Shown: positions 1 through 64,000 of the stretch, piece by piece | How positions within the stretch are numbered: the first letter of the stretch is position 1 | Layout: every line of letters starts with the position of its first letter | Assembly (NCBI RefSeq): GCF_015278255.1 | Contig: NZ_JADIJC010000007.1 | Span: 62,001-126,000 of the forward strand | Direction of reading: 5' to 3' | DNA from: Microbacterium hibisci | Lineage (GTDB): Bacteria; Actinomycetota; Actinomycetes; Actinomycetales; Microbacteriaceae | Length of the DNA stretch: 64,000 nucleotides | Notes under the pieces: model-generated | What the model was told of the DNA's origin: nothing | The model's database searches: none | Seen by the model: the letters and a program-made list of their open reading frames with translations, nothing else | Translations under genes and position numbers: made by a program

Positions 1-1262
1 TCGTCGCGGGCGGCGCGATCCTGCCCGCCAGCGACTTCGTGCAGTACATGCCGAACTACATGGACAAGGTCGAGAAGTGGGGCCTCGAGGCCGACCTCGA
101 CCAGCTGCGCCAGGAGGACGGCAAGTATTACCTGTTCCCCGGCTTCCGCGAGGAGCCCCGCCCGGAGTACACCTTCGCGGTGCGCTCCGACATCTGGGAG
201 GAGCTCGGCCTCAGCCTCGAGCCCGAGACCTTCGACGACTTCCGCGACCAGCTCGAGACCGTCAAGGAGGCGTACCCCGACCTCTACCCGATGACCGACC
301 GCTGGTCGGCGAACGGGCCGATCGAGGGCACGCTCGCCTTCGTCGCGCCGAACTTCGGCACGAGCGCCGGCTGGAACTTCAGCCAGGGCCTCACGTGGGA
401 CGGCGAGGAGTTCGTGTACACCGGCGCGACCGACGAGTACAAGGAGCTCGTGGAGTTCTACGCGTCGCTCGTCGAGGACGGGCTGCTCGACCCCGAGGCG
501 CTCACGCAGGACGACGACCAGGCCAAGCAGAAGGTCGCCTCGGGACAGGCGCTGTCGGTCGGCACCAACAACCAGGAGATCATCGGCTACCGCCAGACGC
601 TCGAGGAGCTCGGCACCGACGGCGAGCTCTCGCTCATCCGCGTGCCGGCCGGTCCCGCCGGTGACAACTTCCAGGCGGGCCAGCGGCTCGTGAGCGGCTT
701 CATGCTGTCGTCCGAGGTGCAGGAGTCCGAGAACTTCCTCGCGCTGCTGCAGTTCCTCGACTGGCTGTACTACTCCGACGAGGGCCTCGAGTTCGCCAAG
801 TGGGGCGTCGAGGGCGAGACCTACGCGAAGGAGAGCGACGGCAAGCGGGTGCTCGATGCGGACATCACCGCGATGGGCATCAACCCCGGGGCGCCTGAGA
901 ACCTCCAGGCCGACTACGGCTTCTCCAACGGCGTCTGGATGCTCGTCCACGGCTCGTCGGTCGACCTCGACCGCTCGATGCTCCCGGAGGAGGCGCTCAC
1001 CTTCGTCGAGGACATGTCGACGAAGAAGATCCTCGAGCTTCCGCCGCCCGCGCCGCTGAGCGAGGTGGAGCGCGAGCAGGTCTCGCTCTACCAGTCGGCG
1101 CTCAAGGACCACGTGTACCAGAACACCGCGGCCTTCATCCTCGGTCAGCGCTCGCTCGACGAGTGGGACGCGTACGTGACCGAGCTCGACGGCATGAACA
1201 TGACGCAGTATCTCGACATCGTCAACAGCGCCCAGGAGCGCTACGCCGAGAACAACGGCTGA
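1..1262 (+). CDS. Extracellular solute-binding protein of a carbohydrate ABC transporter (5' truncated)
   Basis: This is the C-terminal part of a secreted or lipid-anchored binding protein that delivers an oligosaccharide to an ABC permease. The reading frame is open from base 3 with no start, so the signal peptide and N-lobe lie outside the window. The visible 420 codons show the type expected of LplA-like family 1 binding proteins: the patterns 'YYLFPGF', 'VRSDIWEELGL' and 'YPMTDRW', followed by a helical C-lobe. Its permease genes are presumably upstream. It ends 95 bases before a GH42 beta-galactosidase and is followed by a strong hairpin, so the binding protein and the glycosidase are probably functionally linked but partly uncoupled. 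The exact sugar cannot be read from the sequence; a galactoside or xylan-derived oligosaccharide is inferred from context. Confidence 0.85.
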   Translation, partial: VAGGAILPASDFVQYMPNYMDKVEKWGLEADLDQLRQEDGKYYLFPGFREEPRPEYTFAVRSDIWEELGLSLEPETFDDFRDQLETVKEAYPDLYPMTDRWSANGPIEGTLAFVAPNFGTSAGWNFSQGLTWDGEEFVYTGATDEYKELVEFYASLVEDGLLDPEALTQDDDQAKQKVASGQALSVGTNNQEIIGYRQTLEELGTDGELSLIRVPAGPAGDNFQAGQRLVSGFMLSSEVQESENFLALLQFLDWLYYSDEGLEFAKWGVEGETYAKESDGKRVLDADITAMGINPGAPENLQADYGFSNGVWMLVHGSSVDLDRSMLPEEALTFVEDMSTKKILELPPPAPLSEVEREQVSLYQSALKDHVYQNTAAFILGQRSLDEWDAYVTELDGMNMTQYLDIVNSAQERYAENNG

Positions 1263-1269
1263 CGACGAC

Positions 1270-1315
1270 GGATGCCGCGGCCCCGCCCCCTCGACGGCGC
1301 GGGGCCGCGGCATCC
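1270..1315. terminator. Strong GC hairpin after the solute-binding protein gene
   Basis: The arms GGATGCCGCGGCCCCGC (1270-1286) and GCGGGGCCGCGGCATCC (1299-1315) are perfect complements of 17 bp with a 12-base loop. There is no U-run, as is common in high-GC actinobacteria. Its position between two collinear genes suggests partial termination or 3'-end stabilisation. The arms carry the GGATGCCGC word that recurs throughout the window. Confidence 0.7.
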
Positions 1316-1356
1316 CCATTCCGGACATCCCACCCCGACCCCTTTGGAGACGTGAC

Positions 1357-3399
1357 GTGACCCTCCCGGCCCTCGACAAGATCCCGTACGGCGGCGACTA
1401 CAACCCCGAGCAGTGGGGGGACGCCGTGTGGGACGAGGACTACCGCGCGTTCGATCTCGCGCGCATCGACCTGCTGACCGTCGGGGTGTTCACGTGGTCG
1501 CTGACCCAGCCCGACGAGGACACCTATGACCTGTCGACGCTGGAGCGCATCCTCGACCGCGCGCACGCCGAAGGCAGGAAGGTCTGCCTGGCGACCGGCA
1601 CCGCGGCCGTTCCGCCCTGGCTCGCCCACCGCTACCCCGAGGTCTGCCGCACCGACTTCGAGGGCCGCCGCCACCTCTACGGCGTCCGCCACAACGCGTG
1701 CGCCTCGTCGCCCGCCTACCGTCGGCTCTCCGTCGCGGTGGCCTCCCGCATCGCGGAGCGCTTCGCGGGACATCCGGCGGTGGTGGCCTGGCATGTCAAC
1801 AACGAGTACGGCGGCCAGTGCTACTGCGACCTGTGCGCGGCGGAGTTCCGTCTCTGGCTGCGTGAGCGACACGGGTCGCTCGACCGGCTCAACGAGGCGT
1901 GGAACACCGACTTCTGGTCGCACCGGTTCACGGACTGGGAGCAGATCGTGCCGCCGAACATGCTCTCGGAGCACTGGCGCGGTCCGAACCACACGGCTTT
2001 CCAGGGGATCACCCTGGACTACCTGCGGTTCAACACCGACAACATCCTGCGGTCGTTCCGCGAGGAGAAGGAGGCGATCCGGGCCCACTCCGACCTGCCG
2101 GTGACCACCAACATGATGGCGATCTACCGCCACCTCGACTACCACCGGTGGGCGCCGCACCTGGACTTCGCCTCGTGGGACAACTACCCGACCGACGGCT
2201 CGCCGGTCTCGCGCATGGCGCTGTCGCACTCGCTGATGCGCGGCCTGAAGGACGGCCAGCCGTTCTGGCTCATGGAGCAGACGCCGACCATGACCGCGAC
2301 GCGCAACTACAACCCGGTGAAGCGCCCGGGGCAGATGCGGCTCTGGTCGTGGCAGGCCGTCGCCCACGGCTCGGACTCGGTGCTCTTCTTCCAGATGCGC
2401 CACAGCAGAGGTGCCTCGGAGAAGTACCACGGCGCAGTGCTCAATCACGCCGGTCGCACCGACACGCGCGCGTTCGCCGAGGTGGCCACGCTGGGTGCCG
2501 AGCTCGAGAAAGTCGGCGATCGGCTGCTCGGGGGCCGCACACCGGCGCGCGTGGCGCTGCTGTTCGACTGGGACTCGTGGTGGGCGCTGGAGATGTCGGA
2601 CGGCTACAGCCGCGCGGTCGGGTACGAGGCGCAGCTGGTGTCGTACTACGAGGCGCTGTGGCAGGCCGGGGCCGTCGTGGACGTCGTGGCGGCCACCGCC
2701 GACCTGTCGGGCTACGACGTGGTGTTCGCGCCGTTCCTCCACATGCTGAAGGGGGATGTCGCCGCCCGGCTGGACGGCGTCGCCCGCCGCGGCGGCACCG
2801 TCGTGACGACCGTGATGTCGGGCCGCGTCGACGAGGACGACAACGCCTTCCTGATGGACGTGCCCGGCCCGCTGGGGGAGCTCTGCGGTGTGCGCGTCGA
2901 CGAGACCGACTCGCTGCCGCCGGAGCAGGTCAACGAGGTGGCGCTGCTGCTGCCGGGCGAACCCGAGCTGCGCGTCCCCGCGCACCACGTCTTCGACCTC
3001 GTGATCCCGCAGGGCGCGCAGCCCGTCGGCTTCTACACCACGGACTTCTACGACGGCACGCCCGCGGTGACGCGCAACGACGTCGGCGAGGGGAGCGCCT
3101 GGTACGTCGGCAGCGTCCTCGCGCAGGAGGGCGTCGACTGGGTCGTGCGCCACGCGCTCGCCGAGCGCGGCTGCCTGGGCGCGTTCGCGGACGTGCGCGA
3201 CCTCGAGCACACGAGCCGCGTGGTGGACGGCCGGCGCTACGAGTTCCTGCTGAACCACGGCGCCGAGGCGGTGCGGGTGACCTCGCCGTGGGACGGCGTC
3301 GATCTGCTCACGGGGCGCGCGGTCGCCGCGGGAGGTCCGCTCGCGGTGCCGGCGACCGGGGTCGTCGTCGTCGAGACGGCGGATGGTGCGGTCTCGTGA
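1357..3399 (+). CDS. Beta-galactosidase, glycoside hydrolase family 42
   Basis: A 680-residue cytoplasmic GH42 enzyme that hydrolyses terminal beta-galactosides, or in some members alpha-L-arabinopyranosides. The N-terminal 'YGGDYNPEQW' is a family hallmark. The acid/base is Glu150 in 'VNNEYGG' and the nucleophile Glu307 in 'WLMEQTP'. Cys115, Cys155, Cys157 and Cys160 match the family's zinc-binding cysteine cluster. The C-terminal third is the trimerisation and beta domain. There is no signal peptide, so it acts on imported oligosaccharide. The start is GTG, preceded by GGAG. It lies downstream of a sugar-binding protein gene and 29 bases before a DUF624 gene, a common arrangement in sugar-uptake operons. 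Length is normal for the family (650-700). Confidence 0.93.
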   Translation: MTLPALDKIPYGGDYNPEQWGDAVWDEDYRAFDLARIDLLTVGVFTWSLTQPDEDTYDLSTLERILDRAHAEGRKVCLATGTAAVPPWLAHRYPEVCRTDFEGRRHLYGVRHNACASSPAYRRLSVAVASRIAERFAGHPAVVAWHVNNEYGGQCYCDLCAAEFRLWLRERHGSLDRLNEAWNTDFWSHRFTDWEQIVPPNMLSEHWRGPNHTAFQGITLDYLRFNTDNILRSFREEKEAIRAHSDLPVTTNMMAIYRHLDYHRWAPHLDFASWDNYPTDGSPVSRMALSHSLMRGLKDGQPFWLMEQTPTMTATRNYNPVKRPGQMRLWSWQAVAHGSDSVLFFQMRHSRGASEKYHGAVLNHAGRTDTRAFAEVATLGAELEKVGDRLLGGRTPARVALLFDWDSWWALEMSDGYSRAVGYEAQLVSYYEALWQAGAVVDVVAATADLSGYDVVFAPFLHMLKGDVAARLDGVARRGGTVVTTVMSGRVDEDDNAFLMDVPGPLGELCGVRVDETDSLPPEQVNEVALLLPGEPELRVPAHHVFDLVIPQGAQPVGFYTTDFYDGTPAVTRNDVGEGSAWYVGSVLAQEGVDWVVRHALAERGCLGAFADVRDLEHTSRVVDGRRYEFLLNHGAEAVRVTSPWDGVDLLTGRAVAAGGPLAVPATGVVVVETADGAVS

Positions 3400-3428
3400 G
3401 CGACTCCCGTCCGGGCAGGATGGATCAC

Positions 3429-4115
3429 ATGACACGAGAGGCGGGGGCCCCCGATCCGCGGCGCGGAATCCTCGGCCGGGCCACCGGGGTCGTGTACTGG
3501 TTCCTGCTCGTGGAGGCGTGCTTCCTGCTCGCTGCGGCGCCGGCCTTCCTCGGCCTGCTGCTGCTCGAGCGCGATGCCAGCAACCTGCCGCTCTACGCCC
3601 TGTGCCTCGTCCCCGTCGGCCCCGCCTTCTCGGCGGCGATGTCGACGATCGCGGCGCGCTCGGACGAGCTCACCGTGTGGCCGCACTTCTGGAAGGCGTA
3701 CGTACGCAACGTCGTGGACGTGCTGTGGGTGTGGGTGCCGGCGCTCGCCCTCGCGACGGTGCTGGGCATCACGATCGCCTACGGCGCGGCCGTCGGCGTC
3801 GACGGGTTCTTCGTCGTGGCCGCGATCGTCTTCGTGGTGATCCTCGCGCTCTGGACCGCGAACGCGCTCGTCATCGCATCGTTCTTCTCGTTCCGTGCGC
3901 GCGACATCGCGCGCCTCGCGCTCTACTACCTGGCGGCGCGCCCGCTGGTCACCCTGGGCGCCTTCTCTTACCTGCTCATCGCCGCCGCGATCGTCACGTT
4001 CACGTCGGACTGGGTGCTCGCGCTCCTCGGGGTGTTCTTCGCGGCGTTCGCGGTGATCAACGCGAAAGCCATGACCGCCGACATCCGCGCACGCTTCGTC
4101 ACTCCCGAGGGCTGA
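3429..4115 (+). CDS. DUF624 (YesV-like) membrane protein
   Basis: A 228-residue integral membrane protein with about five hydrophobic segments, including residues near 20-45, 100-125, 135-160 and 175-205. The layout and the 'WPHFWKAYVRNVVDVLWVW' type stretch resemble DUF624/YesV proteins, which are typically encoded beside oligosaccharide ABC transporters and glycosidases. Their molecular function is not established. I chose the ATG at 3429 because AGGA stands eight bases before it; an in-frame ATG at 3420 is possible but leaves no space for a ribosome site. It closes the beta-galactosidase cluster. A GC-rich segment (4116-4192) separates it from the convergent alpha-glucuronidase gene. Confidence 0.75.
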   Translation: MTREAGAPDPRRGILGRATGVVYWFLLVEACFLLAAAPAFLGLLLLERDASNLPLYALCLVPVGPAFSAAMSTIAARSDELTVWPHFWKAYVRNVVDVLWVWVPALALATVLGITIAYGAAVGVDGFFVVAAIVFVVILALWTANALVIASFFSFRARDIARLALYYLAARPLVTLGAFSYLLIAAAIVTFTSDWVLALLGVFFAAFAVINAKAMTADIRARFVTPEG

Positions 4116-4192
4116 CACCGCGGCCCGGCCGCCGAGCGTGGGCGGCGCCACGACATCCGCCCGCCCCGCCCCGCGCCGTCCGCCGCCCCGGC

Positions 4193-6169
4193 TCAGTAGA
4201 TCGTGCGGCCGTGCGCGTCGGGCACGCCCGACTTGCGCCAGAAGTACGTGTTGATCTGGTCGCGCCACTCGGTCGCCGACCGCAGCTGCTCGGCGAACCG
4301 CTCGCGGCCGCGGTACCACACGTCCGCGGGCACCAGCCCGTTCAGCGCGTCCCACGCCTCCGCCATCTCGGCCGCGCGCTCGACGCCGGCGAAATGGGTG
4401 TCGTAGATGTGCTGGATCACCGTCGTGCCGCTGTGCAGCCGGTGCGTGTACGGCACGTGATGGAAGAAGAGGATGAGCTCGTCCGGCACCGTGTCGAGCG
4501 ACTCGTAGGTCGACCGCCACGGCTCGGGGTACTGCCCCGCGTAGCCCGTGCCCGTCGCGACGGTGCGGTCGACGCCGATGCCGTCCCGGTCGGCGAAGTG
4601 ATACGTGCCCCACTGCGAGTACTCGTACCCGTCGACGTCGGGCCCGTAGTGCCGGTTGAGGGGGCTGACCATGAAGCAGACCCCGAGCGGGGCGGTGTAC
4701 GACTCGTACGTTCGCCACGAATCGTCGAGGAGCGAGCGGATGCCGCGGCCCAGCGCCTGGTCGGATCCGAAGGTTAGCGCGATCCACTCGTCGAGGATCT
4801 CCCCGGCGTCCCGCGTCGAGTCCCACGCCAGGCGTCCGTAGGCGTAGAGGTTCGCCTGGGCGAGCGGGTGCCCCGTCCAGAAGCGGTCGTCGCCGATGTT
4901 CGCGACCGCCGCCACGCCGCCCCGGACGACGTCCGAGAGCGCCGGACCGTCGTCGCCGCGCGGCCGCCACGAGAGGATCTCGCTCCACTGCGTGCCCAGG
5001 TAGACCGCGTGCTGCTGCTGACCGGTGTATTCCTGCGTGACCTGCAGCTCGAGCGCGACGCGCGTGCGGGTCATCGCGGGAATCGTGGGCGACACGGGTT
5101 CGCGGGTCTGGAAGTCCAGGGGCCCGTACTTGACCTGCAGGATCACGTTGTCGTCGAAGCGCCCGTCCAGCGGCGCGAACGTGTCGTGCGCCGCGCGCGC
5201 CCGGTCGGTCTTGCGGTCGCGCCAATCCTGCCGGTGGTTGTAGACGAAGGCGCGCCAGTGCACGAGGCCGCCGAAGGGTGCCAGTGCACGCGCGAGCATG
5301 TTGGCACCGTCGGCGTGGTCGCGGCCGTACGCGTACGGCCCGGGCTGCCCCTCCGAGTCGGCCTTCACGAGGAAGCCGCCGAAGTCGGGGATCCGGTCGT
5401 ACACGCGTGCAGTCGCCCGGCGCCACCACTCCTGCACCCCGGGGTCGAGGGGATCGGAGGTCTCGAGGTCGCCGAGCGTCAGCGGCGACGCGAAGTTCAC
5501 CGAGAGGTGCGCGCGGATGCCCCATGGGCGGAAGATCGCGGCGAGCTTCTCGACCGACCCGAGGTCGTCGGTGAGCAGCCGCGCCTCTCGGCGCCCGACG
5601 TTGACGTTGTTGATCGTCACGCGGTTGATGCCGATCGACGCCAGCAGTCGCGCGTAGCGCTCCACGCGCGCCAGGTCCTCGCGCAGCTCGCCGTCGTCGT
5701 AGAAGATCGATCCGCCGGCGTAGCCGCGCTCGACCTGGCCCATGTGCGGATGCACGGCGACGTTGTCCCAGTGGTCGAGCATGCGCAGGCGGTGCTGCGG
5801 CACCTGCCGCTCCGTCGTGTCGGCGAGGGGGCCGCGCGCGAGCGCGCGCACGAGGGCGAACCAGCCGTACAGTGCGCCGTGCGGTCCGCCGTACGCCACG
5901 ATCGCGCGTCCGTCGCGGGCGGCCAGGACGAATCCCTCGTCACCGAGGTCGTCCAGCGGAAGGGATCCGCTCCAGAGAACGGATGCCGCGTCCGCCGGCA
6001 TGACGAGCACGTCGGCGTCTGCGGCGTCATCGGCGGGCAGGGCGCCGGCCGCCTCGGCTTCTCGCCGAACCGTGTCGAGCAGCACGCCCTCGCCCGTGAT
6101 CAGGGCGGCGAGTCCCTGCAGCGCGGCGGTGGCGGCGAGCGGCAGCCACATCGGGTGCTCTTCGGTCAT
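4193..6169 (-). CDS. aguA: Alpha-glucuronidase, glycoside hydrolase family 67
   Basis: A 658-residue intracellular enzyme that removes (4-O-methyl-)alpha-D-glucuronic acid from the non-reducing end of aldouronic acids made from glucuronoxylan. An N-terminal domain is followed by the catalytic barrel with segments typical of GH67: 'RMLDHWDN', 'SIGINRVTINNVNV', 'GGFLVKADSEGQPGP' and 'VVRGGVAAVANIGDD'. No signal peptide is present. The start at 6169 has GAGGAG nine bases upstream; the longer open frame beyond it overlaps the next gene and has no support. It is the last gene of a leftward set with manD and uxaC (14-base gap), so it would supply glucuronate directly to UxaC. Length agrees with the family (about 650-700). 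Confidence 0.92.
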   Translation of the reverse strand: MTEEHPMWLPLAATAALQGLAALITGEGVLLDTVRREAEAAGALPADDAADADVLVMPADAASVLWSGSLPLDDLGDEGFVLAARDGRAIVAYGGPHGALYGWFALVRALARGPLADTTERQVPQHRLRMLDHWDNVAVHPHMGQVERGYAGGSIFYDDGELREDLARVERYARLLASIGINRVTINNVNVGRREARLLTDDLGSVEKLAAIFRPWGIRAHLSVNFASPLTLGDLETSDPLDPGVQEWWRRATARVYDRIPDFGGFLVKADSEGQPGPYAYGRDHADGANMLARALAPFGGLVHWRAFVYNHRQDWRDRKTDRARAAHDTFAPLDGRFDDNVILQVKYGPLDFQTREPVSPTIPAMTRTRVALELQVTQEYTGQQQHAVYLGTQWSEILSWRPRGDDGPALSDVVRGGVAAVANIGDDRFWTGHPLAQANLYAYGRLAWDSTRDAGEILDEWIALTFGSDQALGRGIRSLLDDSWRTYESYTAPLGVCFMVSPLNRHYGPDVDGYEYSQWGTYHFADRDGIGVDRTVATGTGYAGQYPEPWRSTYESLDTVPDELILFFHHVPYTHRLHSGTTVIQHIYDTHFAGVERAAEMAEAWDALNGLVPADVWYRGRERFAEQLRSATEWRDQINTYFWRKSGVPDAHGRTIY

Positions 6170-6182
6170 GGTTCGTGTCTCC

Positions 6183-7418
6183 TCACCAGTCATGGACGGT
6201 CCCGTCGACGAGGCGCGCCATGGGCAGGTAGGCGGGCTCGTAGGGGAAGCGCGCGGCTGCGTCGTCGTCATACTCGACGCCCAGCCCAGGGGCGTCGCCC
6301 GGGTGCATCGCGCCGTCGTCCCACGTGTAGCTGGTTCGGAACACCTCGTGGGCGAGCCCGTCGTGCGCCATGTGCTCCTGGATGCCGAAATTGTGGATCG
6401 CGAGGTCGAGGTGCAGCGCCGCCGCCATGCCGACGGGAGAGATGTCGGTGGGCCCGTGGCTGCCGGAGCGGATCTGGTACTGCCCGGCGAACTCGAAGAT
6501 CCGCTTGAGGTGGGTGATGCCGCCTGAGTGCGTCACCGACGCGCGGACGTAGTCGATCAGCTGCTCCTGCACGAGCGTGCGGAAGTCCCACACCGAGTTC
6601 AGCACCTCGCCGATCGCGAGGGGAGTCGTGCTGTGCTGTCGCACCATCCGCAGCGACTCCTGGTTCTCCACCGGGGTCACGTCTTCGAGCCAGAACAGGT
6701 CGTACGGCTCGAGGTCCTTCGCGAGCCGCGCCGCCTGGACGGGAGTGAGCCGGTGATGGGCGTCGTGCAGCAGCATGACCTCGGGGCCGAACTCGGCCCG
6801 TGCCCACTCGAACATCGTGGGCAGGTAGCGCAGATACCGGCTCGAATCCCAGCCCTCCTCCACGTGCAGGCCGGCCCGCTTGGCGGGCTCGTACGTGTAG
6901 CGACCGCCGCTGGCGCGCGCCGACGAGATCCCGTAGCCGCCGCCCATGCCGGGGATCGCGACCTGCAGGCGGATCGCCTTGTACCCCTCTTCGATGCGCG
7001 CGTGCACGGAGTCGGCGAGGTCGTCGAGGTCCGCGCCCGAGGCGTGTGCGTACACGAGCGCGCCCGTGCGCGAGGCGCCGCCGAGCAGCTGGTACACCGG
7101 GAGGCCGGTGAGCTTGCCCTTGATGTCCCACAGCGCCATGTCGACCGCGGCGATCGCGCTCATGGTGACCGGACCGCGGCGCCAGTACGCGGAGCGATAG
7201 AGGAGCTGCCAGGTGTCCTCGATGCGGTGGGCGTCGCGACCGATGAGGAGCGGCGCCACGTGGTCCCGGAGGTAGGACGCGACGGCGAGCTCGCGCCCGT
7301 TGAGGGTGGCGTCGCCCAGCCCGACGATGCCGTCCTCCGTCGTGAGCCGGAGCGTCACGAAGTTGCGCGACGGGCTCGCGACCAGAACCTCGGCGGAGCG
7401 GATCCGCACGCCGGTCAT
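6183..7418 (-). CDS. manD: D-mannonate dehydratase, enolase superfamily (ManD/RspA type)
   Basis: A 411-residue member of the mandelate-racemase/enolase superfamily that dehydrates D-mannonate to 2-keto-3-deoxy-D-gluconate. The N-terminal capping domain runs to about residue 120; the barrel carries the metal ligands in 'LLHDAHHRL', '[10 protein letters not shown]' and 'AIGEVLNS', and the C-terminal '[15 protein letters not shown]' and 'FGIQEHM' segments characteristic of the ManD subgroup. It starts with ATG overlapping the uxaC stop (ATGA), implying translational coupling. It is not related to classical UxuA. Fructuronate reductase, the step between UxaC and this enzyme, is not in the window, so it must be encoded elsewhere. 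Some RspA-type homologues have poor mannonate activity; the context argues for a true dehydratase. Confidence 0.9.
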
Positions 7419-8890
7419 GCGTCGCCCCGCGGCGACGGATAGCTCTCGCGGGGAAGCCGGTACGCGAGGTCGATCGCCGATTCCACGGCCTCGTCGAGAT
7501 CCAGCCGGTGCTCGGCGACCAGGCGTGCGAGGTAGCCGGCGTCGATGCGCCGTGCGAGGTCGTGCCGCGCCGGGATCGAGCAGAACGCGCGCGTGTCGTC
7601 GACGAACCCGCTCGTGTTCCGCAGTCCGGCGGTGTCGACGACGGCCTCGCGGAAGCGGCGCATGGCGTCCGGCGAGTCGAGGAACCACCACGGCGCGCCC
7701 AGGCGCAGCGCGGGGTAGACGCCCGCGAGCGGTGCCAGCTCGCGGGAGTACGTGGTCTCGTCGACGGTGAAGGCGATCAGATGGAAGCGGGGATGGTGGC
7801 CGAACGCCTCCAGCAGGGGACGCAACGCGCGGGTGAACTCGGCGCCGACGGGGATGTCGTAGCCGAGATCGTGGCCGTGGCGGACCGCCACCCCGCGGTC
7901 GTGGTCGCGGAGGACGCCCGGGTGCAGCTGCATCACGAGGCCGTCGTCAGCCGACATCTCGCCCATCCGGAAGAGCATGTCGGCCGTGAAGGAGGCCGCT
8001 TCGGCGGCGCCGAGCTCGCTGCGGCGCGCCCGGTCGAACAGCCGCCGCGCGTCGGCGCGGTCGAGCGGGGTGGTGTCGGCGCTGAGGTGGCCGTGGTCGG
8101 TGGCGCGCGCGCCCGCGGCGATGAAGACGCGGCGCCGCTCGCGCAGCGCGGCGAGGAACCCGTCGTAGTCGTGGGCGTCGATGCCCGCCCGTTCGCTCAA
8201 CTCGGCGAGCTGCCGGCTCCAGTCCGGTCGTGCCGGCTCGAGCAGCGGATCGGGGCGGAAGGTGGGGACGACGCGCTCACCCCAGCCGTCGGCGGCGAGA
8301 CGTGCGTGCGACGAGAGCGGGGAGGTCGCGGCATCCGTCGTCGCCATCACCTCGAGGCCGAACCGCTCGAACAGCGCCCGCGGACGGTACTCCGGGCGTG
8401 CGAGCCGCTCCGCCACGTGGTCGTAGAGGGCGTCGGCCGTCTCGGGCGAGGGCGGCGCGGGCGCCTCGAACACCTCGACCAGGACGTGCTCGAGCCAGTA
8501 CCTCGTCGGCGTACCGCGGAACGCCGGCCAGCCCGCGCAGAAGCGGTGCCAGATGACGCGGGGGTCGCGCTCGACGTCCCCGATGCCGGCGCCGAGGTCC
8601 GCGGCCGACCGCACGCCCGAGTCGCGCACGGGTCCGGGGGAGGTCGCCTGCGACACCAGCATGCGCACCAGGTAGTGGTCGGGCGTGATCAGCAGCGCGG
8701 ACGGATCGGTGAACGGCGTGTCGTCGGCGAGCATGTCGACGTCGACGTGCCCGTGCATCGAGACGATGGGGAGCCGCTCCGTCGCATCGAGGATCCGGCG
8801 GGCGAGCGGGCGTGCGACGGGATCGGCGGGGAGCGCACGATCCGGATGCAGCGACCAGCCGTCGGGGGTCCCGGAAACGGCAGGTGTCAT
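7415..8890 (-). CDS. uxaC: Glucuronate isomerase
   Basis: A 491-residue amidohydrolase-superfamily isomerase that converts D-glucuronate to D-fructuronate (and galacturonate to tagaturonate). The N-terminal 'MHGHVD' provides the metal-binding His pair, and '[13 protein letters not shown]', '[20 protein letters not shown]' and the C-terminal '[11 protein letters not shown]'-like end are typical of UxaC. It is the promoter-proximal gene of the leftward uxaC-manD-aguA set and overlaps manD by four bases. AGGAG lies seven bases before the ATG. A LacI-type operator is centred about 25 bases upstream of the start codon, and the regulator gene is divergently transcribed beyond it, so derepression by an aldouronate or glucuronate metabolite is likely. 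Confidence 0.94.
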
Positions 8891-8907
8891 CGATGCACTC
8901 CTTTGTG

Positions 8908-8921
8908 TGTAAACGTTATTA
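8908..8921. promoter_or_regulatory. LacI-family operator in the uxaC/lacI divergent promoter
   Basis: The site TGTAAACGTTATTA has the imperfect palindrome centred on ACGT that LacI/GalR proteins bind. The same core TGTAAACGTTA occurs twice upstream of the GH30 gene. It sits 17 bases before the uxaC start, where a bound repressor would block transcription. Confidence 0.75.
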
Positions 8922-8994
8922 CTCTAGTGTTCATCACGATTTCCCGGCGCCGCTCGGCGAGAATGGGTCCGGTTCCGACATGGGGGGACGCGCT

Positions 8995-10002
8995 ATGGTG
9001 ACCGTCCACGACGTCGCGGCGCGCTCCGGCGTCTCGATCGCGACCGTCTCGCGCACGCTGCGCGAACCGCACCGCGTGTCGGACGACACGCGGGACCGCG
9101 TGCTCGCCGCGGTCGACGAGCTGGGCTACCGGCCCAATCGCGCCGCCAGCAGCCTCCGGCGCGGCCGCACTGGGGTGGTCGCGCTCGTCGTGCCCGACAT
9201 CGAGAACCCCTACTTCGCGTCGATGACCAAGGGTGCTCAGGTGGTGTGCCGCGAGCGGGGCTACGGGCTCGTCGTCGTCGACACGACCGAGCGCGCCGAC
9301 GTCGAGGACGAGGAGGTCCGCGCCCTGCGGTCGCAGATCGACGGTCTGATCCTCGCCTCTTCGCGCCTGACGGACGACCGGCTGGCCGAGATCGCGCAGG
9401 CGACGACGTGCGTCCTCATCAACCGCGACCTCGGTGATCGAGCGCCGACCACGCCCACCGTCACGATCGACGAGGACGCCGCGGCGCGCCAAGCCGTGGA
9501 GCATCTCTACGGGCTGGGGCACCGGCGGCTGACGTACGTCGGTGGCCCGGTGCGCTCGTGGTCGCAGGCGCGGCGTGCGCTCGGCATCACGACGGCCGCT
9601 GCCCGGCTCGAGGGTCTGGAGCTCGTCGAAATCGCCGACTGCGTTCCCACGTCCGACGGCGGCCGAGCCGTCGCCGCCGACGTGCTCGCCACGGGCGCGA
9701 CCGGCGTCATCGCCTACAACGACTTCGTGGCGCTCGGCCTGCTCGCGCAGTGGACCGAGGCCGGCGTCCGCGTCCCCGACGAGGTGAGCCTCGTCGGCTT
9801 CGACGACACCTACGTCACGGGCCTGGTGACCCCGCCGCTCACCAGCGTCGGCGCCGATCTGCGCGAGCTCGGCGACGCGGCCATCGGGCTGCTCATCGAC
9901 CGCATCGACGGGGCGGAGTCGTCGCCCGAGTCGCTCCATCGATCGGTTCATCCGACGCTCGCGGTGCGTTCGTCGACCGCGGCGCCCCGCTCGGGCGACT
10001 GA
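8995..10002 (+). CDS. LacI/GalR-family transcriptional regulator of the xylan/glucuronate genes
   Basis: A 335-residue regulator. Residues 1-45 form the LacI headpiece ('VTVHDVAARSGVSIATVSRTL'-type helix-turn-helix plus hinge 'NRAASSLRRGRTG'); the rest is a periplasmic-binding-protein-like effector domain ('VPDIENPYFASMTKGAQ', 'VSLVGFDDTYVTGLVTPPLTSV'). It is divergent from uxaC across a 104-base region with one operator. I chose ATG 8995 because GGGGGG precedes it by suitable spacing; ATG 8980 is in frame but poorly placed. Its 3' end overlaps by 55 bases the end of the convergent DUF916-like gene. It very probably binds the three TGTAAACGTTA sites described here; the effector is unknown. 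Confidence 0.9.
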   Translation: MVTVHDVAARSGVSIATVSRTLREPHRVSDDTRDRVLAAVDELGYRPNRAASSLRRGRTGVVALVVPDIENPYFASMTKGAQVVCRERGYGLVVVDTTERADVEDEEVRALRSQIDGLILASSRLTDDRLAEIAQATTCVLINRDLGDRAPTTPTVTIDEDAAARQAVEHLYGLGHRRLTYVGGPVRSWSQARRALGITTAAARLEGLELVEIADCVPTSDGGRAVAADVLATGATGVIAYNDFVALGLLAQWTEAGVRVPDEVSLVGFDDTYVTGLVTPPLTSVGADLRELGDAAIGLLIDRIDGAESSPESLHRSVHPTLAVRSSTAAPRSGD

Positions 10003-11141
10003 GGCGCGCGCACCCCGGCGTCCGCGCCCGCGGTCCCTGTCGACGTCCCGGCGTCGGCGCCTGCACTCGTTGTCGACGCCCCGGCGTCCGCGCCGGCGGC
10101 GGTCTCTTCACGCGCGCGCGCGACGGCTTCGTCGATGCGGCGCTGCACGTCGGCGCGCGAGCGGCGACGCAGCCGGATCGCCAGCGCGACGGCCGCCGCC
10201 AGGAGCAGCAGCAGCGCGAGCTGCGCCCACGGCACCGTCACCACGGTGAAGGACGAGGTCGAGGACTCGGGGGCGACGACGTCGTCTTCGCCCACGACGA
10301 GGGGATCGACGGTGATCCCGCCGAGGGCGACGAAGAGCGGCCAGACCTCGAGGCGCTCGGCGGACGGCGTCGTCTGGCCCGGCAGCACCTCGCGGATCTG
10401 GGCGGTTGCGTCCGCCGGGGCGAGCCCGAACGGACCCGTCACCGTGGTGCGGGTGTCGGCGCCGAGGCGCACATTGCCCGAGTTCTCGAGCCGATGCTCG
10501 ATGCGCAGGATCCCCGGTGCGAACGGGTTCCACGAAGGCTCGTACGTCGCCGACACGAGCGTCGGCGCGATCGCGGCGACGACGTCGCCGCCGACGCGCA
10601 GGTGTGCGCGGACGCCGACGCGGTTGGCCATCTGGACGGGCCCGTCTCCCTCCGGCACGAACTGCGCCACGACGCCGGCCGGGTGGTCGCCGGGGGTGGC
10701 GTCGGCCGGCACCGCGATGGTCAGCGGGATGGTGAGGGACGACTCGGGCTGCACCTCGACGGTGAGGACTCCGCCGTCGGCCGAGCCGCTCTCCACGGCG
10801 CCGACGGTGATCCAGGCGCCGCCGTCGACCGGCGTCTCGCCGGGCGGCAGCAGGTCGAAGTCGCCGCTCGCGCCGACGATGCCGTCGCTCGCGTAGACGT
10901 CGAACGTCGCCGGGTGCGCGCTGAAGTTCGTGAGGGTGACGAAGTCGTCGACGCTCTGGCCGGCGTCGATCACGTGCCGCAGCGAGACGCGGGAGTCCGG
11001 GCCCTCGGCGGTGGCAGGCGTGAGAGACCACGTGGTCTCGGGTGCGGCGTCGTCCGCGTGCGCGGGCGCGGCCGAAGCGACGAGCAGGGCCGCCGCCACG
11101 GTGACGACGACGGTGCGGGAAAGCGGATGGGGGACATTCAT
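9948..11141 (-). CDS. DUF916-like WxL-interacting surface protein with C-terminal membrane anchor
   Basis: A 397-residue cell-envelope protein. Residues 1-29 are a signal peptide (cleavage after 'APAHA'). Residues about 30-165 form a beta-rich domain resembling DUF916, the peptidoglycan-binding part of WxL-interacting proteins ('SLRHVIDAGQSVDDFVTLTN', 'GGAWITVG', 'IPLTIAVPADATPGDHPAGVVA'). Residues about 170-280 form a second Ig-like domain in the place of DUF3324. A membrane segment near 305-325 is followed by an Arg-rich stop and an unusually long cytoplasmic tail of Gly-Ala-Asp repeats. The gene follows the GH30-WxL gene by 71 bases on the same strand, the pairing seen in Firmicutes WxL loci. 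Its end overlaps the lacI gene. The family assignment is from pattern, not a search. Confidence 0.78.
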   Translation of the reverse strand: MNVPHPLSRTVVVTVAAALLVASAAPAHADDAAPETTWSLTPATAEGPDSRVSLRHVIDAGQSVDDFVTLTNFSAHPATFDVYASDGIVGASGDFDLLPPGETPVDGGAWITVGAVESGSADGGVLTVEVQPESSLTIPLTIAVPADATPGDHPAGVVAQFVPEGDGPVQMANRVGVRAHLRVGGDVVAAIAPTLVSATYEPSWNPFAPGILRIEHRLENSGNVRLGADTRTTVTGPFGLAPADATAQIREVLPGQTTPSAERLEVWPLFVALGGITVDPLVVGEDDVVAPESSTSSFTVVTVPWAQLALLLLLAAAVALAIRLRRRSRADVQRRIDEAVARAREETAAGADAGASTTSAGADAGTSTGTAGADAGVRAPQSPERGAAVDERTASVG

Positions 11142-11165
11142 CGCGTGTTCCTCTGTGGATGGGGT

Positions 11166-11195
11166 GCGGCCGGCCGGGTGCCCCCGGCCGGCCGC
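11166..11195 (-). terminator. Perfect GC hairpin between the GH30 and DUF916-like genes
   Basis: GCGGCCGGCCGGG and its exact complement flank a four-base loop between the stop of the GH30 gene and the ribosome site of the downstream DUF916-like gene. No U-run follows. It could be a partial terminator that makes the secreted enzyme in excess over its membrane partner. Confidence 0.55.
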
Positions 11196-11212
11196 GGGTG
11201 TCGGGCGCCCGA

Positions 11213-13126
11213 TCAGTCCTCGGGGAAGAGGGTGATCGCGAGGGTGCCCTTGTAGGTGCCGGGTGCGGTGTCCACCGGCACCTCGAGCGAGAGGTCGGCG
11301 CCCAGTTCCGTGGAACCGAAGCGTCCCTCCCCGGTCGCCTCGCCGAGCAGGTGCGGGTCGGCCAGACCCTCACCGCCCGCGAGGAGAGTGGCGACCGCGG
11401 CCCCCGCCGTGACGCCGCTGCGCGGTGTCGCGAGCCTGGGGTTCCAGCCGAGGTGCCCCGCATCCAGCACAGTCGTGCCCGCCGTGAAGTCGGACGACTG
11501 GCCCGAGACCGACCAGCCGCCGCTGCCAGCCTGATCGGCGTTGCGCGAGTCGGTGACCGTCACGGCCGGGAGCGCACCCGTGAACCGCAGGCGGTCCCCG
11601 GCGTTGCCGGCCTCGGACAGCACGACGCCGTCGCCGTAGTCCGCCACTGTCAGCGACAGCGAACCGGGCTCGGTGGGCTCGGGCACGGTGGCCTCGATCG
11701 GGATGCCGGTCCCTTCGCCGCCCGGCTCGACCACCAGGGTCACGAGCGAGCGGGCGGGGAGGACCAGGTCGGTCTTCCCGTCCACGGTGGTGGCGATCCC
11801 GTCGACCGCGGCCAGCTGGTGGGTCTGGTCGTTCAGGTAGGCGGTCGGCTGCGCGTCCAGGTCGATGTCGGTGGTGACGGGTGCGGTGCCGCTGTTGAGG
11901 AGCTGCACCACTCGCGAGCCGTCGGCGTTGTCGAACGCCGCCACCTTGAGTCCGGGGATGGCGTGCACGGCGTCGAACCGCACCGCGTCCGGCCGCACGA
12001 AGCGGCTGAAGGCGGCCATGCCGTACAGGCGCGACGAGACCTGGTAGGTGTCGTTGTCGACGTCGACCACCATGAGCGAGACGGATCCGCCCTGGCTGAC
12101 GCCCAGCCACCACAGATAGCCGGTGACGTTGGCCTTCGTGAGTGCGTCCATCATGTGGTCGGCCATCTGGAGGCCGTCCGTCTGGAGCGGGCTCGCACTG
12201 TCCCAGTTCGCGTTGAACGTCCCGCTGGACGACGAGGCCCATTCCGACATCCAGAGCGACCCGTCCGTCTCGTACGGCGAGTCCGAGCGGCTGGCGTACG
12301 AGTGCGCGGTGAGTGTGTCGACCCACTGGCTGGCCTCCGAGTCGCCCCGGATCGCCGCGTGGTAGTTCTTGCCCTGGTTCCAGCCGAACGACTCGCAGCA
12401 GAGCACGTCGTAGCCTGCGGCATCCGCGATGGGTCCGAACTTCTTGGTGAACTCGACCGCCTGCGTCGGAGTGAACCGCATCGACTCGTAGCTCGAGGTG
12501 TAGTCCGGCTCGTTCGTGAAGGCCAGGCCGTCGATCTCGACGCCTTCCTGCTTGTAGAAGTCCGCCCACGCCACGAGGTAGTCGGCGTAGGCCTTCGTCC
12601 AGTCGCCGCTGGCGCAGTTCGTACCCGACAGGCCGCACAGCACGCCGCCGGAAGCGGCGTTGCCGTTGGTCTTCATGTACCCCGGCGCCGTCCACGCGTT
12701 GCCGTAGATGTACTCGACGCCGGCCGCTTCGGCGGCCTGCGCGAACCACACCTGCCCGTTGTCGTAGCCGTCCCACTGGTAGTTCGGCTCCGCGGCCGGG
12801 CCGCCCGGGTCGGTCGGCTGAATTGAGAGCATCCAGTCGTACGGCGGCGTCGACTGCCCGCCGATGCCGAGGCGGAGGATGGACGGGTCGACTCCCGAGT
12901 CGCCGAGCAGCAGCTCGACGGCCTCGGCCTTCTTCTCGTCCGAGAGCAGGTTGAGCCGGTGCGTCCGCTGGAAGGCGGCCGAGTAGCCGAAGCCGTCGAT
13001 CGTCTGCTGGGCGCTCTCGGGCTGCAGGTCGATCCCGGTGATGACGTCGGCCGAGGCAGCGGGGGCAGCGGCCAAGCCGGCGCCCACCAGGCCTGCGGCC
13101 GCGAGTAACGACAGTGTCTTTCTCAC
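11213..13126 (-). CDS. Secreted GH30 glycosidase (xylanase-like) with C-terminal WxL-like domain
   Basis: A 637-residue exported enzyme. Residues 1-26 are a Sec signal peptide ending 'AASA'. The GH30 barrel begins with '[12 protein letters not shown]'; the acid/base is Glu206 in 'AFTNEPD' and the nucleophile Glu295 in 'WMSEWAS'. After a beta-sandwich side domain (about 380-470) comes a Pro/Glu linker and, from about 485, a domain with 'VTVTDSRN', 'GGWSVSGQ', 'LGWNPRLA' and a terminal '[14 protein letters not shown]' that resembles WxL peptidoglycan-binding domains. The start is GTG with GGGAG upstream. Two LacI-type operators precede it. Likely role: extracellular (glucurono)xylan cleavage while held at the wall by the neighbouring DUF916-like protein. 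The exact GH30 subfamily is not determined. Confidence 0.85.
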
Positions 13127-13151
13127 AGTTCTCCCTTGAATCTGCTCGGCC

Positions 13152-13187
13152 GATGTAAACGTTATCGCACCGATGTAAACGTTAACG
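13152..13187. promoter_or_regulatory. Tandem LacI-family operators upstream of the GH30 gene
   Basis: GATGTAAACGTTATCG (13152-13167) and GATGTAAACGTTAACG (13172-13187) are two copies spaced 20 bp start to start, about two helical turns, so repressors would sit on one face. They lie 26 bases upstream of the GH30 GTG and 135 bases upstream of xylA, in the divergent region. Confidence 0.8.
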
Positions 13188-13286
13188 TAGGGTGCCCGAG
13201 GCCGTCGGTCAAGGGATGGTTCGCGGTGGGGAACGGATGCCGGAGCCCGTCGTCGTGCGCTGGACGAGGCATCCGTTCTGGTATAG

Positions 13287-13301
13287 GTTGTCTTCAGCAA
13301 C
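13287..13301 (+). promoter_or_regulatory. Inverted repeat and possible -10 in the xylA promoter
   Basis: GTTG-N7-CAAC overlaps a TATAGG-like -10 candidate (13282-13287), 20 to 35 bases before the xylA start. It may be the site of a separate xylose regulator (ROK-type XylR sites are AT-rich inverted repeats), because it differs from the LacI operators. This is inference only. Confidence 0.35.
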
Positions 13302-13321
13302 ATTTCTCGCAAAGGAGCGTC

Positions 13322-14530
13322 ATGCCCACGCAGCACTCGGGACCGACCCCGACCCCCGCCGACAAGTTCTCGTTCGGTCTCTGGACCATCGGCTACAACG
13401 GCACCGACCCCTTCGGCGGACCGACCCGCAACCACCTCGACGTCGTGCACGCGGTCGAGAAGCTCGCCGAGCTCGGCGCCTACGGCCTCACGTTCCACGA
13501 CGACGACCTGTTCGCGTTCGGATCGAGCGACGCCGAGCGTCAGACGCAGATCGACCGCCTGAAGGGCGCGCTGGCCGACACCGGCCTCATCGTGCCGATG
13601 GTCACCACCAACCTCTTCTCCGCCCCGGTCTTCAAGGACGGCGGGTTCACGTCCAACGACCGCGACGTGCGTCGCTACGCGCTGCGCAAGGTGTTCCGCC
13701 AGCTCGACCTCGGCGCCGAGCTCGGCGCGAAGACGTTCGTCATGTGGGGCGGCCGCGAGGGTGCCGAGTACGACTCGGCCAAGGACATCCGCGCCGCCCT
13801 CGAGCGCTACCGCGAGGCCGTCAACCTGCTCGGCGACTACGTGACCGACAAGGGCTACGACATCCGCTTCGCCATCGAGCCGAAGCCCAACGAGCCCCGC
13901 GGCGACATCCTCCTCCCGACGCTCGGCCACGCGATCGCGTTCATCGACTCGCTCGAGCGCCCCGAGCTCGTGGGCCTCAACCCCGAGGTCGGCCACGAGC
14001 AGATGGCGGGCCTCAACTTCGCCGCCGGCATCGCGCAGGCGCTGTACCACGGCAAGCTCTTCCACATCGACCTCAACGGCCAGCGCGGCATCAAGTACGA
14101 CCAGGACCTCGTCTTCGGTCACGGCGACCTGCACAACGCGTTCGCCCTCGTCGACCTGCTCGAGAACGGCGGCCCCGGTGGGGTGCCGGCGTACGACGGC
14201 CCGCGTCACTTCGACTACAAGCCCTCGCGCACCGAGGACGAGACCGGCGTGTGGGACTCGGCCGCCGCGAACATGCGCACGTACCTGCTGCTCAAGGAGC
14301 GCGCCGCGGCCTTCCGCGCCGACCCCGAGGTGCAGGAGGCGCTCGCGGCCGCCAAAGTCGACGAGCTGTCGGTCCCCACCCTGAACGAGGGCGAGTCGTA
14401 CGACGACTTCCTCGCCGACCGCTCCGCGTACGAGGACTTCGACGCCGACGCGTACCTCGGCGGCAAGGGCTTCGGCTTCGTCCGCCTGCAGCAGCTGGCC
14501 ACCGAGCACCTGCTCGGCGCCCGCGGCTGA
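13322..14530 (+). CDS. xylA: Xylose isomerase
   Basis: A 402-residue metal-dependent enzyme converting D-xylose to D-xylulose. It is of the short actinobacterial class I type (about 390 residues). The catalytic His59 and Asp62 lie in '[10 protein letters not shown]'. Metal ligands occur in '[12 protein letters not shown]', '[11 protein letters not shown]' and '[22 protein letters not shown]', and '[11 protein letters not shown]' is diagnostic. AAAGGAG precedes the ATG by four bases. It is divergent from the GH30 gene and is followed after 110 bases, containing a long palindrome, by xylulokinase. Together they feed xylose released from xylan into the pentose phosphate pathway. It belongs to the same regulon by location. 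Confidence 0.97.
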
Positions 14531-14544
14531 GACATCCGTTCTGA

Positions 14545-14619
14545 ACCGCGAGAGTACAGCTGACGGACGAGAGGTAGGGAAGCTCCCTACCTCTCGGCGA
14601 CCAGCTGTACTCTCGCGGT
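14545..14619. repeat. 75-base near-perfect palindrome between xylA and xylB
   Basis: Outer arms ACCGCGAGAGTACAGCTG (14545-14562) and CAGCTGTACTCTCGCGGT (14602-14619) are exact complements. Inner arms CGAGAGGTAGGGA (14568-14580) and TCCCTACCTCTCG (14584-14596) are also exact, with a three-base loop. It would fold into a very stable hairpin and could stabilise xylA mRNA or lower read-through into xylB. Its CGCGAGAG base recurs in two other hairpins of the window. Confidence 0.8.
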
Positions 14620-14640
14620 CATCTTCGAGGAGGAGAAGCG

Positions 14641-15966
14641 ATGGCGCTGGTGATGGGGGTCGACTCGTCGACGCAGTCGTGCAAGGTCGTGATCACGGAT
14701 GCCGCCACCGGCGCGGTCGTGCGGCAGGGGCGTGCGTCGCACCCCGACGGCACCTCCGTCGATCCCGAGGCGTGGTGGACCGCGCTGCAGGCGGCGATCG
14801 CCGACGCCGGCGGGCTCGAGCCCGGCGACGAGGGCGAGGCGGCGGTGGAGGCGTGGGCGATCGGCGGGCAGCAGCACGGCATGGTCGCGCTCGACGCCGA
14901 CGGCCGCGTGATCCGCGATGCGCTGCTGTGGAACGACACTCGTTCGGCGCAGGCCGCCGCCGACCTCACGGCCGACTTCGGAGCCGACGAGCTCGCGCGG
15001 CGGACGGGCCTCGTGCCCGTGGCATCCTTCACCATCACCAAGCTGCGCTGGCTGCGCGATGCCGAACCCGGCAACGCCGCGCGCGTCGCCGCCGTCGCGC
15101 TGCCGCACGACTGGCTGACGTGGCGCCTGCGCGGCTTCGGCCCGGAGGGGGAGTCGCCACGCGGACCGGTGCTCGACGAGCTGGTCACCGACCGGTCCGA
15201 CGCGTCGGGCACCGGCTACTGGAACCCCGCCACCGACGGCTACGACCGCGACCTGCTCGTCGCCGCGCTCGGCCATGACGCCGTGCTGCCGCGCGTGCTG
15301 GGGCCGGAGGAGTGGGTGACGGATGCCGCGGGCCGCCGCGTCGGCGGAGGCGCCGGCGACAACGCGGGCGCCGCTCTCGGGCTCGGCGCGGGCCCGGGCG
15401 ACGTCGTGGTGTCGATCGGCACGAGCGGCACGGTCTTCGCGGTGAGCGAGGACCGGACCATCGACCCCACCGGCACGGTCGCCGGGTTCGCCGACTGCAC
15501 AGGGCGGTTCCTCCCGCTGGTGGCGACCCTCAACGCCGCGCGCGTGCTCGACGCGATCGCCCGCGTGCTCGGCGTCGACCACGCCGAGCTGTCGCGCCTC
15601 GCTCTCTCCGCCGATCCCGGCGCCGCCGGTCTCACGCTGGTGCCGTACTTCGAAGGCGAGCGCACCCCCAACCTGCCGGACGCGACAGCCTCCCTCACCG
15701 GCATGACGCTCGCGTCGACCACCCGCGAGAACCTCGCGCGCGCGGCCGTCGAAGGCATGCTCTCGGGTCTCACCGCGGGGCTCGAAGCCCTGCGCGGCCT
15801 CGGCGTGCCGCTCGAGCGGGCGCTCCTCGTCGGCGGCGGCGCGCAGTCGCAGGCCGTGCGCGAGATCGCCCCGCTCGTGCTGGGCCTCCCCGTCGAGGTG
15901 CCCGAGCCGGGCGAGTACGTCGCGCTCGGCGCCGCACGGCAGGCGGCATCCGTCCTCGCCGGCTGA
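14641..15966 (+). CDS. xylB: Xylulokinase
   Basis: A 441-residue FGGY-family kinase that phosphorylates D-xylulose to xylulose 5-phosphate. The N-terminal ATPase-fold strand is '[12 protein letters not shown]'; '[12 protein letters not shown]' with 'LLWNDTRS' is characteristic of xylulokinases, and the C-terminal '[12 protein letters not shown]' with '[16 protein letters not shown]' closes the nucleotide site. GAGGAGGAG precedes the ATG. It is slightly shorter than typical (480-500) but all core motifs are present. It is cotranscribed with, or reinitiated after, xylA beyond the palindrome. Confidence 0.95.
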
Positions 15967-15971
15967 CCCGC

Positions 15972-16012
15972 TTCTGGCCGCCGGCGGGTGGAGACGGCAG
16001 GAACCTGCCGGC
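15972..16012 (+). terminator. Possible terminator after xylB
   Basis: The region holds a small perfect hairpin, GGCAGG-AA-CCTGCC (15996-16009), nested in imperfect TGGCC/GGCCA outer pairing. It fits the end of the xylAB unit, but there is no U-run. Confidence 0.35.
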
Positions 16013-16067
16013 CACGCGATCCGTTGCGACCCACCAGGTGCCGCGCGCGCGGCGGTACCATTCCCGC

Positions 16068-17696
16068 ATGGCGGACACCACCGCCGCCCTCGAGCGAGCG
16101 CGGACGGCATATCGGTCGGGTGACTGGGAGACCGCCCGGGAGGCCTTCGCGGGAGCCCGGAGCGGCGGGCCTGCCACCGGTGAGGATCTTCGCGCCCTTG
16201 CGTCGTGCGAGTGGTGGCTGGGCCGCCAGGAGGCCTGCCTCGCCTACCTCGAGGCGGCCTTCCGAGTGCTGACCGACGAGGGCGCCGACATGGGCGCCGC
16301 GGAGGCGGCCCTCGTCATCGCGCAGGTGCGCCTGACCCGCGGCGACCTCACGCTGGGGACGGCGTGGGTTCGCCGAGCACGTCGGATCCTCGCGAACCTG
16401 CCGGACGGCCTCGGCCACGCGTACGAGGTGTACCTGACGACCGGCATGGACCTCGACGACACCGGCGAGATGTGGCGGGCCGACAGCGTCGCGCGCATGC
16501 GGCAGCTCGCCGACACGCTCGGCGCGCCGGCCGTGTCGGCGCTCAGCGCCGTGGTGGCCGGCATGAACGCGATCCGCAGCGGTCGCACCGCCGAGGGATT
16601 CGCGCAGCTCGATGAGGCCATGCTGTGCGTGGTGTCCGACGAACTCGACGCCGAATGGGCCGGCGACGTGCTGTGCACCACGATCCACGTGTGCCATGAG
16701 CTCGCCGACTTCCGGCGCATGGCCGACTGGACGCGCGCGGCAGAGGCGTGGTGCGCAGCGCGCGGGGACGACGTCGTATACGCCGGTGTCTGCCGCGTGC
16801 ATCGGCTCGAGCTGCAGTCGGCGGGCGGGGAGTGGGATGCCGCGGAGACGGCGCTGCAGCGCGTGTGCGACGACCTCGCATCCGACCACCCGTGGGTCGC
16901 CGGGGAGGGCTGGCATCAGTTGGGTGAGATCCGCCGACTGCGCGGCGACAGCACCGGGGCGAGGGACGCCTATGCCCGGGCACGCGCGCTCGGCGTCGAC
17001 CCGGTTCCCGGCGAGGCGCTGCTCGTGCTCGCCGAGGGCGACGCCGAACGCGCCGCCGCGATGATCACGGCGTCGCTGTCGCAGCGCGACCGGATGGCTC
17101 GGGTGCGGCTGCTGCGGCCCGCCATCGAGATCGCGGTCGCGAACGGGCGGCGCGAGGACGCCGAGCGGCTGCTCGACGAGCTCCGAACGGATGCCGAAGC
17201 CTTCGGCAGCGACGGATTCCAGGCGTGGGCGGCCCACGCGCAGGGCATGATGCTTCTCCATTCCGGCGACACCGATGCCGCAATCGCTCGGCTGCAGGTC
17301 GCGCTCGAGCTCTTCCGGGCAGTGCGCCAGCCGTGGGAGCAGGCGAACGTGCTGTGCTGGCTCGCGTCCGCCCGTGAGGGACGGGGCGAGGTCGTCCTCG
17401 CCGCGTCGCTGCGGGATCAGGCTTCAGCCATCTTCGAGCGCCTCGGCGCGCCCCCTGTCATCGTGACCGCAGGGTCGGCCGCGGTGGCGGGCGGCGGTCC
17501 GCTGACCGCGCGCGAGCGCGAGATCGTCGCGCTGGTGGCGCGCGGCAGGTCGAACCGCCAGATCGCCACTGAGCTGTACATCAGCGAGAAGACGGTGAGC
17601 CGGCACCTCGCCAACGTCTACCTGAAGCTCGACGTCGGTTCGCGCACGGCGGCGGCCGCCTGGTGGCATGAGCACGGCGGGCGGCGCGGGCGCTGA
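16068..17696 (+). CDS. LuxR-family regulator with N-terminal TPR-like repeats
   Basis: A 542-residue protein with about 460 residues of helical, tetratricopeptide-like repeats rich in Ala and Arg, then a C-terminal LuxR/FixJ helix-turn-helix ('LTAREREIVALVARGRSNRQIATEL', then 'ISEKTVSRHLANVYLKL'). Unlike LAL/MalT regulators it has no Walker A or B motif, so it is probably not an STAND ATPase but a TPR-sensing regulator. The ATG at 16068 is the first good start; no strong ribosome site is visible. It lies 151 bases upstream of a methyltransferase gene on the same strand, with a 22-base palindrome between them, so that gene is its most likely target. Confidence 0.85.
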   Translation: MADTTAALERARTAYRSGDWETAREAFAGARSGGPATGEDLRALASCEWWLGRQEACLAYLEAAFRVLTDEGADMGAAEAALVIAQVRLTRGDLTLGTAWVRRARRILANLPDGLGHAYEVYLTTGMDLDDTGEMWRADSVARMRQLADTLGAPAVSALSAVVAGMNAIRSGRTAEGFAQLDEAMLCVVSDELDAEWAGDVLCTTIHVCHELADFRRMADWTRAAEAWCAARGDDVVYAGVCRVHRLELQSAGGEWDAAETALQRVCDDLASDHPWVAGEGWHQLGEIRRLRGDSTGARDAYARARALGVDPVPGEALLVLAEGDAERAAAMITASLSQRDRMARVRLLRPAIEIAVANGRREDAERLLDELRTDAEAFGSDGFQAWAAHAQGMMLLHSGDTDAAIARLQVALELFRAVRQPWEQANVLCWLASAREGRGEVVLAASLRDQASAIFERLGAPPVIVTAGSAAVAGGGPLTAREREIVALVARGRSNRQIATELYISEKTVSRHLANVYLKLDVGSRTAAAAWWHEHGGRRGR

Positions 17697-17726
17697 CGCC
17701 GGACGCGCTGCCGGCCCCGGCGCGGA

Positions 17727-17748
17727 CTCTGCATCGAATGATGCAGAG
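17727..17748. promoter_or_regulatory. Perfect palindrome upstream of the methyltransferase gene
   Basis: CTCTGCATC-GAAT-GATGCAGAG is an exact 9-bp inverted repeat just after the LuxR regulator stop and 100 bases before the methyltransferase start. It may be a regulator-binding site or a short terminator; the lack of GC bias favours a protein-binding site. Confidence 0.5.
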
Positions 17749-17847
17749 CCGCGGCCGCAATTGCGCGGTTCTCCCGACGCGAGGGGACCTGCCCGCTCCG
17801 TAGCTTCGTGGTCATCACTCCGACACGCCCGCACGAAGGAGACCACG

Positions 17848-18969
17848 ATGTCCACCACATTGCTCACCGACACCCACACCGAGACCGACACCGACACCGC
17901 CACCGAGGCGGAGGCGACCGCCGCGTTCGCCGACAGGCTCACGCACGCCACGCTCGGCTGGTTCGACCTGATGGCCGTCCACCTCGGCTCGCAGCTCGGG
18001 TGGTACGCCGAATTGGCGAAGGCCGAAGGCCTTACCGCCGACCAGCTCGCCCACCGCACCGACTCGGATGCGCGCTACGCCCGGGAATGGCTCGAGCAGC
18101 AGGCTGCGAGCGGCATCCTCGATGTAGACGACGCGGAAGCCGCCGCGGCAGAGCGGCGCTTCCGCCTCGCCCCGGGAGTCGCCGAGGTGCTGCTCGACCG
18201 CGGCAGCCTCTCCTACCTCGAGCCGCTCGCCCGCATGGCGGCGGCCGCCTCCGGCCAGCTCGACGCCCTGCTCGATGCCTACCGCTCCGGTGGCGGCGTG
18301 AGCTGGGAGCAGCTCGGCGTACACGCCCGCGAAGCCCAGGCGGACATGAACCGACCCTGGTTAGAGCAGCTGCCGGCGGTCTTCGCCGGCATCGATCGCC
18401 TCGACGGCATCCTGTGCCGGCCCGGTGCCCGCATCGCAGACCTCGGTGCCGGAGGCGGATGGTCGTCGATCGCGCTCGCTCGGGCGCACCCGCAGCTCAC
18501 GGTGGTCGGCTTCGACGTCGACGAGGCGTCGGTCGAGATGGCGCGCCGCAACGCCCTCGAGGCGGGCGTGGCCGATCGCGTCGAATTCCTGCTGTGCGAC
18601 GCCGCCCTCGTCGCGGAGCACGGTCGGTTCGACGCCGTCTTCGCGTTCGAGTGCCTCCACGACATGCCGCATCCCGTCGACGTGCTGTCGGCTGCGCGTG
18701 CGGCGGTGGCCGAAGACGGGATGGTCGTGATCATGGACGAGGCGACCGAGGAGCGCTTCGCGGCGAACGCCTCCGAGCTCGAGCGTCTGCTCTACGGGTT
18801 CAGCCTGTTCGTGTGCCTGCCCGACGGACGGTCGCACCGACCGAGCGCCGGCACCGGCACGGTGATGCGTCCTTCGACCCTTCGCGGCTACGCACGCGAA
18901 GCCGGCTGGAGCGACATCCGCGTGCTCGTCCCCGAGTTCGGCCTCTGGCGCTTCTACGAGATCCTCTGA
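17848..18969 (+). CDS. SAM-dependent methyltransferase with N-terminal winged-helix-like domain
   Basis: A 373-residue class I methyltransferase. A Thr/Asp-rich leader (residues 5-20) is followed by a helical N-terminal domain of the type seen in actinobacterial small-molecule methyltransferases ('GWYAELAKAEGLTADQLAHRT'). Motif I is 'IADLGAGGGWSSIALA', motif II 'VVGFDVDEASVEMARRNA', and motif IV lies near 'FDAVFAFECLHDMPHPVDVL'. The substrate is unknown. GAAGGAG precedes the ATG by six bases. The adjacent LuxR regulator and palindrome suggest dedicated control, possibly a stress- or metabolite-induced function. Confidence 0.85.
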   Translation: MSTTLLTDTHTETDTDTATEAEATAAFADRLTHATLGWFDLMAVHLGSQLGWYAELAKAEGLTADQLAHRTDSDARYAREWLEQQAASGILDVDDAEAAAAERRFRLAPGVAEVLLDRGSLSYLEPLARMAAAASGQLDALLDAYRSGGGVSWEQLGVHAREAQADMNRPWLEQLPAVFAGIDRLDGILCRPGARIADLGAGGGWSSIALARAHPQLTVVGFDVDEASVEMARRNALEAGVADRVEFLLCDAALVAEHGRFDAVFAFECLHDMPHPVDVLSAARAAVAEDGMVVIMDEATEERFAANASELERLLYGFSLFVCLPDGRSHRPSAGTGTVMRPSTLRGYAREAGWSDIRVLVPEFGLWRFYEIL

Positions 18970-19010
18970 GCGGCGGCCCCGCATCTCTTCCCCTGCCTCC
19001 GCCCACGCCC

Positions 19011-19084
19011 AACCCACACCACCTCGGCGAGCCCACATCTTGCCGCATCCGCGGAGATGCGGGTTCGCGGCGGGGGTGTGGGTT
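19011..19084. terminator. Nested inverted repeat after the methyltransferase gene
   Basis: Outer arms AACCCACACC (19011-19020) and GGTGTGGGTT (19075-19084) enclose inner arms CCGCATC (19043-19049) and GATGCGG (19056-19062). This is consistent with a bulky terminator between two collinear genes. Confidence 0.45.
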
Positions 19085-19140
19085 CGGCGGGGTGTGCGGG
19101 GAGCTATGCCTCCGCGCCTCCCGGCGGCAAGAATGGACGG

Positions 19141-19986
19141 ATGCCGCAGGCCGACGCAGACGAGGACCTCGACGCGATCGCGTCCGAGCTGTATGCCCTG
19201 CCTCCGGCGGAGTTCACGGCGGCGCGCAACGCACGGGCGGGACTGGCCGCACCCGCGGTGGGCAAGCGGGTCAAGGCCCTGCGCAAGCCCACCGTGTCGG
19301 CCTGGGCGGTCAACCTGCTCGCGCGGGACGGCCAGCTCGCTGACGCCGTCGAGCTGTCGGCGGCCCTGCGCGAGGCGCAGGACGACCTCGACGCGGCCGA
19401 GCTGTCGCGCTTGAGCCGCCAGCGCCGCCAGCTCGTGGCGGCTCTCGCCAAGCAGGCGGTCGGCCTCGCGGAGGAGGCGGGCGGCAGCCTCAGCGCCGCC
19501 GCGCGCGACGACGTCGAGAAGACGATCAATGCCGCGGTGATGGATGCCGCAGCAGCCGCGGCCGTCCTCACCGGCCGCCTTGTCACGTCGCTGGAAGCAG
19601 GCGACATCGATCCGGCCGCGCTGGCCGATGCGGTGGGCGGATCGCTGCCGGGCGTCGTCGCGCCGCCGCCGCGGGACGACCTCGCCGACCGTCGCGCGCG
19701 CAGGGCCGCAGAGAAGGCCGCGCGCGAGGCGGAGCGCCTCGCCAACGAGGCCGAGCGCGAGCTCGCCCGCGTGGATGCGCGCCGGGCGAAGGCCCAGGAG
19801 CGTGTGGACCACGTGCGCGAGCGGATCGACGACCTCCGCCGCGACCTCGCGGCCCTCGAGGCCGACGAGCAGGCGGCCGCCGGCAAGCTCGACGACGTCG
19901 AGCGCGAGCGCGCCGATGCGGCGGCGAAGGCGAAGGACGCCGCGAAGGAGTCCGAGCGCGCGCAGCGCGCGCTCGACGACCTCTGA
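19141..19986 (+). CDS. Coiled-coil actinobacterial protein of unknown function
   Basis: A 281-residue, strongly charged, Ala-rich protein that I do not recognise as a characterised family. Residues 1-60 contain 'LYALPPAEFTAARNARAG' and 'KALRKPTVSAWAVNLLAR', a pattern seen in actinobacterial hypothetical proteins. Residues about 175-281 are almost entirely predicted coiled coil ('EKAAREAERLANEAERELARV' type). There is no signal or membrane segment. The ATG at 19141 starts just after a weak purine stretch. It precedes the alarmone synthetase gene by 197 bases, which contain a short tandem duplication. A structural or nucleoid-associated role is possible but unsupported. Confidence 0.7.
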   Translation: MPQADADEDLDAIASELYALPPAEFTAARNARAGLAAPAVGKRVKALRKPTVSAWAVNLLARDGQLADAVELSAALREAQDDLDAAELSRLSRQRRQLVAALAKQAVGLAEEAGGSLSAAARDDVEKTINAAVMDAAAAAAVLTGRLVTSLEAGDIDPAALADAVGGSLPGVVAPPPRDDLADRRARRAAEKAAREAERLANEAERELARVDARRAKAQERVDHVRERIDDLRRDLAALEADEQAAAGKLDDVERERADAAAKAKDAAKESERAQRALDDL

Positions 19987-20066
19987 CCGCCCACGGCTGC
20001 GTCCAGAGGCCGCGGTCTCGTCGAGCGACCTCGTCGCCGGCGCCGACAGCGTGGTCGCTCGACGAG

Positions 20067-20114
20067 CAACCGCGTTGTCGACGGGGCGGGCAACCGCGTT
20101 GTCGACGGGGCGGG
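20067..20114. repeat. 24-bp tandem duplication
   Basis: The unit CAACCGCGTTGTCGACGGGG plus CGGG occurs twice, end to end (20067-20090 and 20091-20114), in the gap before the alarmone synthetase gene. A related GTCGAGCGACC/GGTCGCTCGAC inverted pair lies just to its left. Confidence 0.75.
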
Positions 20115-20183
20115 TACGCGGCGCCGCGTGCGGCATCCGCTTCTCTCAGGACTCTCGTAGGCCGGGACCATAGCGTGAATCGC

Positions 20184-20984
20184 ATGGCGACTCCTGCACC
20201 GCTGGTGCCATCGACGGCGACAGATGAAGGGGAGATCACCGTCTCGCCGACCGAGCTCCGCGAGCTTCGCGACGAACTGCAGCGGTTCATGATGGAGTAC
20301 CGCTTCGGCCTGCAGGAGGTCGAGACGAAGATCGGCATCCTGCGCGACGAGTTCCTGCTGACGCACGACTACAACCCCATCGAGCACGTCTCCAGCCGCG
20401 TGAAGTCGCCCGACAGCCTGGTAGAGAAGGTGCAGCGCAAGGGCATCGAGGGGGACTTCGCCTCGATCCGGCAGAGCATCACCGACATTGCCGGCATCCG
20501 CATCACGTGCAGCTTCACCGCCGACGTCTACCGCCTGTTCGACCTGCTGACCGCGCAGGACGACGTGCGCCTGCTCCAGGTCAAGGACTACATCGCGGCG
20601 CCGAAGGCGAACGGCTACAAGAGCCTGCACGCGATCCTCGAGGTGCCGGTGTTCCTGTCGACCGGCCGCATCGAGGTGCCCGTCGAGGTGCAGTTCCGCA
20701 CGATCGCGATGGACTTCTGGGCCAGCCTCGAGCACAAGATCTACTACAAGTACGCCACCCAGGTGCCCGACGAGCTGCTCGAGAGCCTCAAGGACGCCGC
20801 CGACACCGCCGCCGAGCTCGACGCCCGCATGGAGCGCCTGCACAGTGAGATCCGCTCGCACGGAGCGGGGCGCATCGTCCGCGGCGCCGAGCGTCCGCCG
20901 GCGCCGATCCGCGAGATCACGGCGGCGACGGGGACGGATGCCGCGACCGCCCGCCGCGACAACCCCGAGGCGCGGCCGGTCTAG
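20184..20984 (+). CDS. Small alarmone synthetase, RelQ-like (p)ppGpp synthetase
   Basis: A 266-residue protein with a RelA/SpoT synthetase domain only and no HD hydrolase, TGS or ACT domain. It transfers pyrophosphate from ATP to GDP or GTP. Key segments are 'RVKSPDSLVEK' (residues 72-82), 'ITDIAGIRITCSF' with Asp101, 'KDYIAAPKANGYKSLH' and 'VEVQFRTIAMDFWASLEHKIYYK'. The C-terminal 50 residues are a low-complexity tail. An in-frame GTG at 20175 is an alternative start. The tail and lack of a clear ribosome site leave the exact ends uncertain. It works alone, presumably as a stress-inducible modulator beside a chromosomal Rel. Confidence 0.92.
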   Translation: MATPAPLVPSTATDEGEITVSPTELRELRDELQRFMMEYRFGLQEVETKIGILRDEFLLTHDYNPIEHVSSRVKSPDSLVEKVQRKGIEGDFASIRQSITDIAGIRITCSFTADVYRLFDLLTAQDDVRLLQVKDYIAAPKANGYKSLHAILEVPVFLSTGRIEVPVEVQFRTIAMDFWASLEHKIYYKYATQVPDELLESLKDAADTAAELDARMERLHSEIRSHGAGRIVRGAERPPAPIREITAATGTDAATARRDNPEARPV

Positions 20985-21015
20985 CGTCGGCGACCGACCC
21001 TTCCGCGCCGCGTGC

Positions 21016-21232
21016 GGGGCGTTTCGTCTCGCTCGTTCCTCGCTCGCTCAACGGCCGGGGGCTCGCGGGGCGTTTCGTCTCGCTCGTTCCTCGCTCGCTC
21101 AACGGCCGGGGGCTCGCGGGGCGTTTCGTCTCGCTCGTTCCTCGCTCGCTCAACGGCCGGGGGCTCGCGGGGCATCGGCTCTGCCCCGGTCGTTGAGCGG
21201 AGCGCGCTCTGGCGCGCGCAGACGAAACGCGT
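21016..21232. repeat. Three 51-bp tandem repeats followed by an inverted relative
   Basis: A 51-base unit beginning GGGGCGTTTCGTCTCGCTCG is repeated three times with identical period (21016, 21067, 21118). It is followed at about 21188-21232 by an inverted, degenerate copy (GGTCGTTGAGCGGAGCG...GACGAAACGC). Related elements lie at 37371-37509. This fits a dispersed palindromic intergenic repeat family rather than CRISPR, as there are no spacers. Confidence 0.85.
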
Positions 21233-21248
21233 TGCGGATCTCCGACGA

Positions 21249-21839
21249 TCAGCTGGACAGCACGGCGCTCGCGCCCGCGACGTAATCATCCACCGAGCGG
21301 GGGCCGAACACCGCGGTGTTCGCGACGTACCCCTGGGCGAGTGCCGCGATCGACCGCGCGGTGTCGGCCGCGAGGGTCGCGGCATCCGTCCCGTCCTCCG
21401 CTCGCCCGCGCGCCCAGGGCTCGATCGCGCGCGCGAGGGCCTCGCGGAGCCGCCCGGCGGTGCGGAGCATCTCTTCGTGGAGGCCGGGCTCGACCATCGC
21501 CTCGCCCCAGAACTGGAGGACGAGTGACGGCGACAGCCCGACCTCGCCGAAGACCGACAGCATGCCGTGCAGCGCCTGGCGGGGCGTCAGGATCCCGCCG
21601 CGCCGGCCGACGGCCTCGAGGGCGTCGATCCTCGGGAACAGGAACCGCCCGACGATGTAGCGCGCGAGCTCGGCCTTGTTGGAGAAGTGCGAGTAGATCG
21701 CCCCCGTCGACAGGCCCGACTCCACCACGATGTCGGCGATCGAGGTGTCGCGGACGCCGTTGCGCTGGAGGCAGCGCAGTGCTGCGCGGGCGATCTCGTC
21801 GCGGCGGGCCTCGCGATACTCCTCCGACACCTTGGGCAT
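21249..21839 (-). CDS. TetR/AcrR-family transcriptional repressor
   Basis: A 196-residue repressor. Residues 10-60 are the TetR helix-turn-helix ('RDEIARAALRCLQRNGVRDTS', 'STGAIYSHFSNKAELARYIV'); the remainder is a helical ligand domain. It is divergent from a membrane permease gene, with 65 bases between starts that contain two copies of the palindrome AACAGAAT-N4-ATTCTGTT. It therefore very likely represses itself and the permease, and releases on binding a lipophilic compound. Confidence 0.93.
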   Translation of the reverse strand: MPKVSEEYREARRDEIARAALRCLQRNGVRDTSIADIVVESGLSTGAIYSHFSNKAELARYIVGRFLFPRIDALEAVGRRGGILTPRQALHGMLSVFGEVGLSPSLVLQFWGEAMVEPGLHEEMLRTAGRLREALARAIEPWARGRAEDGTDAATLAADTARSIAALAQGYVANTAVFGPRSVDDYVAGASAVLSS

Positions 21840-21842
21840 GGA

Positions 21843-21891
21843 AACAGAATACCTATTCTGTTATTGTCGCAAACAGAATCACCATTCTCTT
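21843..21891. promoter_or_regulatory. Double TetR operator
   Basis: AACAGAATACCTATTCTGTT (21843-21862) is a perfect 8-bp-arm palindrome. AACAGAATCACCATTCTCTT (21872-21891) is a second, one-arm-degenerate copy 29 bp away. They are much more AT-rich than the surroundings and cover both promoters of the divergent pair. Confidence 0.85.
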
Positions 21892-21904
21892 TAAGGAGGC
21901 TGCG

Positions 21905-23065
21905 ATGTCCGTTCATCGCGCTGCGCCGGACATCCCGGTGCGTCCCACCCGCTGGACCGTCGCCGCGGGTCTCGGCCTCATCGGCTCGCTGCTGGTCGCG
22001 GTCGTCGTGATGGCCTTCGTGTGGCCCGCCGCCACCTCTCAGCCCCAGAACCTGCCCGTCGGCATCTCGGGGCCCGAAGACGCGGTGACCCTGGTCGAAG
22101 ACAAGCTCGCCGAACAGGATCCCGCACCGTTCGACCTGAGCGAGGTCGGCTCCCGCGACGACGCCGTGGCGCAGATCGAGTCGCGTGAGCTGTACGGCGC
22201 GATCCTCCTCGGCGATGAGCCGGAGGTGCTCATCGCATCGGCCGCGAGCCCCGCCGCCGCCCAGGCGCTGCGCGGCGTCGCGACCCAGCTCCAGACGCAG
22301 ATCGACACCGCCGCCAAGAAGGCGCTCACCGAGCAGCTGACGGCCATCGTCGGCGCGCTGCAGGCCGGCCAGCGCCCGCAGCTCCCGGAAGGAGCGGCCG
22401 GCGCGCCTGGCGAGATCCCGACCGTGACCGTCACCGACGTCGTGCCGCTGGCCGACGGCGACAGCACGGGCGCGGGGCTCGCGGCATCCGTCTTCCCGAT
22501 GGTTCTCGGCGGAATGCTCGGGGGCATCCTGCTGACCCTGCTCGTGCAGGGCGTCGTGCGTCGCCTCGTCGGCCTGCTCGCGTTCGGCGTCGCGGCGGGC
22601 GCGCTCATCGCGCTGGTGATGCAGACCTGGTTCGGAATCCTCTCGGGCGACTGGCTGCTCAATGCGGCGGTGCTGGGCCTCGGCGTCATGGCGACGTCCG
22701 GACTCATCATCGGACTCGCGGCGCTGATGGGCCCTCCCGGCATCGCCCTCGGCGCCGTCATCACCATGTTCATCGCCAACCCGATCGCCGGCGCGGCCCT
22801 GCCGCCGCAGTTCCTCCCCGAGCCGTGGGGCGCGATCGGCCAGTTCTTCGTGCCGGGTGCGTCGGCGAATCTGCTGCGGTCGGTGATGTACTTCCCGGAT
22901 GCCTCGACCTGGCTGCAGTGGACCATCCTCGGAGCGTGGCTCGTCGGCGGCGTGATCCTGGCGCTGATCGGCCACCACCGCACGCGCGCGGAGCTCACGC
23001 CTCCGGGCCGTCAGCTGGAACCCGACCCGGAGGGCGCGTCCGAGCGCGAGCCCGCACTGGCCTGA
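21905..23065 (+). CDS. ABC-2/YhgE-Pip-like membrane transport protein
   Basis: A 386-residue membrane protein. One segment at residues 18-42 is followed by an extracytoplasmic domain (about 45-185) and then five or six membrane segments (about 190-370), the topology of ABC-2-type or YhgE/Pip (DUF3533-like) exporters. Features include 'QNLPVGISGPEDAV' after the first segment and 'FVPGASANLLRSVMYF' between late helices. A perfect TTAAGGAGG ribosome site stands five bases before the ATG. It is controlled by the divergent TetR regulator. It probably exports or tolerates a hydrophobic compound; no ATPase is adjacent. Confidence 0.8.
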   Translation: MSVHRAAPDIPVRPTRWTVAAGLGLIGSLLVAVVVMAFVWPAATSQPQNLPVGISGPEDAVTLVEDKLAEQDPAPFDLSEVGSRDDAVAQIESRELYGAILLGDEPEVLIASAASPAAAQALRGVATQLQTQIDTAAKKALTEQLTAIVGALQAGQRPQLPEGAAGAPGEIPTVTVTDVVPLADGDSTGAGLAASVFPMVLGGMLGGILLTLLVQGVVRRLVGLLAFGVAAGALIALVMQTWFGILSGDWLLNAAVLGLGVMATSGLIIGLAALMGPPGIALGAVITMFIANPIAGAALPPQFLPEPWGAIGQFFVPGASANLLRSVMYFPDASTWLQWTILGAWLVGGVILALIGHHRTRAELTPPGRQLEPDPEGASEREPALA

Positions 23066-23080
23066 CCAGGCCTCTGGACC

Positions 23081-23132
23081 CGCGAGAGGGCGGGCCTCCG
23101 CATGCGTGCCGGCGGAGACCCGCCCTCTCGCG
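23081..23132. terminator. Long hairpin between the permease and lipase genes
   Basis: CGCGAGAGGGCGGGCCTCCGC and the facing arm at 23111-23132 pair over 20 bp with one mismatch and a nine-base loop. It fits the end of the permease unit. The CGCGAGAG base is shared with the hairpins at 14545 and 57791. Confidence 0.7.
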
Positions 23133-23187
23133 CTTCCGAGTGCCGCGCGCCGCGCGCGGGGGCTGCCCGACGCGGTACGGTCCACCG

Positions 23188-24387
23188 ATGGGGTCTTCGA
23201 CGCGCCGCGCGCGCCGCCACCGCTTCGTCATCGCCTTCGTGGCGGCGACGCTCGCCGTCGCGGGCGGCGTGGTCGCCGCCGAGGAGGTGAGGTTCGTCGG
23301 CGACGCGCTCGAGCGCCCGGGCATCGACGCGTTCTACGCGCAGCCGGAGGATGCGACCGAGGGGGAGCCCGGCTCGATCGTGAAGACCGACGCGCTTATC
23401 GGCGCACCGTTCGCGGCGCGGGCGTGGCGGATCATGTACCGGACCACCGACGTGCACGGCGACCCCGCCGTGGCGACCGGCGGGCTGGTCGTGCCGCTGA
23501 CGCCGGCGCCGTCGCGCGGCCGAACCGTCGTGTCGTGGGGGCATCCGACGACGGGCGCCGCGCGGGACTGCGCCCCCTCGTACGGGTTCGACCCGTTCCT
23601 CGGCATCGAGGGCCTGCGGTTCCTGCTCGACCGCGGCTACGCCGTCGTGGCGACCGACTACGTCGGGATGGGCACAGGCGGCGCCGACTCGTACCTCGTG
23701 GGCGTCACCGGAGGCAACGCCGTGCTCGACGCCGTGCGCGCCGCCCGCGCGGTAGACGAGGCCCGGGCGAGCGAGCGAGTCGTGCTCTGGGGGCACTCCC
23801 AGGGCGGGCAGGCCGTGCTCTTCGCCGCGCAGCAGGCGGCCGACTACGCTCCCGAGCTGTCGGTACAGGCGGTGGCCGCCGCGGCGCCCGCGGCCGACCT
23901 GCCGGGTCTCATGAGCGCGCATCTCGACGACATCTCAGGGGTGACGATCGGCTCGTACGCCTTCACCTCGTACGCGGAGGTCTACCCCCAGGCAACCCTC
24001 GACGGCATCCTCACGCCGGCAGCGCTCGAGATCGTCCCGCGCATGAACGAGCTGTGCCTGCTCTCGCACATCTCCGAGCTGCACGAGATCGGACGGCCGC
24101 TGGTCGGCGACTTCACCACGAGCGACCCGACCACGACCGAACCGTGGGCGACGCTGTTCGCCGAGAACTCCGCGGGGGCCACCGCGTTCGACGCGCCGCT
24201 GTTCCTGGCCCAGGGTCTCGACGACGAGCTCGTGGTGCCGCACGACACCGCCGAGTTCGCGCAGCACGAGGCCGAGCTCGGCATCGACGTCACGTATCAC
24301 GAGATCCCGTTCGCCGACCACGGCACCGTGGCCTACCTGGCCCTGCCGGCGATGCTGCGCTGGCTCGACGGAGTCTCGGCGGGCTGA
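23188..24387 (+). CDS. Secreted lipase-family alpha/beta hydrolase
   Basis: A 399-residue protein with an Arg-rich N-terminus and hydrophobic segment (residues 12-31) acting as a signal peptide or anchor. The fold is the secretory lipase type found in Candida LIP and actinobacterial relatives: 'VVSWGHPTTG', 'YAVVATDYVGMGTGG', nucleophile Ser204 in 'WGHSQGGQA', the Asp in 'AQGLDDELVVPHD' and the His in 'FADHGTVAY'. It would hydrolyse acyl esters outside the membrane. It follows the hairpin and is 24 bases from an antiporter gene on the same strand. Confidence 0.87.
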   Translation: MGSSTRRARRHRFVIAFVAATLAVAGGVVAAEEVRFVGDALERPGIDAFYAQPEDATEGEPGSIVKTDALIGAPFAARAWRIMYRTTDVHGDPAVATGGLVVPLTPAPSRGRTVVSWGHPTTGAARDCAPSYGFDPFLGIEGLRFLLDRGYAVVATDYVGMGTGGADSYLVGVTGGNAVLDAVRAARAVDEARASERVVLWGHSQGGQAVLFAAQQAADYAPELSVQAVAAAAPAADLPGLMSAHLDDISGVTIGSYAFTSYAEVYPQATLDGILTPAALEIVPRMNELCLLSHISELHEIGRPLVGDFTTSDPTTTEPWATLFAENSAGATAFDAPLFLAQGLDDELVVPHDTAEFAQHEAELGIDVTYHEIPFADHGTVAYLALPAMLRWLDGVSAG

Positions 24388-24410
24388 CGTCGCCTGGCTA
24401 GTCTGTTCGC

Positions 24411-25613
24411 GTGGAAGGTCTCACGCCGGCGACGCTCGTCCTGATCCCGCTGATGGCGGTGCTCGCGCCGCTGCTGGCGCGGGGCCTCGGGCACTGGGTG
24501 CGCGTGCCGGTGGTCGTGTTCGAGCTCGTGCTCGGCATTCTGATCGGCCCGGCGGTCCTCGGCTGGGTGGCGCCGGACGCGTTCCTCGACACGTTGTCGA
24601 ACTTCGGCCTCGCGATGCTGTTCTTCGTCGCGGGCACCGAGATCGAGTTCGGGTCGTTCCGCGGTCGGCTCGGGCGCCGGGCCTCCTTAGGCTGGCTCAT
24701 CAGTCTCGCCGCCGGCATCCTGGCGGGCTGGCTGCTCGCACCGGGCGAGGCCGCGATCGTCATCGGGGTCGCGCTGTGCTCCACGGCGCTCGGCACGCTC
24801 CTGCCGATCCTGCGGGACGCGGGCGAACTGCCCACGCCGTTCGGCAAGGCGGTCGCGGCGATCGGCGCCATCGGGGAGTTCGGCCCGCTCATCGCGATCT
24901 CGATCTTCCTCGGCGGCCGCGAGCCGGGCCTGTCCACCATCGTGCTCGGGCTCTTCGCCGCCTTCGCGGGGGTCGCGCTCTGGCTCGCCTTCCGCATGCC
25001 TCGCGGCGCCATGCACTCCTTCGTCAACTCGACGCTGCACACGTCGGGGCAGTTCGCGATCCGCGTCGTGTTCGTCATCCTCGCCGCCCTCGTCGCGCTG
25101 AGCGTCCTGCTCGACCTCGACATGCTTCTCGGCGCCTTCACCGCCGGCATCATCTGGCGCCTGCTCATGCGCGACGCGACCGAGCACGACCGGCACGCCG
25201 TCGAGAGCAAGATCGAGGGCGTCGCCTTCGGGTTCCTCGTGCCGATCTTCTTCATCTACACCGGCATCACCTTCGACCTGCAGGCGCTGCTGGACGATCC
25301 GGTCCTCTTCTGGCTCGTGCCCATCGTCCTCGTCGCGCTGTTCGTCGTGCGCGGGCTCCCGTCGACGCTCGCAGCGCCCGAGGGGTCCTCGCGCCGCGAG
25401 CGCCTGTCGATCGCCCTCCTCGGCGCGACCGGGTTGCCGATCATCGTGGCCGTGACGCAGATCGGCGTGGACGAGAAGATCCTCGACACGACCCAGCAGA
25501 GCGTGCTCGTCGCGGGCGGCATGCTGTCGGTGCTGGTCTTCCCGCTCGTGGGCATGGCGCTGCGCGGCGAGCGGCTGCGCGCCAACCCCTCCCTGCAGGA
25601 CGACATGGCGTGA
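24411..25613 (+). CDS. Cation:proton antiporter (CPA2/KefB-like membrane domain)
   Basis: A 400-residue integral membrane protein with about 12 hydrophobic segments and the Na+/H+ exchanger fold: 'FELVLGILIGPAVLG' and 'FGLAMLFFVAGTEIEF' near the N-terminus, 'GAFTAGIIWRL' and 'KIEGVAFGFLVPIFFIYTGI' in the core. It lacks the TrkA-N domain of full KefB proteins, so it is the membrane part only. The start is GTG. Its stop overlaps the GTG of the next gene (GTGA), indicating coupling. It would exchange K+ or Na+ for H+; the cation is not readable from sequence. Confidence 0.9.
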   Translation: MEGLTPATLVLIPLMAVLAPLLARGLGHWVRVPVVVFELVLGILIGPAVLGWVAPDAFLDTLSNFGLAMLFFVAGTEIEFGSFRGRLGRRASLGWLISLAAGILAGWLLAPGEAAIVIGVALCSTALGTLLPILRDAGELPTPFGKAVAAIGAIGEFGPLIAISIFLGGREPGLSTIVLGLFAAFAGVALWLAFRMPRGAMHSFVNSTLHTSGQFAIRVVFVILAALVALSVLLDLDMLLGAFTAGIIWRLLMRDATEHDRHAVESKIEGVAFGFLVPIFFIYTGITFDLQALLDDPVLFWLVPIVLVALFVVRGLPSTLAAPEGSSRRERLSIALLGATGLPIIVAVTQIGVDEKILDTTQQSVLVAGGMLSVLVFPLVGMALRGERLRANPSLQDDMA

Positions 25614-26095
25614 GCGCCTTCGAGCTTCTCGACGCCGCGCGTTCGCGGCTCGCCGGTACGCCCCGCGAGGCGCTCGGCGAACTCGTCGTCCCCAAACGCT
25701 TCCTGGGTCTGGCGCGGGCTCCTCGGGTCGAGCGCCGCGGCACGGCCTGGCACCTCGGAGTGCTGCTGCTCACCGAGGACGAAGTCCTCGCCACCGGCGA
25801 CATCCTGCGCGCCCGTCAGGAGGCCCGCCGCGGCTACACGGCCGAGTCGCAGCGCCAGCGTGCCGAGCTGGCTGCGGCCGCGCGCCGCGGCGGGTTCGGC
25901 GAGGGGGAGGTGGTCCACCTCGGATGGCGGATGCTGGATCCCGCGGCGATCGACCGGGGTGAGGCATCCGCTCCCCTCGCACTTCTCGGCGGCGTTCCTG
26001 CCGTGCGCTGGAGCGCCGCCGGAGGCCTCATGCCTCTCGAGACCTACCTGGCCGAGCGGGTCGAGCTGCTGCGGCATCCGCCGGCGGGGGCGTGA
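25610..26095 (+). CDS. Conserved protein of unknown function coupled to the antiporter gene
   Basis: A 161-residue soluble protein, not recognised as a characterised family. It contains 'GELVVPKRFLGLARAPRVERRG', 'WHLGVLLLTEDEVLATGDILRA' and 'HLGWRMLDPAA', giving a mixed alpha/beta composition with Arg-rich helices. There are no membrane segments, cysteines or obvious catalytic motif. The GTG start overlaps the antiporter stop by four bases, which argues that it is a real gene and may act with the antiporter, for example as a cytosolic regulator. That role is inference from coupling alone. Confidence 0.7.
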   Translation: MSAFELLDAARSRLAGTPREALGELVVPKRFLGLARAPRVERRGTAWHLGVLLLTEDEVLATGDILRARQEARRGYTAESQRQRAELAAAARRGGFGEGEVVHLGWRMLDPAAIDRGEASAPLALLGGVPAVRWSAAGGLMPLETYLAERVELLRHPPAGA

Positions 26096-26177
26096 GGGCG
26101 GCGCCACCCCGATATCCGGCCGCGACCAGCGTGTCAATGACATCCCGCACCGGGGGGTGCACCTCTAGCGTGTGAGC

Positions 26178-26978
26178 ATGGCCGCCAGAGACCTCGCCCG
26201 GCAGATCGTCGTCATCAGCGCGTTCTGCTTCATGATCATCGCCGCCATGGTCGGCACCGGTCTGCTCGGGGGCACCCCCGTGCAGGATCTGCAGGACGGC
26301 GCGCTGGACGAGGACGGCTCGTACCTCGCCCCCGCGAGCCCGGCGTTCTCGATCTGGACGGCGATCTACGTCGGCCTGTTCGCCTACACGGTCTGGCAGG
26401 CGCTGCCCCGGCAGCGCGCGAGTGAGCGTCAGCGGGCCCTGGGCTGGCTGATCGCGGGAACGATGGCATTCAACGGGCTCTGGCTCGTGACGGCTCAATT
26501 CGGATCGCTGGCGCTCACGGTGCTCGCGATCATCGTTCTGCTCGCGCTCCTCGGCGTGACGTTCCACCGCACCGTGATCGAACCCGCCGACGGCTGGGTC
26601 GACCGGCTGCTCGTCGACGGGGTGACCGGGCTGCACCTGGGCTGGGTGACGCTGGCTACGGTCGCCAACATCACGGCGTGGCTGACCGCGATCGGCCCGC
26701 ACGAGTGGGCGGACGCCGCCGATCTCTGGGGCGTGATCGTGCTGATCCTCGTCGCGATCATCGGTCTGGGGATCGAGGCCGCGAGCCGCTGGCGGCTCGC
26801 GCCCGGCCTCGCGCTCGCCTGGGGTCTCTCGTGGCTCGCGGTCGCGCGCCTCACCGGCGAGCCGCCCAGCGCGGCGATCGGCATCACCGCCCTCGTGGTC
26901 GCGGCCCTGCTTCTCGGGGTGGCCGTGATCGGCACGATCTTCCGCGAGCTCTCGGCGATGCGCAACGCCGAGGCCTGA
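26178..26978 (+). CDS. Tryptophan-rich TspO/MBR-family membrane protein
   Basis: A 266-residue membrane protein of the long actinobacterial TspO-like type, with about eight hydrophobic segments rather than five. Tryptophans are placed as in the family: 'PASPAFSIWTAIYVGL', 'FNGLWLVTAQF', 'HLGWVTLATVANITAWL' and 'WGLSWLAVARL'. TspO proteins bind porphyrins and other hydrophobic ligands and influence stress responses; function in this long branch is uncertain. ATG 26178 is preferred over an in-frame GTG at 26172. It stands alone, ending at a local tandem duplication. Confidence 0.82.
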   Translation: MAARDLARQIVVISAFCFMIIAAMVGTGLLGGTPVQDLQDGALDEDGSYLAPASPAFSIWTAIYVGLFAYTVWQALPRQRASERQRALGWLIAGTMAFNGLWLVTAQFGSLALTVLAIIVLLALLGVTFHRTVIEPADGWVDRLLVDGVTGLHLGWVTLATVANITAWLTAIGPHEWADAADLWGVIVLILVAIIGLGIEAASRWRLAPGLALAWGLSWLAVARLTGEPPSAAIGITALVVAALLLGVAVIGTIFRELSAMRNAEA

Positions 26979-27063
26979 GCTCCGGCCGCGCCCGGCGTTC
27001 TCAGGCCGCGAAGCGGGCTGGCTCCGGCGGCGCCCGGCGGTCTCAGATCGCGAAGCGGGAGGC
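26979..27063. repeat. Imperfect tandem duplication of the amidotransferase 3' end
   Basis: A segment of about 41 bases, CTCCGGCCGCGCCCGGCG...CTCAGGCCGCGAAGCGGG, is followed directly by a close copy, CTCCGGCGGCGCCCGGCG...CTCAGATCGCGAAGCGGG. The second copy contains the last codons and stop of the leftward amidotransferase-like gene, so the first is a decayed duplicate of its 3' end. Confidence 0.6.
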
Positions 27064-27783
27064 GAAGGCTCTCAGCAGACGCGCCGGTTCGGTGACGGAT
27101 GCCGCGAGCACGCGTCCGGCGATGGCGTCGTAGTCCGCCGAGTCGAAGTAGCCGTCGTCGCGGTACACGGCCATGCGCTCGGTGAACGCGGTGGTGGTCG
27201 GCTCGGGGTGGAACTGGGTCGCGTACAGCCGGTCGCCCACGCGGTAGGCCTGGACAGGGCATCCGTCGTTCCGAGCCAGCAGGACCGCACCGGACGGCAG
27301 TTCGCCGGTGCCCTCCTTGTGCGCGGTGAGCGCGGTGAACCGGTCGGCGAGTCCGCCGAACAGCGGGTCGGCAGCGGCCTGGGGGGTCAGCTCGACGGCG
27401 ACCGGACCGGTGTCCTCCGGAAAGGCGCGGCTGACCGTGCCTCCGAGCGTGCGCGTGGCGATGCCGATGCCGTAGCAGGTGAAGAGCGCCGCCGGTCCGT
27501 CGCCCGTCGCCGTGCGCTCCGCGATGCGGGCCAGGTCGCCTTCGAGGCGCCGCTGGGCGTCGGTCTTCGTCGACTCGGGATCGGTGACGTTGAAGGGGCT
27601 GCCGCCCACCAGAAAACCCGCGTACCGCTCGAACGCGTCGGGCGGGAGCGGCTCGCGCACCAGGTCGTGGCGAGCGAGGTCGCGCTCATCGAGCCGCATG
27701 GCCGTGCGGAACGACTCGTACTCCGCGGCGGCGGCGCCCTGCTGCGGGCGCACGCAGACATAGAGCAGCGGCGCGGTCGTCAT
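27043..27783 (-). CDS. Class I glutamine amidotransferase-like protein
   Basis: A 246-residue protein of the class I glutaminase fold. The triad is complete: Cys103 in 'LFTCYGIGI', His192 and Glu194 in 'TQFHPEP'. 'YAGFLVGGSPFNVTDPES' matches the substrate pocket of stand-alone GMP-synthase-like amidotransferases. No synthase domain or partner is adjacent, so it could be a GuaA-type glutaminase paralogue or a gamma-glutamyl hydrolase. A decayed duplication of its 3' end lies immediately after it. Confidence 0.85.
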   Translation of the reverse strand: MTTAPLLYVCVRPQQGAAAAEYESFRTAMRLDERDLARHDLVREPLPPDAFERYAGFLVGGSPFNVTDPESTKTDAQRRLEGDLARIAERTATGDGPAALFTCYGIGIATRTLGGTVSRAFPEDTGPVAVELTPQAAADPLFGGLADRFTALTAHKEGTGELPSGAVLLARNDGCPVQAYRVGDRLYATQFHPEPTTTAFTERMAVYRDDGYFDSADYDAIAGRVLAASVTEPARLLRAFASRFAI

Positions 27784-27900
27784 GGAGGCAGTCTAGGTGT
27801 CGGCTCGGGCACCCGCGAGGCGGCCGAAACCGGGCGGAATTCTCCAGCGTTCCGATGTATCAGACATGGCACTACCGCGCTCGGGCATGGTGTGGACAGA

Positions 27901-28527
27901 ATGGGCGCTATGACGCATGCGGGCGCCGAGGCCTCCGTCGACTCCGTTGAGCCGGCGCGATGGGAGCGTGCCGCCGCACTGTTCGTGCGGTGGCGCGAAG
28001 GCGACAGCCGTGCGATGGATGAACTCGTCCGTCTGATGACGCCGCCGCTGTGGCACGTCGTCCGGGCATACGGGCTCGATCCTGCGCTCGCACAGGACGT
28101 CGTGCAGACGACGTGGCTGACGCTCGTACGCCGTCATGAGAGCATCAACGACCCGCTCGCGGTGTCGGGATGGCTCACGATGTGCGCACGCCGTGAGGCG
28201 TGGCGGGTCGGCAAGCAGCATCGGCGCGCCGATGCGACCGAGGCCGAGTCGCTCGAACCGCACCTTCCGGTCCACGAATCCGCCGAGCAGACCGCCGCGC
28301 ACGACGACGAGAACCGTCGCCTGTGGACCGCGGTGGCCACGCTCAACGACCGATGCCAGCGCCTGCTGCGGATCGTCGCGTTCGAGGACCGCCCCGATTA
28401 TGCCCGCATCGCCGAAGACCTGGCGATGCCCATCGGATCGATCGGACCGACCCGCCAGCGCTGTCTCGCCAAGCTGCGCGCCGTTCTCGAGGGAGACGGG
28501 TGGAGAGGTGACGACGATGGGAACTGA
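27901..28527 (+). CDS. ECF-like RNA polymerase sigma factor of the S8/CHAT module
   Basis: A 208-residue sigma-70 family protein with region 2 ('ALFVRWREGDSRAMDELVRL', 'LDPALAQDVVQTTWLTLVRR') and region 4 ('YARIAEDLAMPIGSIGPTRQRCLAKLR'), and no regions 1 or 3, as in ECF sigma factors. The ATG at 27901 or 27910 could be used; neither has a strong ribosome site. Its last codons overlap the start of the small downstream gene by 11 bases. The S8 and CHAT protease genes follow on the same strand. No membrane anti-sigma factor is present, so regulation is unlike a standard ECF pair. It probably drives its own operon. Confidence 0.88.
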   Translation: MGAMTHAGAEASVDSVEPARWERAAALFVRWREGDSRAMDELVRLMTPPLWHVVRAYGLDPALAQDVVQTTWLTLVRRHESINDPLAVSGWLTMCARREAWRVGKQHRRADATEAESLEPHLPVHESAEQTAAHDDENRRLWTAVATLNDRCQRLLRIVAFEDRPDYARIAEDLAMPIGSIGPTRQRCLAKLRAVLEGDGWRGDDDGN

Positions 28528-28984
28528 GGACTTCGCGGCCGATGCCGCACTTTTCGCTCGCATGCGCCGCATGTGGGAGGACGTGGATCCCGTGCCGGCC
28601 GAACTGGTCGACCGCATGGTCGCCGCGGTCGCCGTCGAGGATCTGTCGCGCGAATACGCGTTGCTGACACTCGTCGAGGGAACGCTCGCCGCGGTTCGCG
28701 GCGAAGCCGACACGGCGACCCTGCAGTTCAGCGACGGCACGACCACGGTGCTGCTCCACGTGACGGCCACCGAGGACGGCGGCCGGCGTGTGGACGGGTG
28801 GATGGATGCCGAGGCCCTGGCCATCCGGCTCATCCAGGGCGACCGTGAATGGTCGGCCGAGCCGGGCGAGCACGGACGCTTCGCTTTCGAGGAGGTCACG
28901 CCAGGGGTGGCGCGGCTTCGTCTGGTCGTGCGCGACGCCGACGGCGCGATGCGCGACTTCCAGACCCCGCAGTTCGAAGTCTGA
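28517..28984 (+). CDS. Small protein overlapping the sigma gene (helical N-terminus, beta-sandwich C-terminus)
   Basis: A 155-residue soluble protein of no characterised family. Residues 1-45 are helical with 'MWEDVDPVPAELVDRM'. Residues about 55-155 look like a single beta-sandwich ('TTTVLLHVTATEDGG', 'FAFEEVTPGVARLRLVVRD') similar in pattern to carboxypeptidase-regulatory or transthyretin-like folds. The ATG lies inside the sigma factor's 3' end, which implies translational coupling and a near 1:1 ratio. The position is that of an anti-sigma factor; it has no zinc motif and no membrane segment. An anti-sigma or adaptor role is inferred only from overlap. Confidence 0.75.
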   Translation: MGTEDFAADAALFARMRRMWEDVDPVPAELVDRMVAAVAVEDLSREYALLTLVEGTLAAVRGEADTATLQFSDGTTTVLLHVTATEDGGRRVDGWMDAEALAIRLIQGDREWSAEPGEHGRFAFEEVTPGVARLRLVVRDADGAMRDFQTPQFEV

Positions 28985-29009
28985 CAAGCAGTTCGAGTAG
29001 TACCGATCG

Positions 29010-29039
29010 GGATGCCGCGGCCTGGGGGCCGCGGATTCC
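29010..29039 (+). terminator. Hairpin between the small protein and the subtilisin gene
   Basis: GGATGCCGCGGCC and GGCCGCGGATTCC face each other with a four-base loop and two mismatches. It stands just before the GAGGAG ribosome site of the S8 gene and may limit read-through from the sigma unit into the protease genes. Confidence 0.5.
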
Positions 29040-29058
29040 GCATGTGTGAGGAGAAGAC

Positions 29059-30723
29059 ATGACGAATGTGCCGCCCGCCGGTGGTGCCCCCCGGCGATCG
29101 ACGACCTGGCGCGATCGATACGAAGCGGCGCGCGCTCGGGGCGTGCCGCTGGATCCGACGAGTGAGCCTGTCGACGGGATCACGGCGTACCCGACCGCCT
29201 ACGCCGCCGACCACCTGCTCATCACCCGGCTGGGTTCGATCGACGACGCCCTGGCGGCACTGGTCGCCGCCGCCCGCGACTTCGGGTGGACCGTGCGGCT
29301 CGAGACGATCGACGGTCAGCCGACCGACGTGGCTCCTGCGCTGGAGCGCGCGGAACGCGCCCTGGCCGAGTACGAACTGCCCACGATCTACCGCGTCGGC
29401 ATCCTCCCCGATCCTGACCCGGCGCGCGCACAGCCGGTGCCCCCGATCGATGCCTGGCGACTGCTGCAGCGAGCCCGCGCCCGCGCTCGGTCCGACAGCG
29501 ACAGCGCGGCGTTGGAGGGCATCTCGCTCGATCACGTGCTGTCGATCGATCCGGTCGGCGGGAAGACGAATCCCGTGGGCGGGAAGACGAATCCGGTCGG
29601 GGGAAAGACGAATCCGGTTGGGGGCAAGACGAACCCCTTCGGCGTGATCAACGCACCCGGCTCGGAGAGCTACCTGGTGCCGGGCAGCGGCGGGCGGCAG
29701 GTGGTGAATTACATCGGCTCTGATCCGCTGCGGAGCCTGCCTCTGACGGCCGGGGGCCGCCGACCGGTCGTGGCCATCGTCGACACCGGCTGTGGTGTGC
29801 ACCCCTGGCTGCCGGACGAGATCGTGACCCGTTACCCCCAAGTGGAGGGGACCACCACCATCGGCATCGACGCATCGGTCGCCGACCCGGAGGTGCTCGG
29901 CGACATCGCCGGGGCGTATGACGGGGTGCTCGACGACTCGGCCGGTCACGGCACGTTCATCGCCGGCGTCGTACGGCAGGTCTGTCCCGAGGCCGACATT
30001 CTGTCGGTGCGCGTCGCGGACAGCCAGGGAACCGTGCTCGAAGGCGAGTTCATGGTCGCGGTGCGCTCCCTTGTGAAGTGGGTCGTGCTGGGGCCCGACA
30101 ACGGCGGGGGGACGGTCGATGTGATCAACATCTCGCTCGGCTACTACCACGAGACTCCGGAAGACGGCCTCTTCGACCGCACGCTGAACGACTTCCTCGT
30201 CGTCGCCCGCCGTCGGGGATGCGCGATCGTCTGTTCCGCCGGGAACGATGCCACCGACCGTCCGGCGTTCCCCGCCGCGCTGTGGGGCTGGCCTGACGCG
30301 GAGTTCGTGGTCGACGATCCAGATGACGCAGCGCCGCACATCGCGGTCGGCGCTCTGAACCCCAACGGCACGATGGCACTCTTCAGCAACATGGGTCCCT
30401 GGGTCAGCACCTTCGCGCCCGGGGCGGCCATCGTGAGCGCTCATCCGCCGTTCGACGGTGGGACCCAGGCCGGATCGCGGGACGATCGCTACGGGAAGCG
30501 TCGGGAGACGATCGATCCCGATGACTTCACCGGCGGGTTCGCCATCTGGAGCGGCACCTCGTTCGCGGCGCCGTACGTGGCCGGCATGTTGGCACGACGG
30601 CTTGCCGAGCCTCTTATGAACGGCTCCCTCACGAGCACCGACGACCGGGTGGCGCTGCTCCAGGACGCCGAGAGCGGCGTGATCGCCGACCTGGCCCTGA
30701 GAGGCCCGACCGACGCCGGCTGA
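29059..30723 (+). CDS. Subtilisin-like S8 serine protease with heptad-repeat linker
   Basis: A 554-residue S8 peptidase. The N-terminal region (1-165) is an unusual, non-secretory prodomain-like part. It is followed by four copies of the heptad VGGKTNP (residues 166-193) and then the catalytic domain with Asp242 in 'VAIVDTGCG', His297 in 'SAGHGTFIAG' and Ser501 in 'WSGTSFAAPYVAG'. The oxyanion Asn is in 'VCSAGND'. There is no signal peptide or membrane segment, so the enzyme appears cytoplasmic, which is odd for subtilisins. GAGGAG precedes the ATG. It lies 44 bases before a CHAT protease gene. The repeat linker between prodomain and catalytic core is a plausible processing or docking site. 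Confidence 0.92.
   Translation: MTNVPPAGGAPRRSTTWRDRYEAARARGVPLDPTSEPVDGITAYPTAYAADHLLITRLGSIDDALAALVAAARDFGWTVRLETIDGQPTDVAPALERAERALAEYELPTIYRVGILPDPDPARAQPVPPIDAWRLLQRARARARSDSDSAALEGISLDHVLSIDPVGGKTNPVGGKTNPVGGKTNPVGGKTNPFGVINAPGSESYLVPGSGGRQVVNYIGSDPLRSLPLTAGGRRPVVAIVDTGCGVHPWLPDEIVTRYPQVEGTTTIGIDASVADPEVLGDIAGAYDGVLDDSAGHGTFIAGVVRQVCPEADILSVRVADSQGTVLEGEFMVAVRSLVKWVVLGPDNGGGTVDVINISLGYYHETPEDGLFDRTLNDFLVVARRRGCAIVCSAGNDATDRPAFPAALWGWPDAEFVVDDPDDAAPHIAVGALNPNGTMALFSNMGPWVSTFAPGAAIVSAHPPFDGGTQAGSRDDRYGKRRETIDPDDFTGGFAIWSGTSFAAPYVAGMLARRLAEPLMNGSLTSTDDRVALLQDAESGVIADLALRGPTDAG
29554..29637 (+). repeat. Four 21-bp in-frame repeats encoding VGGKTNP
   Basis: Four consecutive 21-base units encode the identical heptad VGGKTNP, while third codon positions differ between units (for example GGCGGG, GGGGGA, GGGGGC). 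Synonymous divergence with an unchanged peptide suggests selection on the protein repeat rather than a recent slippage event. Confidence 0.9.
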
Positions 30724-30767
30724 CGCAGTCGTGGCCGTGTCGCGGTCGCACGCGCCATGATGGACGG

Positions 30768-33236
30768 GTGGTGCGCTCGGCCCGGTCTTTGCACGCCGCA
30801 GCGGTTCAGCTCGCGAACAGGGGGAGATTCGGCTCTGCCCGCCACTTGCTCGAGACCGCTGCGGCGATGGACGTCGACCCTGACCTTCGTGCCAGGATCA
30901 GCGGGACGCTGGCGTTCGTGCTCGCCCGGACAGGGGCGCTCGCCGAAGCCGAGCGGATGTGCGAATCGGCTCTGTCGACGCCGGGCCTTTCGCCGTCCAC
31001 GGTGGCCCTCCTGGCCGGCCAGATGGGGTCGATCATGGAGCAGGCCGGCCGCCTGGCTGACGCCGACCGGATGCTCGGCCGCGCCATCGCGACGGTCTCG
31101 GATCCGGTGCAGCAGGCGAATCTGCTGGTGAACCGCAGTCTCGTCGCGATCCAGCTGCGGCGACTCGACGCGGCCGCGAGCGATGCCGAGGCCGCGGCGC
31201 GCGCCTACACCGCGCAGGGAATGGCCGTGGATGCCGCGGAGGCGCGCCACAACCTCGGCTATATCGATCTGCTCCGTGGCGACATCGTCGGAGCCCTCCA
31301 GAGCATGCAGTCCGCTCGACCGATCCTCGCGGGTGTCCCCTTCGCCGCCATGATCGACGTCGATCGCGCGGAGGTCTACCGGGATGCGGGTCTGACGAGA
31401 CGCGCAGAGGCCATCCTCTCCGAGGTTGCGGCGGCGCTCGGCCGGCGCCGGATGACCCGCGCACAGGGGGAGGCCGAGTACAGCCTGGCGCGATCGCTCC
31501 TCCCGCACGACCCGGGAAGAGCGGCGCTGGTCGCGGCCCGGGCGGCCCGGCGCTTCCGCCGCCTCGGCAACGACACGTGGGCGCTGCGCGCGGACGCGCT
31601 GCGCCTGCGTGCGCAGCTGTCGGACCACACCGCCGGCCGCATCCGGGCCACCGCTCGATCCCGTCGCATTCCCTCGACCGACGACATCGCAGCCGCTTCC
31701 GTCGCACTCGAGCGCGGCGGGTTCCGCAATGAGGCGATCGCGCTCCGCATGTCTCAGGAATTGTGGCGTGCGAAGCAGAAGCGGGCCGAAGCTTCTTCGC
31801 CGATCCGCATTCCTCGCGCGGCATCCATGGAAGTCCGGCTGTTGGCGCACGAGGTGCGCGCCGAGCGCGCCGCGGCGGCCGGCCGCAACGCGGAAGCCAG
31901 GAAGCATGCGGCAGCCGGCCTGGACGAACTTGCGCGCTGGCAGCGGACGTTCGGAAGCCTCGACCTCCAGACGTCCGTGGTCATGCATGGTCGGGGCCTG
32001 GCGCTGGCCGGTCTGCGAGCCGCGGTGCGTTCGGGGCGCCCGCACATCGTCTTCGATTGGTCTGAGCGCACCCGCCACCTCAGTCAGCAAGTCGTTCCTC
32101 TGCGTCCGCCCCGGGACGCCGCCGCGGCAGCGGAGCTGGCGCAACTGCGTCAACTGCGATCCGAGGACTCGTCGGGCGATTGGCTGCGCAATCCCCAGGC
32201 CGCGGAATTGGAGCACCGCGCGCTCGAGCGGCACTGGGCGGGAACAGGCAGCGGGGCGTTCCATCGTCCCGCCAGCCTCCGCGAAGTCCTGGACGTGCTC
32301 GACGCCGACACAGCAGTCCTCGCGTACGTGTACACAGCCGACTCCATGCGCGCGCTCATCACGACCCGCGAGGGCGCTCGGATCGTCGACATCCCCGCGT
32401 GGGAGTCTGCCACGGCTGCCATGCGTGGACTTCGCGCCGACCTCGACATGGCCTCGTCTGTTCGGAGCGGTCCGATGTCAGAGGTCGTCCGGCGCTCGTT
32501 GGAACGGCGGCTCGCCGCGCTCTCGGCCGCGTTGCTGGAGCAGCCGTTGGCAGCGGTCGGGGATCGTCGCATCGTGATCACGACCCCGGGCGTTCTCGCG
32601 GGGATTCCGTGGGCGATGCTCCCTGCCATGCGCGGCCGGGTGTTCACCCTCGCCACTTCGGTCACCCGCTGGCTCCGCTCGCACGATGACCCCCAGTCCG
32701 CGCACACGGCAGGGTTCGTGGTCGGCCCAGGGGTGGCGCGAGGCCCCGAGGAGGTCCAGCGGGCGATGGCGGCGTGGGGACGCGCCCCCGTCATCGCCGG
32801 TGCCACTGCGACCGTCGACGCCGTCGAACAGCTGGCTGCGCGCGTGGATGTGCTGCATGTCGCCGCGCACGGCCGGCATGCCGGCGAGAATCCGATGTTC
32901 TCCGGCCTCGAGCTCGCCGACGGAACGCTCTTCGGCTACGACATCGACCTCATCGAGAAGGTCCCCGAAACCGTGGTGCTGTCCGCCTGTGAGGTCGGCC
33001 GGTCGTCGGTCCGCTGGGGGGAGGAGGCGGTGGGCATGACGCGGGTGTGGCTGCACGCGGGGGCGCGGTCCGTCGTTGCCGCACCCGTGGTGGTCGCGGA
33101 CGACGACGCGTGCGAGCTGCTCGGCGCCCTGCACGACGGCCTCGCCGCGGGAATCCCTCCGTCCGTCGCCCTGGTTCAGGCGTCCGAGCGCACGGGCATC
33201 GTCGCCCCGTTCCAGGTGCACGGCGCCGGATTCTGA
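30768..33236 (+). CDS. TPR-CHAT caspase-like protease
   Basis: An 822-residue protein. Residues about 1-420 are tetratricopeptide-like helical repeats ('LLETAAAMDVDPDLRARISG', 'ALAEAERMCESALST'). A linker follows, and a C-terminal CHAT domain (about 520-820) carries the catalytic dyad His701 in 'LHVAAHGRHAG' and Cys741 in 'VVLSACEVGRS'. CHAT proteases are clan CD relatives of caspases and separase. There is no signal or membrane segment. The start is GTG after a GGACGG stretch. It ends the sigma/small protein/S8/CHAT cluster and is followed by a terminator hairpin. The TPR region probably senses or docks a partner; the neighbouring S8 protease is the natural candidate substrate. Confidence 0.92.
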   Translation: MVRSARSLHAAAVQLANRGRFGSARHLLETAAAMDVDPDLRARISGTLAFVLARTGALAEAERMCESALSTPGLSPSTVALLAGQMGSIMEQAGRLADADRMLGRAIATVSDPVQQANLLVNRSLVAIQLRRLDAAASDAEAAARAYTAQGMAVDAAEARHNLGYIDLLRGDIVGALQSMQSARPILAGVPFAAMIDVDRAEVYRDAGLTRRAEAILSEVAAALGRRRMTRAQGEAEYSLARSLLPHDPGRAALVAARAARRFRRLGNDTWALRADALRLRAQLSDHTAGRIRATARSRRIPSTDDIAAASVALERGGFRNEAIALRMSQELWRAKQKRAEASSPIRIPRAASMEVRLLAHEVRAERAAAAGRNAEARKHAAAGLDELARWQRTFGSLDLQTSVVMHGRGLALAGLRAAVRSGRPHIVFDWSERTRHLSQQVVPLRPPRDAAAAAELAQLRQLRSEDSSGDWLRNPQAAELEHRALERHWAGTGSGAFHRPASLREVLDVLDADTAVLAYVYTADSMRALITTREGARIVDIPAWESATAAMRGLRADLDMASSVRSGPMSEVVRRSLERRLAALSAALLEQPLAAVGDRRIVITTPGVLAGIPWAMLPAMRGRVFTLATSVTRWLRSHDDPQSAHTAGFVVGPGVARGPEEVQRAMAAWGRAPVIAGATATVDAVEQLAARVDVLHVAAHGRHAGENPMFSGLELADGTLFGYDIDLIEKVPETVVLSACEVGRSSVRWGEEAVGMTRVWLHAGARSVVAAPVVVADDDACELLGALHDGLAAGIPPSVALVQASERTGIVAPFQVHGAGF

Positions 33237-33376
33237 ACTTTCTTCGGCCGGCCTGTATCAGGGCGGATGCCGCGGTCTCCTGGTCATCGGAACGGCTTGC
33301 GCCGCCCGACGGGGGGTCGGGGGCGCAAGAGACCGAATTGGGGACGCACATCGGGCTGCGGGTCTCGCCGGTCCTC

Positions 33377-33412
33377 GAGGGGTGCCGCATGGGAACTGGG
33401 GCGGCACCCCTC
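33377..33412. terminator. Terminator hairpin between CHAT and the convergent LysR-like gene
   Basis: GAGGGGTGCCGC and GCGGCACCCCTC are perfect 12-bp complements with a 12-base loop. Its position between convergent genes suits a bidirectional terminator. Confidence 0.75.
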
Positions 33413-33426
33413 ATCCCACGCCGGGC

Positions 33427-34185
33427 TCAGGCGCGCGACGAGTTGGCGGTGCGGCCCCTGACGATGCCGACGAACGCGTCGACGGCAGGCGTCGTCCGCT
33501 CCGCGGCCCACGCGAGAGCCACGGTCGACGTCGGTCCGCCCCGGAGTGGGCGGTACTCCGTGTCCTTACGGTGGTGGAGGCGTGCCAGCGACATCGGCAC
33601 GACCACGATCCCGACGCCCGCGGCGACGGTCGCGATCGCGTCGGCGCTGTCGGCCGGCGGAGCGAAGCGAGGCGCCTCGGTACCGGGAACACGGATGCCG
33701 AGCACGTCGTCCTCGGGAACGATGAGCACTTCGCCCGCGAGGTCGGCGAGGTCGAGCTCATCGGCCGCGGTCAGATGCGAGTCACGGGCGCAGACGACGA
33801 CCGGAACCTCGTCGTACAGCGGGATGACATGGAGACCGTCCTTGTCGATCGGCAGTCGCACGAGCGCCGCGTCGACCTCGGCCTCGACGAGGGCCCGACG
33901 CTGATCGGCGACCGCGAGGGGTACGAGTTCGAGCGCCGTGCGCGGCATCCGCTCGTTCCATGTGTCGATCCACTTGCCGGGCGTCGCGCCGGGAATCGCG
34001 CCGAGTGTGAAGGTCTCCGGCATCTCCGGCGCCGGGGGAACGGGCGACGGGCCGGGTGACGGCTGCGGTCGCCGCGGCTTCGGGGAATTGCCCTTGCCCT
34101 TGGGTGCCGAACCGCCGGGTGCGCCCGATCGCCGGGTCGCGGCATCCCGCCCCCGTCCGCTCGCGCGCGACCCGCCTTTCGCCAT
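33427..34185 (-). CDS. LysR substrate-binding-domain protein lacking the DNA-binding domain
   Basis: A 252-residue protein. From about residue 58 it matches the effector-binding half of LysR regulators ('FTLGAIPGATPGKWIDTWNER', 'VDAALVRLP', 'VVVCARDSHLTAADELDLADLAGE', 'VAAGVGIVVVPMSLARL'). The usual N-terminal winged helix is replaced by about 55 residues of Lys/Arg/Gly/Pro-rich, probably disordered sequence. No upstream in-frame HTH is visible, so this is not a simple frameshift. It could be a ligand-binding protein, or bind nucleic acid through its basic tail. It diverges from the DUF1304 gene with only 36 bases between starts. Confidence 0.8.
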   Translation of the reverse strand: MAKGGSRASGRGRDAATRRSGAPGGSAPKGKGNSPKPRRPQPSPGPSPVPPAPEMPETFTLGAIPGATPGKWIDTWNERMPRTALELVPLAVADQRRALVEAEVDAALVRLPIDKDGLHVIPLYDEVPVVVCARDSHLTAADELDLADLAGEVLIVPEDDVLGIRVPGTEAPRFAPPADSADAIATVAAGVGIVVVPMSLARLHHRKDTEYRPLRGGPTSTVALAWAAERTTPAVDAFVGIVRGRTANSSRA

Positions 34186-34221
34186 ACCGATCAGCGTATC
34201 CGGGGGCGCTATCGTTCGCTC

Positions 34222-34620
34222 ATGGTGACGATCCTGGCGACGGTCTTCGCGGCGCTGGCGGCGCTGCTGCACGTGTACATCTTCGTGATGGAGAGCGTGC
34301 AGTGGACGCAGCCGAAGATCTGGAAGCGGTTCGGCGTGGCAGACCAGGCCGCCGCCGACACGACGAAGCCGATGGCGTACAACCAGGGCTTCTACAACCT
34401 GTTCCTCGCGATCGGCGTGGTGATCGGTCTCGTGCTGATCTATGCCGGAACGGATGCCGCGCCCGTGCGCGCAGCCGGGCTCGCGCTCGTGCTGTTCAGC
34501 CTGGGCTCGATGGTGGCGGCGGCGCTCGTGCTGCTCACGACCGGCGCGCGCTACCTGCGCGCGGCGCTCATCCAGGGCACGCTGCCGCTCATCGGGTTCG
34601 TGCTGTTCCTCTTCGCCTGA
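34222..34620 (+). CDS. DUF1304 small membrane protein
   Basis: A 132-residue protein with four membrane segments. The N-terminal 'LLHVYIFVMESVQWTQPKIWKRF' and 'YNQGFYNLFLAIGVVIGL' are the hallmark of the DUF1304 family, whose function is unknown. The ATG follows the divergent LysR-like start region closely. It is a single-gene unit; its stop is four bases from the convergent nuclease gene end. Confidence 0.88.
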   Translation: MVTILATVFAALAALLHVYIFVMESVQWTQPKIWKRFGVADQAAADTTKPMAYNQGFYNLFLAIGVVIGLVLIYAGTDAAPVRAAGLALVLFSLGSMVAAALVLLTTGARYLRAALIQGTLPLIGFVLFLFA

Positions 34621-34624
34621 CGGA

Positions 34625-35311
34625 TCAGCCGCACGCGCCCCACCGGCCGGCGCCGGCCGCCTGGGCGTCGGCCTGCGTGGCCGCCAGCAGCTCGAAGTGA
34701 GCGACGTTGGGCGAGATGCGGATCGCCTCGGCGTCGCCCGCGGCGACGAGCTCGTGGTTGACGAAACGGCCGTCGTCCGTCCAGACGTTGAAGAGGCGGC
34801 GATCGTAGTCGTCCCATGAGTCGACGTCGGGCGCGGCCCAGAACGTCGATCCCTCGGGCAGCAGCTTCGTCAGGTGGGTGCGCGCCTCGTAGGCCCAGCA
34901 CTCCGGGGTCGGCGTGCCCTCTGGGGTGTCGACGCCGATGAGCCGGATGCGGATCGGCGCGGTCGTCGTCACGATGTCGTTCGGCTGGACGACCTGCGCC
35001 TCGATCGTGTCGCCGTCGAACACATAGCGGACGGTCAGCGCGAACGCTCCCGCGGGGCGTGCCGGAACGCCGGCGGAACCGCCCTCCGCGAGAGGCTCCG
35101 CCGCCGGTGAGGCAGATACAGGCGGAGGCGGCATCCGTCGTTGATGCAGGTCCCAGTCCTCGAGTGACCACGGGCCGTCGTCGGCGTCGCGCGAGCCGCC
35201 CGGCCATGCGATCGCGAGGACGAACAGGGCGACCCCGATCACCACGGCTGCCCACGTGATGAAGCCCCGGCGCCGCCGGCGGCCGGGGCTCGTCTCGAAG
35301 TCGTCTCTCAC
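34625..35311 (-). CDS. Membrane-anchored thermonuclease-like (SNase) protein
   Basis: A 228-residue nuclease homologue. An Arg-rich stretch (11-15) and a membrane segment (17-36) anchor it, a Pro-rich linker follows, and the SNase OB-fold starts near residue 90. Putative catalytic residues are Asp101 in 'YVFDGDTIE', Arg123, Asp128 and Glu131 in 'RIRLIGVDTPEGT', and Arg171/172 in 'YDRRLFNVW', matching the staphylococcal Asp/Arg/Asp/Glu/Arg set. Two cysteines (Cys138 and near the C-terminus) could form an external disulfide. I prefer the GTG at 35311; a GTG at 35359 is also open. Neither has a good ribosome site. Likely role: extracytoplasmic DNA/RNA degradation. Confidence 0.85.
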   Translation of the reverse strand: MRDDFETSPGRRRRRGFITWAAVVIGVALFVLAIAWPGGSRDADDGPWSLEDWDLHQRRMPPPPVSASPAAEPLAEGGSAGVPARPAGAFALTVRYVFDGDTIEAQVVQPNDIVTTTAPIRIRLIGVDTPEGTPTPECWAYEARTHLTKLLPEGSTFWAAPDVDSWDDYDRRLFNVWTDDGRFVNHELVAAGDAEAIRISPNVAHFELLAATQADAQAAGAGRWGACG

Positions 35312-35398
35312 GGGCGCCAGGGTAGCCAGCGCGGGCGCCGTGCCGCTCGCTCTCTCCACAGGGGGAGGAGGCGGTGGCTCCAGCCCCGCGCGAGAAGA

Positions 35399-35806
35399 TC
35401 AGGCAGCCAGGCGAAGCCCCCGCTTGTCGGTGGCGACGCGCTCGCCGTCGGCGATCGTCTCGTCGTCGCCGATGAGCGAGCCGCCGGCGACCCGGGCATC
35501 GTGCCCGACCTGGGTCCGTACGCCGATCTTCGCGCGCGGCCCGATCGCCGCGCGCGGCCCGATGTGGGCGTGCGGCGCGATCTCGACGTCGGGGCCGATC
35601 ACGGCATCCGACTCCACCCATACGCCGCGGCCGACATGCGCGCCTGCGGCGATCTGCACACCCGGTTCGACATAGGCCCCCGCCTCGACGATGGCGCTCG
35701 GGTGCACCTTCGCTCCATGCGCGATGAGGCCTCGACCATTGACGTGCTTGCGGTAGCGCAGCGTCTCGCCCTGGTCGTTCTCGATGTCGATGTAGTTCTT
35801 GCCCAC
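35399..35806 (-). CDS. Left-handed beta-helix (hexapeptide repeat) protein
   Basis: A 135-residue protein. A short N-terminal strand region ('GKNYIDIENDQGETLRYRKHVNG') is followed by about 14 hexapeptide turns with the [LIV]-G-x-x-x-x pattern ('IAHGAKVHPSAIVEAGAYV', 'IGPDVEIAPHAHIGPRAAIG'), giving a left-handed beta helix as in acyltransferases and carbonic-anhydrase-like proteins. No acyltransferase catalytic His or loop is evident, so the activity is unknown. I chose the GTG at 35806 because AGGAGGGG stands three bases before it. The leader has a hairpin whose loop can pair with that site. Confidence 0.8.
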   Translation of the reverse strand: MGKNYIDIENDQGETLRYRKHVNGRGLIAHGAKVHPSAIVEAGAYVEPGVQIAAGAHVGRGVWVESDAVIGPDVEIAPHAHIGPRAAIGPRAKIGVRTQVGHDARVAGGSLIGDDETIADGERVATDKRGLRLAA

Positions 35807-35818
35807 GGTCCCCTCCTG

Positions 35819-35836
35819 CAGCACCGGGAGGTGCTG
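35819..35836 (-). promoter_or_regulatory. 5' leader hairpin next to the ribosome site of the beta-helix gene
   Basis: CAGCACC-TCCC-GGTGCTG (minus strand) forms a perfect 7-bp stem directly before GGAGGGG. The segment CCTCCC around the loop is complementary to the ribosome site, so alternate pairing is possible. It is preceded by an AT-rich stretch (35837-35870) that may hold the promoter. Confidence 0.4.
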
Positions 35837-35954
35837 AGTACAGGAATAACCTCTACTCCTGCATATTCATTCCCTCGCATCGGATGCCATGGATGCAGGG
35901 GCTTGCCAAAGATTCGGAACCGGGATACGGGGCGGATTGCAGGGGAGAGCGGGG

Positions 35955-37364
35955 TCAGCGCGACACGTGCTCGTCGGCCGCCGACAGGGCGCGGTCGATG
36001 ACGTCGAGGCCGCGCAGCAGCTCGTCCTCGGCGATGACGAGCGGGGGCGCGACGTGCACGCGGTTGAAGTGGGTGAAGGGCCACACGCCTTCGCGCCTGC
36101 ACGCCGCGGCGACGGCCGCCATGGGTGCGGCATCCGTCCCGCTCGCGTTGAAGGGCACGAGCTGCTCGCGGGTCTCGCGATCCTTGACGAGCTCGATGGC
36201 CCAGAACAGGCCCATCCCGCGGACGTCGCCGACGGACGGATGCCGCGACGCGAGGTCGCGCAGGCGCGGCTCGACCACGCGCGAGCCGAGGTCGCGCACG
36301 CGCTCGAGGATGCCGTCGCGTGCGAACACCTCGAACGTGGCGACCCCCGCGGCGCAGGCCAGCGGATGGCCGGAGTACGTGAGCCCGCCCGGGAATGACA
36401 CCGTGTCGAAGTGCGAGGCGATCCGGTCGGAGATGACGACACCGCCGAGCGGCACGTAGCCCGAGTTCACGCCCTTGGCGAAGGTGATGAGGTCGGGCCG
36501 CACGTCGAATGCCTGGAAGGCGAACCACTCGCCCACGCGGCCGAAGCCGACCATCACCTCGTCGGCGATGTAGACGATGCCGTACCGGTCGCACAGCGCG
36601 CGCACGCCGGCGAGATACCCGGGCGGCGGGACGAGCACGCCGTTCGTGCCGACGATCGTCTCGATGACGATCGCGGCGATCGTCGACGCCCCCTCGAGCA
36701 CGATCGTCTGCTCGAGATGCTCGAGCGCGCGCTGCGTCTCCTCCTCGGCGCTCGACGAGTGGAAAGCCGAGCGGTAGGGGTACGGACCGAAGAACTTCGC
36801 CGTCGAGCCGTCGCCGGGCTCATTGGGCCAGCGTCGCGGGTCACCGGTCAGCGAGATCGCCGTCGTGGTGTTGCCGTGGTAGCTGCGGTACATCGACAGC
36901 ACCTTGCGGCGGCCCGTCACCAGGCGCGCCATGCGCACGGCGTTCTCATTGGCGTCGGCACCGCCGTTGGTGAAGAACACCTTCTCGAACCCGTCGCCCG
37001 CGACCTCGGCGATGCGGCGGGCGAGCTCGCCGCGCGCGTCGTTCGCCATCGCCGGCTGGATGGTTGCGAGGCGTCCGGCCTGACGCTGGATCGCCGCGAC
37101 GAGATCCGGATGCTGGTGGCCCAGGTTGAGGTTGACCAGCTGCGAGCTGAAGTCGAGGTACGCGTTGCCGTCGTAGTCCCAGAACGTCGACCCCTCGCCG
37201 GTCGCGACGGGCAGCGGGTCGATGAGCGCCTGCGCGCTCCACGAGTGGAACACGTGGCCGCGGTCGTCCGCGCGAACGCGTGCGCCGGCCTCGGGATCGG
37301 GCAGCGGCCGGGTCGCGCCGGTCGGATCGGTGAAGACAGCAGTGCGTGCGAGCGTGTCGGTCAT
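35955..37364 (-). CDS. Class III (omega) aminotransferase
   Basis: A 469-residue PLP enzyme. Substrate and cofactor motifs include 'WDYDGNAYLDFSSQLVNLNLGHQHP', 'VFFTNGGADANENAVRMAR', 'SYHGNTTTAISLTGDPRR', 'YIADEVMVGFGR' with the PLP-stabilising Asp, and Lys297 in 'ITFAKGVNSGYVPLGG' as the Schiff-base lysine. It is of the beta-alanine/polyamine:pyruvate aminotransferase type and would convert an amine or omega-amino acid to a semialdehyde, to be oxidised by the dehydrogenase encoded just upstream. GGAG precedes the ATG by five bases. The 153-base gap upstream is filled by dispersed repeats. Confidence 0.92.
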   Translation of the reverse strand: MTDTLARTAVFTDPTGATRPLPDPEAGARVRADDRGHVFHSWSAQALIDPLPVATGEGSTFWDYDGNAYLDFSSQLVNLNLGHQHPDLVAAIQRQAGRLATIQPAMANDARGELARRIAEVAGDGFEKVFFTNGGADANENAVRMARLVTGRRKVLSMYRSYHGNTTTAISLTGDPRRWPNEPGDGSTAKFFGPYPYRSAFHSSSAEEETQRALEHLEQTIVLEGASTIAAIVIETIVGTNGVLVPPPGYLAGVRALCDRYGIVYIADEVMVGFGRVGEWFAFQAFDVRPDLITFAKGVNSGYVPLGGVVISDRIASHFDTVSFPGGLTYSGHPLACAAGVATFEVFARDGILERVRDLGSRVVEPRLRDLASRHPSVGDVRGMGLFWAIELVKDRETREQLVPFNASGTDAAPMAAVAAACRREGVWPFTHFNRVHVAPPLVIAEDELLRGLDVIDRALSAADEHVSR

Positions 37365-37370
37365 GGGAGC

Positions 37371-37509
37371 TCCGGTCGTTGAGCGAGCGACGCGAGACGA
37401 AACGGGCTCGGCGTCACTCGCGGGTGAGAGGCGCTTCGTCTCGATCGTTCCTCGCTCGCTCAACGACCGGGATCTCGGCCGTTGCGCGAGCGAAGCGAGA
37501 CGTAACGCG
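37371..37509. repeat. Dispersed palindromic repeat cluster (GTTGAGCGAGCG family)
   Basis: Three related copies occur: GGTCGTTGAGCGAGCG...GAGACGAAAC (37374-37403), an inverted copy CTTCGTCTCG...CGCTCGCTCAACGACCGG (37434-37470), and a third copy GCCGTTGCGCGAGCGAAGCG (37478-37509). The first two can fold against each other. The sequence matches the 51-bp repeat at 21016-21232. Confidence 0.8.
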
Positions 37510-37517
37510 GGTGCGGG

Positions 37518-39071
37518 TCAGCTGTTCTGGGGGAAGCCGAGGTTGATGCCGCCGTGACTGGCGGGGTCGAGCCAGCGGCTGGTGATGGCTTTCTCGCGGG
37601 TGTAGAAGTCGAACCCGTGGAGGCCGTATGCCTTGGCGTCGCCGAACAGGGACTGCTTCCAGCCGCCGAAGGAGTGGTAGGCGACGGGGACGGGGATGGG
37701 CACGTTGATGCCGATCATGCCGACTTCGACCTCGTTCTGGAACCGGCGGGCCGCGCCCCCGTCGTTGGTGAAGATCGCGGTGCCGTTGCCGAACTGGCCG
37801 GAGTTGATCAGCTCCAGCCCCTCGTCGTAGCTGGCGACGCGGACGACCGAGAGCACGGGCCCGAAGATCTCCTCCTGGTACGCCCGGGAGGTGGTGGGGA
37901 TGTCGTCGATGAGGGTGGGGCCGAAGAAGAACCCGTCCTCGTGCCCCGCGACCGTGTAGTTCCGGCCGTCGACGACGATCTTCGCACCGTCCTGCTCGGC
38001 GATGTCGACGTAGGAGGAGACCTTGTCGCGGTGGACGTCGGTGATCAGCGGCCCCATGTCGGGCTCGACGCCGTCGGTGCCTGCCCCGTTCCCGATCCGG
38101 AGTTTTCCGATGCGGTCTTGGATCTTGCCGATCAGCTCGTCCGCGACCGGCTCCACGGCGAGCACCACGGAGATCGCCATGCAGCGTTCCCCGGCGGCGC
38201 CGTAACCGGCGTTCACGGCCTGGTCGGCGACCAGGTCGAGGTCGGCGTCGGGGAGCACCAGCATGTGGTTCTTCGCACCGCCGAGCGCCTGCACCCGCTT
38301 GCCGTGGGCGGACGCGGTCTCGTAGATGTACTGCGCGATCGGGGTGGACCCGACGAAGCTGATCGACTGCACCACCGGGGAGGTCAGCAGCCCGTCCACG
38401 GCGGCCTTGTCGCCCTGCAGCACCGTGAACACCCCGGCCGGGAGCCCGGCTTCCTGCCACAGCGCGGCCAGCCACAGCGCGGCGGACGGGTCCTTCTCGG
38501 ACGGCTTCAGGATCACGGCGTTGCCGGCGGCGATCGCGATCGGGAAGAACCACATCGGCACCATCGCGGGGAAGTTGAACGGGCTGATGATCCCTACCAC
38601 CCCGAGCGGCTGCTTCAGCGAGTACACGTCCACACCCGTCGAGGCGTTCTCACTGAACGCGCCCTTGATCAGGTGCGGGAACCCGGTCGCCAGCTCCACG
38701 ACCTCCTGGCCGCGGAGGATCTCACCCATCGCGTCCGAGAGCACCTTGCCGTGCTCGGCGGTGATGATCTCCGCCAGCTCGCGCTGGCGGGCGTTCAGCA
38801 GCTCCCGGAACGCGAACAGCACCGTCTGCCGCTTCGCGATCGAGTACGTCTTCCACACCCGGTACCCGGCCTCCGCCGACGCGATCGCCGCGTCGATCTC
38901 GGCCCGGTCAGCCAGCGCGACCTGCGCCGCGACGGCACCGGTCGCCGGGTTGTAGACCGGCGCCGTCCGCCCCGACGTCGACGCACGCTCGCCGCCATCG
39001 ATCCAATGCGAGATGACGCGCACATCGGCGTCCGTGCTCTCGGTCATGACGGTGCTCTCGGCGATGCTCAT
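37518..39071 (-). CDS. mmsA: CoA-acylating methylmalonate-semialdehyde dehydrogenase
   Basis: A 517-residue aldehyde dehydrogenase. The oxyanion Asn166 lies in 'ISPFNFPAM', NAD contacts are in 'VILKPSEKDPSAAL' and 'ISFVGSTPIA', and the nucleophile Cys297 in 'GAAGERCMAIS'. The usual general-base Glu segment is replaced by 'ALGGAKNHM', the Asn that marks CoA-dependent MMSDH/IolA enzymes. It would turn malonate- or methylmalonate-semialdehyde (from beta-alanine, valine or inositol) into acetyl- or propionyl-CoA. AGAGGA precedes the ATG by five bases. It is divergent from the PucR regulator gene and followed by the aminotransferase, so the pair probably handles amine-derived semialdehydes. Confidence 0.93.
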   Translation of the reverse strand: MSIAESTVMTESTDADVRVISHWIDGGERASTSGRTAPVYNPATGAVAAQVALADRAEIDAAIASAEAGYRVWKTYSIAKRQTVLFAFRELLNARQRELAEIITAEHGKVLSDAMGEILRGQEVVELATGFPHLIKGAFSENASTGVDVYSLKQPLGVVGIISPFNFPAMVPMWFFPIAIAAGNAVILKPSEKDPSAALWLAALWQEAGLPAGVFTVLQGDKAAVDGLLTSPVVQSISFVGSTPIAQYIYETASAHGKRVQALGGAKNHMLVLPDADLDLVADQAVNAGYGAAGERCMAISVVLAVEPVADELIGKIQDRIGKLRIGNGAGTDGVEPDMGPLITDVHRDKVSSYVDIAEQDGAKIVVDGRNYTVAGHEDGFFFGPTLIDDIPTTSRAYQEEIFGPVLSVVRVASYDEGLELINSGQFGNGTAIFTNDGGAARRFQNEVEVGMIGINVPIPVPVAYHSFGGWKQSLFGDAKAYGLHGFDFYTREKAITSRWLDPASHGGINLGFPQNS

Positions 39072-39113
39072 GCGGTTCCTCTCGGTGTCGGACAGATCGT
39101 TCGGCGATCCCTT

Positions 39114-39134
39114 AGGCTGGACGGGTCCCAGCCT
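39114..39134. promoter_or_regulatory. Candidate operator between mmsA and the PucR-type regulator gene
   Basis: AGGCTGG-ACGGGTC-CCAGCCT is a perfect 7-bp-arm inverted repeat in the 87-base divergent region, 25 bases before the regulator start and 43 before mmsA. It is a candidate PucR-type binding site controlling both directions. Confidence 0.45.
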
Positions 39135-39158
39135 GTCAGAGAAGAAGAGGCGGCCACG

Positions 39159-40820
39159 GTGCCCGACCGTCGCGAAGATCGGACGATCCAAACGGATCGT
39201 CCGGCCGAGAGATCAGCTGACGAGACCCTCCCCACGGTGCGGGACGTGCTCGCCCTCGACGCGGTCGCGCACGGCGTGCCCGAGGTGCTCGTCGGAGACG
39301 AGGCGCTCGACGCACGCGTGCGGTGGCTGCACGTGTCCGACAGCGCCGGAGTCGCCCGCCTGCTCGACGGCGGCGAGCTGCTGCTCTCGACCGGGTCGTC
39401 CTGGCCGGTCGAGCCGGTCGACCTGCGCCGGTTCGTCGATGAGCTCGCCGACGCCGGCCTTTCGGGACTGGTGCTCGAGCTCGGCACCCACTACCGCTAT
39501 GTTCCCGCGGTGGTCGTCGAGGCCGCCCGAGCCCGCGGCCTCGCGCTGATCGTGCTCCACCGCGAGGTCAAGTTCGTGACGCTCACCGAGGCCGTGCACA
39601 GCCGGATCATCACGGGCCAGACCGACGCCCTGCGGGCCCGCGACGAAGTGCGCGAGCGGTTCACCGCCCTCGTGCTGCGGGGCTCGCCGGCCGACTTCAT
39701 CGTCCATCAGCTGGCGCAGACCCTGGGTGCGCCGATCGTGCTCGAGAACCTCGGCTACGAAGTGGTGGCCGCCGAAGTGCCGCTCGCCATGGAGGAGGAG
39801 CTCTTCACGGAGTGGGAGCTCCGGTCCAGATCGGCCCACCGGCGCTCCGAGCAGCGACGCGAACGCGGCACGCCGGCCGGCGCCGACGACTGGCTCATCG
39901 TGCCGGTCGAGGCGCGCGGCATCCGCTGGGGCAACCTCATCGCGCTTCCCGGACCGGAGCATCCGGCAGGGCGCACCGCGGTGCTCGAGCAGGGTGCGAT
40001 CGCCCTCGCCGTCGGGCGCTTGGCCGACGGCGACGCGGACGAGTGGGCCCGCATCGGGCGGCGACGCCTCGTGGACGGCCTGCTCGCCGGTCGCTTCGCC
40101 GGGGTCGGCGGTGCCGCCGCGCGACTCGAGGCGTCGGGACTCCCGCTGCGCGGGGCGAAGGTCCACGGCCTGGTGGTGTCGGGCGCTCCGGTGTCGGTGG
40201 ACCGGGCGGATGCCGCGGCCCGGGCGCTGCGCGGCCGCGCGTTGGCGGGATCAGCGCCGGCGGGCGCCACGGCACCCGCCGCGACGATGCTCGTCTCGCT
40301 GCCGCCGGACGCCGTGTTCGACGACGCCGCGGTGCTGGCCTTCGTGCGATCGCTCGTGGAGCCCGCCGACGTCGACCGGCTCACCGTGTCGGTCGGACGG
40401 GCTGCCGAGGGGATTGAGGAGGCCCTCGCGTCGGTGCACGAGGCCGTCGACCTCGCGGGCGGCCGTCGTCGCCGCGCCGGCCGCGGGCCCCACCTGCGCC
40501 GTGGAGAGAACCGTCCGCTCGTGCAGCTCGTCACGGCGCTGCGCGACGACCACCGCGTGCTCGAGCACGGCGAGCGCATGCTCGCACCCCTCATCTCGCA
40601 CGACCTCCAGCGCTCGGGCGACCTGCTCGACGTGCTGGAGGCGATGCTCGAGCATCCGGGCAATCGCACGGCCGCGGCATCCGCTTCTCATCTGTCGCGT
40701 TCGGTGTTCTACCAGCGCATCGCCCTCATCGAAGAGCTGCTCGGCGCCGACCTCGACGACGGCGAGACGCAGACCGCTCTGCACCTCGCGCTGCTGGTGC
40801 GACGGTCCGCCGGCCGCTGA
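39159..40820 (+). CDS. PucR-family transcriptional regulator
   Basis: A 553-residue regulator. The N-terminal PucR domain (about 25-150) contains 'VRDVLALDAVAHGVPEVLVGDEALDARVRW' and 'LLLSTGSSW'. A middle region, GAF/GGDEF-like in position, follows, and the C-terminal HTH_30 domain (about 495-553) has 'TAAASASHLSRSVFYQRIALIEELLG'. Such regulators commonly control purine, allantoin, amine or amino-acid catabolism and bind as activators. It is divergent from mmsA, sharing an 87-base region with an inverted repeat. The GTG at 39159 has AGAGG eight bases upstream. The very long upstream frame is antisense to mmsA and is discarded. Confidence 0.9.
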   Translation: MPDRREDRTIQTDRPAERSADETLPTVRDVLALDAVAHGVPEVLVGDEALDARVRWLHVSDSAGVARLLDGGELLLSTGSSWPVEPVDLRRFVDELADAGLSGLVLELGTHYRYVPAVVVEAARARGLALIVLHREVKFVTLTEAVHSRIITGQTDALRARDEVRERFTALVLRGSPADFIVHQLAQTLGAPIVLENLGYEVVAAEVPLAMEEELFTEWELRSRSAHRRSEQRRERGTPAGADDWLIVPVEARGIRWGNLIALPGPEHPAGRTAVLEQGAIALAVGRLADGDADEWARIGRRRLVDGLLAGRFAGVGGAAARLEASGLPLRGAKVHGLVVSGAPVSVDRADAAARALRGRALAGSAPAGATAPAATMLVSLPPDAVFDDAAVLAFVRSLVEPADVDRLTVSVGRAAEGIEEALASVHEAVDLAGGRRRRAGRGPHLRRGENRPLVQLVTALRDDHRVLEHGERMLAPLISHDLQRSGDLLDVLEAMLEHPGNRTAAASASHLSRSVFYQRIALIEELLGADLDDGETQTALHLALLVRRSAGR

Positions 40821-40854
40821 GACGAGCGGCAGGCTCCGCCGCCGACCGTGGCGA

Positions 40855-41184
40855 TCAGCCCACCAGGTAGACCTTGCGGAGCGTCTCGCGGACCGTCCAG
40901 ACGGTGCGCATGCCCGCGGTCAGGCGCACCACCGATCCGGGGCGCAGCTCGATGTCGGCCAGCGCGGGGTCGTCGAACGACACGGTGGCAGACCCCGACA
41001 GCACGACGAACACCTCGTCGGCCTCGACGTCGGTCGAGGTGCCGGGCGTGTGCTCCCACACGCCGACGGTGTCCGTCAGCTCGGCGTACCCGGCGCGGGG
41101 CGACCCCTCGACGACCTGATCGGCGGGCACCGGCTGCAGGTCGAGCGCGAGGGAGGCGGCATCCGTCACGATTCCAGGGTTCAC
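40855..41184 (-). CDS. Cupin-domain protein
   Basis: A 109-residue single-domain cupin ('GVWEHTPGTSTDVEADEVFVVLSGSATVSF', 'ELRPGSVVRLTAGMRTVWTV'). It resembles the small DUF861-type cupins encoded beside amine oxidoreductases; the canonical metal His set is only partly present (His in 'WEHTPG'). The GTG at 41184 overlaps the oxidoreductase stop (GTGA), so translation is coupled. Its role is unknown; it may bind or protect an aldehyde or amine intermediate. It is the last gene of the long leftward set that begins with potA. Confidence 0.83.
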   Translation of the reverse strand: MNPGIVTDAASLALDLQPVPADQVVEGSPRAGYAELTDTVGVWEHTPGTSTDVEADEVFVVLSGSATVSFDDPALADIELRPGSVVRLTAGMRTVWTVRETLRKVYLVG

Positions 41185-42611
41185 GAGTCGAAGCCCAGGC
41201 CGAGCGCGTCGAGCGTCTTCAGCAGCAGGTTCCGCCTGCCCCGGTTGTGGTCGGCGCGGTCGAGCGACCAGCGTGTGGCGTTGATGCCGAGGGATGCCGC
41301 GGGCTCGGGCGGGAAGGGGAGCGGCCGCTTGCGCACCATCTCGAGCTCGGTGCGCTCGTTCCGGACGCCGTCGAGCAGGTCGAGCATCACCTCGCCGGCG
41401 AAGCGCGTGGAGCCGACGCCGAGGCCGGTGAAGCCGGCGGCGTAGGCGACGCGGCGCTCGCGCGCGGTGCCGAAGAAGGCGGTGAACTGTGTCGACGTGT
41501 CGATCGCCCCGGCCCACTGGTGCGTGAAGCGGAGCCCCTCCAGCTGCGGGAACGTCGTGAAGAAGTGGCTCGCGAGCGTGCGCCACGTCTCGGGACGGTG
41601 CTCGTACGCGGGATCCACGCGGCGCCCGTAACGGTAGATGGCGTCGTAGCCGCCGAAGAGGATCCGGTTGTCCTTGCTGATCCGGTAGTAGTGGAACTGG
41701 TTCGCCAGATCGCCGATGCCCTGCCGGTCCTGCCAGCCGACCGACGCGAGCTGCGCGTCGGTGAGCGGCTCCGTCATGAGCACGTAGTCGTAGACGGGTA
41801 CGGTCATGAGCCGGTTGCGCTTGATCAGCGACGGGAAGACATTGGTGCCCAGTGCGGCGCGGGATGCCGCCACCCGCCCCTCGTCGGTGATCACGACCAC
41901 TCCGGGGCCCGAGGTGTCGAGGCCGGTGACGTGCGAGCGCTCGAAGATCTCGACCCCGCGCTCCTCGCATACGCGGGCGAGTTCGGCGGCCATGCGGGCC
42001 GGGTGCACCATGCCGCAGGCGTTCTTCTCCCACACCGCGGCCAGGTAGGTGGGCGAGGCGACGGATGCCTGTGCCTCGGCCTGGTCGAGATAGACCACGC
42101 CCTCCTCGCCTTCGTCGGCCCACTCCTTCAGCCAGTCGACCTGATGAGGCTCGACCGCGGGAGCGAGCTGCCCCGTCCGCTCGAACTGGAAGTCCATGCC
42201 GTAGCGGGCCTCTGAGGCCTCGATCGCGTCGAGGTTCGCCGCGCCCAGCCGGTCGAGTGTCGGCATCTCGTCGGGCCAGCGGGCCATGCCGTTCTCGTGC
42301 CCGTGCGTGAGACTCGCCTCGCAGAAGCCGCCGTTGCGGCCCGAGGCCGCCCACCCGACGCGCTGCGCCTCGACGATGACGACCTTCGCGCCCGGATCGC
42401 GCTCGGTGGCGAGGAGCGCCGTCCACAGTCCGGTGTAGCCGCCGCCCACCACGACCAGGTCGGCGCGGTGCGAGCCCACGAGCGACCGCCGATCGGGCGT
42501 GAGGCTCTGAGGAAGGTCGTCGCGCCAGAACACCGAGTGCCGCGTGTCGGCGAGGGAATGCTGGACGACGGATGCTGCCGGCCGCTGTCGTTCGAAGACG
42601 GTCGTGCCCAC
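41181..42611 (-). CDS. FAD-dependent amine oxidoreductase (PuuB/DAO family)
   Basis: A 476-residue flavoprotein of the D-amino-acid-oxidase superfamily. The dinucleotide-binding motif is 'ADLVVVGGGYTGLWTALLATE' near residues 51-71, then 'GWAASGRNGGFCEASLTHG', typical of PuuB/OrdL gamma-glutamylputrescine oxidases. 'FAGEVMLDLLDG' near the C-terminus closes the FAD site. It would oxidise an amine to an aldehyde with release of ammonia and peroxide. The GTG start has GGAG ten bases upstream. It is translationally coupled to the cupin gene and lies downstream of polyamine-transporter and hydrolase genes. Confidence 0.9.
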   Translation of the reverse strand: MGTTVFERQRPAASVVQHSLADTRHSVFWRDDLPQSLTPDRRSLVGSHRADLVVVGGGYTGLWTALLATERDPGAKVVIVEAQRVGWAASGRNGGFCEASLTHGHENGMARWPDEMPTLDRLGAANLDAIEASEARYGMDFQFERTGQLAPAVEPHQVDWLKEWADEGEEGVVYLDQAEAQASVASPTYLAAVWEKNACGMVHPARMAAELARVCEERGVEIFERSHVTGLDTSGPGVVVITDEGRVAASRAALGTNVFPSLIKRNRLMTVPVYDYVLMTEPLTDAQLASVGWQDRQGIGDLANQFHYYRISKDNRILFGGYDAIYRYGRRVDPAYEHRPETWRTLASHFFTTFPQLEGLRFTHQWAGAIDTSTQFTAFFGTARERRVAYAAGFTGLGVGSTRFAGEVMLDLLDGVRNERTELEMVRKRPLPFPPEPAASLGINATRWSLDRADHNRGRRNLLLKTLDALGLGFDS

Positions 42612-42722
42612 GGTTTATCAACTCCGATGCGAGTGTCTGGTGCTCCCATCCTCACCCGTCGGCGACAGCGTGGCGGGGCTCCGCTGTCGGGACTTCCGCG
42701 CGCCGTCGGACAGGTTGTCGCG

Positions 42723-43280
42723 TCAGGCCGGGGCGAGCTCCCCCACGAGCGCGTCGACGTCGGCCACCCGTGCGTACGTGCCGTCGAGCGCCGCCATGAA
42801 GGCGAGGTGCACCTGGGCGCCGGGCACGGTGCGGGCGTCGTAGGCCAGGTCGGGAGCGGCGCAGGCGTCCTGCGCGACCGTGAAGCGGAAGCCCAGATCG
42901 GAGCCCGCGCGGACGGTGGCGTCGACGCACATGCTCGACATCATCCCGGCGACCACGATCTCGTCGGCGTCGGCGGCACGCAGCAGCGACTCGAGGCCCG
43001 TCCCGAGGAACGCGTTGGGCTCGTGCTTGACGATGACGTGCTCCTCGCCGTCGGGCGCGACGCGGGAGTCGAACTCGACCCCGCGCGTGCCGGGCTCGAA
43101 GAACGCGGCATCGGGCCCGTCCCACACGTGCTGGACGTGGACGACGCGTTCCCCGCTCGAGCGGAACGCGGTCAGCAGGCGCGCGGCGGCATCGGCGGCG
43201 GCATCCGGATCGACGAGCGGATGCCGGCCCCCGGGGAAGTAGTCGCGCTGGATGTCGATGAGCAGCAGGAGTCGGGTCAC
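42723..43280 (-). CDS. Isochorismatase-like cysteine hydrolase
   Basis: A 185-residue protein with the isochorismatase-family triad: Asp9 in 'LLLIDIQRDYF', Lys85 in 'HVIVKHEPNAF' and Cys118 in 'GMMSSMCVDATVRAG', and the cis-peptide segment before the Cys. Members hydrolyse amides such as nicotinamide, carbamoyl compounds or ureides. It has a GTG start without a clear ribosome site, 35 bases downstream of the amidohydrolase stop, so it is probably read by reinitiation. In this amine cluster an amide-releasing role is likely. Confidence 0.9.
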   Translation of the reverse strand: MTRLLLLIDIQRDYFPGGRHPLVDPDAAADAAARLLTAFRSSGERVVHVQHVWDGPDAAFFEPGTRGVEFDSRVAPDGEEHVIVKHEPNAFLGTGLESLLRAADADEIVVAGMMSSMCVDATVRAGSDLGFRFTVAQDACAAPDLAYDARTVPGAQVHLAFMAALDGTYARVADVDALVGELAPA

Positions 43281-43315
43281 CGCAACAGCATAGGAGTCCG
43301 CGGCGGGCACGCCGC

Positions 43316-44971
43316 TCACGCGTCGGCGGCGGCGTAGACGCGTTCGCCCTCGACGAAGGTCTGCAGCGCCCGGGCGGCTCCGATCTCGTCGGCCGGTCCC
43401 GCGAACGGGTCGCGGTCGAGCACGACCAGGTCGGCGAGCTTGCCGACCTCGATGGTTCCGGTGACGTCGTCGAGGTGGTTCACCCAGGCCGATCCGGCGG
43501 TGTACGCGGTGAGAGAGGTCGCCAGGTCGATCGCCTGCTCGGGGAGGAACGCGTCGTACTCGCCCTCCTCGTGTCCGGGCGCGGCCGTGCGGTTGACCGC
43601 GGTGTGGATCGCCGCCATCGGATCGGGCGTCGACACCGACCAGTCGCTGCCGGCAGCGAGGACGGCGCCGGCGCGGAGGAGGTCGCCGAACGGGTACTGC
43701 CAGGCACTGCGCGGGTCGCCGAGGAAGGGGAGCGTGAGGTCGACCATCTGGGGCTCGTAGGTCGCCCACAGCGACTGCATGTTCGCGGCCACACCGAGCT
43801 CGCGGAAGCGGGGCACGTCCTCGGGGTGCACCACCTGGATATGGGCGATGTGGTGGCGGTTGTCGCTGCGGCCGTTGCGTGCGGTCGCGTGCTCGACGGC
43901 GTCGAGGCACTCGCGCACCGCGCGGTCGCCGATCGCGTGGAAGTGCAGCTGGAATCCCTCGGCGTCGAGGAGCGGCACGGCCTCGTTCAGCACCTCCGGC
44001 GGCACGAACGAGATCCCGGAGTTGTCGGTGAAGTGGCCGTGGCCGTCGCAGTACGGTTCGAGCATCGAGGCGGTGAAGTTCTCGGCGACACCGTCCTGCA
44101 TCACCTTGACCGAGGTCGCGGTGAACCGTCCTCCGCGGTACCGCTCGCGTCGCTCGAGGATCGAGGGGATCTGCTCGAGGCCCCGCGTGCGGTCCCACCA
44201 GATGGCGCCGACCACGCGGGCCGTCAGCGTGCCGTCGGCGGCCGCCTGCAGGTACGCGGGAGCCGGGTCGCCGGCATCCCCATACGATCCGACGATCGCG
44301 TCCTGCCATGCCGTGATGCCGAACGAGTGCAGGTGGCTCTGGCCGAGGAGAAGAGCCTCGGTGAGTCGCCCGAGCGTCTCCTCGGGGAGCAGGTGGTTGA
44401 CGAGCGCCATGGCACCCTCGTGCAGTGTGCCCGACGGGCTGCCGTCGGCGTCGCGCTCGATGCGTCCGTCGGCGGGGTCGGGGGTGTCGCGGCCGATGCC
44501 GGCGCGCCGCAGCGCCGCGGTGTTCACCCAGGCCCCGTGGCCGTCGCGGTTCGGGAAGAACGCCGGGCGGTCGCCCGTCGCCGTGTCGAGGGCCGTGGCC
44601 GTCGGTGTGCCCCCGGGGAAGGCCGACATCTGCCAGCCGCCGCCGAGGATCCACTCCTCGTCGGGGTGCGCCGTCGCGTAGCGGCCGATGGCGTCGAGGT
44701 AGTCCGCCGAGGTCGTCAGCGCGGCGAGGTCGCAGCGCAGCATGTCGAGGCCGCCCCACACCGGGTGCACGTGCGCGTCCTGGAAGCCGGGCAGCAGCAT
44801 CCGGCCACGCAGGTCCACGACCTCGGTCGACGGCCCGACGAGGTCGCGCACATCGTCACCACCCACGGCGACGATGCGACCGGCGCGGACGGCGACGGCG
44901 GTCGCCCGCGACCGCACCGTGTTCGCGGTGAAGACGGGACCGCCGGTGAAGACGAGATCGGCGTGCGACAT
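43316..44971 (-). CDS. YtcJ-like metal-dependent amidohydrolase
   Basis: A 551-residue amidohydrolase. The N- and C-terminal parts form the composite beta-sandwich ('HADLVFTGGPVFTANTVR', 'KLADLVVLDRDPFAGP'), and the barrel has metal ligands His67 and His69 in 'GFQDAHVHP', then 'FHAIGDRAV', 'HHIAHIQVVHPEDV' and 'AAGSDWSVSTPDP'. The family has exoenzyme-type deacylases and dehydratases acting on amides; the substrate cannot be inferred precisely. AAAGGAG stands nine bases before the ATG. It lies 132 bases downstream of the transporter permease potC and may hydrolyse an imported acylated amine. Confidence 0.9.
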   Translation of the reverse strand: MSHADLVFTGGPVFTANTVRSRATAVAVRAGRIVAVGGDDVRDLVGPSTEVVDLRGRMLLPGFQDAHVHPVWGGLDMLRCDLAALTTSADYLDAIGRYATAHPDEEWILGGGWQMSAFPGGTPTATALDTATGDRPAFFPNRDGHGAWVNTAALRRAGIGRDTPDPADGRIERDADGSPSGTLHEGAMALVNHLLPEETLGRLTEALLLGQSHLHSFGITAWQDAIVGSYGDAGDPAPAYLQAAADGTLTARVVGAIWWDRTRGLEQIPSILERRERYRGGRFTATSVKVMQDGVAENFTASMLEPYCDGHGHFTDNSGISFVPPEVLNEAVPLLDAEGFQLHFHAIGDRAVRECLDAVEHATARNGRSDNRHHIAHIQVVHPEDVPRFRELGVAANMQSLWATYEPQMVDLTLPFLGDPRSAWQYPFGDLLRAGAVLAAGSDWSVSTPDPMAAIHTAVNRTAAPGHEEGEYDAFLPEQAIDLATSLTAYTAGSAWVNHLDDVTGTIEVGKLADLVVLDRDPFAGPADEIGAARALQTFVEGERVYAAADA

Positions 44972-45103
44972 GGGCTGGTTCTCCTTTCGCCGAGAATCCA
45001 TCCGGAGGACGAGACGATGGGGGTCACCCGCGGTCTCGTCCGCCAGATGGATTCTCACGGTGCGGGCTTGGGGGCAAGGAAGGCGCGGGACGGATGCCGG
45101 GGG

Positions 45104-46033
45104 TCAGCCGCCGGTCATGGTGCGGGCGATCTGCGTGGCCGAGTCGCCCGCCCGCTTGAGCACGAGGGCGACGAGCGCGAGCGCGACGAGCGTCAGCAGC
45201 AGCATGATCGTCGACACCGCGGCGATCTCGGGCCGCAGCCCGGTGCGCAGCGCGCTGAGCACGTACACCGGCCACGGGGTCGTTCCCGACACCTGCACGA
45301 ACGCGGCGACGATGGTGTTGTCGAGGCTCAGCGTGAACGCCAGCAGGAACCCGGCGAGCACCGCGGGCATGGCGAGCGCCAGGGTCACCCGGCGGAACGT
45401 CGTGAACGGCGTGGCGTACAGGTCGGCGGAGGCCTCTTCGAGCTTGGCGTCCTGGCCGACGAGCCGCGCGCGCACGATGTACGACACCACCGCGGTCGCG
45501 AACAGCGACGACCCCACCGACAGGCGCACGATGCCGTCGTTGAACATCGAGATGCCGAGGTCTTGACCGAGGAAGACCATGAAGGGCAGCAGCGCCACGG
45601 CGTCCACGATCTCAGGCGTGACCGACACCAGGAGGAGCAGGCCCAGGAACCACCACACCCACTTGCCGGGATGCCGGGCCATCGCGATGCCGGCGAGCGT
45701 GCCGAGCACCGTCGCGATGATGGCCGCGATCAGCGCGGTGATGAGCGACACCCGCACGGCGTTCTGGACCGCGGGCTTGACGAGGATCGAGGTGAACGCG
45801 TCGAAGCCGAAGCCGTCCCAGACCGCGAGCAGCCGGCCCGTGTTGAACGAGTGGATGACGATGACGATGATCGGCAGGAACAGGAAGAGCATGACGATCA
45901 CGCCCCACACGCCGAACGCGATGTCCGTGCCCGACCTCCTCGCGCGCCGGCGCGGCGCAGCCGCGGTGGTCCGGGCCTCGCGCTGTGCCTGCAGGATCGT
46001 CTCGGTCGCCGTCACGGTCTCGGGGGGAGTCAC
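45104..46033 (-). CDS. potC: Spermidine/putrescine ABC transporter permease PotC
   Basis: A 309-residue inner-membrane permease with six segments. A cytoplasmic N-terminus (about 40 residues, Arg-rich) precedes 'WGVIVMLFLFLPIIVIVIHSFN'. The coupling helix carries the EAA-type loop 'EEASADLYATPFTTFRRVTLALAMPAVLAG'. The GTG start overlaps the potB stop by four bases (GTGA). With PotB it forms the translocation channel for polyamines powered by PotA. Confidence 0.92.
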   Translation of the reverse strand: MTPPETVTATETILQAQREARTTAAAPRRRARRSGTDIAFGVWGVIVMLFLFLPIIVIVIHSFNTGRLLAVWDGFGFDAFTSILVKPAVQNAVRVSLITALIAAIIATVLGTLAGIAMARHPGKWVWWFLGLLLLVSVTPEIVDAVALLPFMVFLGQDLGISMFNDGIVRLSVGSSLFATAVVSYIVRARLVGQDAKLEEASADLYATPFTTFRRVTLALAMPAVLAGFLLAFTLSLDNTIVAAFVQVSGTTPWPVYVLSALRTGLRPEIAAVSTIMLLLTLVALALVALVLKRAGDSATQIARTMTGG

Positions 46034-46998
46034 GTCGTCACCTCCAGGGAGGCCGCGGGTGCGGCATCCGTCTTCGCCGTCTCGGGGCCGGACCTGATCA
46101 CCAGCCGGTTGCGGGAGCGGAACGGCAGCGCGACCAGCCAGATGACCGCCGCGAACACGCCGATGCTGAGGGCGATGACGAGCATCAGCAGCACCGCCAT
46201 CGCCGAGCCGAGCGCCCAGTTCTGCGCGGTCTGGAACTGACCGGCGACGAGCTGGCCGATCATGTTGCCCTTCGCACCGCCCAGCACTGTCGCGGTGATG
46301 TAGTCGCCCATGAGCGGGATGTACACCAGCAGGACCCCGGCGACGATTCCCGGCAGCGACAGCGGCAGGGTCACGCGGACGAAGGTCATGAGCTTGCCCG
46401 CACCGAGGTCCTTCGACGCCTCGCGCAGCGCGGGGCCGACGCGGTCGAAGGCGACGAACAGCGGCAGGATCATGAGCGGCAGGTAGTTGTAGACCACGCC
46501 GACGATCACCGCGGCGCGGGTGTACAGCAGCTCCAGCGGGCCGTCGAGCACGCCGATGCCCTGCAGCACCGTCGACAGCCAGCCCTCCGGCGCCAGGATC
46601 ACCTGCCAGCCGATCGTGCGCACGAGGAAGTTGGTCCAGAACGGCACCAGCACGAGCGCGATCAGGATGCCGCGGCGCTGAGGTCTGACTTTGAATGCCA
46701 TCCAGTACGCCACCGGCGCGCCGATGCCGAAGCACAGCACGGTGCCGATGACGCCCACCCAGAGCGTGTTGGCGAACGTGGCGAAGAACGTCGGCGACAA
46801 CGCCTCGAGGTAGCGGTCGAACGAGAGGATGTCGTTCGCGTGCGTGCCGAAGACGCCCGGCTTGTAGCCGAAGCTGAACCACACCACCATCGCGACCGGC
46901 GCGACGAAGAACACCAGCAGCCACGCCCACGCAGGGACCGCGAGCGCGGGCCCTACCGCACCGGTGGCACCGGTGGCGCGGGTGGCGCGATCACGCAC
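46030..46998 (-). CDS. potB: Spermidine/putrescine ABC transporter permease PotB
   Basis: A 322-residue permease with six segments. 'PAWAWLLVFFVAPVAMVVWFSF' and 'TNFLVRTIGWQVIL' are characteristic of the PotB branch, and the EAA loop is 'REASKDLGAGKLMTFVRVTLPLSLPGIVAG'. Its GTG start overlaps the potD stop by eight bases. Together with the next gene it makes a heterodimeric channel. Confidence 0.93.
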   Translation of the reverse strand: MRDRATRATGATGAVGPALAVPAWAWLLVFFVAPVAMVVWFSFGYKPGVFGTHANDILSFDRYLEALSPTFFATFANTLWVGVIGTVLCFGIGAPVAYWMAFKVRPQRRGILIALVLVPFWTNFLVRTIGWQVILAPEGWLSTVLQGIGVLDGPLELLYTRAAVIVGVVYNYLPLMILPLFVAFDRVGPALREASKDLGAGKLMTFVRVTLPLSLPGIVAGVLLVYIPLMGDYITATVLGGAKGNMIGQLVAGQFQTAQNWALGSAMAVLLMLVIALSIGVFAAVIWLVALPFRSRNRLVIRSGPETAKTDAAPAASLEVTT

Positions 46999-48175
46999 CG
47001 GCGGCAGCCTTCACCTCGTTGTAGATCTCCACCCGGGTGCTCAGCGAGTCGTTGATCACCTGCTCGTGCATCGTCTCGAGCTGCTCGGGCGTGAAGAAGA
47101 TCATGTCGAGACGCTCGACCTCGGCTTCCTCGGCCGCCGCCTCCATGTCCTTGCCGCCGACGTTGTAGCCGACCCACTCGAGGTTCAGCAGCTGGTTCTC
47201 GGGGACCATGGCGAAGTCGATGAAGGCGTGCGCCGCTTCGGGGTGGGCGGCCCCGGTCGCGATCGCCCAGTTGTCCATCCAGAGCTCGGTCTGCGGGCCG
47301 GGCAGCACCCACTGCCAGCGGTCGGGGTCCGACGACTCCTGGATGCCGAGCCGGGCGTCGCCGTTCCAGGCCATCAGGAGGGCGTGGGTGCCCTGCGGGA
47401 TCGTGTTGGCGCCGGCGGCGGAGTCGAACGCCGCGATGTGCGGAGCGATCGTCTCGACGAGGAAAGCGCGGGCCGCCTCGAGCTCGTCGGGGTCGTCGGT
47501 GTTCCAGTCCAGGTCGTTGGCCCAGAAGTACGACCCGACGACGCCGGCGGGGTCGTCCGACATCGCGGTCTTCCCGCTCGCCTCGTTCTGCGCCGCGTCG
47601 AAGAAGTCTGCCCACGTGGTCAGCTCGCGGGTGATGACGGTCTTGTCGTAGACGAAGCCCGTCGTGCCCCAGGCCTTGCAGATCGAGTAGTCGTTGCTCG
47701 GATCCCACGCGCGTCCCAGGAAGGCGGGGTCCATGTTCGAGATGTTGGGGAGCAGATCCTTGTTGAGCTTCTGCAGCAGCCCCTGCTCGATCATCTGCGG
47801 GATGAAGACGCCCGTCGGCACGACGATGTCGTAGCCCGAGGTGCCCTTCGCAGCGACGAGCTTCGCGATGAGCTCCTCGTTCGACCCGTACGAGTCGAGG
47901 GTGACCTTCGGTCCCATCTCGGCGGTGAACGCCTCGACGACCTCGGGTGCGTCGTACTCGGCCCACGTGTACACCGAGAGGCTGTCTTCGAGCTCTCCGC
48001 CCGTCGCCTGCGGCGCGGGTGCACCGCTGCCCCCGGGAGCACAGGCCGCGAGCACCGTGGCGCCGCCGGCCAGCGCGGCGAGGCTGAGGAAGCGGCGGCG
48101 CGACAGCTCGCGCACGATGGCGGGCGCGACGCCCTCGGGAGCGAGGATGCGCAGCGGGGTGCGAGGCTGGGTCAC
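46991..48175 (-). CDS. potD: Polyamine-binding lipoprotein PotD-like, with Tat-type lipoprotein signal
   Basis: A 394-residue substrate-binding protein. 'SRRRFLSLAALAGGATVLAAC' combines a twin-arginine motif with a lipobox ending in Cys45, so the mature protein is an exported lipoprotein. Family features are 'LSVYTWAEYDAPEVVEAF', 'GSNEELIAKLVAAKGTSGYDIVVPTG' and 'LEWVGYNVGG'. A Tat-targeted lipoprotein is expected for actinobacterial PotD. The GTG start has AGGAG five bases upstream. The leader (48176-48384) is rich in GT repeats. Confidence 0.92.
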   Translation of the reverse strand: MTQPRTPLRILAPEGVAPAIVRELSRRRFLSLAALAGGATVLAACAPGGSGAPAPQATGGELEDSLSVYTWAEYDAPEVVEAFTAEMGPKVTLDSYGSNEELIAKLVAAKGTSGYDIVVPTGVFIPQMIEQGLLQKLNKDLLPNISNMDPAFLGRAWDPSNDYSICKAWGTTGFVYDKTVITRELTTWADFFDAAQNEASGKTAMSDDPAGVVGSYFWANDLDWNTDDPDELEAARAFLVETIAPHIAAFDSAAGANTIPQGTHALLMAWNGDARLGIQESSDPDRWQWVLPGPQTELWMDNWAIATGAAHPEAAHAFIDFAMVPENQLLNLEWVGYNVGGKDMEAAAEEAEVERLDMIFFTPEQLETMHEQVINDSLSTRVEIYNEVKAAAGA

Positions 48176-48244
48176 GAGTACTCCTGGTCAGGTCGGGTGC
48201 GGATCCGACGCGATGGATCGAGTCGGATGCCGCGGCGGCGGGCG

Positions 48245-48384
48245 TTGCGGCGGGTGCCGCTGGTTCGGGTAATGCGTTCGGGTACGGGCGGTGCGTCGGG
48301 TTCGGCTGGTTCGGGTGTTGGTGGTGCGTTCGGGTCCGGGTCGTGCGTCGGGTCCGGGTCGTGCGTCGGGTTGGGTGGTTCGGG
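48245..48384 (-). repeat. GT-rich direct repeats in the potA-potD gap
   Basis: The segment consists mainly of variants of GGTTCGGGT and GTGCGTCGGGTCCGGGTC; the latter 18-base unit occurs twice in tandem near 48340-48376. In the minus-strand mRNA the sequence is CA/CCGA-rich and would be weakly structured. No ORF with a plausible start spans it. Confidence 0.6.
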
Positions 48385-49575
48385 TCAGGCGGTCGGCGGG
48401 GCGACGTAGCCGCCCTCCTCGGCGGCGCCGTCGTCGGCGGCCGGGAAGAGGAGCACGTGGTGCGCCGCCCAGGTGCAGGCGACCCGGTCGCCGACCGACA
48501 GGGCGGGGGCATCGGGTGTCGGGCGGCGGACGATGAGGCTCTGGTCGTCGCCCAGGCGCACGAGGTACTGCATCGTGTCGCCGAGGTGCGAGACGCCGAT
48601 CAGCTCGCCGCGCGCGGTGTTCGCGTCGGAGATGCTCGCGCCGCCGCTCGCGAGGTCGGCCTCGATCCGGATGAACTCCGGCCTCACCGCCGCTTCGCCG
48701 AGGTTGGTCGTCGTCAGTACCGGCGACGTGGCGCGGACGAGCGCGTGCGGGGACGTGATGGCCGCGCCCGCCTCCGCGGCGGGACCGCGGAAGAAGTTCT
48801 GCTGCCCCACGAACGCCGCCACGTACGCCGACGCCGGCCGCGCGTACACGGTGTCGGCGTCGGCGAGCTGCTCGATGCGTCCCGCACGCATGATCGCGAT
48901 GCGGTCGCTCATCGACAGCGCCTCGCCCTGGTCGTGGGTCACGAAGACGAAGGTGATGCCCAGCCGCGACTGCAGCAGCTTCAGCTCGAGCTGCATCTCC
49001 TCCCGCAGCTGGCGGTCCAGGGCGCCGAGCGGCTCGTCGAGCAGCAGCACCGCGGGGCGGTTCACCAGCGCCCGAGCCAGGGCGATGCGCTGCTGCTGCC
49101 CGCCCGACAGCTGCGTCGGCTTGCGGTCGCCGAACCGGCGCATCTGCACGAGGTCGAGCGCCTGGGTGACGCGCTCGCGGATCTCGGACTTCGGGGTGCG
49201 GCGCTGCTGCAGCCCGTAGGCCACGTTCTCGGCGACAGACATGTGCGGGAACAGCGCGTAGGCCTGGAAGACGGTGTTGACGTCGCGGCGATACGGAGGC
49301 ACACCCTGCACCGAGCGGCCCGAGATGTGGATGGTCCCCGCATCCGGCTGCTCGAATCCCGCGATCATCCGCAGGGTCGTGGTCTTGCCGCAGCCCGACG
49401 GACCCAGCAGCGAGATGAACTCGCCCGGCTCGACCGTGAGTGACAGGTCGTCGACGGCGACCTGGTCACCGTAGTACTTGGTGACCCCCGACAGCACGAC
49501 GGCACCGCGCGCTGCCTCGCCCTCGGTGGGAACCTGTTCCGCCGTCGTGCTCGCGGTCGCCGTGCCTGTGGACAT
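48385..49575 (-). CDS. potA: Spermidine/putrescine ABC transporter ATPase PotA
   Basis: A 396-residue ATPase. Walker A is 'LLGPSGCGKTTTLRM', the signature 'LSGGQQQRIALARAL', Walker B 'AVLLLDEPLGALD', and the switch His is in 'FVTHDQGEA'. A C-terminal TOBE-type regulatory domain (about 285-390) binds the transporter or sensing ligand. ATG 49575 is preferred because AGG precedes it; GTG 49581 is also open. It is the first gene of a leftward set potA-potD-potB-potC followed by amine-catabolic genes. Confidence 0.93.
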   Translation of the reverse strand: MSTGTATASTTAEQVPTEGEAARGAVVLSGVTKYYGDQVAVDDLSLTVEPGEFISLLGPSGCGKTTTLRMIAGFEQPDAGTIHISGRSVQGVPPYRRDVNTVFQAYALFPHMSVAENVAYGLQQRRTPKSEIRERVTQALDLVQMRRFGDRKPTQLSGGQQQRIALARALVNRPAVLLLDEPLGALDRQLREEMQLELKLLQSRLGITFVFVTHDQGEALSMSDRIAIMRAGRIEQLADADTVYARPASAYVAAFVGQQNFFRGPAAEAGAAITSPHALVRATSPVLTTTNLGEAAVRPEFIRIEADLASGGASISDANTARGELIGVSHLGDTMQYLVRLGDDQSLIVRRPTPDAPALSVGDRVACTWAAHHVLLFPAADDGAAEEGGYVAPPTA

Positions 49576-49642
49576 CGTCACCTCGGGAGGTCCTTCTGGT
49601 AGCCGGTCGTGCGCCGCTGCACGACCGTTCGGGTGGTGTCAG

Positions 49643-49673
49643 GTATTCAATATCGCGCCGTGGGCACCCGCAA
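49643..49673 (-). promoter_or_regulatory. Candidate potA promoter
   Basis: On the minus strand, TTGCGG (49668-49673) and TATTGA/ATTGAA (about 49646-49652) are separated by 15-16 bases in an AT-rich island within the 288-base gap upstream of potA. The remainder of the gap (49674-49863) shows no gene or repeat. This is a visual match only. Confidence 0.3.
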
Positions 49674-49863
49674 TGTTCCCGACCGCGAACCAGACGATCC
49701 GCGGCGTCGATGCCCTGCGCTCCGACAGATCGTCCGGACCTGTGTAACGGGCAGGAAACCGCGGCGTTTCCGTGGGCGCACGCGCGCGAGATGACGGATG
49801 CCGCAGCCCGCGGCGACACTTCGTCCGCCGCGCATCGTGATCAAAGCGTGCTCTCGCGCCTGG

Positions 49864-50652
49864 TCAGCGCTGGCAGACCGGGCACCAGAAGACGATCCGC
49901 TCGCGCGTCGGGTCCGCGCCGAGGCTCCCGCCGCGGATGAGCGTTCCGCAGCGACGGCACGGCCGACCCTCCCTGCGGTACACCCAGGTGGAGCGCCCGG
50001 CGCGGGCGTCTCCGGTGAAGGTGCGCCCCGAGCGGTCGCGGTTGGCGCGGATCATGCGGGCGCCGAGATCCACGATGGCGGCGGCATCCGTCTCGTTCGC
50101 CGGCGTCGTCGGCAGCACTCCGCGGACGAAAAGGATCTCGTTGGCGTACTCGTTGCCGAACCCTGCGATGTTGCGCTGGTCCTGCACTGCCACGTGCACG
50201 GCGCGGGTGTCGGCGCCGAGTCTGCGTGCGGCCTCCGCCGGATCCCACGCCGCGGAGAGCGGGTCGGGTCCGAGGTACCCCACGAGCTCGTCCTCGTCGG
50301 TGGTGGGGATGACCTTGATGTCGGCCAGGTCGAAGCCGACCGTCTCCCATTCGGTGCCGTCCGGGGCGGTCGCACCGATCACCGCCCGCGCGCGGAAACC
50401 CGGCGCGTGCCACCGCTCGCCGCGGCGGTAGACGTGCCACTCGCCCTCCATCTTGAGGTGGGTGTAGAGGGTCCACGGCCCGATGCGGTGCAGGAGGTGC
50501 TTGCCGCGCGACACGACGTCGTGGACCACCTCGCCGCGAAGATCGACCGTCGCAGCCTGCGGCACGCGCAGCTCGAAGCGGGTGACGGTCGCGCCGGCCA
50601 GCGCCGCGTTCAGCCGCCGCGCCGCACGGAAGACGGTGTCGCCCTCAGGCAC
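49864..50652 (-). CDS. Fpg/Nei-family DNA glycosylase (endonuclease VIII-like)
   Basis: A 262-residue base-excision-repair enzyme. After removal of Met, Pro2 and Glu3 ('PEGDTVF') form the active-site Schiff base. The H2TH domain carries 'RNIAGFGNEYANEILF', and the C-terminal zinc finger is 'CRRCGTLIRGG...FWCPVCQR' with four cysteines. 'PEGDTVFRAARRLNAAL' places it in the actinobacterial Nei group rather than MutM. The GTG start overlaps the stop of lhr by eight bases, so the helicase and glycosylase are coupled, a conserved repair pairing. Confidence 0.94.
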   Translation of the reverse strand: MPEGDTVFRAARRLNAALAGATVTRFELRVPQAATVDLRGEVVHDVVSRGKHLLHRIGPWTLYTHLKMEGEWHVYRRGERWHAPGFRARAVIGATAPDGTEWETVGFDLADIKVIPTTDEDELVGYLGPDPLSAAWDPAEAARRLGADTRAVHVAVQDQRNIAGFGNEYANEILFVRGVLPTTPANETDAAAIVDLGARMIRANRDRSGRTFTGDARAGRSTWVYRREGRPCRRCGTLIRGGSLGADPTRERIVFWCPVCQR

Positions 50653-53600
50653 GCGCGCTCGTCCGGCCGTCCGGGCCCTGCGCCTGCCGGAGGGTGTCAC
50701 CCGCGGTGAGCCGGCGCAGCGTGAGCCCGCGCGGCGACTCGACGAAGCCGGCATCCCGCAGTGCACCGCCCACGTTCGTGCCGTAGACGAAGGCGCCGTT
50801 CACCTGCTCGACGGTCAGCGTGTCGAGGCGCCGGGCGCGGGCGGTCGCCGCGAGGTCGCGGGCGGCCGCGGCGAGCACCGCCTCGTCGCCGGTGAAGGCC
50901 AGCGCAGACTTGCCGCCGCGCTCGAGATACAGCGCCAGCGCGCCGTCGACGAGCACGACGAGCGCGCCGGCCTTTCGCCCCGGTCGATGCGAGACGCCGT
51001 CGAGCGCGGGCCACGCGAGCGCCGCCCCGTACGGGTTGGCGGGGTCGGTCGCGGCCAGAGTCACGGCCCGCAGCGGCGGCGGGTCGGGCAGGCCCGCGAA
51101 CTCGCGGAGCCGGTCGACGGTGGCGGATGCCGCGAACTGCGCCGCCCCGAGCTTCTCGATGACGTAGCCGCGACGGCAGTGGCCGGCCTCCTCGAAGCCG
51201 GCGAGCACGCGATACGTCTGCGCGAATCCGCCCGGCACGCCCTCGGACTGCACCGCGCCGCGCGTGACCACCCCGTAGCGGTCGAGCAGCAGGCTCGCGG
51301 TCGCAGTTGCGCGGAGTGCCGCATCGGCCTCGGGCTCGGGCAGCAGCGACCAGCGTCCGCCGATGGCAGGCGGGCGGGCGGGGACGGATGCCGCGACCGT
51401 GCGCACGGCGGCACCGCGGTACATCCGCGCCCGAGGGGCGCGCCGGCTCACCCGGTGGGCTTGTGAGCCGCCCGACACCAGCGCGCGGACCGGGGCGAAG
51501 GTGTCGTTGGTGACGCGTCCCATCCAGGTCAGCCGCCACAGCGCGTCGACGACCGACTGCTCGTTCTCGGCGCCGGTCGTGATCTTCAGCTGGGCGGCGA
51601 AGTAGGCGCCGCCGCCGCCGAGGGCCGCGAGCAGCTGCGCGTCGAGCGAGCCGGGTGCCGGCTCCTCCGCGTCGTCGGGGAGAGCAAGCGTGAGCGGCAC
51701 CGCGTCGGCGGGGTGCAGGGCGATCCAGCCGTCGCGTCCGGGGAGGCTCCCGTGCCCCGACCAGATGACCTCGCCGGTGGCCGTGAGCTCGTCGAGCATG
51801 CCCGGCGTGTAATCCGCCACGCGCGCCGGCAGCACGAGCGACTCCCACGCGCTGGCCGGGATGGGCACGCCCGCGAGCTGCTCGACCACCGCGGCGACGC
51901 CGTCGACCCCTTCGAGCGGTCGCGTGGCGTGCTGCCACACCGGGAGGAAGCGCGCGTAGGCGTCCTGCGGCACCGGCTCGACGCTGCCGCGGATCGCCGC
52001 GAGCGAGCGCATGCGCAGGCGGCGCAGCACCTCGGTGTCGCACCACTCGGCCTCGTCGCCACGGGTGGTCTCCGCAGCCGACACCTCGGGCAGGAAGAAG
52101 CCGCTCGTGACGCGCCCCTGCGACTCGAGGCGCTGCAGGGTGTGGCGCGCGACCGCGACGCCGACGCCGAGGCGGTCGGCCGCGGCATCCGCCGTGAAAG
52201 GTGCGTGAGTGCGCGCGTACCGGGCCACGAGGTCGCCGAGCGGATCGGCGACCGGCTCGAGGAAGGCCGTCGGGATGCCGACGGGCAGCGCCACACCGAG
52301 CGCGTCGCGCAGGCGCCCCGCGTCCTCGATCGCGGCGACGCGCGTGGTTCCGGCGATCGTCACCGGGATGGCCCGGCGCCCGGTGATCAGTGCATCGAGG
52401 AGCGCGGATGCCTCAGCCTCGGTGGCCTGACCGTCGGCGCCGCCGTCGGTCGCAGGCTCGAGGCGCGCGGCGACCTCGGCGGCGTCGAGGGGGCCGAGCA
52501 GGCGCAGCAGGTCGGCGATGCCCTCGAGGCCCCGAGCGCGGCGCTCGGGGTCGAGGCGCTGCGCTTCGCGCTCGAACTGCGCGATCACCTCCGGGTCGAG
52601 CAGCTCGCGCATCTCGACCTTGCCGAGCAGCTCCGACAGCAGCGCGGGATCGACCGAGAGCGCGGCGGCGCGGCGCTCGGCCAGCGGGGAGTCGCCCTCG
52701 TACATGAACGCGCCGACGTAGCCGAACAGCAGATCGCGCGCGAACGGCGAGGGCTGTGCGGGCTCGGTCTCGATGAGGCGGATGCGGCGCTCGCCGATGC
52801 CGCGCATGAGCCGCAGCAGCGATGGGACGTCGTAGACGTCCTGCAGCACCTCGCGGAGCGTCTCGAGGATGATCGGGAAGGTCGGGTACCGGCGGGCGAC
52901 CTCGAGCAGCTGCGCCGACCGCTGCCGCTGCTGCCACAGTGGCGTGCGCTTGCCGGGATTGCGCCTCGGCATCAGCAGCGCGCGGGCCGCGCACTCACGG
53001 AACCGTGACGCGAACAGCGCCGAGCCGCCGACCTCCTCCGTCACGATCTGGTCGAGCTCGTCGGGGTCGAAGACGAACAGGTCGGCACCGGGCGGCTCGG
53101 CGGTGGCGTCGGGGATGCGCGCGATGATGCCGTCGTCGCTCGCGACGGCGGACCCGTCGACGCCCAGCCGCTCGCGGATGCGGGCGTTGACCGCGAGCGC
53201 CCACGGTGCGTGCACCTGCATGCCGTACGGGGAATGCAGGATGACGCGCCAGTCGCCGACCTCGTCGCGTCCGCGTTCGACGGTCAGCTGGCGATCGGTG
53301 GGCAGGGTGCCCGTGGCTTCGCGCTGCTCGGCCAGGTACGCGAGAAGGTTGTCCTGCGCGAAGTCGTCGAGCCCCGCTTCGCGCAGCCGCGACTCCGCCC
53401 TGTCGGGCTTGGCGGTGGAGACCTCCCGTGAGAACCTGCCGAGCGCTTCGCCCAGCTCGGCCGGACGGCCGATGCCGTCGCCGTGCCAGAACGGCACCTT
53501 GCCGGGCTGCCCGAACGCGGGCACGACGTTGACGCGGTCGTGCGTGATCTCGACGATGCGCCAGCTGGTCGTGCCGAGGGTGAAGACGTCGTTGACGCGC

Positions 53601-55465
53601 GACTCGTAGACCATCTCCTCGTCGAGCTCGCCGACGCGGGCGTTCTGCGACTCCCCGGCGATGAAGACGCCGAAGAGGCCGCGGTCGGGGATCGTCCCGC
53701 CGCTGGTGACGGCGATGTGCTGCGAGCCCGGCCGTCCGGTGATCACGCCGAGGTCGCGGTCCCACACGACGCGCGGACGCAGCTCGGCGAACTCGTCGGA
53801 CGGGAAGCGCCCGGCGATCAGGTCGAGCGTCGCCTCGTACGCCGAGCGGGGGAGCGAGCGGAACGGCGCGCTGCGCTTGAGCGTCTCGTACCAGCCCTCC
53901 ACGTCGACGGGTCCGACGGCGGCGGCCGCCACGGTCTGCTGGGCCAGGATGTCGAGCGGATTCTGCGGGATCGCGATCGCCTCGATCTGCCCGGCGAGCA
54001 TGCGCTCGGTGACGATGGCGGTGTGCAGCACGTCGCCGCGGTGCTTGGGGAAGAGGGCGGCGCGACTGACCTCGCCGACCTGGTGGCCCGCGCGGCCGAT
54101 GCGCTGCAGGCCCGACGCGGCGCTGGGTGGGGCCTCGACCTGGATCACGAGATCGACGGCGCCCATGTCGATGCCGAGCTCGAGGCTCGACGTCGCGACG
54201 ACGCAGCGGAGCACGCCGGACTTCAGCTCCTCTTCGACCTGTGCGCGCTGCTCCTTCGAGACGGAGCCGTGGTGGGCCTTGGCGAGCACCGGATCAGCGC
54301 CGGCGGTCGCGCCCGCCTGCGCCATCATCGCCGCCGGGACGGTCTGGTCGGGAAGTTCCAGTCCCAGCCGCTCGGAGTAGATCTCGTTGAGCCGGCCGGT
54401 CAGCCGCTCCGCGAGGCGGCGCGAGTTGCAGAACACGATGGTCGACCGCTGCTGCAGGATGCGGTCCACGATGGCCTCTTCGACGTGCGGCCAGACCGAT
54501 CCCGTCATCTCGGTCTCGCCGGCGCCGGTGGCACGCTGCTGCCCGGACGAGCCGTCGGCGAACCAGTCTTCGTCGATGACCTCGCCGTCGCCGGCGGGAG
54601 CGTCGGCCGCGGCATCCGTCCCGACCCAGGTCTCGGGGTCGGACGTGAAGGGGCTCGGGGGAGGCGGCGGGTTCAGCATGTCGCCGATCGGCACGACGAC
54701 GCGCATGTCGAACGCCTTGGTCGCGCGCGGCGCGACGATGTCGACGGGCTCGGCGCCGCCGAGGAAGCGGGCGACCTCGTCGATCGGGCGCACGGTCGCC
54801 GAGAGGCCGATGCGCTGCGCCGGCGGAGCCTCGGGGGCGAAGGAGCGGCGCAGGGAGTCGAGCCGCTCGAGGCTGACCGCAAGATGGGCGCCACGCTTGG
54901 TCGCCGCCACCGCGTGCACCTCGTCGACGATCACCGTGTGCACGTCGCGCAGCGTCTCGCCGGCGCGGCTCGTCAGCATGAGGTACAGCGACTCGGGGGT
55001 CGTGATGAGGATGTCGGGCGGCGCCTGCACGAGCTTGCGGCGGTCCGCCGCCGGCGTGTCACCCGATCGCACCCCGACGGTCACGTCCGGAACGCTCAGG
55101 CCGAGTCGCCGCGCGGACTGCCCGATGCCGACGAGCGGTGAACGGAGGTTGCGCTCCACGTCGACGCCGAGTGCCTTCAGCGGCGAGATGTAGAGGATGC
55201 GGGTGGCCGAGGCATCCGTCCGCTTCCTTCCGCGCCCGGACGACGGCGCGTCGGCCGGCGCGGCCGCCTTGTCGTGGAAGACGCGGTCGATGGCCCAGAG
55301 GAACGCCGAGAGCGTCTTGCCCGAGCCGGTGGGCGCCACCACGAGGGCGTGCTTGCCCGCCGAGATCGCCTCCCACGCGCCCTTCTGGGCGTCGGTGGGA
55401 GCGGGGAAGGCGCCGCGGAACCAGTCCTGCGTGGCAGGACCGAACCTCTCCAGGACGTCGCCCAT
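50645..55465 (-). CDS. lhr: Lhr-family ATP-dependent DNA/RNA helicase
   Basis: A 1606-residue superfamily 2 helicase. Walker A is 'APTGSGKT' (residues 44-51); DEVH is in 'VIVDEVHAV'; helicase motif III and VI segments include 'RIGLSAT' and 'LQRIGRAGHQ'. Two RecA domains are followed by a winged helix and a long Lhr C-terminal region, giving the size expected of full-length Lhr (about 1500-1600). Actinobacterial Lhr is a 3'-5' translocase involved in repair after DNA crosslinks. The start at 55465 has GGAGG placed unusually close (one base spacing). It is coupled to the downstream glycosylase gene. Confidence 0.96.
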   Translation of the reverse strand: MGDVLERFGPATQDWFRGAFPAPTDAQKGAWEAISAGKHALVVAPTGSGKTLSAFLWAIDRVFHDKAAAPADAPSSGRGRKRTDASATRILYISPLKALGVDVERNLRSPLVGIGQSARRLGLSVPDVTVGVRSGDTPAADRRKLVQAPPDILITTPESLYLMLTSRAGETLRDVHTVIVDEVHAVAATKRGAHLAVSLERLDSLRRSFAPEAPPAQRIGLSATVRPIDEVARFLGGAEPVDIVAPRATKAFDMRVVVPIGDMLNPPPPPSPFTSDPETWVGTDAAADAPAGDGEVIDEDWFADGSSGQQRATGAGETEMTGSVWPHVEEAIVDRILQQRSTIVFCNSRRLAERLTGRLNEIYSERLGLELPDQTVPAAMMAQAGATAGADPVLAKAHHGSVSKEQRAQVEEELKSGVLRCVVATSSLELGIDMGAVDLVIQVEAPPSAASGLQRIGRAGHQVGEVSRAALFPKHRGDVLHTAIVTERMLAGQIEAIAIPQNPLDILAQQTVAAAAVGPVDVEGWYETLKRSAPFRSLPRSAYEATLDLIAGRFPSDEFAELRPRVVWDRDLGVITGRPGSQHIAVTSGGTIPDRGLFGVFIAGESQNARVGELDEEMVYESRVNDVFTLGTTSWRIVEITHDRVNVVPAFGQPGKVPFWHGDGIGRPAELGEALGRFSREVSTAKPDRAESRLREAGLDDFAQDNLLAYLAEQREATGTLPTDRQLTVERGRDEVGDWRVILHSPYGMQVHAPWALAVNARIRERLGVDGSAVASDDGIIARIPDATAEPPGADLFVFDPDELDQIVTEEVGGSALFASRFRECAARALLMPRRNPGKRTPLWQQRQRSAQLLEVARRYPTFPIILETLREVLQDVYDVPSLLRLMRGIGERRIRLIETEPAQPSPFARDLLFGYVGAFMYEGDSPLAERRAAALSVDPALLSELLGKVEMRELLDPEVIAQFEREAQRLDPERRARGLEGIADLLRLLGPLDAAEVAARLEPATDGGADGQATEAEASALLDALITGRRAIPVTIAGTTRVAAIEDAGRLRDALGVALPVGIPTAFLEPVADPLGDLVARYARTHAPFTADAAADRLGVGVAVARHTLQRLESQGRVTSGFFLPEVSAAETTRGDEAEWCDTEVLRRLRMRSLAAIRGSVEPVPQDAYARFLPVWQHATRPLEGVDGVAAVVEQLAGVPIPASAWESLVLPARVADYTPGMLDELTATGEVIWSGHGSLPGRDGWIALHPADAVPLTLALPDDAEEPAPGSLDAQLLAALGGGGAYFAAQLKITTGAENEQSVVDALWRLTWMGRVTNDTFAPVRALVSGGSQAHRVSRRAPRARMYRGAAVRTVAASVPARPPAIGGRWSLLPEPEADAALRATATASLLLDRYGVVTRGAVQSEGVPGGFAQTYRVLAGFEEAGHCRRGYVIEKLGAAQFAASATVDRLREFAGLPDPPPLRAVTLAATDPANPYGAALAWPALDGVSHRPGRKAGALVVLVDGALALYLERGGKSALAFTGDEAVLAAAARDLAATARARRLDTLTVEQVNGAFVYGTNVGGALRDAGFVESPRGLTLRRLTAGDTLRQAQGPDGRTSARA

Positions 55466-55576
55466 CCCTCCATCTTGGTCGGGATCGCCGACATCCGGCC
55501 AGGGCTTGCCCACGAGTCTCCCGTAGGCTCCTGACTGCGTGTCCCCCTGCACGCACACTCACCGCCGAGGATCGAC

Positions 55577-56050
55577 ATGGACCCGAAGCCGTCGAGCGAG
55601 CCGGACCCGTCGGCGCCGCTCACCCGCCGCGCCAACCCGGCGCTCAGCACCCGGTTCAGCCGCCGCGCGAGCACGTTCGCGCTGGGCGGCCTCGTCGGCG
55701 CGCTCGCGGTCGCGCTCCTGATCGTGGTGACGTCGATCATCTCGACGCCCCGCGACGCGGCGCCGCTGGTGCCGGGTGCGCCCGACCCGGTGGCCGAGGT
55801 GCACCCGACGCCGCGACCCACCCCGACCGCGACCCCTACCCCCACCGTCGACGTGAGCGAGTCGGCGGAGGAGGAGACGGATGCCGCGCCCGACGACCCC
55901 GCCACGGCACCGCTCGCCGACCCGCAACCCGCACCCGAGCTGGAGCCCGCGCCGAGCGAGCCGGCTGCGGAGGAGGACGACAGCGAGTCGACCACTCCCG
56001 GCCGCAGCGGCACCGCCCCCGGACAGACCAAGGAGCCGAAGAAGCCCTGA
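55577..56050 (+). CDS. Single-pass membrane protein with long acidic/Pro-rich tail
   Basis: A 157-residue protein of no characterised family. A short cytoplasmic part (1-32) is followed by a membrane segment (about 34-56, 'FALGGLVGALAVALLIVVTSII') and about 100 extracytoplasmic residues of low complexity, rich in Pro, Thr, Ala and Glu ('PTPRPTPTATPTPTV', 'EEETDAAPDD'). GAGGA precedes the ATG. It is divergent from lhr. The tail looks like a wall-spanning spacer. Confidence 0.72.
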   Translation: MDPKPSSEPDPSAPLTRRANPALSTRFSRRASTFALGGLVGALAVALLIVVTSIISTPRDAAPLVPGAPDPVAEVHPTPRPTPTATPTPTVDVSESAEEETDAAPDDPATAPLADPQPAPELEPAPSEPAAEEDDSESTTPGRSGTAPGQTKEPKKP

Positions 56051-56252
56051 CCTCCTCAGCGGCGGAGGCGACCGGGCCGGACGGGGTCAACTGGAGCCCG
56101 CCGGGGCGGGGTGATCGACGGGGAGCCCGGGTCCACGTGCCGGGCGGTGTACGGGGGCTGCCGAAGCCGTGGCCGAATCGTTGCGGGCCGCGGTTCGGAG
56201 ACGGCAGGTGTCGCCGATAGAGTCGCCGCACCCCCCCTTCGATGGAGATGAT

Positions 56253-57272
56253 GTGCGACGATCCCTCGTCCTCGCCCTTGCCGCGCTCGTCGCCCCTGGA
56301 CCGCTCACGGCGTGCGCGCCGGGCGCTCAGCCCGAGTCGACCGCGACATCGGTGCCGACCGCCGACCCCGAGCCCGCCCCCTCGCCCACGCCGACCCCGA
56401 CGCCGACGGTCGTCCCGGCGGGCCACCGGCCGCCGCAGGTGTTCGGCGGCGACTGCGCGGTCGCCGTGCCGGCCGAGGCGCTGACTGCCGCGACCGGCAT
56501 CAGTGGCATCGTCGTGACGCCGCGCGACCATCCGTGGATGCGCTCGATCGGCAACGTCGGGGGTCTCGCCTGCGAGTGGCGCGCGGAGGGCGTCTCGGGC
56601 GACGTGACCGTCCTTCCGAAGCGGGCGCTCGACGGCGCGGCTCTGCCTGCGGCAGAGGCGGACTTCTACTTCGGGGCCTGCGATTGGGGCTGCTCGTGGC
56701 GCGGCGAGTCCGACGACCTCGTGATCACGGGGTATTCGTCGGACCTGGCGGCAAGGGGTCGCGACGAAGCCGACCGGATCGGCGCCGCGATCACCGCCGG
56801 CATCGTCGCGCGGGTGGATGCCGCGGGGCTGAACTGGCAACTCGACCGGGCGCAGTGGTGGACGACGCAGCAGTGCGACGACGTCGCCGCCCGGCTCGGC
56901 GTGCGGCTCGGTGCCACCGTCACCGCCCAGGCTGCCGGCTACCACGACCCGCCCGGCGCGGCCACCGCGCTGGCCGACATCGCCTCGCACCGGACCTGGT
57001 GCGCCTTCGAGAGCGACGGCCGACAGCTCGCCCTCGCGACACTGGATTCCGGCGCGGCGTGGGATGTCCCTGCGGCGGGACTCGGTCGGTCCGTCGATCT
57101 CACGGTGCCGGGGGTGACGAGCTACGTGTCCGACCAGGGCGGGTACCTCGGCGGGCAGGTGTACGAGGCGACCGGCGGGGTGAACGCCATGACGGTGGAG
57201 GTCGCGACCGACGCCCCGTGGCCGGTTCAGGAGCTCGCCACCGCCCTCGTCGCGGAGTTCGTCGCATCCTGA
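56253..57272 (+). CDS. Putative lipoprotein of unknown function
   Basis: A 339-residue protein with a lipoprotein signal: 'RRSLVLALAALVAPGPLTAC' places the lipid Cys at residue 21. A Pro/Thr-rich linker (about 25-55) precedes a globular region with paired repeats ('GDCAVAVPAEALTAATG', then 'WWTTQQCDDVAARLG'), two similar halves each with conserved Cys and Trp, resembling actinobacterial DUF3558-like binding folds in layout. The function is unknown. GTG 56253 was chosen because GGAG stands five bases before it; the gap to the left (56051-56252) holds only GC-rich sequence without a recognisable feature. Confidence 0.72.
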   Translation: MRRSLVLALAALVAPGPLTACAPGAQPESTATSVPTADPEPAPSPTPTPTPTVVPAGHRPPQVFGGDCAVAVPAEALTAATGISGIVVTPRDHPWMRSIGNVGGLACEWRAEGVSGDVTVLPKRALDGAALPAAEADFYFGACDWGCSWRGESDDLVITGYSSDLAARGRDEADRIGAAITAGIVARVDAAGLNWQLDRAQWWTTQQCDDVAARLGVRLGATVTAQAAGYHDPPGAATALADIASHRTWCAFESDGRQLALATLDSGAAWDVPAAGLGRSVDLTVPGVTSYVSDQGGYLGGQVYEATGGVNAMTVEVATDAPWPVQELATALVAEFVAS

Positions 57273-57289
57273 CCCGCAGCTCGACGCGA

Positions 57290-57472
57290 TCAGTGCTCGT
57301 CGGGGATCAGGATCCAGAGCACCAGGTACATCAGGATGGAGACCCCGAAGAAGACCGTCGCGGCGACCGTGAGCACGCGCACCGGCACGACGCTGCAGCC
57401 GAACCGGTCGGCGATGCCCTGACAGACGCCGGCGAGCATGCGACCCCGCGTGGGGCGGACCAGGCGATGCAT
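57290..57472 (-). CDS. PspC-domain small membrane protein (copy 1)
   Basis: A 60-residue protein that is little more than a PspC domain: 'RPTRGRMLAGVCQGIADRFG', then a membrane segment 'VLTVAATVFFGVSILMYLVLWILIP'. Such mini-proteins are common in actinobacteria and are linked to membrane stress. ATG 57472 is the obvious start. It is 41 bases from a second, similar copy on the same strand. Confidence 0.85.
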   Translation of the reverse strand: MHRLVRPTRGRMLAGVCQGIADRFGCSVVPVRVLTVAATVFFGVSILMYLVLWILIPDEH

Positions 57473-57513
57473 GGGTTCATCATCGTCCGGCGCATCCGGC
57501 CGCGCCAGGGGGG

Positions 57514-57696
57514 TCAGCGCTCGGAGGGGACCAGCAGCCAGAGCAGGACGTAGATCCACAGCGACAGACCGAAGAAGAGGACGGCCGCCACGGTGAGGAT
57601 GCGGACGAGGGTGACGTTCCACCCGAACCGGTTGGCCACCGCGGCGCAGACGCCCGCGATCCATCGGCCCTGCTGAGGTCTGACGAGTGCGTTCAT
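57514..57696 (-). CDS. PspC-domain small membrane protein (copy 2)
   Basis: A 60-residue PspC protein ('RPQQGRWIAGVCAAVANRFG', membrane segment 'ILTVAAVLFFGLSLWIYVLLWLLVP'), the same length as the neighbouring copy and clearly paralogous. GGAGG stands nine bases before the ATG. The two copies probably arose by tandem duplication and now differ at about a third of positions. Confidence 0.87.
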   Translation of the reverse strand: MNALVRPQQGRWIAGVCAAVANRFGWNVTLVRILTVAAVLFFGLSLWIYVLLWLLVPSER

Positions 57697-57790
57697 GGGT
57701 ACCATCCTCCGCTCCCGCGTTCGTGGCCGCACGGGTGCACACCCCCGGTTCGCGCCGGGGGCCGGGCCGCGGCATCCTCCCCTCATGTCG

Positions 57791-57843
57791 TGCGAGGATC
57801 CACCCTCCCGCGATTCCGGAACCGCGAGAGGGTGGATCCTGCA
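57791..57843. terminator. Hairpin between the PspC and ABC-F genes
   Basis: AGGATCCACCCTC (57796-57808) and GAGGGTGGATCCT (57828-57840) are perfect complements, with CCGCG/CGCGA contacts inside and TGC/GCA outside. It is another CGCGAGAG-type intergenic hairpin, positioned to end the leftward ABC-F unit. Confidence 0.65.
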
Positions 57844-57877
57844 CAGGGAGCACGGTCAGCGCTCGGTGCCTCGCGCG

Positions 57878-59596
57878 TCAGTGTTCGCTCAAGCGGCCGT
57901 CCCGGTCGAGCTCGAGCACGAGGTCGACGCCGATGCGCTCGAGGAACGCGTCGTCGTGGCTGACGACGAGCACCGCGCCGCGGTAGGCCGCGATCGCGTC
58001 GACGAGCTGGTCGACCGTGTCGAGGTCGAGGTTGTTCGTCGGCTCGTCGAACACGAGCAGCTGCGGAGGCGGATCGGCGAGCATCAGCCGAGCCAGTGCG
58101 ACGCGGAACCGCTCGCCGCCCGACAGCGTGCCGACCGGACGCTCGACCGCGGCGCCCCGGATGAGGAACCGCGCGAGCCGGTTGCGCAGCTCGACCATCG
58201 TGACGTTCGGCGCCGACGGGGCGACGTTCTGGAGCACGGATGCCGCGTCGTCCAGTCCGTCGACCCGCTGCGGCAGGTAGCCGACCCGGTCGGTGTGGAG
58301 CTCGGCGCGTGCGCAACTCCGGAATTCTGCGTCGGCACCGGGCGACTCACCCGGAATTCCGGGGGAGTCCGCCTGGCTCTGCGCGTCAACTCCGGAGTTA
58401 CGAACCACCTGTGTCGGCGCATCGACTCCGGAGTTGCGAACCGCCGAGCCGACGCCGACCAGCTTCTCGAGCAGCGTCGTCTTGCCGGCGCCGTTCGGAC
58501 CGATGAGGGCGACCCGCTCGGGGCCTTGGATCACCCAGGACCGCGACCCGTCGCCGAGGGTGGCGATCCGGCGCCCCGCCGGAACCCCGGGGTCGGGCAG
58601 ATCGATCTTGACGACGTCGTCGTCGCGGACGCGCCGCTCGGCCTGGTCGAGGGCCTCCCGCGCGGCCGCCTCGCGATCGGCCTTCTCGCCGCGCAGCTTG
58701 CCGGCCGAGACCTCGGCGGCGCGCTTGAGGTTGCCGGCGACGATCGGCGGCACGCGCTTCTCGAGCTGGGCCTTCCTGCCCATCGCCGCGCGGCGCGAGA
58801 TCGTCGTCTCGGCCTCGATGCGCTGGCGCTTCTCGCGCCTGACCGCCTGCCGCGCGGCGCGTTCCGCGTCGCGCGCAGCGCCCTGCTCGGCGTCCAGCCA
58901 GGCGCGCCACTCCGAGTACGGGCCGCCGAAGACCGACAGCTCGTTCGCGTACAGCTCGGCGGTGTCGTCCATCAGCTTGAGCAGCGACGTGTCGTGGCTG
59001 ACCACGACGAGCGCACCGCGCCACGAGCGCACCATGTCGTGCAGGCGCGCGCGTGCCTCACGGTCGAGGTTGTTGGTCGGCTCGTCGAGCAGGGCGATGG
59101 ACGCGCCGCGCAGACGGATGCCGGCGATCGCGGTGAGCACCGCCTCGCCGCCCGACAGCTGCCCGACGCTGCGGTCGAGCATGTCGGGGGCGAGTCCGGC
59201 CTCGGCCAGCGCCGCATGGGCGCGGGCCTCGATGTCCCAGTCCGAGCCGACCGCGTCGAAATGACGCGGATCGGCGTCGCCGGATTCGATGGCGCGCAGC
59301 GCCCGGAGCGTCTCGCCGACGCCGAGCAGGTCGGCCACGGGCCGGTCGACGTCGAGGGTCAGCCGCTGCGGCAGGTACGCGGCATCCGCTGTCCGTGCGA
59401 TGTGTCCCGCCGACGGCGTGAGCTCGCCGGAGATGAGACGCAGCAGCGTGGACTTGCCGGAGCCGTTGCGGCCGACCAGGCCGGTGCGGCCGGAGCCGAA
59501 CGAGCCGGACACCTCGGCGAGCGCCGTGGTGCCGTCGGGCCAGGTGAATGTCACCCGGTCGAGGACGATGACCGGGGTGAGGGTGTGTGCGGGCAT
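57878..59596 (-). CDS. ABC-F family ATPase (ribosome-associated, possible antibiotic resistance)
   Basis: A 572-residue protein with two ABC domains and no membrane segment. First domain: Walker A 'VGRNGSGKST' (41-50), signature 'LSGGEAVLTA', Walker B 'IALLDEPTNNLD'. A charged linker of about 80 residues (P-site tRNA interaction motif) is rich in Arg and Glu ('REKRQRIEAETTISRRAAMGRKA'). Second domain: 'IGPNGAGKTTLLEK', 'LSGGERFRVALARL', 'LLVFDEPTNNLD'. About 45 residues (near 381-428) between Walker A2 and 'RVGYLPQRV' are an in-frame repeat insertion. AGGAGG precedes the ATG. A nine-codon leader ORF with hairpins lies upstream, the arrangement of inducible antibiotic-resistance ABC-F genes. 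Confidence 0.93.
   Translation of the reverse strand: MPAHTLTPVIVLDRVTFTWPDGTTALAEVSGSFGSGRTGLVGRNGSGKSTLLRLISGELTPSAGHIARTADAAYLPQRLTLDVDRPVADLLGVGETLRALRAIESGDADPRHFDAVGSDWDIEARAHAALAEAGLAPDMLDRSVGQLSGGEAVLTAIAGIRLRGASIALLDEPTNNLDREARARLHDMVRSWRGALVVVSHDTSLLKLMDDTAELYANELSVFGGPYSEWRAWLDAEQGAARDAERAARQAVRREKRQRIEAETTISRRAAMGRKAQLEKRVPPIVAGNLKRAAEVSAGKLRGEKADREAAAREALDQAERRVRDDDVVKIDLPDPGVPAGRRIATLGDGSRSWVIQGPERVALIGPNGAGKTTLLEKLVGVGSAVRNSGVDAPTQVVRNSGVDAQSQADSPGIPGESPGADAEFRSCARAELHTDRVGYLPQRVDGLDDAASVLQNVAPSAPNVTMVELRNRLARFLIRGAAVERPVGTLSGGERFRVALARLMLADPPPQLLVFDEPTNNLDLDTVDQLVDAIAAYRGAVLVVSHDDAFLERIGVDLVLELDRDGRLSEH
58306..58443. repeat. Palindromic repeats inserted in frame in the ABC-F gene
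   Basis: The 21-base unit TCAACTCCGGAGTTACGAAC(C) (58386-58406) recurs as TCGACTCCGGAGTTGCGAAC(C) (58422-58442), 36 bases apart. Related palindromes (AACTCCGGAATT and CCGGAATTCCGG) lie at about 58314-58362. They encode repeated 'VRNSGVDA' in the protein. The block looks like intergenic palindromic DNA that has entered a coding region without breaking the frame. Confidence 0.75.
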
Positions 59597-59739
59597 GAGG
59601 GCCTCCTGTGTCAGTCGAGCGCTGACACCGGTGGCCGTGACGCATCCGGGCATGCCGGATGGGAGTTGAGAACGGCCTGTCGACGGGCCAGCGCGGAATC
59701 AAGGGCGCTGGTGCGTCGAGGTACGACGGATCAGCGCGA
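59597..59739 (-). promoter_or_regulatory. ABC-F leader region with competing hairpins
   Basis: On the minus strand, GCGCTG-ATC-CGTCG...CGACG...CAGCGC forms one hairpin and CAGCGC...GCGCTG immediately after it forms a mutually exclusive one; CCGTCGACAGG- and GTCAGCGCTCGACTGAC-type inverted repeats lie closer to the start codon. The last one precedes the AGGAGG site directly. The rest of the gap to 59892 shows no gene. Confidence 0.45.
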
Positions 59740-59769
59740 TTACAGCGCGGTCACGTCGATGATGTCCAA
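59740..59769 (-). CDS. Nine-codon leader ORF upstream of the ABC-F gene
   Basis: TTG-GAC-ATC-ATC-GAC-GTG-ACC-GCG-CTG-TAA encodes MDIIDVTAL. AGGA stands seven bases before the TTG. It lies 143 bases upstream of the ABC-F start. The stop codon runs into GCGCTG, which can pair with either of two downstream CAGCGC/GCGCTG segments (about 59701-59740), as expected of a ribosome-stalling attenuator. The assignment rests on context and composition only; no experimental leader of this sequence is known to me. Confidence 0.55.
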   Translation of the reverse strand: MDIIDVTAL

Positions 59770-59892
59770 CGGACTTCCTCACGTAGGGGACAAGGCCGGG
59801 AGCAACGATAGCGGATGCCGGATGCCCGTGGGCTGGGAATCTCCATCGCGCGGGGGAGTCGGCGACCGAAGCGGGCGTCCTAGCGTCGAGGC

Positions 59893-60186
59893 ATGACCGA
59901 GGAGAAGGCGCCTGACGGATTCAACGGCACGGCGTGGGGTGCCGGCATCGCCCTGGGCGTCGGCGTCGGGACCTCGCTCGGCGTGGCGCTCGGCAACATC
60001 GCGCTCGGCGTCGGCCTGGGGCTGGCGTTCGGCGTCGCGCTGGCTGTGGCGCTCAGCGCGCCGGGTCGCCGCTCCGGCGGCGGCACGGACGGCGGCGGCG
60101 GGGCGGCAGCGGACGGCCGCGCCGATGGCGAGGACGGCGGGGGTGGAGGCGCCGCCGACGGCGGCGGAGGCGGAGGAGGCGACTGA
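59893..60186 (+). CDS. Small Gly-rich membrane protein
   Basis: A 97-residue protein of unknown family. Residues 15-55 are two Gly-rich hydrophobic segments ('GAGIALGVGVGTSLGVALGN' type, regular G-x-G-x pattern), followed by a 40-residue tail of Gly, Asp and Ala. GAGG lies close to the ATG. It resembles short actinobacterial membrane proteins with a repetitive glycine-zipper-like pair. Its 3' end is nine bases from the convergent hydrolase gene. Confidence 0.6.
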   Translation: MTEEKAPDGFNGTAWGAGIALGVGVGTSLGVALGNIALGVGLGLAFGVALAVALSAPGRRSGGGTDGGGGAAADGRADGEDGGGGGAADGGGGGGGD

Positions 60187-60195
60187 TCCGGGGCG

Positions 60196-60867
60196 TCAGC
60201 CCGCGGCAGCGGCGTCGAGGTCTTCGAGGCGCTTGTCGAGGAAGGTGCGCACGTCGTCGAGCTCCTGCTCCGACACGCTGTGGGTGAGACCCTGGTACAC
60301 CCGGCCGCTGAGGTCGACCCGCTCCGGGAGCCACTGCGTCGTGTAGTCGACGAGGAACCCGGGGATCACGTCGTCGTTGGTTCCGCGGCCCCAGAACACG
60401 GGCGGCCGGCGCTCGGCCAGCTCGGCATCGCGCGGCAGGTCGCCGGGCGTGACGTATCCCGACAGGTTGACGGCGAACGCGAAGCGCTCCGGATCGAGCC
60501 GCATAGCCTGCAGCGACACCGCGCCACCCTGCGAGAACCCGAGAAGACCGACGGATGCCGCACCCTGCGCGTGTGCGTCGATCCACGTGATCACCGCCTC
60601 GGCCGCGCGGGTCACGTGGGACGGATCGCGGCTCTCGAGCCCCTCGATCGGGTACCACGACCGGCCGGGAGCGGGCCAGGGCGGCAGAAGCGGCGCCGCG
60701 AGGCTCGCGACGGCGAACCGCTCGGGCAGATAGGAGCGGAGCGGGTAGAGGTCGTGCTCGTCGGCGCCGTAGCCGTGCAGGAGCAGCAGCAGGTGGCGGT
60801 CGCCCAGCGCGTCGCGCTCGGTCGACCACAGCACCGCGTCGGCGTCGAGGACGAGTGCTTCCGGCAT
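60196..60867 (-). CDS. Carboxylesterase/phospholipase-family alpha/beta hydrolase
   Basis: A 223-residue cytoplasmic serine hydrolase of the YpfH/carboxylesterase type. 'LLLLLHGYGADEHDLYPLRSYLP' forms the oxyanion region, Ser112 is the nucleophile in 'LLGFSQGGAVSL', Asp is in 'GTNDDVIPGF' and His is in 'QGLTHSVSEQELD'. GAGG precedes the ATG. The longer upstream frame is a GC-rich artefact. The substrate is unknown. Confidence 0.9.
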   Translation of the reverse strand: MPEALVLDADAVLWSTERDALGDRHLLLLLHGYGADEHDLYPLRSYLPERFAVASLAAPLLPPWPAPGRSWYPIEGLESRDPSHVTRAAEAVITWIDAHAQGAASVGLLGFSQGGAVSLQAMRLDPERFAFAVNLSGYVTPGDLPRDAELAERRPPVFWGRGTNDDVIPGFLVDYTTQWLPERVDLSGRVYQGLTHSVSEQELDDVRTFLDKRLEDLDAAAAG

Positions 60868-61022
60868 GCCCTCATCCTGGCACGCGGGCCCGACAGCGGG
60901 GCAGGCAGCCCGTCCCGTCGACGGGGCGGCCAGCCGCGCCGCGGGCTCGGCGGGAGTGGGCCTTCGGGCGAGGCGCCGCGCCGACCTCGTGATCGGCGGG
61001 TTCCGCGGGGTATACAAGAGGC

Positions 61023-61610
61023 ATGTCCGTGCGCACTCCAGACCCCGAACCTGCGGGCGACGAGCCGTTCGGCCCGCCGGCCGGCAACATCTCGAACCCT
61101 GCGTGGCTGAGCGACATCGAGCTCGAAGAGGCGCGCCGACGCCTGCCCATGCTGTACGTCGAGGGCGTGCCGGTGCGCACGGACGGCATGGGGCAGGTCA
61201 CCCAGGTCGGCATCCTGCTGCGCGCCACGCCGGTCGGCGAGATCTCGCGCACGATCGTGTCGGGCCGCGTGCGCTACGGCGAGACCGTGCGCGACGCGCT
61301 GTTCCGGCACCTCGAGAACGACCTCGGTCCGATGGCCTTCCCGCTCCTTCCCCCGCAGCCGACGCCCTTCACCGTGGCGGAGTACTTCCCGCTCCCGGGC
61401 GTCAGCGCCTATCACGACGATCGCCAGCACGCCGTGTCGCTCGCCTTCGTGGTGCCCGTCACGGGCACGTGCGAGCCGCGTCAGGACGCGCTCGAGGTGA
61501 CGTGGCTGACACCAGAGGAAGCGGCATCCGACGCCCTCTCGGCAGAGATGGAAGGCGGACGCGGCACCCTCGTGCGCATGGCCCTCGCCAGCGTGGGCGC
61601 GCTGCGCTGA
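61023..61610 (+). CDS. NUDIX hydrolase-like protein (DUF4916 type)
   Basis: A 195-residue protein with a short disordered N-terminus, then a NUDIX-like fold ('RRRLPMLYVEGVPVRTDGMGQVTQVGILLR', 'GRVRYGETVRDALFRHLENDLGP'). The Nudix box is degenerate: the usual REUXEE acidic residues are replaced by 'FRHLENDLG', so classical diphosphohydrolase activity is doubtful. This is typical of the DUF4916 branch of actinobacteria. AGAGGC precedes the ATG. It is a single gene. Confidence 0.85.
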   Translation: MSVRTPDPEPAGDEPFGPPAGNISNPAWLSDIELEEARRRLPMLYVEGVPVRTDGMGQVTQVGILLRATPVGEISRTIVSGRVRYGETVRDALFRHLENDLGPMAFPLLPPQPTPFTVAEYFPLPGVSAYHDDRQHAVSLAFVVPVTGTCEPRQDALEVTWLTPEEAASDALSAEMEGGRGTLVRMALASVGALR

Positions 61611-61674
61611 GTCGGCGCGCACGGTCAGGGATCGTGCTCGCCAACCGTCGGGGGCGCCCCCTAGGCTCGCAAGG

Positions 61675-63588
61675 GTGACCCCCGCACCCCTCCCCTTCCC
61701 CGCCGATGCCGCCGGGTGGGCGGCCTTCGCCGCCGACCGTCCTGCCGAGAGCCTCGCAAGAGTCGCCGAAGTCGATGCGCGGCTGAAGACGGAGTCCGCC
61801 CTGACCACGTCAGAGCGCCTCGAACTCTGGAACGACGCCGACATCGCGCTGGCCTCCGCGCTGAACGAGGCGTATGTCCTCAGTGAGGCCCACCCCGACG
61901 CGACGGTCCGCGAGGCCGCGGAAGCCCAGGTGCAGGCCGTGGAATCGCTGTCGGCCGCCCGCCTCCTCGACCACGACCTCTGGGTCGCCTTCGCAGATGC
62001 CGAGGGCGACGGGCTCGACGACGACCAGGCCCGGCTGCTCGCGCATCTGCTGCGCGACTTCCGCCGCGGGGGCGTGGGGCTGGACGACGAGGGTCGCGAG
62101 CGCGCCCGCCGGCTCGCCGACCGCGACACCGAGCTGTCGCTGACGTTCTCGCGGAACATCCGCGACGGCCGCCGTGAGATCACCGTCCCCGCCGACGCGC
62201 TCGCGGGCCTGCCGCAGGACTTCATCGACGCGCACCCGGCCGATGCCGACGGGCGGGTCGCCCTGTCGACCGATTACCCCGACCTCATGCCCGTCCGCGA
62301 GTACGCCACCGACCGCGACACCCGCGTCGCGCTGCTGAGCGCATACAACGACCTCGCGTGGCCCGAGAACGATCCCGTGCTCGCCGAGCTGCTGGAGGTC
62401 CGCGCCGAGCGTGCTCGCCTGCTCGGCTATCCGGACTGGGCCGACTACGAGACCGAGACCCGCATGATCGGCGGCGGGGTCGAGATCCCCGCCTTCCTCT
62501 CGCGGCTCGACGAGGCCTCGCGCGAGTCCGCCGACGCCGAGTATCCGCTCCTGCTCGAGCGCCTCCGGCGCGACATCGCCGACGCCGACGTCGTCTCGAC
62601 GGCCGACTTCTGGTACCTCCTCAGCGCCATCAAGCGCGAGCAGTACGACGTCGACGCCCAGCTCGTGCGCTCGTACTTCCCGTTCGAGCGCGTCGTCGAC
62701 GGCGTGCTCGGCGTCACCGGGCGCCTCTTCCAGGTGGAGTACGTCCCCGTCGACGCTCCCGCCTGGCACGACGACGTCCAGACGTTCGACGTCGTGCGCG
62801 ACGGCGACCGCCTCGGCCGCATCCATCTCGATCTGCACCCGCGCGAGGGCAAGTTCAACCACGCCGCGTGCTTCCCGCTCGCGCCCGGTGTTGCCGGTCG
62901 TGTGCTGCCGGAGGCCGCGCTGCTCTGCAACTTCTCGCGCGGCAAGCTCGAGCACGACGAGGTCGTGACCTTCTTCCACGAGTTCGGGCACCTCGTGCAC
63001 GACATCCTCGGCGGACGCCAGCGCTTCGCCCGCTTCAGCGGGGTCACGACGGAGTGGGACTTCGTCGAGGCGCCGAGCCAGCTCCTGGAGGAGTGGGCGT
63101 GGGATGCCGGAGTCCTGGCCTCGTTCACGGCGAACGACGGCGGCGACCCGATCCCGGCCGACCTGGTCGCGCGCATGCGCACCGCCGACGCCTTCGGTCG
63201 CGCCCTCGAGGTGCGCCGGCAGCTGGGCCACGCGAACGTCTCGTACCACCTGCACGTCGATCGTCCTGCCGATCTGCAGGCCGAGACGGAGCGGCTCTAC
63301 GCGTCCACCAGCCCGGTTCAGCCTCTGGCGGGACTGCACTCGTATGCCGGCTTCGGCCACCTCACCGGGTACGGCGCCTGCTACTACACGTACCAGTGGA
63401 GCCTCGTGATCGCGCGAGATCTGCTGAGCGGATTCGCGGACGGGCTGATGGACCCCGCTGCGGCGCGGCGCTACCGCACCGAGGTGCTCGAGCGCGGCGG
63501 ATCACGCGACGCGCGCGACCTCGTCGAGGCCTTTCTCGGGCGCCCGTCGTCGTTCGACGCGTACGGGGCGTGGCTCGCCGGAGACTGA
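61675..63588 (+). CDS. M3-family oligopeptidase (thimet/Dcp-like zinc metallopeptidase)
   Basis: A 637-residue cytoplasmic peptidase. The zinc motif is HEFGH with His435, Glu436 and His439 in 'TFFHEFGHLVHDILGG'; the third ligand Glu follows in 'WDFVEAPSQLLEEWAWD'. 'FNHAACFPLAPGV' and 'HSYAGFGHLTGYGACYYTY' are family signatures. There is no signal peptide. Length is slightly below typical M3 enzymes (650-680). It would clear short peptides from protein turnover. The start is GTG. Confidence 0.93.
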   Translation: MTPAPLPFPADAAGWAAFAADRPAESLARVAEVDARLKTESALTTSERLELWNDADIALASALNEAYVLSEAHPDATVREAAEAQVQAVESLSAARLLDHDLWVAFADAEGDGLDDDQARLLAHLLRDFRRGGVGLDDEGRERARRLADRDTELSLTFSRNIRDGRREITVPADALAGLPQDFIDAHPADADGRVALSTDYPDLMPVREYATDRDTRVALLSAYNDLAWPENDPVLAELLEVRAERARLLGYPDWADYETETRMIGGGVEIPAFLSRLDEASRESADAEYPLLLERLRRDIADADVVSTADFWYLLSAIKREQYDVDAQLVRSYFPFERVVDGVLGVTGRLFQVEYVPVDAPAWHDDVQTFDVVRDGDRLGRIHLDLHPREGKFNHAACFPLAPGVAGRVLPEAALLCNFSRGKLEHDEVVTFFHEFGHLVHDILGGRQRFARFSGVTTEWDFVEAPSQLLEEWAWDAGVLASFTANDGGDPIPADLVARMRTADAFGRALEVRRQLGHANVSYHLHVDRPADLQAETERLYASTSPVQPLAGLHSYAGFGHLTGYGACYYTYQWSLVIARDLLSGFADGLMDPAAARRYRTEVLERGGSRDARDLVEAFLGRPSSFDAYGAWLAGD

Positions 63589-63803
63589 CCCGCCGCGCGC
63601 GTTTCGCGGACACAGCCGGGGGAGGTATGGTTCAGTCACCCCGATGCGCAGTCACCTGCGACACAACCCCCCGGTGTCGTCGAGGACGGTGCGGCCACCG
63701 CTGCTCGCGCGCGGCGCTCCGACGCGCCGGCGCGCCGGCGCGAGGACGCACGCCTCCGCCGAGCGCTCTCGCCGACACAGCCAGCCAGAAGCGGAGAACA
63801 CCG

Positions 63804-64000
63804 ATGTCCGACCACGCCGTGAGTGCCGGAAACCCGGGCCAGGACGACTCGAACACCTTCGACAACCTCATCGGCGAGACGGCGGTCACCGCCTTCGGGT
63901 CGGGCTTCACGACGACCTTCCGCGGCTACGACAAGGACGAGGTCGACGCCGCGATCGCCGGCCTCGACGCGCGGGTGCGCGCGGCCACCGACGAGGTGGC
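63804..64000 (+). CDS. DivIVA-domain protein (3' truncated by the window)
   Basis: The first 65 codons of a protein read to the right edge. After a disordered start ('SDHAVSAGNPGQDDSNTFDNLIGETAV') comes 'FTTTFRGYDKDEVDAAIAGLDARV', the DivIVA/Wag31 signature 'FRGYDxxEVD' that begins a coiled coil and targets proteins to negatively curved membrane. In actinobacteria such proteins act in polar growth or division. The remaining protein is outside the window. The 215-base gap to the left shows only GC-rich sequence without a convincing feature. Confidence 0.8.
   Translation, partial: MSDHAVSAGNPGQDDSNTFDNLIGETAVTAFGSGFTTTFRGYDKDEVDAAIAGLDARVRAATDEV

Follow-up and report, generated by a model that had tools for sequence, protein, structure and literature searches.

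A conserved sigma factor, subtilase and TPR-CHAT gene module in Microbacterium hibisci with species-specific peptide arrays resembling a lock and key between two proteases

The window analyzed here, a stretch of 64,000 nucleotides of the Microbacterium hibisci genome, encodes four collinear genes (ORFs read directly on the window sequence) for an ECF-like sigma factor, a small protein, an S8 protease and a TPR-CHAT protease (Table 1). The S8 protease contains a tandem peptide array; among its relatives the arrays are species-specific, as if the two proteases were fitted to each other like lock and key. As a gene association the module is already known: the excerpted text of PMC8999054, citing Casas-Pastor 2021 and Huang 2015, describes ECF54 as an ECF sigma factor without an anti-sigma factor, with carboxypeptidase, subtilase and CHAT domains encoded nearby, and proposes proteolytic control of the sigma factor. 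Both the subtilase and the CHAT neighbors were found here. What is new is the prodomain and repeat array, the co-varying S8–TPR block, the promoter pair with its RNA, and a putatively secreted ORF bearing array units; the ECF54 account, in that excerpted text, mentions no repeat array, co-varying block, second promoter with RNA or secreted ORF. The literature consulted otherwise leaves the quartet untreated beyond PMC8999054, although Casas-Pastor 2021 and Huang 2015 may mention the array, and the excerpt of PMC7159879 does not mention “CHAT.” The S8 array, the two promoters and the RNA that follows CHAT are additions to the first-pass annotation of this DNA.

Table 1. Features of the module, with positions in the window.
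Feature	Position	Strand	Basis
Promoter-like TGTATCA-N16-GCTC, 5' of sigma	27856..27882	+	TGTATCA pattern in relatives
ECF-like sigma factor, 208 aa	27901..28527	+	Sigma70_r2, TIGR02937
Small protein, 155 aa	28517..28984	+	ORF; AF2 fold; family-level CarboxypepD_reg-like
S8 protease, 554 aa, prodomain, no visible signal peptide	29059..30723	+	Peptidase_S8, invariant triad, AF2
Putative I9-type prodomain of S8, residues ~28-163	29140..29547	+	Predicted-fold alignment with 2e1p
Tandem array PVGGKTN x4, prodomain/catalytic linker of S8	29551..29634	+	Repeat finding; low pLDDT
TPR-CHAT protease, 822 aa, GTG start	30768..33236	+	CHAT match, TPR profile, His701/Cys741
Second promoter-like element TGTATCA-N15-TCTCCTG	33254..33282	+	17 nt past CHAT stop
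Predicted structured RNA	33280..33418	+	MFE, z-score, covariance model
Terminator-like hairpin within structured RNA	33377-33412	+	Part of RNA fold

Profile matches identify the first gene product as an ECF-type sigma factor (Sigma70_r2, 5.9e-9, Pfam; TIGR02937, 64.4 bits against a cutoff of 42.9), for which a second ATG at 27910 offers an alternative start. ORF reading confirmed the 11-base overlap with the small-protein gene reported in the first-pass annotation, and the absence of an adjacent membrane anti-sigma factor was borne out, since the adjoining 155-aa protein has no strong hydrophobic segment. The AF2 model of this small protein (mean pLDDT 80.6, pTM 0.55) pairs two helices at the N terminus with a beta-sandwich at the C terminus; its fold search returned nothing at E 0.001 or better and mostly generic beta-sandwiches. 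The window's own member has zero Pfam matches, but 20 of 44 family members match PF13620 weakly at E ≤1 (best 1.4e-4), which suggests, weakly and at family level, a CarboxypepD_reg-like protein. In the relay preferred below, the small protein would be the probable cytoplasmic brake on the sigma factor. Eight neighboring ORFs scanned with Pfam matched unrelated families or nothing.

The S8 protease (Peptidase_S8, 1.9e-25, Pfam) has an intact Asp242/His297/Ser501 triad, invariant in 88/88 aligned relatives. In its AF2 model (mean pLDDT 80.1, pTM 0.86), residues 50-554 superpose on the unprocessed form of pro-Tk-subtilisin (2e1p; Z 23.2, rmsd 4.2, 310 aligned); thus, by predicted fold, S8 carries an I9-type prodomain docked on the catalytic domain, although a Pfam I9 match is absent. 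This fold is shared with I9 subtilases such as pro-Tk-subtilisin and PCSK9, from which S8 differs in having no visible signal peptide and a repeat array between its two domains. Hydropathy agreed with the earlier observation that S8 has no signal-peptide-like segment; the accompanying remark that a cytoplasmic location is unusual for subtilisins was overstated, as intracellular subtilisin structures have been solved (2xrm, 2x8j, 7xr8). The CHAT protein (CHAT domain, 5.4e-24, Pfam) retains its His701/Cys741 dyad, invariant in 91/91 aligned relatives, and together with the TPR region this identifies it, at the level of sequence, as a TPR-CHAT protease. About 420 residues had been described as TPR-like; at profile level, designed TPR proteins were matched (E 2.8e-8, profile positions 4-184), which supports TPRs up to about residue 190, and single-sequence Pfam TPR matches all fell below cutoff. 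PADLOC gave no strong match: S8 hit subtilase and IetS weakly, and CHAT hit BovA weakly.

The first-pass annotation had staked its two-protease module on conserved co-occurrence, and across genomes the genes are indeed conserved together, class-wide and despite rearrangements. S8 was found in 14 of the 299 family genomes searched, 13 of which also have CHAT; in the fourteenth the contig ends inside CHAT. S8 and CHAT occur together in 78/80 named loci (sigma in 74), and class-wide CHAT lies within ~4 kb of S8 in 20/20 genomes with this S8. The gene set, carried by soil bacteria, is conserved far beyond chance. This persistent linkage favors the reading that we tentatively prefer, a self-contained ECF54-type relay: S8 would be made as a zymogen with its I9-type prodomain, the TPR half of CHAT would dock on the repeat units of the S8 linker, CHAT would cut at these repeats, and the freed, active S8 would digest further targets. 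The earlier idea of an S8 zymogen acted on by CHAT gains support from the prodomain fold, the disordered repeat linker and the co-variation of S8 with the TPR half, though cleavage itself is conjectural.

The array is predicted to sit in a disordered linker at the prodomain/catalytic junction (residues 166-217, pLDDT <50), as would suit the relay. Across relatives the arrays comprise 3-9 identical or near-identical units of 5-8 residues that vary from species to species. Within an array the units are near-identical in protein (pN 0.006 over 661 unit pairs, a value partly built in by a repeat finder that tolerates one mismatch; 5/88 arrays hold an imperfect unit), yet their synonymous sites are near saturation (pS 0.505; codon mismatch 0.379, with 0.417 expected from codon usage); therefore, unit identity is kept by selection and not by recent slippage, which is in favor of the relay, where several identical units would allow multivalent recognition and make cleavage hard to miss. 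Slippage or gene conversion as the origin of the arrays is rejected on account of the same near saturation. Among 30 close S8 pairs (catalytic-domain identity ≥0.90), same-index units share 0.749 of codons and different-index units 0.649; over all 296 pairs the values hardly differ (0.660 and 0.649). A passive role of the array as a flexible linker, with codons that vary to avoid DNA-level repeats and deletion, is very improbable: low pLDDT and synonymous variation among units agree with this, but such a linker would not need identical units, their change in all copies between relatives, or their sharing with a secreted protein. Several observations also tell against the relay. Codon diversity within arrays is slightly below random (p 0.010), the units have no fixed common residue able to act as a single P1 site, and distant relatives often have no array (absent in 14/20 class loci, by script and eye). 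At one locus (L043) a single CHAT adjoins two S8 genes whose arrays differ, and at another (L117) the S8 has no array.

The S8 protease and the TPR half of CHAT form a hypervariable, co-varying block within conserved synteny. Between the window and the related locus L089, identity is 97% for sigma, 51% for the S8 catalytic part and 45% for the TPR half. Distances of the S8 catalytic domain and the TPR half correlate at 0.86, and at 0.75 given the CHAT catalytic part; the partial correlation of the S8 and CHAT catalytic parts given TPR is -0.22, and that of S8N and the small protein given sigma is 0.006. Unit distance retains a weak link with TPR after accounting for S8 (0.13, p 0.016, in permutation tests that leave the tree unmodelled) and has none with the CHAT catalytic part (-0.03). 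Under the relay, S8 and the TPR half would change quickly and in step with each other, consistent with both the overall correlation and the residual unit–TPR link; however, S8 and the TPR half adjoin, so that some of the co-variation stems from recombination that replaces them as a block. Once TPR is accounted for, unit distance tracks the S8 catalytic domain as well (0.26), and this fits S8 self-processing. The latter result also counts for the rather unlikely alternative that one or both proteases break down sigma or the small protein, with the array serving only as an S8 processing linker, as proposed for ECF54 in section 3.3 of PMC8999054. In a comparable case, the CHAT protease Csx29 cuts Csx30, which inhibits an ECF-like sigma factor (PMC10028731). 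Against this alternative, the divergence of S8 and TPR is not mirrored in sigma and the small protein, which stay conserved; this would be odd for matched protease-substrate evolution. The CASP/Craspase systems (Csx29, Csx30, CASP-sigma), so far as the excerpts of PMC10028731 describe them (see also PMC9729208), likewise encode a TPR-CHAT protein with an ECF-like sigma factor and involve RNA; the module described here differs in including another protease and in having its own RNA gene. No Cas7-11-like Pfam match was found among the four module proteins and eight neighboring ORFs, and the pairing of a Cas7-11 effector with Csx30 beside CHAT was thus not seen in that set.

A signal-peptide-like ORF bearing 3-5 different units was identified in 5/315 genus genomes, including that of the window. 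Its units are identical to S8 units found in this analysis in 19/22 cases, although random hexamers of matched composition hit this list at a rate of 39.6%, and a profile built from the secreted ORFs alone matches 18 S8 arrays. RRNPP systems combine a TPR protein, short linear peptides and a secreted precursor. The module offers a candidate for each of the three and differs in its CHAT protease output, in tandem units inside a protease, and in that the precursor gene mostly lies at other genomic sites. That the units are RRNPP-like ligands of the CHAT TPR groove, with the secreted multi-unit precursor passing between cells and the S8 array as internal ligand, is improbable: the shared units and the profile matches speak for it, and the rarity of the ORF, the random-hexamer rate and four syntenic secreted-ORF loci without the exact promoter pattern speak against it. 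Similarly doubtful is a more elaborate allotype recognition, in which the partner TPR half would read the S8 array as a self tag peculiar to each lineage, with tag and reader exchanged or diversified as a cassette; some strains would secrete several foreign tags, not their own, so that cells may trigger, block or sense their neighbors' protease switch, of which the sigma-driven structured RNA would be part. If the code is recognition, the module would be a bacterial proteolytic self/non-self switch that combines traits of caspase cascades with those of peptide pheromones, and dozens of natural code-reader pairs could be used to engineer orthogonal protease switches. The analysis makes of a brief gene-context note on ECF54 and proteolysis a testable machine, in which a readable, polymorphic peptide code would link a caspase-like protease to a subtilisin zymogen, with a dedicated RNA.

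Under the preferred relay, the sigma factor would use a single type of promoter, whose sequences are observed and whose activity is presumed, to drive two transcription units: its own operon (sigma, small protein and S8), and the structured RNA past CHAT. The promoter type, TGTATCA-N15/16-GCTC, lies before sigma and again just past CHAT, ahead of the RNA, where the second element ends in GCTCCTG in most relatives and in TCTCCTG in the window. TGTATCA occurs ≤150 nt 5' of the sigma start in 73/87 loci with enough upstream sequence. In its own genome the site 5' of sigma is the sole TGTATCA match of the promoter pattern; the pattern is found there at the module and at one further site with one mismatch, a distribution that also suits proteolytic control of sigma. 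A covarying structured RNA is predicted after the second promoter-like element (MFE -75.6, z -3.73). A covariance model from 26 other loci detects the window RNA in the locus search (E 4e-5), and the genome-wide search at E 0.001 did not report the own-genome RNA. Rfam gave no family at gathering score for six loci, and a sub-threshold match to Scr2736 at 33361-33418 (21.9 bits against a cutoff of 43, E 3.2). On visual inspection the RNA was judged not to be coding, as gaps in A5/A6 are not multiples of three and a shared ATG is absent. Four more promoter-like sites (L230-L233) lie 5' of genes of unrelated appearance.

The first-pass annotation placed four collinear genes in the window, for an ECF-like sigma factor, a small protein, an S8 protease and a TPR-CHAT protease, and the ORF coordinates, the claimed 11-base overlap between the sigma and small-protein genes and the catalytic residues assigned to S8 and CHAT were all confirmed. 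The sigma factor matched both Sigma70_r2 and an ECF superfamily model, the proteases matched their respective Pfam families, and the TPR-like N-terminal part of CHAT matched TPR proteins in a profile search. A -10-like CATGAT/CATAAT element was seen by eye about ten bases before the CHAT start, and likewise in several loci, an arrangement suggestive of a separate promoter for CHAT and a leaderless transcript. Elsewhere in the window are three 39-base direct repeats with 51-base spacing, identically matched in two relatives' loci (L089 and L025).

The supposed co-occurrence of the genes was borne out in the family, among the best 80 of 180 CHAT loci, and in the class. Across 299 family genomes, M. 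hibisci included (cut-offs S8 E 1e-30, CHAT E 1e-15), S8 was found in 14 and CHAT in 13, all belonging to the same 14; in the fourteenth (G254) the CHAT start sits at a contig edge (E 1.7e-5). The small protein is kept in 12 of the 13 S8 genomes besides M. hibisci. In named genomes, nearly all Microbacterium, the best 80 of 180 CHAT relatives had S8 in 78, sigma in 74 and the small protein in 74. Loci missing partner genes include four at contig ends (L039, L095, L109, L115) and L066, with other, mobile-element-like genes in their place; L117 has CHAT then S8 on a 5.9-kb contig. The class set (345 genomes, including M. hibisci and some family members; CHAT cut-off E 1e-40) yielded CHAT in 91 and S8 in 20, every S8 lying by coordinates within ~4.2 kb of CHAT. 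Conserved order held more narrowly: the window order of sigma, S8 and CHAT, whole or partial, is kept in 13/13 other family S8 genomes, but 20 hand-chosen class CHAT loci (sigma in 15, small protein in 16) show several orders and orientations. Because S8 stays nearby in 20/20 of these, the linkage survives rearrangement.

Within this syntenic locus, DNA identity between the window and L089 is 87% across the sigma and small-protein stretch and 65% where S8 can be aligned; over most of the TPR half there is no alignment, and identity is 78% at the 3' end of CHAT and 78-85% past it. In a separate comparison of this pair, the CHAT catalytic part holds a middle position (62%). Between L087 and L099, identity is 99.5% for the sigma factors, 61% for the TPR halves, 72% for the S8 catalytic parts and 49% for the prodomain parts. 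S8 and the TPR half co-vary as a hypervariable block: across the 83 loci having all genes, distance correlations were 0.91 (sigma-small protein), 0.86 (S8 catalytic part-TPR half), 0.67 (S8-CHAT catalytic parts) and 0.52 (S8 catalytic part-sigma), with p values loose since labels were permuted and the tree ignored. The S8 catalytic part retains a partial correlation of 0.75 with the TPR half given the CHAT catalytic part, and of -0.22 with the latter given the TPR half; that between the S8 N-terminal part and the small protein given sigma is 0.006, despite their being neighbours.

In the predicted S8 model, an N-terminal domain modelled with confidence (~28-163) is separated from the catalytic domain by a disordered stretch (166-217). 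Structural alignment of the model from residue 50 onward gives matches to unprocessed pro-Tk-subtilisin (2e1p, Z 23.2) and to PCSK9 plus prodomain (5vlp, Z 24.6); thus, the fold is zymogen-like and the predicted N-domain is of I9 prodomain type. The disordered junction carries tandem units, PVGGKTN x4 in the window. Of 92 S8 coding sequences, 88 had a measured array of 3-9 units; of the rest, L094 and L107 carry an array outside the measured set, L109 is incomplete and L117 alone has none. There are 34 distinct units among 83 loci. Unit peptides are constant and their DNA varies (in 661 unit pairs, of which 51 are DNA-identical, pN is 0.006 and pS 0.505; the low pN, unlike the high pS, owes something to the finder, which tolerates no more than one mismatch in a unit), with an imperfect unit in 5/88 arrays; between related species all copies differ. 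Codon mismatch between units is 0.379, slightly below the 0.417 that random draws from the codon usage of the same gene would give (p 0.010). Among 20 class loci, a script found three arrays (GVPFGS, GYGDGV, NPLTRG), three imperfect or widely spaced ones were seen by eye (L168, L171, L174), and neither approach found an array in 14. One relative's locus (L043) has two tandem S8 genes, 54% identical, with arrays NPFTRT and PFGKTN, adjoining one CHAT gene. We consider it quite possible, if short of probable, that the module is a relay in which the TPR half would dock on the units and CHAT would cut the S8 linker, releasing S8, with the small protein as a putative brake.

Units also occur in small secreted-looking ORFs. 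In G694, an orphan CHAT C-terminal fragment, a unit ORF (82 aa, signal-peptide-like start by eye, five different units) and another copy of the RNA described below lie downstream of intact CHAT. Searching 247 genus genomes gave 11 unit-ORF matches at E 0.01, five of them at 1.7e-14 or better, including one in M. hibisci (84 aa, secreted-looking by eye, 56% identity) with five different units (PHGMTN, PHTKTN, PFSRTN, PFGHTN, PHGRTN). Four of these five genomes, M. hibisci included, share one genomic site away from the module, which in M. hibisci is far from it. A profile of the five ORFs, run on 315 genomes, recovered them and 22 other matches (18 S8 arrays, four chance-like). Against the S8 units of 83 loci plus partial L039, 17/22 secreted units matched exactly, and 19/22 do so with PHSKTN, the S8 unit of L265 (two more secreted units); random hexamers of like composition match the same list 39.6% of the time. 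Each genome's own S8 units are missing from its unit ORF in 5/5 cases, of which only G753 is informative, at a one-in-five chance. That the units serve as peptide ligands, a reading on which these matches bear, strikes us as distinctly unlikely.

In 73/87 loci, TGTATCA is found no more than 150 nt upstream of the sigma gene, commonly 15-16 nt before GCTC, and the sigma factor would read promoters of this type. The element recurs 3' of the CHAT stop, at 17 nt in the window and many loci, with TGTATC in 70/94 downstream stretches (two of the 94 empty). Hand counting in 79 Microbacterium genomes gave 111 pattern matches vs 61 for a reversed control, so single matches are often chance; 17 of the 79 have two sites on one strand, 3-13 kb from each other, which in G694 belong to a pair of RNAs. 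With one mismatch allowed, the pattern hits, besides the RNA promoter, a single other site in the M. hibisci genome. By eye, the element also stands ahead of operons that begin with S8 in four distant relatives (L170, L172, L178, L179). In L178, TGTATCA-N15-GCTC also precedes an ATPase-like 657-aa ORF adjoining a distant module.

The module is probably ECF54, a group whose conserved neighbours have carboxypeptidase, subtilase and CHAT domains according to a review (PMC8999054). Of these, the 'carboxypeptidase' would correspond to the small protein; CarboxypepD_reg was weakly matched by 20/44 of its members, the window member giving no match. The same review reports proteolytic control without an anti-sigma factor as a proposal, and such control of the sigma factor is, for this module, an unlikely reading. 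The CASP system (PMC10028731) is a precedent: there, too, a TPR-CHAT protease is linked with an ECF-like sigma factor.

The second promoter site is followed by an RNA, ~135 nt long and with a terminator-like hairpin at its end (window copy MFE -75.6, z -3.73); this RNA may be a cofactor or regulator. In a 26-locus alignment, the structure (helix 5 being the terminator), drawn from the same alignment used to score it, pairs 89.7% of cells, with 19 pairs changed on both sides vs a shuffled mean of 9.0, including 6/6 in a UGGGGA-loop hairpin. A model from these loci picked up the window RNA (E 4e-5) and, in L072 and L079, copies away from the usual position. Among 39 genus genomes it matched nine, seven strongly, and in 6/7 of the latter the RNA begins directly after a listed promoter site; M. 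hibisci had no match in that search, though the locus search finds its RNA. UGGGG occurs 2.12 times per transcript vs 0.56 in mononucleotide shuffles (75 transcripts). In G106, ~4 kb of other DNA separates S8 from CHAT and the RNA after CHAT is retained. The G258 locus is divided between two contigs; one has the promoter element and RNA ~10 kb downstream of its CHAT fragment, so that here too the RNA has apparently been retained, in a shifted position. Joint regression over 68 loci (RNA distance vs sigma 0.38, TPR 0.35, adjacent CHAT catalytic part 0.01) gives a hint that the RNA tracks sigma and TPR more than its neighbour.

Coordinates of the module and associated features
Feature	Sequence	Position	Strand
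Four-gene module (small protein 155 aa, S8 554 aa, CHAT 822 aa)	window	27901-33236	+
-10-like element before CHAT	window	30750-30768	
Direct repeats	window	21018-21158	
Structured RNA	window	33280-33418	
Unit ORF, M. hibisci	G000:C13 (= L249:7564-7815)	462563-462814	
Unit-ORF locus, G694	L236	4086-7313	
Other DNA between S8 and CHAT, G106	L026	8240-12360	
Tandem S8 genes	L043	6690-9958	
Element before ATPase-like ORF	L178	12358	-
Displaced element and RNA, G258	L234 (G258:C129)	625	-
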